This document shows, piece after piece, positions 1 through 12,476 of a DNA stretch of 12,476 nucleotides. Made by a program: the position numbers and the translations under genes. The number at the start of each line of letters is the position of its first letter. Within the stretch, counting starts at the first letter, position 1. The notes beneath the pieces are model-generated. The model was not told the origin of the DNA. It worked only from the letters and a program-made list of their open reading frames with translations, and searched no databases. The stretch covers positions 1 through 12,476 of the forward strand of contig JABUSX010000216.1 of the NCBI GenBank assembly GCA_021442545.1, read 5' to 3'. Origin of the DNA: Eubacterium sp. (GTDB taxonomy: Bacteria; Bacillota; Clostridia; Lachnospirales; Lachnospiraceae).

Positions 1-1295
1 AAGCCCGCATGGCGGGTCGTGCCGTAGCGGCGCAGATCCATATAGGAAGCATACTCCTCCGGCCTCATCTGCAGTTCCTGCATCCGGCGGCTGAGCTTGT
101 CAAAATCCTCTTCCCGCTGGCTGCCGCCGATGATCTCCCCGATCCCCGGCACCAGACAATCCATGGCCGCCACCGTCTTTCCGTCCGGATTCTGTTTCAT
201 GTAAAAAGCCTTGATCTCCTTCGGATAATCCGTCACGAAAACCGGCTTCTTAAATACCTGCTCCGTCAGATAACGTTCATGCTCCGTCTGCAGATCACAG
301 CCCCAGAAAACCGGATACTGAAAACTGCCGGCATTCTTTTCCAGCAGTCTGACCGCTTCCGTATAGGTAATACGGGCAAAATCAGCTTCCGCCACATTAT
401 TGAGACGCCCCAGAAGCTCTTTATCCACAAAGCGGTCGAAAAATGCCATCTCCTCGGGCGCTTCCCTCAGAATATCACGGATGATCTGTTTCAGCAGCGC
501 TTCCGCAAGATCCATGTCATCATTCAGATCGGCAAAAGCCACTTCCGGCTCGATCATCCAGAACTCTGCCGCATGCCGCGGTGTATTCGAATTTTCCGCA
601 CGAAAGGTCGGTCCGAACGTATACACCTTCCGGAAAGCCTGCGCATAGGCCTCCACATTCAGCTGCCCACTGACCGTAAGAGAAGTCTGCTTTTTGAAAA
701 AATCCTGTGAATAATCGACGAGACCTTCATCCGTCAGAGGAATGTCCGCCGGATCCAGGGTCGTGACGCGGAACATCTCTCCCGCACCTTCGCAGTCGCT
801 CGATGTGATCAGCGGTGTGTGAACATATACGAAGCCCCGTTCCTGAAAAAAGCGATGAATGGCAAATGCCAGCAGAGAACGTACACGAAACACGGCCTGT
901 GAAACATTCGTACGGGGCCGCAGATACGGGATCGTACGCAGATATTCTGCGCTGTGACGCTTCTTCTGCAAAGGATATGACGGCAGCGTGCTGCCTTCGA
1001 CCGTAACGGAAGACGCCTGAATTTCAAACGGCTGCTTCGCCTGAGGCGTTGCGGTCAGATCTCCTTCCACAAGCACGGCCGCGCCCGCACCGATGCGGGC
1101 AATATCCGCAAAATTCGGCAGCTTATCGTCATAAACGACCTGGACCGGCTCGAAAAAAGTACCGTCATGAACAACAAGAAAACCAAAACTCTTTGAATCC
1201 CGGTTGCTGCGCACCCAGCCGCCGATCCGGATCCGTTTTCCCGTATACGCATCTGTATTTTTATACAGCTCCCGCACTTCCGTACAAGCTTCCAT
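1..1295 (-). CDS. asnS: Asparaginyl-tRNA synthetase, 3' end outside the window
   Basis: This gene charges tRNA-Asn with asparagine in the cytoplasm and is a class IIb aminoacyl-tRNA synthetase. The minus-strand frame is open from an ATG at 1295 to the window edge (431 codons); the full-length E. coli enzyme is 466, so about 35 residues are missing. An N-terminal OB-fold anticodon-binding domain (about residues 18-100, with [15 protein letters not shown] and EPVQVVY) is followed by the catalytic core: RPRTN at 126-130, GEMFRV near 172-177, motif 2 around [15 protein letters not shown] (227-241), [11 protein letters not shown] (244-254) and the ATP-site stretch [11 protein letters not shown] (385-395). 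Motif 3 (GFGLGFER in the family) would begin just off the edge. The ATG at 1295 is the only start codon after an in-frame stop at 1371-1373. The Shine-Dalgarno sequence is weak (GGGAAAGG about 14 nt upstream). No T-box or promoter is visible in the 109-bp gap, so co-transcription with the upstream gene is likely. Identity is very secure. Confidence 0.97.
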
Positions 1296-1351
1296 ACCAA
1301 ATGATGCTGCCTTTCCCTTTACTCCGTTCTTTTCAGCCGGCTTTCCGTCCG

Positions 1352-1438
1352 TACCTCTGCCGCTGTTTTCTCAGCCCTCCGGGACTGCCTCTGCCGCTGC
1401 TTTCTCAGCTCTCCGAAATCGCCTCTGCCGCTGCTTCT
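1352..1438 (-). repeat. Imperfect 33/34-bp tandem repeat across the stop codon of the 849-aa gene
   Basis: Read on the minus strand, the core GCAGCGGCAGAGG recurs in three successive units: about 1438-1406 (33 nt), 1405-1372 (34 nt) and 1371-1352 (partial). Each unit begins AGAA. The first two units share CGGAG and end in GCTG; the partial third stops before that stretch. The first unit encodes the Ala/Glu-rich end of the upstream protein. The second unit has one extra A, and the stop codon (1405-1407) falls at the junction. The repeat therefore fills most of the intergenic gap before asnS. Confidence 0.7.
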
Positions 1439-3954
1439 ACAGCTGCTGTCTCTGCGGCTGCCTCTGCGATCTGTACGCTTGCGGGCTTGTTCTGATAGGT
1501 ATAGAAAACATACCCTGCCTGAAGGAATCTGGCGTCCGCCTTTTCGCGTTCGATCTCTTTGAGCTCACCGGTGCCGTCATAATACATGATCACCTCTTCC
1601 GTGTAGCCCGCCAGCAGCCAGCTGCCGCCCGGAACAGCCGCATAAACGGCATGTCCGCGCGAGATCGGATAGAACATACCCGTCGTCATCGTACCGCTGA
1701 AATTGAGCAGTTCCTTATCACTGCCGATCGCATTCGCAAACGCTTCCACGCTGCCGGAGCAGCCCGCTGCCATCAGCTGATCTGAAATAGAAGCCCTGTC
1801 GATAATATAAGATGTCGGCCAGCTTCCGCGCTGGAACACATAACGCTGCGCATCATCCAGTACGCCGCCGTAGGTATCAAACGCCGTTTCCACAGCCGCA
1901 CGCCGATCCGTTTCGATCTCCAGAAGTTTTCCGTACGAATAGATCGTATACTGCCCGGTGATGTTCTGCGGCCACTCAAGAACCGTCTCGACATCGTCAC
2001 GCTTGCCTTCGAACGTTGCTCTCCGCACCTTCGGATCCTTCTGAAGAAGAATATCGTTAAAGGCCAGCCAGACCTGCTCCTCCGTTCTCGAATTGCTGAT
2101 CGGCTTGATCGTAATGTTTTCTATTCTCGCCTCGTTGTTCCGGATCTGTTCCACGCCGTTATCCACATAACCAAGATCCGTCTTCTTTGCCGTGTTCAGC
2201 AGAAGGCTTTCCTGATCGATCCACGCTGCGGTGACATAAACCTCACTCTTGCTGAATTCCTTCAGCAGATTACCGCCTTCATCCTCGATCTTCACCGTAT
2301 ACATGCCGCCGACTGCACCGTCATTCGTGTATTCGATATCCGTCTCTCTGACGAAACCATACACAACATCTTCCCCGATGAAGCCGCAAAGCGTGACCTT
2401 TTCTCCCTGTGAAGCCGTGATCTCACGTTTTTCCCCTGTGGCCAGATTCCGGATAAATAAAGTATCCGCCAGGGCTCCGTCTTCGGTATTCGTCCAGGCG
2501 ACCTGCCTCTGCCCGTCAGAAGCCTTAAAAGCCGTTTCCGGTATATCCGTTTCCAGAACTTCAAAACTTCCGCTCCCCATATCGACCCTGCAGAGCTGCT
2601 GATCGATAAACAAATACATTTCATTGTTGTTTCCCACATAGGAAAGCCTGGATACATTACGCTCCATCCTCTCCCAGCTCTGGTTCAGAGGAAGGAAAAA
2701 CGCTTCTTTTACCTGATTTGCCGCGTAGGAATAATTGCATACGGAAATTCCCATGCGGCCTTCATGGCTGCCCGTGGGAATATAGCCGTAAACCACAAAG
2801 GAAACATCACCTTCATCCGTGATCCCGCCGAGCCGGATCCCGTGGCGCACAAACTCCGTCCGGATATCCAGATCCGGCGTTCCCGTCTCATCATTATTCG
2901 TTCCCCGGAAGGTAAAGATCTGTGTCGCCTCGTCCTTCATGGCATCGTAAGACCAGATTTCGCCGTTCACGACAAAGGCCGTTTTCGTGCAGTCCGAGTT
3001 TTCCACAAACTGCACATTCCGATCCTGGATACCCAGATTAATGGAAGAATCTCCGACGATCGGAATCGTCGGATCGAAGATCTGCGACGTATCCCTGCTG
3101 AAATTACGGACAATCAGGCTGCCCTTGTATTCCGTGATCCGGAAATACTCGTCCACGGTATAATACTCGTCTTTCATATCAGACGTCACAGCCTTGATCA
3201 CATACTGCTGGCGGATACCGATGTTGACATCGTTGATCTCCAGGATCGTCGGAGCCTTCTTCTGAACGATCGTCGGATTCATTTCCGCCCACGAAAGCAT
3301 GTCCGAACTGTTTGCAAGCGTGATATGAGCCAGCGTGGTATTCGACTCCGCCAGATCCGGTTCCAGATAGATGGCCAGATCGGAAGCCGCTACCTTATCG
3401 CAGGCTTTTTCAATAAAACGATTGGAAAACTCAAGATAGGTACCGATATTTCCGGCTCCATACTGAACAAGACGGGTATAAAAATGGACCTTGCTGCCGG
3501 TTCCGAGCGTTACATCAAAACGGAGAAGATATTCCTGCTCACTGTGGATGCTGTTGGTCCGCAGCGTAAAGTCTGCGGCAAGCATACCATTCGTTTCACT
3601 GAGATTCGTAAGCTCACCGTTCTCGATCAGAAGATTTTCTTCCGGTGAGATCACTTCATACATGATCTGTGCAATGGTATTCGCCTGCGGATCGATCAGA
3701 AACCGCAGATTTCTCCCTACCGTAACCGGAGTCAGACTTTCCCTCACGGTTACTTCCTGAAGCTCCTGCCGGTAAGCCGTCATCGGATTGACGGTAAGGC
3801 CCTCAACCTCCATATAGGCAACCGGAAGCGTCGGGCCGGTAATCGACTCCACGCTCTGGCTTTCCTGTTTGTTCAGCTGTATGGAAAAAAACGCGGTACT
3901 GCCGATAAAAACAATCAGCAGAATAACTATCCGTCTTATCAAATTCTTCGTCAT
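1405..3954 (-). CDS. Large membrane-anchored extracytoplasmic protein of unknown function (849 aa)
   Basis: I do not recognise a named family. The protein has a basic N-terminus (MTKNLIRR) and one hydrophobic segment at about residues 8-26 with no clear cleavage or lipobox site, so it is probably an N-terminally anchored protein whose bulk lies outside the membrane. Residues about 80-290 are beta-rich. Residues about 300-640 contain recurring short strands such as GEIWSYD, NEMYLFID and DTLFIRNLATGE, which suggest a beta-propeller-like fold (inference). Residues about 725-815 contain ISRGHAVYAAVPGGSWLLAGYTE and MYYDGTGELKEI. These resemble the distal half of C39-like peptidase domains, but with Gly-Ser-Trp where those have Gly-His, so any such domain would be inactive (weak inference). 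The tail (about 827-849) is Ala/Glu-rich. The start is chosen because it begins the anchor. There is no good Shine-Dalgarno sequence, but a promoter lies immediately upstream, so the mRNA may be leaderless. asnS follows after 109 bp. Confidence 0.85.
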   Translation of the reverse strand: MTKNLIRRIVILLIVFIGSTAFFSIQLNKQESQSVESITGPTLPVAYMEVEGLTVNPMTAYRQELQEVTVRESLTPVTVGRNLRFLIDPQANTIAQIMYEVISPEENLLIENGELTNLSETNGMLAADFTLRTNSIHSEQEYLLRFDVTLGTGSKVHFYTRLVQYGAGNIGTYLEFSNRFIEKACDKVAASDLAIYLEPDLAESNTTLAHITLANSSDMLSWAEMNPTIVQKKAPTILEINDVNIGIRQQYVIKAVTSDMKDEYYTVDEYFRITEYKGSLIVRNFSRDTSQIFDPTIPIVGDSSINLGIQDRNVQFVENSDCTKTAFVVNGEIWSYDAMKDEATQIFTFRGTNNDETGTPDLDIRTEFVRHGIRLGGITDEGDVSFVVYGYIPTGSHEGRMGISVCNYSYAANQVKEAFFLPLNQSWERMERNVSRLSYVGNNNEMYLFIDQQLCRVDMGSGSFEVLETDIPETAFKASDGQRQVAWTNTEDGALADTLFIRNLATGEKREITASQGEKVTLCGFIGEDVVYGFVRETDIEYTNDGAVGGMYTVKIEDEGGNLLKEFSKSEVYVTAAWIDQESLLLNTAKKTDLGYVDNGVEQIRNNEARIENITIKPISNSRTEEQVWLAFNDILLQKDPKVRRATFEGKRDDVETVLEWPQNITGQYTIYSYGKLLEIETDRRAAVETAFDTYGGVLDDAQRYVFQRGSWPTSYIIDRASISDQLMAAGCSGSVEAFANAIGSDKELLNFSGTMTTGMFYPISRGHAVYAAVPGGSWLLAGYTEEVIMYYDGTGELKEIEREKADARFLQAGYVFYTYQNKPASVQIAEAAAETAAVEAAAEAISES

Positions 3955-3960
3955 ATCTGT

Positions 3961-3989
3961 ATTCTACTCAATTCATGAACGCCTTGCAA
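3961..3989 (-). promoter_or_regulatory. Probable promoter of the 849-aa gene, possibly giving a leaderless mRNA
   Basis: On the minus strand there is a -35-like TTGCAA (3989-3984), a 17-bp spacer and a -10 TAGAAT (3966-3961, five of six consensus bases). Only 6 nt separate the -10 box from the ATG at 3954-3952. Transcription would therefore start at or within one base of the start codon, which fits the lack of a Shine-Dalgarno sequence. The -35 box is only four of six, so this is moderately supported. Confidence 0.45.
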
Positions 3990-4004
3990 CCCTGCGCCCG
4001 ACAA

Positions 4005-4038
4005 CAACGGCCCGTCATGTCATCATGACGAGCCGTTG
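4005..4038 (-). terminator. GC-rich hairpin at the 3' end of the structured RNA candidate
   Basis: CAACGGC (4005-4011) pairs with GCCGTTG (4032-4038), and CGTCATG (4013-4019) pairs with CATGACG (4024-4030), with one mismatch between the two helices and a 4-nt loop (4020-4023). On the minus strand it is followed by TTGTCGGG, which is only a poor U-tract. It may be a weak intrinsic terminator, an RNA-stabilising 3' hairpin, or a processing site between the RNA and the 849-aa gene whose promoter begins 16 bp further on. Confidence 0.5.
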
Positions 4039-4407
4039 AACACGATCTTCATTATTCAGTTTTCAATATCTGTCTTTCCAGCTTACAAGCTTTCTCTGTT
4101 CAAGACAACATCTGCAAAATTTATATCCCTGCTCGTATGAATACTTCAGATATCCTCTGATACTCTACTTAGAAAGATTCGTGAAATCTTTTCGGATGAA
4201 CCGCTGCACCGCTTTCTCGTCACGGCTTCCTCACCTGCCCCCGACATGCTGTTTCTTTACACAACACACCGGGCTGCCTCCTCGGCTCCATCCTGCGGTA
4301 ATATTCAATATGAGCTGACTGCCTTCACTTACCTTTCATACCCTCCGCTTTAGTGTGCGGATCTTCTCTTCACTGTTGTTTATGAAAGGTCTTTCTCGCG
4401 GGGACTG

Positions 4408-4458
4408 CTATTCAGTACCGCCCTCATATTGAAGATTGGCGCCCGTTAACACTTCCAT
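4408..4458 (-). CDS. Possible 16-codon leader peptide inside the structured RNA
   Basis: ATG at 4458 opens a 16-codon frame (MEVLTGANLQYEGGTE, stop at 4408-4410). A perfect AGGAGGT (4473-4467) lies 8 nt before it, the best possible Shine-Dalgarno spacing and stronger than for several real genes in this window. Codons 9-14 cover the 5' strands of the crossing helices (4433-4423 and 4421-4416), so a ribosome on this frame would break them. It may be a regulatory leader peptide, or the AGGAGGT may be a structural element of the RNA. The frame continues upstream without a stop to an ATG at 4635, but that lies upstream of the -10 box, so the longer form is not expected to be made. Confidence 0.35.
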   Translation of the reverse strand: MEVLTGANLQYEGGTE

Positions 4459-4625
4459 TGGACCGTACCTCCTCTCTTCAAATTTAGCCCGAACCCTGTT
4501 CGATCTGACCGGTTCCCGATCCGCCTTCCGCGTCTGCCGCTTCCTTCGGATCCTCCTGGACTGCTCCGGTCTCCCGGGCCCTGCCTGATCTTCCTTCAAG
4601 CTATGTCTTGTTTGTTTGTAAACGC

Positions 4626-4654
4626 ATCTTAACATTATAAATATTATTTGTCAA
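4626..4654 (-). promoter_or_regulatory. Strong sigma-A promoter with UP element for the structured RNA
   Basis: On the minus strand: consensus -35 TTGACA (4654-4649), a 17-bp spacer and -10 TAAGAT (4631-4626), preceded by an extended -10 TGT. The predicted start is near 4619. Directly upstream is a run of A-tracts (about 4655-4700 on the plus strand reads as T-tracts), resembling the UP elements of rRNA-type promoters. No convincing protein start follows within normal leader distance, which argues for an RNA product. Confidence 0.72.
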
Positions 4655-4740
4655 TCCATTTTTCGATTTTTATTTTGTTTTTATATATATTTGTAAAATT
4701 GTATAAAATATTCTGAAAATTTTGGGGCTCGTTCACATGG
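4655..4740. other. AT-rich island upstream of the RNA promoter
   Basis: This stretch is far more AT-rich than the rest of the window, with T-tracts and a TTATATATATTTG core on the plus strand. It is the likely UP element and possibly a site for AT-seeking proteins. No gene is visible in it. Confidence 0.6.
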
Positions 4741-4777
4741 ATCTCTGCCGTGTCCGTTTTTACGGCAGCATCACTTT

Positions 4778-4874
4778 GCATAACACAAAGCTGCAGATCC
4801 GGATTCATAAGGCTTTCCGGCTATCCGGAAAATAAGGACTGCATAATATGAAGCTGCAGATTCGGATTCGTAAG
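4778..4874. repeat. Two-copy 34-bp imperfect direct repeat around a 7-bp hairpin
   Basis: Copy 1 (4778-4811) and copy 2 (4841-4874) match at about 29 of 34 positions and share GCATAA, AAGCTGCAGAT, CGGATTC and TAAG. Between them TTTCCGG (4814-4820) pairs with CCGGAAA (4825-4831) around a CTAT loop. The repeats lie directly downstream of the nhaC-type gene. None of the hairpins here has a T-tract that would make a convincing terminator. A second hairpin, CTGCCGT/ACGGCAG (4745-4751 with 4762-4768), lies just to the left. Function unknown. Confidence 0.6.
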
Positions 4875-4917
4875 AACTGCAAACCAGGTTTTCTTCTTTT
4901 CCTGATCATGCGGCCGT

Positions 4918-6237
4918 TTATGCCTTTTTGGCTTTTTTTCCTGGTATGATAAAAATGAAAATGAGAACGCTGATCAGAAGAAAGAAGGGATAAAACAGCT
5001 TCGGTATGATTGAAAACGCGGATATATTGTAACCAAGTGCCGTCGTCGCCGATATGGCCACGAGCAGCTGTGCGCCGTAGGGAAGTATGCCCTGGACGAT
5101 GCAGGAAAAAACATCCAGAATAGACGCTGTCTTTCTCGGGGAAATTCCGTATTCCCGCGACATTTCCTTCGCAATCGGGTTTGCCATGACGATCGCCACC
5201 GTATTATTGGCAGTGGCAACGTCCATGATTCCCACCAGGATTCCCATCCCGAACTGAGCCCCCTTCTCCCCTTTGAACACTTTTTTGATCACATTGAGAA
5301 GGTAATCAAATCCCCCGTATTCCCTGATAAGAGCGCAAAGTGCCGCTACAAGGATCGTTACCATGGCTGTCTCAAACATACCGGCAACACCGGCTCCCAT
5401 ATTGGTGACAAGTTCAAATGCGGAAGCACTTCCCGTAACAAGCACGATGATTGATCCGGATACGATGCCGATCAGCAGCACGACAAAAACATTTAACCCG
5501 ATGATGCCTCCGCCAAGTACCAGAATGTACGGAATGATCTGCACGAGGTTGTATTCGGGAAGATCCAGAACGAAACCGTCCGACCCTTTGGAGATAATCA
5601 GGATCACAATCACGGAAGCGATCGCAGCCGGAAGCGCAATCGCAAAATTCTCCCGGAATTTATCCTTCATTGCACAGCCTTGTCCGTTGCAGGCCGCAAT
5701 CGTCGTGTCCGAAATAAAAGACAGATTATCTCCGAACATAGATCCGCCGATGACAGATGCGATGCAAAGTGCCATATCAAAGCCGGACACTTCCGAGACA
5801 GCTGCGGCGATCGGGGTAATGAGCGTGATCGTTCCCACGGAAGTTCCCATTGCGAGCGAAACAAAACATGCCGCCCCAAACAGAACGATTACCGCAAACC
5901 GTGCCGGTATGATGGAAAGCAGGAAATAGGCAACGCTTTCGGCACTGGATCTTCCTACCGCTCCGACAAAGATTCCGGCTGTCATAAAGATTAGAAGCAT
6001 CGTGATAATATCCTTGTCGCCGACGCCTTTTGCCATCAGCTCCAGCTTCTTGTCAAAGCTGACTTCCCTGTTCTGAAGACTGGCCACAAGGAGCGCACAG
6101 AGAAATGCAACCACAATGGGAATGTTGTAAAATCCCATCGGTATTTTCAGCACATATTCAAACAGAATGCCAAGCCCGAGATATAAAACCAGAAACACGA
6201 CCACAGGCAGCAGCGCCGCCGGATTTCCCTTTTTCAT
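4918..6237 (-). CDS. nhaC: NhaC-family Na+/H+ antiporter
   Basis: This is a polytopic inner-membrane exchanger expected to swap cytoplasmic Na+ (or a related cargo) for protons. The 439 residues are almost wholly hydrophobic, with about 11-12 membrane segments and a basic C-terminus (GKKAKKA). Family-type sequences are GTSVGT (131-136) in a broken helix, GGSMFGDNLSFISDTT (164-179) with conserved Asp/Ser/Thr, and their second-repeat counterparts DVATANNTVAIVMANP (339-354) and QGILPYGAQ (382-390). Together these match the two inverted halves of the NhaC/ion-transporter superfamily. The length suits the shorter NhaC members. The start is supported by AGAGGAAAG about 8 nt before the ATG. Exact substrate cannot be read from sequence: some relatives exchange malate/lactate or amino acids, so the symbol denotes the family. 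It is preceded by a likely promoter of its own; no clear terminator follows. Confidence 0.88.
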   Translation of the reverse strand: MKKGNPAALLPVVVFLVLYLGLGILFEYVLKIPMGFYNIPIVVAFLCALLVASLQNREVSFDKKLELMAKGVGDKDIITMLLIFMTAGIFVGAVGRSSAESVAYFLLSIIPARFAVIVLFGAACFVSLAMGTSVGTITLITPIAAAVSEVSGFDMALCIASVIGGSMFGDNLSFISDTTIAACNGQGCAMKDKFRENFAIALPAAIASVIVILIISKGSDGFVLDLPEYNLVQIIPYILVLGGGIIGLNVFVVLLIGIVSGSIIVLVTGSASAFELVTNMGAGVAGMFETAMVTILVAALCALIREYGGFDYLLNVIKKVFKGEKGAQFGMGILVGIMDVATANNTVAIVMANPIAKEMSREYGISPRKTASILDVFSCIVQGILPYGAQLLVAISATTALGYNISAFSIIPKLFYPFFLLISVLIFIFIIPGKKAKKA

Positions 6238-6393
6238 GATATCTTTCCTCTTCTGACCTGTTCCCGGACGGGTTTCTTTTTCCTGACTGCCAAATTTCAG
6301 ATCAGTCGTTTTCCGGTTGATCTGCCCCTGACCGAATTTTCTCTCTGATCCGCCTCTTCCGGCCGACCTGCTTCCGTCTTCTTTTACTTTAAC

Positions 6394-6421
6394 ATTTTAC
6401 TCCTGTATCGGATAGAGTCAT
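6394..6421 (-). promoter_or_regulatory. Possible promoter of the NhaC-type gene
   Basis: On the minus strand ATGACT (6421-6416) is separated by 16 bp from TAAAAT (6399-6394). The match is four of six at -35 and five of six at -10. It lies just after the stop of the 119-aa gene and would give a leader of about 150 nt before the ATG at 6237. No known riboswitch is recognised in that leader. Confidence 0.35.
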
Positions 6422-6432
6422 TCTCCGGATTT

Positions 6433-6792
6433 CTATTCCTCCAGTATCTGAAATTCCAGGAAATCGAACGGTATGCTCTCTCCCACAAAATGATCCTGTG
6501 TGAACCGTGTCTTTTTATAGCGCTTAAAATCCCGTATATTCGAATCGAGCCATACGGGCACCCCAAGATCGTTCTCCCGGCAGATCTCTTCCAGCGCGTG
6601 CAGGATCTTGTGCGTACGCGTATCGTCACTGTCATCCGTGACCGTCATATCATTCAGCATCCTGTTATCTTTGAACAGTTTTCCCCAGAACCGCATTCCT
6701 GCCTCCACATTTTTGATCGCATTAATTACGGCGGTCTTATCTATCGGGCTCCAGGCGGTTCCCGCTTTGCCCGATACCGCGATAACGCACAT
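6433..6792 (-). CDS. Conserved-looking small protein of unknown function (119 aa)
   Basis: No family is recognised with confidence. It is a soluble protein with no signal peptide or membrane segment: a hydrophobic N-terminal strand (CVIAVSG), a helical middle with a charged DDSDDTRTHKILHALEEICREN stretch (53-74), and a C-terminal part with RYKKTRFTQDHF (91-102) and an acidic hydrophobic end (FDFLEFQILEE). I have an impression of similar small Clostridia proteins with a RF-Q-D-F...DFLE end, but cannot name a function. The frame is real by its length and composition and because it fills the gap between rplL and the antiporter. The ATG at 6792 has only a poor Shine-Dalgarno match (GTGAG directly before it), so the start is uncertain. 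It lies 31 bp after the rplL terminator and may depend on read-through or on an unrecognised promoter. Confidence 0.7.
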   Translation of the reverse strand: MCVIAVSGKAGTAWSPIDKTAVINAIKNVEAGMRFWGKLFKDNRMLNDMTVTDDSDDTRTHKILHALEEICRENDLGVPVWLDSNIRDFKRYKKTRFTQDHFVGESIPFDFLEFQILEE

Positions 6793-6823
6793 CTCACGGC
6801 CTTTTGACCGTCTTATCGCTCAA

Positions 6824-6849
6824 AATGGCAGGGATTGCTCCCTGCCATT
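6824..6849 (-). terminator. Intrinsic terminator after rplL
   Basis: A perfect 11-bp stem (6824-6834 with 6839-6849) encloses a 4-nt loop that reads GCAA on the minus strand, and the 3' arm runs into four Ts (CCATTTTG). The U-tract is short, so partial read-through into the 119-aa gene is possible. Confidence 0.7.
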
Positions 6850-6933
6850 GCATGTTCTTTCGTTGTCATCTGCATCCGCAGGCCGTCTGAGCCGTCTCCG
6901 GACACCGAAAACACAACTTTTCCGCAAAAATAA

Positions 6934-7311
6934 TTACTTAAGAGTAACCTTTGCGCCCTGCTCTTCGACTTTTGCCTTGATGTCTTCGGCTTCAGCCTTG
7001 GAAACAGCTTCTTTGATCATCTTCGGAGCGCCGTCAACGAGGTCTTTGGCTTCCTTCAGGCCAAGGCCGGTGATCTCACGGACGACCTTGATAACTTTAA
7101 CTTTCTGCGGGCCGATCTCGGTCAGCTCAACATCGAACTCATCCTTTTCTTCTTCCTGCGGAGCAGCATCTCCGGCACCGGCAGCAACGACAACACCTGC
7201 GGCTGCGGATACGCCGAATTCTTCTTCACAAGCTTTTACGAGTTCGTTCAGTTCCAGAACAGACAGCTCTTTGATGGCTGCAATGAATTCCTCTGTGGTT
7301 AATTTGGCCAT
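6934..7311 (-). CDS. rplL: 50S ribosomal protein L7/L12
   Basis: This is the multi-copy acidic stalk protein that recruits and activates translational GTPases on the large subunit. The 125 residues show the usual layout: an N-terminal dimerisation and L10-binding helix pair (about 3-33), an Ala/Gly-rich hinge (36-50), and the compact C-terminal domain with the factor-binding sequence [20 protein letters not shown] (73-92) ending in KVTLK. Length is typical. AGGAGG lies about 9 nt before the ATG. It is the second gene of the rplJ-rplL unit, but the gap from rplJ is unusually long (218 bp) and contains several hairpins. A terminator follows, and rpoB is not next, unlike the common bacterial order. 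Confidence 0.98.
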
Positions 7312-7338
7312 TATTCTTTTCCTCCTGTAAATAGTTTC

Positions 7339-7497
7339 GGATCAAAACATTTCTTTTTCTGATCCAGCTGTTCATTTCTTTCAGATTTCAAATACATTTC
7401 TGCGTATTGCCGGTATTTCACGCTGTGATCCTGTTATCGGAGATCATCGATCTCTTCAACCTTCTGCCGGCTTTTCACTGCTGACACGCGGCAGCAG
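7339..7497 (-). other. Hairpin-rich spacer between rplJ and rplL
   Basis: The 218-bp gap holds three perfect 6-bp inverted repeats: CTGCTG/CAGCAG (7478-7483 with 7492-7497, 8-nt loop), GAGATC/GATCTC (7440-7445 with 7449-7454, 3-nt loop) and GGATCA/TGATCC (7339-7344 with 7360-7365). None has a T-tract, and no strong promoter is seen. They may stabilise or process the message so that L7/L12 is made in excess over L10; that role is inference. Confidence 0.45.
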
Positions 7498-7529
7498 TTC
7501 TGCTTCTGAAGAATACCGGAAGATTCCGA

Positions 7530-8093
7530 TTATTCTGCAGGTGCTTCTGCCGGAGCGGCTTCTTCTGCTGCCGGTGCTTCTTCTGAAGCTGCCGCAGCAC
7601 ATGCTGCTGCTCCGCCTTTTTCTGCGATCTGGTTCAATACGCGGGCAAAGCCGGCAATCGAACCCTGCATGCTGCCGAAGAGTCTTCCAAGAAGAACCTC
7701 ACGGGTCGGAACGGTTGCCAGTGCTTCCACTCCTGCCTTATCGTAATAGGTTCCTTCCACAACAGCGGCGACCATTTCAAGCTTCGGATTCGTTTTTGCG
7801 AAACCGGCAAGCAGACGGGCCGGAGCAGTGGCATCATCTTTGGAAACGGCAATAGCGTTCGCACCTTCCAGGTGCTGGCAAAGTGCTTCGCAGGCTGTGC
7901 CTTTGAACGCGAAATTCATCATCGTGTTCTTGTAGACCTTGTAAACAATGTCGTTCTCACGCATGTTCTTACGAAGACGTGTGTCCTGGTCGACATTCAG
8001 GCCCTGATAGTTGACCAGCACGACAGCATCCGCATCAGCGATCACGTTTCCGATTTCCTCGACGATCGGTCTTTTCAGTTCAACTTTTGCCAT
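7530..8093 (-). CDS. rplJ: 50S ribosomal protein L10
   Basis: L10 anchors the L7/L12 dimers to the ribosomal stalk base and, in complex with L12, represses its own operon. The N-terminal rRNA-binding domain includes AVVLVNYQGLNVDQDTRLR (23-41) and the helix with YKVYKNTMMNFAF (51-63); the alpha-helical spine that binds L12 begins near RLFGSMQGSIAGFARVLNQIAEK (137-159). The 187 residues exceed the usual ~165 because of an Ala/Glu/Pro-rich tail (about 161-187), as seen in several Clostridia. AAGGAGG lies about 10 nt before the ATG. It is preceded by its own promoter and an L10-type leader with attenuator, so autoregulation is expected. Confidence 0.97.
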   Translation of the reverse strand: MAKVELKRPIVEEIGNVIADADAVVLVNYQGLNVDQDTRLRKNMRENDIVYKVYKNTMMNFAFKGTACEALCQHLEGANAIAVSKDDATAPARLLAGFAKTNPKLEMVAAVVEGTYYDKAGVEALATVPTREVLLGRLFGSMQGSIAGFARVLNQIAEKGGAAACAAAASEEAPAAEEAAPAEAPAE

Positions 8094-8133
8094 GATCAGG
8101 TTTCCTCCTTATTTAATATTTCGTATCGACCAA

Positions 8134-8250
8134 AGAAAAACCCCGTGTGAAGACACGGGGGCAAAGTTCCGGAATCATTTCGGAATATGCATCCTCGGCA
8201 GGCGCTGCGCTTACGTCCGTACGGACACCTGCTGTCTTCGGGTGATACGC
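8134..8250 (-). promoter_or_regulatory. L10 autoregulatory leader with attenuator
   Basis: The leader contains the L10-site signature: GAAGACAGCAGG, then an 8-bp helix (GCAGGTGT with GCGCCTGC, including two G-U pairs) and CTGCCGAGG, much like the known rplJ leaders of E. coli and Bacillus. An inner GTCC/GGAC hairpin lies within it. Downstream is an intrinsic terminator: CCCCGTGT/ACACGGGG (8160-8153 with 8148-8141) followed by TTTTTCTTT. GAAGACA (8239-8233) is exactly complementary to TGTCTTC (8155-8149) in the terminator arm and loop, so it can act as an antiterminator. Expected logic (known for Bacillus): L10-L12 binding favours the terminator. Confidence 0.85.
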
Positions 8251-8255
8251 GGTGA

Positions 8256-8284
8256 ATTTTAGCATGCCTGGTGACGACTGTCAA
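8256..8284 (-). promoter_or_regulatory. Strong sigma-A promoter of rplJ-rplL
   Basis: On the minus strand: consensus -35 TTGACA (8284-8279), a 17-bp spacer and -10 TAAAAT (8261-8256) with an extended -10 TGC. It lies between the rplA terminator and the L10 leader, so rplJL is transcribed separately from rplKA here. Confidence 0.85.
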
Positions 8285-8311
8285 CCCTATAATCTTAATT
8301 CCTGCATAACG

Positions 8312-8345
8312 TAAAAACACCCGCAGGCAAAATCCTGCGGGTGTT
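8312..8345 (-). terminator. Strong intrinsic terminator after rplA
   Basis: A perfect 12-bp GC-rich stem (8345-8334 with 8327-8316) with a 6-nt loop, followed on the minus strand by a run of Ts. It ends the rpmG-to-rplA transcript 27 bp beyond the rplA stop codon. Confidence 0.93.
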
Positions 8346-8371
8346 CGTTCTGATCATATAAAATCGAATTC

Positions 8372-9067
8372 TCAGCCTGTCAGCTTCGCTGCGTTGAGGC
8401 GGATTCCGGGGCCCATCGTAGAGGCCATGACAACACTCTTCATGAACTGACCCTTCAGTGCAGCGGGACGAGCCTTGATAACGGCGCTCATCAGTGCATC
8501 GAAGTTGTCCTTCAGGGCTTCCGGTGCGAAGGAAGCTTTTCCGATCGGAACATGGATGATGTTGCTCTTGTCGAGACGGTACTCAACTTTACCGGCTTTG
8601 ATATCGTTGATGGCTTTCGTAACATCCATCGTAACGGTTCCGGATTTCGGGTTCGGCATCAGGCCTTTCGGTCCGAGGATACGGCCGAGACGACCGACGA
8701 CACCCATCATGTCCGGTGTGGCAACGACTACGTCGAAATCCAGCCAGCCTTCCTTCTGGATACGCGGAACGAGTTCCTCTGCTCCGACGAAATCGGCTCC
8801 GGCTGCTGTTGCTTCGTCTGCCTTTGCGCCTTTTGCGAAGACAAGAACGCGGACGGTCTTACCGGTTCCGTGAGGAAGAACGACAGCACCGCGGATCTGC
8901 TGATCGGCATGACGGCCGTCGCAGCCTGTGCGGATATGAACTTCGATCGTTTCGTCAAACTTGGCGATCGCTGTTTCCTTTGCCAGAGCAATGGCCTGTT
9001 CCGGATCGTACAGCACGCTGCGATCTACGGCCTTTGCAGCCTCGCGATATTTCTTACCATGCTTCAT
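8372..9067 (-). CDS. rplA: 50S ribosomal protein L1
   Basis: L1 forms the mobile L1 stalk at the ribosomal E site and commonly represses its own operon by binding the rplK leader. The 231 residues match the family length. Visible signatures include the N-terminal [11 protein letters not shown] (2-12), the domain-II stretch [20 protein letters not shown] (113-132) leading into [14 protein letters not shown], and a C-terminal domain ending in [20 protein letters not shown] lies about 9 nt before the ATG. It follows rplK after only 16 bp and is closed by a strong terminator, so rplK-rplA end one transcription unit. Confidence 0.98.
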
Positions 9068-9083
9068 GATTCATCCCTCCTTC

Positions 9084-9509
9084 TCAGTCTTCGACAACGA
9101 CGCCCATGCTGCGCGCTGTACCGGCGATCATGCTCATCGCGGCTTCGATACTTGCGGCGTTCAGATCCGGCATCTTGGTTTCGGCGATCTCGCGGATCTT
9201 GTCTTTGGAGATCGTTGCGACCTTGACTTTGTTCGGTTCGCCGGAAGCGCTCTTAAGTCCGCAGGCCTTCTTGATCAGGACGGCCGCAGGCGGAGTCTTC
9301 GTGATGAAGGTGAAGCTTCTGTCTGCGTAAACAGTGATGACGACAGGAATCAGGAGATCTCCCTGATCAGCTGTCCGGGCATTGAACTCCTTGGTGAACT
9401 GCACGATGTTGACGCCGTGCTGACCAAGTGCGGGACCTACCGGCGGAGCCGGAGTTGCCTTTCCCGCAGGAATCTGTAACTTGATATAACCTGTAATTTT
9501 TTTTGCCAT
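9084..9509 (-). CDS. rplK: 50S ribosomal protein L11
   Basis: L11 binds the GTPase-associated centre of 23S rRNA. The 141 residues begin [16 protein letters not shown] and contain the proline-rich loop [13 protein letters not shown] (22-34), which in the family contacts thiostrepton and elongation factors, followed by the C-terminal rRNA-binding domain with [15 protein letters not shown]. The ATG at 9509 is preferred over a GTG three codons upstream because GGAGG lies 8 nt before the ATG and would overlap the GTG. Spacing from nusG is 152 bp and holds a hairpin and a GTGGGAGG element that may be the L1 repressor site. Confidence 0.98.
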
Positions 9510-9540
9510 AACTGGCACCTCCTTGTGGTTATTCCGGGAT

Positions 9541-9590
9541 CTTCCCTCCCACTCTGGTACTGCCGGACAGAATCTTCATGCCCGTCCGGC
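9541..9590 (-). promoter_or_regulatory. Possible L1-binding leader of rplK-rplA
   Basis: GCCGGAC/GTCCGGC (9590-9584 with 9568-9562) forms a 7-bp stem with a 15-nt loop, followed by CCAGAGTGGGAGG, just upstream of the rplK ribosome binding site. Position and the purine-rich internal sequence fit an L1 autoregulatory site, which in other bacteria precedes rplK. I cannot confirm the consensus from sequence alone. Confidence 0.35.
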
Positions 9591-9661
9591 CCTGCACTTT
9601 TTCAAAGCGCAGCTATGATCACGGGAACAGCTCCCGTTTTCATCCTTCTGCCGTTTCCTGA

Positions 9662-10189
9662 TCAGCGGACCTTGCGAACCTCCGCAAAGCTGATCTCGAC
9701 CGGCGTTGCACGCCCGAAGAGCTCGACATTGATCGTAACGGTCTGCTTGCCCTGGTTGATCGCGGTAATAAGACCCGTCGTATCTTTCCACGCGCCGCCG
9801 ACAACAATCGCCTGGTCGCCGACTTCGAGATCGATCACAAGCTTCTCGCCGGTGTCGACACCGAGCGGCTTCATCTCCTGCGGAGAAAGCGGAACAGGCT
9901 TGGATCCCGGACCGACAAAACCGGTAACGCCGCGCGTATTCCGGACGACATACCAGGTATCATCATTCATGACCATGTTGACCAGCACATAGCCGGGGAA
10001 CATCTTCTTCTGAACCTGTTTGCGGCTGCCGTTCCGTACTTCCACGATCTCTTCCATCGGCACGCGCACCTCCAGGATCTCTTCCTCGAGATGACGGTTT
10101 TCGATGGTCTTTTCCAGATTGGCCTTTACTTTATTTTCATATCCGGAGTATGTGTGGACCACATACCATTTTGCTTCTGTTTCTGCCAT
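9662..10189 (-). CDS. nusG: Transcription termination/antitermination factor NusG
   Basis: NusG binds RNA polymerase and modulates pausing, termination and coupling to translation. The 175 residues contain the NGN domain (about 7-108) with WYVVHTYSGYENKV (8-21) and FPGYVLVNM (64-72), and a C-terminal KOW domain (about 122-173) around GDQAIVVGGAWKDTTGLI. The usual GPF of the KOW loop is GAW here, a variant I associate with Lachnospiraceae NusG proteins; the tail FGRATPVEISFAEV is standard. Length is typical. It starts 12 bp after secE with a modest AAGGCGG ribosome binding site, so translation may be coupled to secE. Confidence 0.97.
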   Translation of the reverse strand: MAETEAKWYVVHTYSGYENKVKANLEKTIENRHLEEEILEVRVPMEEIVEVRNGSRKQVQKKMFPGYVLVNMVMNDDTWYVVRNTRGVTGFVGPGSKPVPLSPQEMKPLGVDTGEKLVIDLEVGDQAIVVGGAWKDTTGLITAINQGKQTVTINVELFGRATPVEISFAEVRKVR

Positions 10190-10201
10190 GTACGACCCGC
10201 C

Positions 10202-10414
10202 TTACTTCTTTATTACCAGTCCCACGATCTGAAGACCGAGATTATCGGCCAGCGTGATCAGAAGACATACAATAACAGAAATAATGACAACGGCTATAAC
10301 CTGGCGCAGCAGCGTTTTCTTCTCCGGCCAGATGATCTTCGACCATTCGGCCTTCAAGCCCTTGCCGAAGCTTCGCTTTTCTTTTTCCACAGCGTTTTTA
10401 TTTGCATCAGCCAT
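10202..10414 (-). CDS. secE: Preprotein translocase subunit SecE
   Basis: SecE is the essential clamp subunit of the SecYEG channel in the cytoplasmic membrane. The 70-residue protein is the short single-span form usual in Gram-positive bacteria: a charged N-terminus, the conserved amphipathic stretch with KAEWSKIIWPEKKTLLRQV (21-39), then one membrane helix (about 40-62). The conserved W-P (29-30) is present. The Shine-Dalgarno sequence is weak (GGGG about 7 nt upstream). It sits in the conserved rpmG-secE-nusG order. No tRNA-Trp gene is found between rpmG and secE, although some bacteria have one. Confidence 0.96.
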   Translation of the reverse strand: MADANKNAVEKEKRSFGKGLKAEWSKIIWPEKKTLLRQVIAVVIISVIVCLLITLADNLGLQIVGLVIKK

Positions 10415-10502
10415 GTTTCTACCCCGTTTATAAACCTTTCAAACGTACACCTTAAGAAGAAATCCGAAATAATTCTGTTCTCTCCGGATCCCGTGACTTA
10501 AG

Positions 10503-10652
10503 TTATTTGGTTTCGCGATGCGGTGTGTGCTTCTTGCAGAATCTGCAATATTTGCTGATCTCCATCCGTTCGGGATGAGCCTTTTTGTCCTTCATGGTAT
10601 TGTAATTCCGCTGTTTGCACTCCGTGCATTCTAATGTGATTCTTACACGCAC
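10503..10652 (-). CDS. rpmG: 50S ribosomal protein L33, zinc-binding form
   Basis: L33 is a small large-subunit protein near the E site. The 49-codon frame starts with GTG at 10652 and reads [20 protein letters not shown] followed by the basic body and a TPHRETK end. Two CxxC pairs (Cys9/Cys12 and Cys36/Cys39) mark the zinc-containing paralogue. GGAGG lies 8 nt before the GTG and fixes the start. The gene is short and overlaps a meaningless longer frame. It is the first gene of the unit that continues with secE and nusG (88 bp gap). Confidence 0.96.
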
Positions 10653-10696
10653 AATCGTATCCTCCGAACTCTAATCTGTCTGAATAAGACAACACG

Positions 10697-10718
10697 AAAA
10701 AAAAGCCCTGCGGCTTTT
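10697..10718 (-). terminator. Intrinsic terminator or attenuator at the start of the rpmG transcript
   Basis: AAAAGCC/GGCTTTT (10718-10712 with 10707-10701) forms a 7-bp stem with a 4-nt loop, followed on the minus strand by eight consecutive Ts (10704-10697, four of them pairing in the stem). It lies only about 3 nt after the predicted start site of the rpmG promoter and about 45 bp before the rpmG start codon. It could terminate transcription from the upstream aldolase gene, attenuate the rpmG promoter, or both. An alternative GGCT/AGCC hairpin directly upstream would compete with it. Confidence 0.7.
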
Positions 10719-10727
10719 AGCCTGATA

Positions 10728-10757
10728 AATATATCACGCGGAAAGCAGCCCTGTCAA
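10728..10757 (-). promoter_or_regulatory. Promoter of rpmG-secE-nusG-rplK-rplA
   Basis: On the minus strand: consensus -35 TTGACA (10757-10752), an 18-bp spacer and -10 TATATT (10733-10728) with an extended -10 TGA. The predicted start is near 10721-10723. No other good promoter lies between here and rpmG. Confidence 0.78.
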
Positions 10758-10771
10758 GCGCTTTCCGCGTG
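10735..10771. repeat. Perfect 12-bp inverted repeat flanking the -35 box
   Basis: CACGCGGAAAGC (10735-10746) and its exact inverse GCTTTCCGCGTG (10760-10771) flank a 13-bp loop that holds the whole -35 TTGACA; the left-hand arm fills most of the -35/-10 spacer. As DNA it is a plausible operator; as RNA in a read-through transcript from the aldolase gene it forms a strong hairpin. Confidence 0.8.
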
Positions 10772-10808
10772 TGAGATTTTTCGAGGTCTGTTAAAACCGT
10801 TTCGTTCC

Positions 10809-11504
10809 TTATTTCTTCGAAAGTGCCGGATGACGGCCCTTCATTCCGCTGTTCCGGCGGATGTCATACAGCTTCTGAATGACATCTTCCTTAAACGGCT
10901 TCGCTCCTCCGAGCATCTTGGTCTGATACACAAGACGGGCAAAGAATTCGACTTCTTCCATCTTCAGATAAGCCTCCTCGAGCGTTTCCGAATAGGTCAG
11001 AACACCATGGTTCCGAAGAAGGACGGCATCATAATCCTGCAGGAAAGGCTCGATCGAATCCGGAACCTCCATCGTTCCCGGAAGTGCAAAGGGAGCGAGC
11101 GGAACTTCTCCCAGCGAGACGACGGCTTCTGTCGTAATCGGTTCGTCGATCGGCGTTCCCATGATCGCGAAGGTTGTGGCAAAGGGTGCGTGTGTGTGCA
11201 CGACCGCCGTAACATCCGGGCGTTTTTCGTAGACACGGAGGTGCATCTTGACTTCCGAAGAAGGACGGTATCCGCCTTCTGCCTCAAGCAGATTCCCTTT
11301 TTCATCGACCTTGCAGATCATTTCCGGTTTCATGTAGCCTTTAGAAACACCCGTGGGAGTGCAGAGGATCTCGTGTTTGCTCAGACGTACACTGATGTTG
11401 CCGTCATTGGCCGCAACCATTCCGCTGGCCAGGATCCGTTTTCCGATCGCACAGATTTCTTCTTTCGCCTTATACTCTTCTACTGTTTTTATAAGATCTT
11501 TCAT
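10809..11504 (-). CDS. Class II aldolase/adducin-family protein (L-fuculose-phosphate aldolase-like)
   Basis: This is a zinc-dependent cytoplasmic enzyme that cleaves, epimerises or otherwise processes sugar phosphates through an enediolate. The 231 residues carry the family landmarks: GNIS (35-38), TPTGVSKG (49-56), the catalytic acid in SSE (Glu84), zinc ligands HTH (His103 and His105) in VVHTHAPFAT, and the third ligand His166 in LLRNHGVLTYSETLEEAY. These match FucA and the L-ribulose-5-phosphate 4-epimerases. Substrate cannot be assigned from motifs alone: fuculose-1-phosphate, rhamnulose-1-phosphate and methylthioribulose relatives share them, and no sugar-pathway gene is adjacent. AGGAG lies about 6 nt before the ATG. 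It starts 51 bp after cysE and is probably in the same operon. Confidence 0.92.
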   Translation of the reverse strand: MKDLIKTVEEYKAKEEICAIGKRILASGMVAANDGNISVRLSKHEILCTPTGVSKGYMKPEMICKVDEKGNLLEAEGGYRPSSEVKMHLRVYEKRPDVTAVVHTHAPFATTFAIMGTPIDEPITTEAVVSLGEVPLAPFALPGTMEVPDSIEPFLQDYDAVLLRNHGVLTYSETLEEAYLKMEEVEFFARLVYQTKMLGGAKPFKEDVIQKLYDIRRNSGMKGRHPALSKK

Positions 11505-11555
11505 ATATTCTCCTGTCCGCCTGTCATCACAGGCTGTTTTTTCTGTCGTTTTCCA

Positions 11556-12467
11556 TTACCGGGGGCAGTCACTGAAATCCTCTACTCTGCCGCTGCTCAT
11601 CTCAAGCGCTGGAGGCTCGGCGCTGACCCGGGTATTCGCCGGAATGGAGTGGATGATGAAGGTATTGCCGCCGACCGTTACGTTGTCTCCGATCACCGTC
11701 TCTCCGCCGAGGATCGAAGCACCGGAATAGATCGTCACATGGTTTCCGATCGTCGGATGGCGCTTGATGCCCTGCAGATCCTGGCCCTTTCTGGTGGAAA
11801 GACCGCCGAGCGTAACGCCCTGGTAGATCTTCACGTTATCTCCGATCGTAGTCGTTTCACCGATTACGATTCCCGTCCCGTGGTCGATGAAGAAATACTT
11901 TCCGACCGTGGCTCCGGGATGAATATCGATCCCCGTAAGGTTATGTGCATGCTCCGTCATGACCCGCGGGATCAGCGGAACGCCGCGGATCCAGAGCTCA
12001 TGAGCAACACGGTAGACCGTGATGGCAAACAAGCCCGGATAGCTGAGGATGATCTCTTCTTTTCCGTAGGCCGCCGGATCACCGTTAAAGGCTGCTTCGA
12101 TATCCGTCGCAAGAACTTCCCGGAGAACGGGCAGCTGCTGCAGAAACACCCGGACGATCTCACCGGCCTTTTCTGTCAGTTCCGTCCGCGGGCAGGATGC
12201 ATTTTCCTTCTTTGTTCCGAGCACGATGGCAATCTGCTTCGTCAGGTTGTATTCCACAAACTCAAGTTTTTCACCGACAGCATAGCGGACATACTCTTCC
12301 CGGATACGGTTTTTATCGTAATAGCCCGGAAACAGAATCTCGCGTATGCGATAGAGCACCTCGATCAGAAGATCCCGGTTCAATGTTCCGGCATCACCGA
12401 AACGCGTGGACTCCGGATGGGCCCGGTAGCTCTCCAGAATATCATCAATAAGTTTATCCGTCGTCAT
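11556..12467 (-). CDS. cysE: Serine O-acetyltransferase
   Basis: This enzyme transfers acetyl from acetyl-CoA to L-serine to make O-acetylserine, the first step of cysteine synthesis. The 303 residues show an extended helical N-terminal part (about 1-135, including [13 protein letters not shown] at 122-134, a form of the family's D-x-A-x-x-x-D-P-A motif) and a C-terminal left-handed beta-helix of hexapeptide repeats (about 175-285). The catalytic pair is present: Asp181 in [11 protein letters not shown] and His196 in [29 protein letters not shown] (218-229) and KRHPTIG form the active-site loop region. It is longer than the E. coli enzyme (273), due to the N-terminal extension. The C-terminal tail does not end in the classic Ile of the cysteine-synthase complex but in DCPR. 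The start ATG is near the window edge; AGAGAAAG before it is a weak ribosome binding site. Confidence 0.95.
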
Positions 12468-12476
12468 ACTTTCTCT

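Follow-up and report, generated by a model that had tools for sequence, protein, structure and literature searches.

What kind of genetic element occupies a 963-nt gap between two genes (1405-3954 and 4918-6237) in the 12,476-nt stretch of DNA analysed here (termed 'the window'), and what might it do? A first-pass annotation had described a gap of about 960 bp without a convincing protein gene, and had placed in it a large, highly structured RNA. The description of the gap holds: a single open reading frame (ORF) of at least 60 aa lies fully inside it (4408-4635, minus strand, 75 aa), and that frame has no Pfam match. The features of the locus are collected in Table 1. The RNA is almost certainly a new class of large structured bacterial RNA, and it contains a conserved translation start, a property that bears directly on how it might work.

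Table 1. Positions, strand and basis of the features described in the text.
Feature	Positions	Strand	Detail or basis
849-aa protein gene	1405-3954	minus	without Pfam or NCBIfam match
Na+/H+ antiporter-family gene	4918-6237	minus	Pfam
Promoter	4626..4654	minus	-35 TTGACA 4654-4649; 17 nt; TG-extended -10 TAAGAT 4631-4626; A/T-rich DNA upstream
The RNA, about 620 nt	4000..4619	minus	promoter and 3' hairpin positions
5' hairpin GCUUGA-AGGAAGA-UCAGGC	4583..4601	minus	same loop on other stems in L012, L098, L109, L138
Shine-Dalgarno GGAGGU	4467..4472	minus	
16-codon ORF MEVLTGANLQYEGGTE	4408..4458	minus	spans 5' strands of P1 and pseudoknot
P1	4305..4432	minus	4432-4423 pairs with 4314-4305, 10 bp
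Pseudoknot helix	4295..4421	minus	GCGGUA 4421-4416 pairs with UACCGC 4300-4295
P2	4331..4390	minus	4390-4381 pairs with 4340-4331; nested hairpin within 4362-4344
Possible long-range pairing	4171..4396	minus	AGAAAG 4396-4391 with CUUUCU 4176-4171; weak
H1, 13-bp hairpin, conserved 8-nt loop GUAAAGAA	4240..4273	minus	relatives
Hairpin capped by GACGAGAAA	4208..4226	minus	enrichment in RNA regions
H2: UCUUUCUAAG, stem, ACGAGCAGGGAU	4125..4177	minus	two anchors
3' marker ACUGAAUA (AUUGAAUA in relatives)	4053..4060	minus	comparison with relatives
G/C-rich 3' hairpin, probable terminator	4005..4038	minus	U tract poor

Whether the element belongs to a known class was addressed with Rfam 15 (4227 models, which we take to include OLE, ROOL, GOLLD, RNAIII, RNase P, tmRNA and 6S RNA), searched with the window at E values up to 1 and up to 10 and with 20 homologous loci at E values up to 0.5. 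For the interval, at E values up to 10, only two human-type models appeared, far below their cut-offs (SNORD126, 19.6 against 55 bits, and GNAS-AS1_1, 16.9 against 45 bits); the 20 homologous loci returned only two microRNA models, again far below cut-off. A known class was rejected for lack of any Rfam match to the window interval or to these loci, as the first-pass annotation had anticipated. Elsewhere in the window, at 8126-8259 on the minus strand, a ribosomal protein L10 leader (RF00557) scores 53.9 bits, above its cut-off. Replacement of 6S RNA was considered and rejected, 22 of 25 genomes having a 6S-like match of their own; that of the window's genome reaches 40.4 bits, below the cut-off of 46.4. 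Searches of the open-access literature returned no report of this RNA; it may overlap one of the candidates of PMC8040213.

How widely the element occurs was followed by several kinds of search. A DNA search of 41 genomes gave matches in nine, including the window's own, all within Lachnospiraceae. Two covariance models were then applied to larger samples of genomes, for which stricter filters were used: R1, a model of the core built from 7 sequences and containing P1 and P2, and R2, built from 40 sequences. R1 matched 33 of 397 sampled Lachnospiraceae genomes and R2, on the same sample, 82 (about a fifth), so that the distribution has to be taken as a lower bound. The R2 matches fell in 69 of 320 good-quality genomes and in 68 of 334 genera, with one match in each of 81 of the 82 positive genomes and two in the remaining one (G113, where L223:417-614, on G113:C7, stands beside L070, on G113:C12). 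In a set of 40 genomes made up of the window's own and its nearest relatives, 13 had an R2 match, among them 12 of the 16 belonging to the genus. In samples drawn from the order and the class, which overlap each other and for which the share of genomes outside Lachnospiraceae is not shown, R2 matched 4 of 196 and 2 of 245 genomes and R1 matched 1 of 291, every match lying within Lachnospiraceae.

An exact pattern, in which the 5' strands of P1 and the pseudoknot are fixed and no 3' strand is included, retrieved 48 records from a genome collection. Among their titles are Blautia hansenii, Blautia parvula, Lactonifactor longoviformis and a large number of Lachnospiraceae assemblies; in some cases the title gives no more than an order or a phylum, and one names Thermoflexaceae. 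To judge by such titles, the RNA family has so far turned up only in Lachnospiraceae, mostly gut bacteria. The exact pattern had no match in viral contigs, and blastn found none in phage or plasmid records; within the records so searched, a phage or plasmid origin was rejected. Genome G023, in which R2 has no match, carries a short form (L008:1490-1900) that seems to keep the promoter, a motif resembling the ribosome site and the AUUGAAUA 3' hairpin, without the pseudoknot core.

The comparative work drew on 68 loci, gathered by R1 or by the exact pattern, and on 43 held-out sequences, comprising a subset of the R2 matches together with L171, L185 and L186. The near-consensus extended -10 promoter of the first-pass annotation was located on the minus strand, where it matches the consensus at 10 of 12 positions and has A/T-rich DNA upstream; it predicts a transcript start near 4619, and the same scan gave 6 promoter-like sites versus 3.3 in shuffles. 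A promoter-like site (score of at least 10) lies upstream in 65 of the 68 homologues, versus 63 of 1360 shuffled upstream stretches, and in 40 of the 43 held-out sequences, versus 53 of 860. Terminators were found by script at 43 of the 68 loci, and the 41 loci at which both ends were found give lengths of 475-1050 nt (median 850). Ahead of the 3' hairpin AUUGAAUA is conserved, and in 37 of 68 loci it is followed 17-36 nt on by a G/C-rich motif, a spacing that the script itself imposes. The window's own 3' hairpin has a tail poor in U and failed the terminator script, which leaves its exact 3' end uncertain; the ends proposed earlier (4000..4619) agree with the comparative ones. The minus strand folds to -192.1 kcal/mol, versus -166.7 +/- 7.2 for 20 shuffles (z -3.5, none as good). 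The plus strand likewise folds well (z -4.4), and the strand call therefore rests on the promoter, the ORF and the conserved 3' hairpin. Judged from these signals, the RNA would be made from a strong promoter of its own and, in most relatives with enough sequence, would end at its own terminator.

Is the fold conserved by selection on pairing? At its center lies a compact core, composed of P1, an H-type pseudoknot and P2, that displays strong compensatory change. In an alignment of 66 sequences (A3), made without reference to structure and omitting L132 and L138 (where the sequence ends early), the three helices are paired in 91.6% of cells and 19 of 26 pairs have changes on both sides; 129 cells are changed on both sides, where shuffling gives 37.6 +/- 5.1 and sliding of the partners no more than 45, these controls being run on related rows with no correction for phylogeny, here and in the held-out set. 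P1 is paired in 99.5% of cells (both-side changes in 6 of 10 pairs) and the pseudoknot helix in 98.7% (3 of 6 pairs), while the first six pairs of P2 are paired in 82-94% and its distal four in 62%; because the homologues were gathered by R1 or the exact pattern, these frequencies carry a selection bias. The 43 held-out sequences, none identical or near-identical to any row of A3, are paired across P1 and the pseudoknot in 97.8% of cells, with 33 double-change cells, where shuffling gives 7.9 +/- 2.5 and sliding no more than 8. The pseudoknot helix is paired there in 98.8% of cells (both-side changes again in 3 of 6 pairs), and all six of its pairs are kept in 38 of the 43. Because this alignment (A6) was fitted to the P1 of R2, P1 leans to structure in it; the pseudoknot, which is absent from the structures of both R1 and R2, does not.

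The comparison of homologues and their covariation, which the first-pass annotation had suggested, thus gave strong compensatory change in both alignments: helices are conserved, their partners change together, and no known class matches. As for the individual helices that it had named, the 11-bp helix (P1, 10 bp of which are conserved), the long hairpin (H1, 13 bp) and the G/C-rich 3' hairpin (4038-4005) stood up, and the 10-bp helix with a nested 5-bp hairpin (P2) did so in its outer part, its distal four pairs being the less regular ones. The 7-bp helix said to close the structure near both ends was not recovered, the minimum-energy fold closing with 4 bp. Among the G/C-rich helices of the 5' third, conservation was examined only for the hairpin at 4601-4583. 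The possible, weakly supported long-range pairing of AGAAAG with CUUUCU was scored in 29 sequences, where 2.8% of shuffles are as good; compensated variants occur in L012 and L128.

The RNA also contains something that the first-pass annotation had not mentioned: a ribosome-binding site followed by an ORF of 16 codons (4458-4408). In homologues, GGAGG or a variant of it lies a few bases ahead of the start codon, which is AUG in 46 of the 68 loci, UUG in 17, GUG in 4, AAG in 1 and CUG in none; in the 43 held-out sequences, where the script required N-U-G and a purine and left N free, the counts are AUG 20, UUG 22, GUG 1 and CUG 0. The distance from start codon to a conserved CAA is 24, 27 or 30 nt in 62 of 68 loci and a multiple of three in 36 of the 43. 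The ORF, as a rule 15-36 codons long, extends for 13-20 codons in 49 of 68 loci and stops sooner, within 12 codons, in 13; the corresponding held-out figures are 14-36 codons in 38 of 43 and 2-4 codons in 5. Its frame is usually open: 7 of 62 sequences have an in-frame stop in the variable stretch, versus 25.6 expected from shuffles (reached in 0 of 2000), and a subset chosen without the pattern has 4 versus 12.0 expected (P 0.001), both tests ignoring relatedness. Counted per codon, stops number 7 of 455 in frame, and 15 of 393 and 25 of 393 in the other two frames. A pairing of the Shine-Dalgarno GGUA with the 3' strand of the pseudoknot, produced by RNAalifold from 7 sequences, was rejected, since one of the seven breaks a pair and GGAGGUA is present only in 31 of 68 loci. 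In L066 the leader contains, before the ribosome site is reached, about ten copies in tandem of a unit of 8 nt that resembles CCAAAGTA.

Does selection act on the peptide? Close pairs of the first set have a pN of 0.079 and a pS of 0.181 (52 non-independent pairs), which hints at some peptide selection. Two groups with longer ORFs (16 and 9 sequences, all from the held-out 43 and picked by eye) give pN 0.52/pS 0.37 and pN 0.32/pS 0.29 before the QY codons, and pN 0.29/pS 0.21 and pN 0.24/pS 0.23 well after them; in these groups pN falls below pS only in the QY stretch, where helices constrain the letters. With a frame that is usually open and a peptide that is mostly not conserved, ribosome loading seems to outweigh the peptide, and we read the pattern as probable selection on initiation, and usually on an open frame, rather than on the peptide. 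With early stops in 13 of 68 and 5 of 43 sequences, the ORF is not needed at full length, although an initiating ribosome bound there might be. To go by the conserved start codon, the spacing and the depletion of stops, the start site is very probably used by ribosomes, and an RNA that carries a conserved site for translation initiation is not purely non-coding.

Outside the core, the RNA carries a set of hairpin modules. In 54 of 68 loci the H1 loop (GURAAGAA) follows the ribosome-binding site at a distance of 150-450 nt, and 2 of the 14 loci where it was missed are cut short; pairing is 96-100% at the four stem positions nearest the loop, and over all 13 positions 588 of 702 cells are paired, versus a shuffled mean of 416 and maximum of 446. 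The loop recurs with a stem of at least 3 bp in 31 of the 43 held-out sequences. GACGAGAAA has one site in each of 36 of 68 RNA regions (70,453 nt) versus 4 sites in 392,868 nt of same-strand flanks; 32 of the 36 are closed by at least 3 bp, and they are placed either before the mini-ORF or after the core. The held-out set has it in 19 of 43 regions, twice in one. Both anchors of H2 are found in 30 of 68 loci, where 146 of 180 cells are paired (shuffled mean 123, maximum 132); the left anchor was not found in 27 of 68 loci (2 of these cut short) and the right in 11. In some members of the family, H1, H2 or GACGAGAAA is missing or was not found. The downstream modules keep their loops while the stems change, as is often so for binding sites, and they may contact partners in this manner. 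The many GGA motifs in the RNA also prompted the idea of a CsrA 'sponge'.

The genes around the RNA vary. Of the 68 loci, 30 have an aconitase gene immediately upstream and 28 have a gene for an RluA-type pseudouridine synthase downstream, on the same strand; both are found at 15 loci, at least one adjoins the RNA at 43, and neither is found at 25, the window among them (1.2 kb of upstream sequence being present in 60 of the 68 loci and 1.7 kb of downstream sequence in 40). The remaining downstream genes scanned belong to unrelated Pfam families or to none, and at 4 loci the downstream gene is convergent, an exchanger gene on the opposite strand. Variation of this kind favours a stand-alone RNA that acts in trans, and the locus fits a chromosomal one; a role tied to the aconitase or RluA genes, given the 43 loci, may also exist. 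In members of the genus such as L013, L016 and L017, the RNA is flanked by an aconitase gene and a homologue of the 849-aa gene. The antiporter-family gene of the window occupies the aconitase position of several genus members, a local rearrangement, and a 119-aa ORF (6433-6792, minus strand, without Pfam or NCBIfam match) resembles short ORFs by the aconitase gene in L013, L016, L017 and L019. The 849-aa protein has homologues in 26 of 41 genomes searched and represents a conserved, unnamed family.

How does this RNA compare with those already described? ROOL and GOLLD RNAs are located in prophages or phages, often by tRNA genes; OLE RNA is adjoined by the gene for an OLE-associated membrane protein; and RNAIII and other dual-function RNAs unite structure and a short ORF in one stable RNA. 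Unlike ROOL and GOLLD, the present RNA has no tRNA gene near it within the window, no pattern match in viral contigs and no blastn match in phage records. No OLE-associated membrane protein name was found among the Pfam matches of the window's proteins and 30 neighbours, for which general Pfam models only were used. Like RNAIII, the RNA is predicted to combine structure with a short ORF; unlike RNAIII, it has no Rfam match, its ORF threads a pseudoknot and its peptide is mostly not conserved. A passage of PMC12286853 describes OLE, ROOL and GOLLD as large ornate RNAs, with a proposed link to RpsU for OLE and a ribosome pull-down for GOLLD. Common to those RNAs, as described there, and to this one are a length of hundreds of nucleotides, a pseudoknotted fold and the absence of a known enzyme role (PMC12286853); the embedded translation start, and the lack of a covariance match, set this one apart. 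Structured upstream-ORF motifs such as odc1, as presented in part of PMC8632094, likewise place a short ORF and its start codon within or next to a conserved fold. They sit upstream of a consistent main ORF, whereas no gene consistently follows the present RNA, which is also several times their size. We regard it as a new class in the loosely defined group of large ornate RNAs, its variant feature being the embedded translation start.

What, then, might such an RNA do? We envisage an ornate, stand-alone RNA with a core gated by ribosome loading, a reading that, taken whole, could equally well hold or fail. The ribosome-binding site and start codon precede the core, and the short ORF runs into the 5' strands of P1 and of the pseudoknot. 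As the ORF (4458-4408) covers those strands, a ribosome on it and a closed core should be mutually exclusive: a loading and translating ribosome would hold the core open, and where translation of the ORF failed the core would close, such that the RNA would switch between ribosome-bound and folded states. The folded RNA would then act in trans through its H1, GACGAGAAA and H2 modules, as a binding scaffold or a regulator. Action in trans is the likely part of this scheme; ribosome gating of the core is a close call that leans slightly against. Points that speak against the scheme are the early stops in part of the family, the pN below pS of the close pairs, the aconitase or RluA gene adjoining at 43 of 68 loci, the incomplete occurrence of H1, H2 and GACGAGAAA, and the poor U tract of the window's own 3' hairpin.

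Several other explanations must be set against this scheme. The start site might only protect the 5' end of a structured RNA that acts in trans by itself, with a bound ribosome conferring stability and translation proceeding without any gating of the fold. The structural evidence is the same for this explanation as for the gated core, and a start codon that is kept even with an ORF of 2-5 codons is what it would predict; stabilisation alone, however, would not need an ORF that usually spans the 5' strands of P1 and the pseudoknot and is depleted of stops, and we consider it unlikely while giving it real weight. The conserved ORF, together with the low pN relative to pS in close pairs of the first set, could instead be those of a dual-function RNA of the RNAIII type, in which a functional peptide is joined to an RNA that base-pairs with mRNAs. 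That is improbable for a peptide that varies widely and is truncated in many members, and for which pN in the two longer-ORF groups is not below pS outside the helix-forming codons.

A long attenuator or leader, controlling the next gene in cis, is more improbable again. A leader ORF followed by a terminator does resemble an attenuator, and in 28 of 68 loci the gene that follows, on the same strand, is of RluA type, but the other downstream Pfam families are unrelated, the downstream gene is the opposite-strand exchanger in 4 loci, and 25 of 68 loci, including the window, have no adjoining aconitase or RluA gene; as a general rule, a cis-acting leader was rejected on these counts. Finally, size and architecture recall OLE, ROOL and GOLLD, and one might suspect a known class in diverged form, or a fold due to chance; with covariation far above both controls and no Rfam match for the window or 20 homologous loci, either is scarcely credible.

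If the reading of a ribosome-gated core is followed to its end, the RNA would represent a new kind of device: a large RNA, acting in trans, that depends on a ribosome loading at a start codon set into its own pseudoknotted core and for which the peptide hardly matters. Such an RNA would dock on ribosomes or read the cell's state of translation and relay it through movable hairpin modules. We put this forward tentatively, as a possibility against which the balance at present lies, and its claim to be categorically new stands or falls with the gating. Large structured RNAs of bacteria fall into few known classes, and for two of these, ROOL and GOLLD, a passage of PMC12286853 calls the functions unknown. 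The record of a Blautia hansenii strain carries the present RNA, which makes it directly testable, and with a translation start woven into a conserved pseudoknot, the link from large ornate RNA to ribosome becomes concrete and testable.
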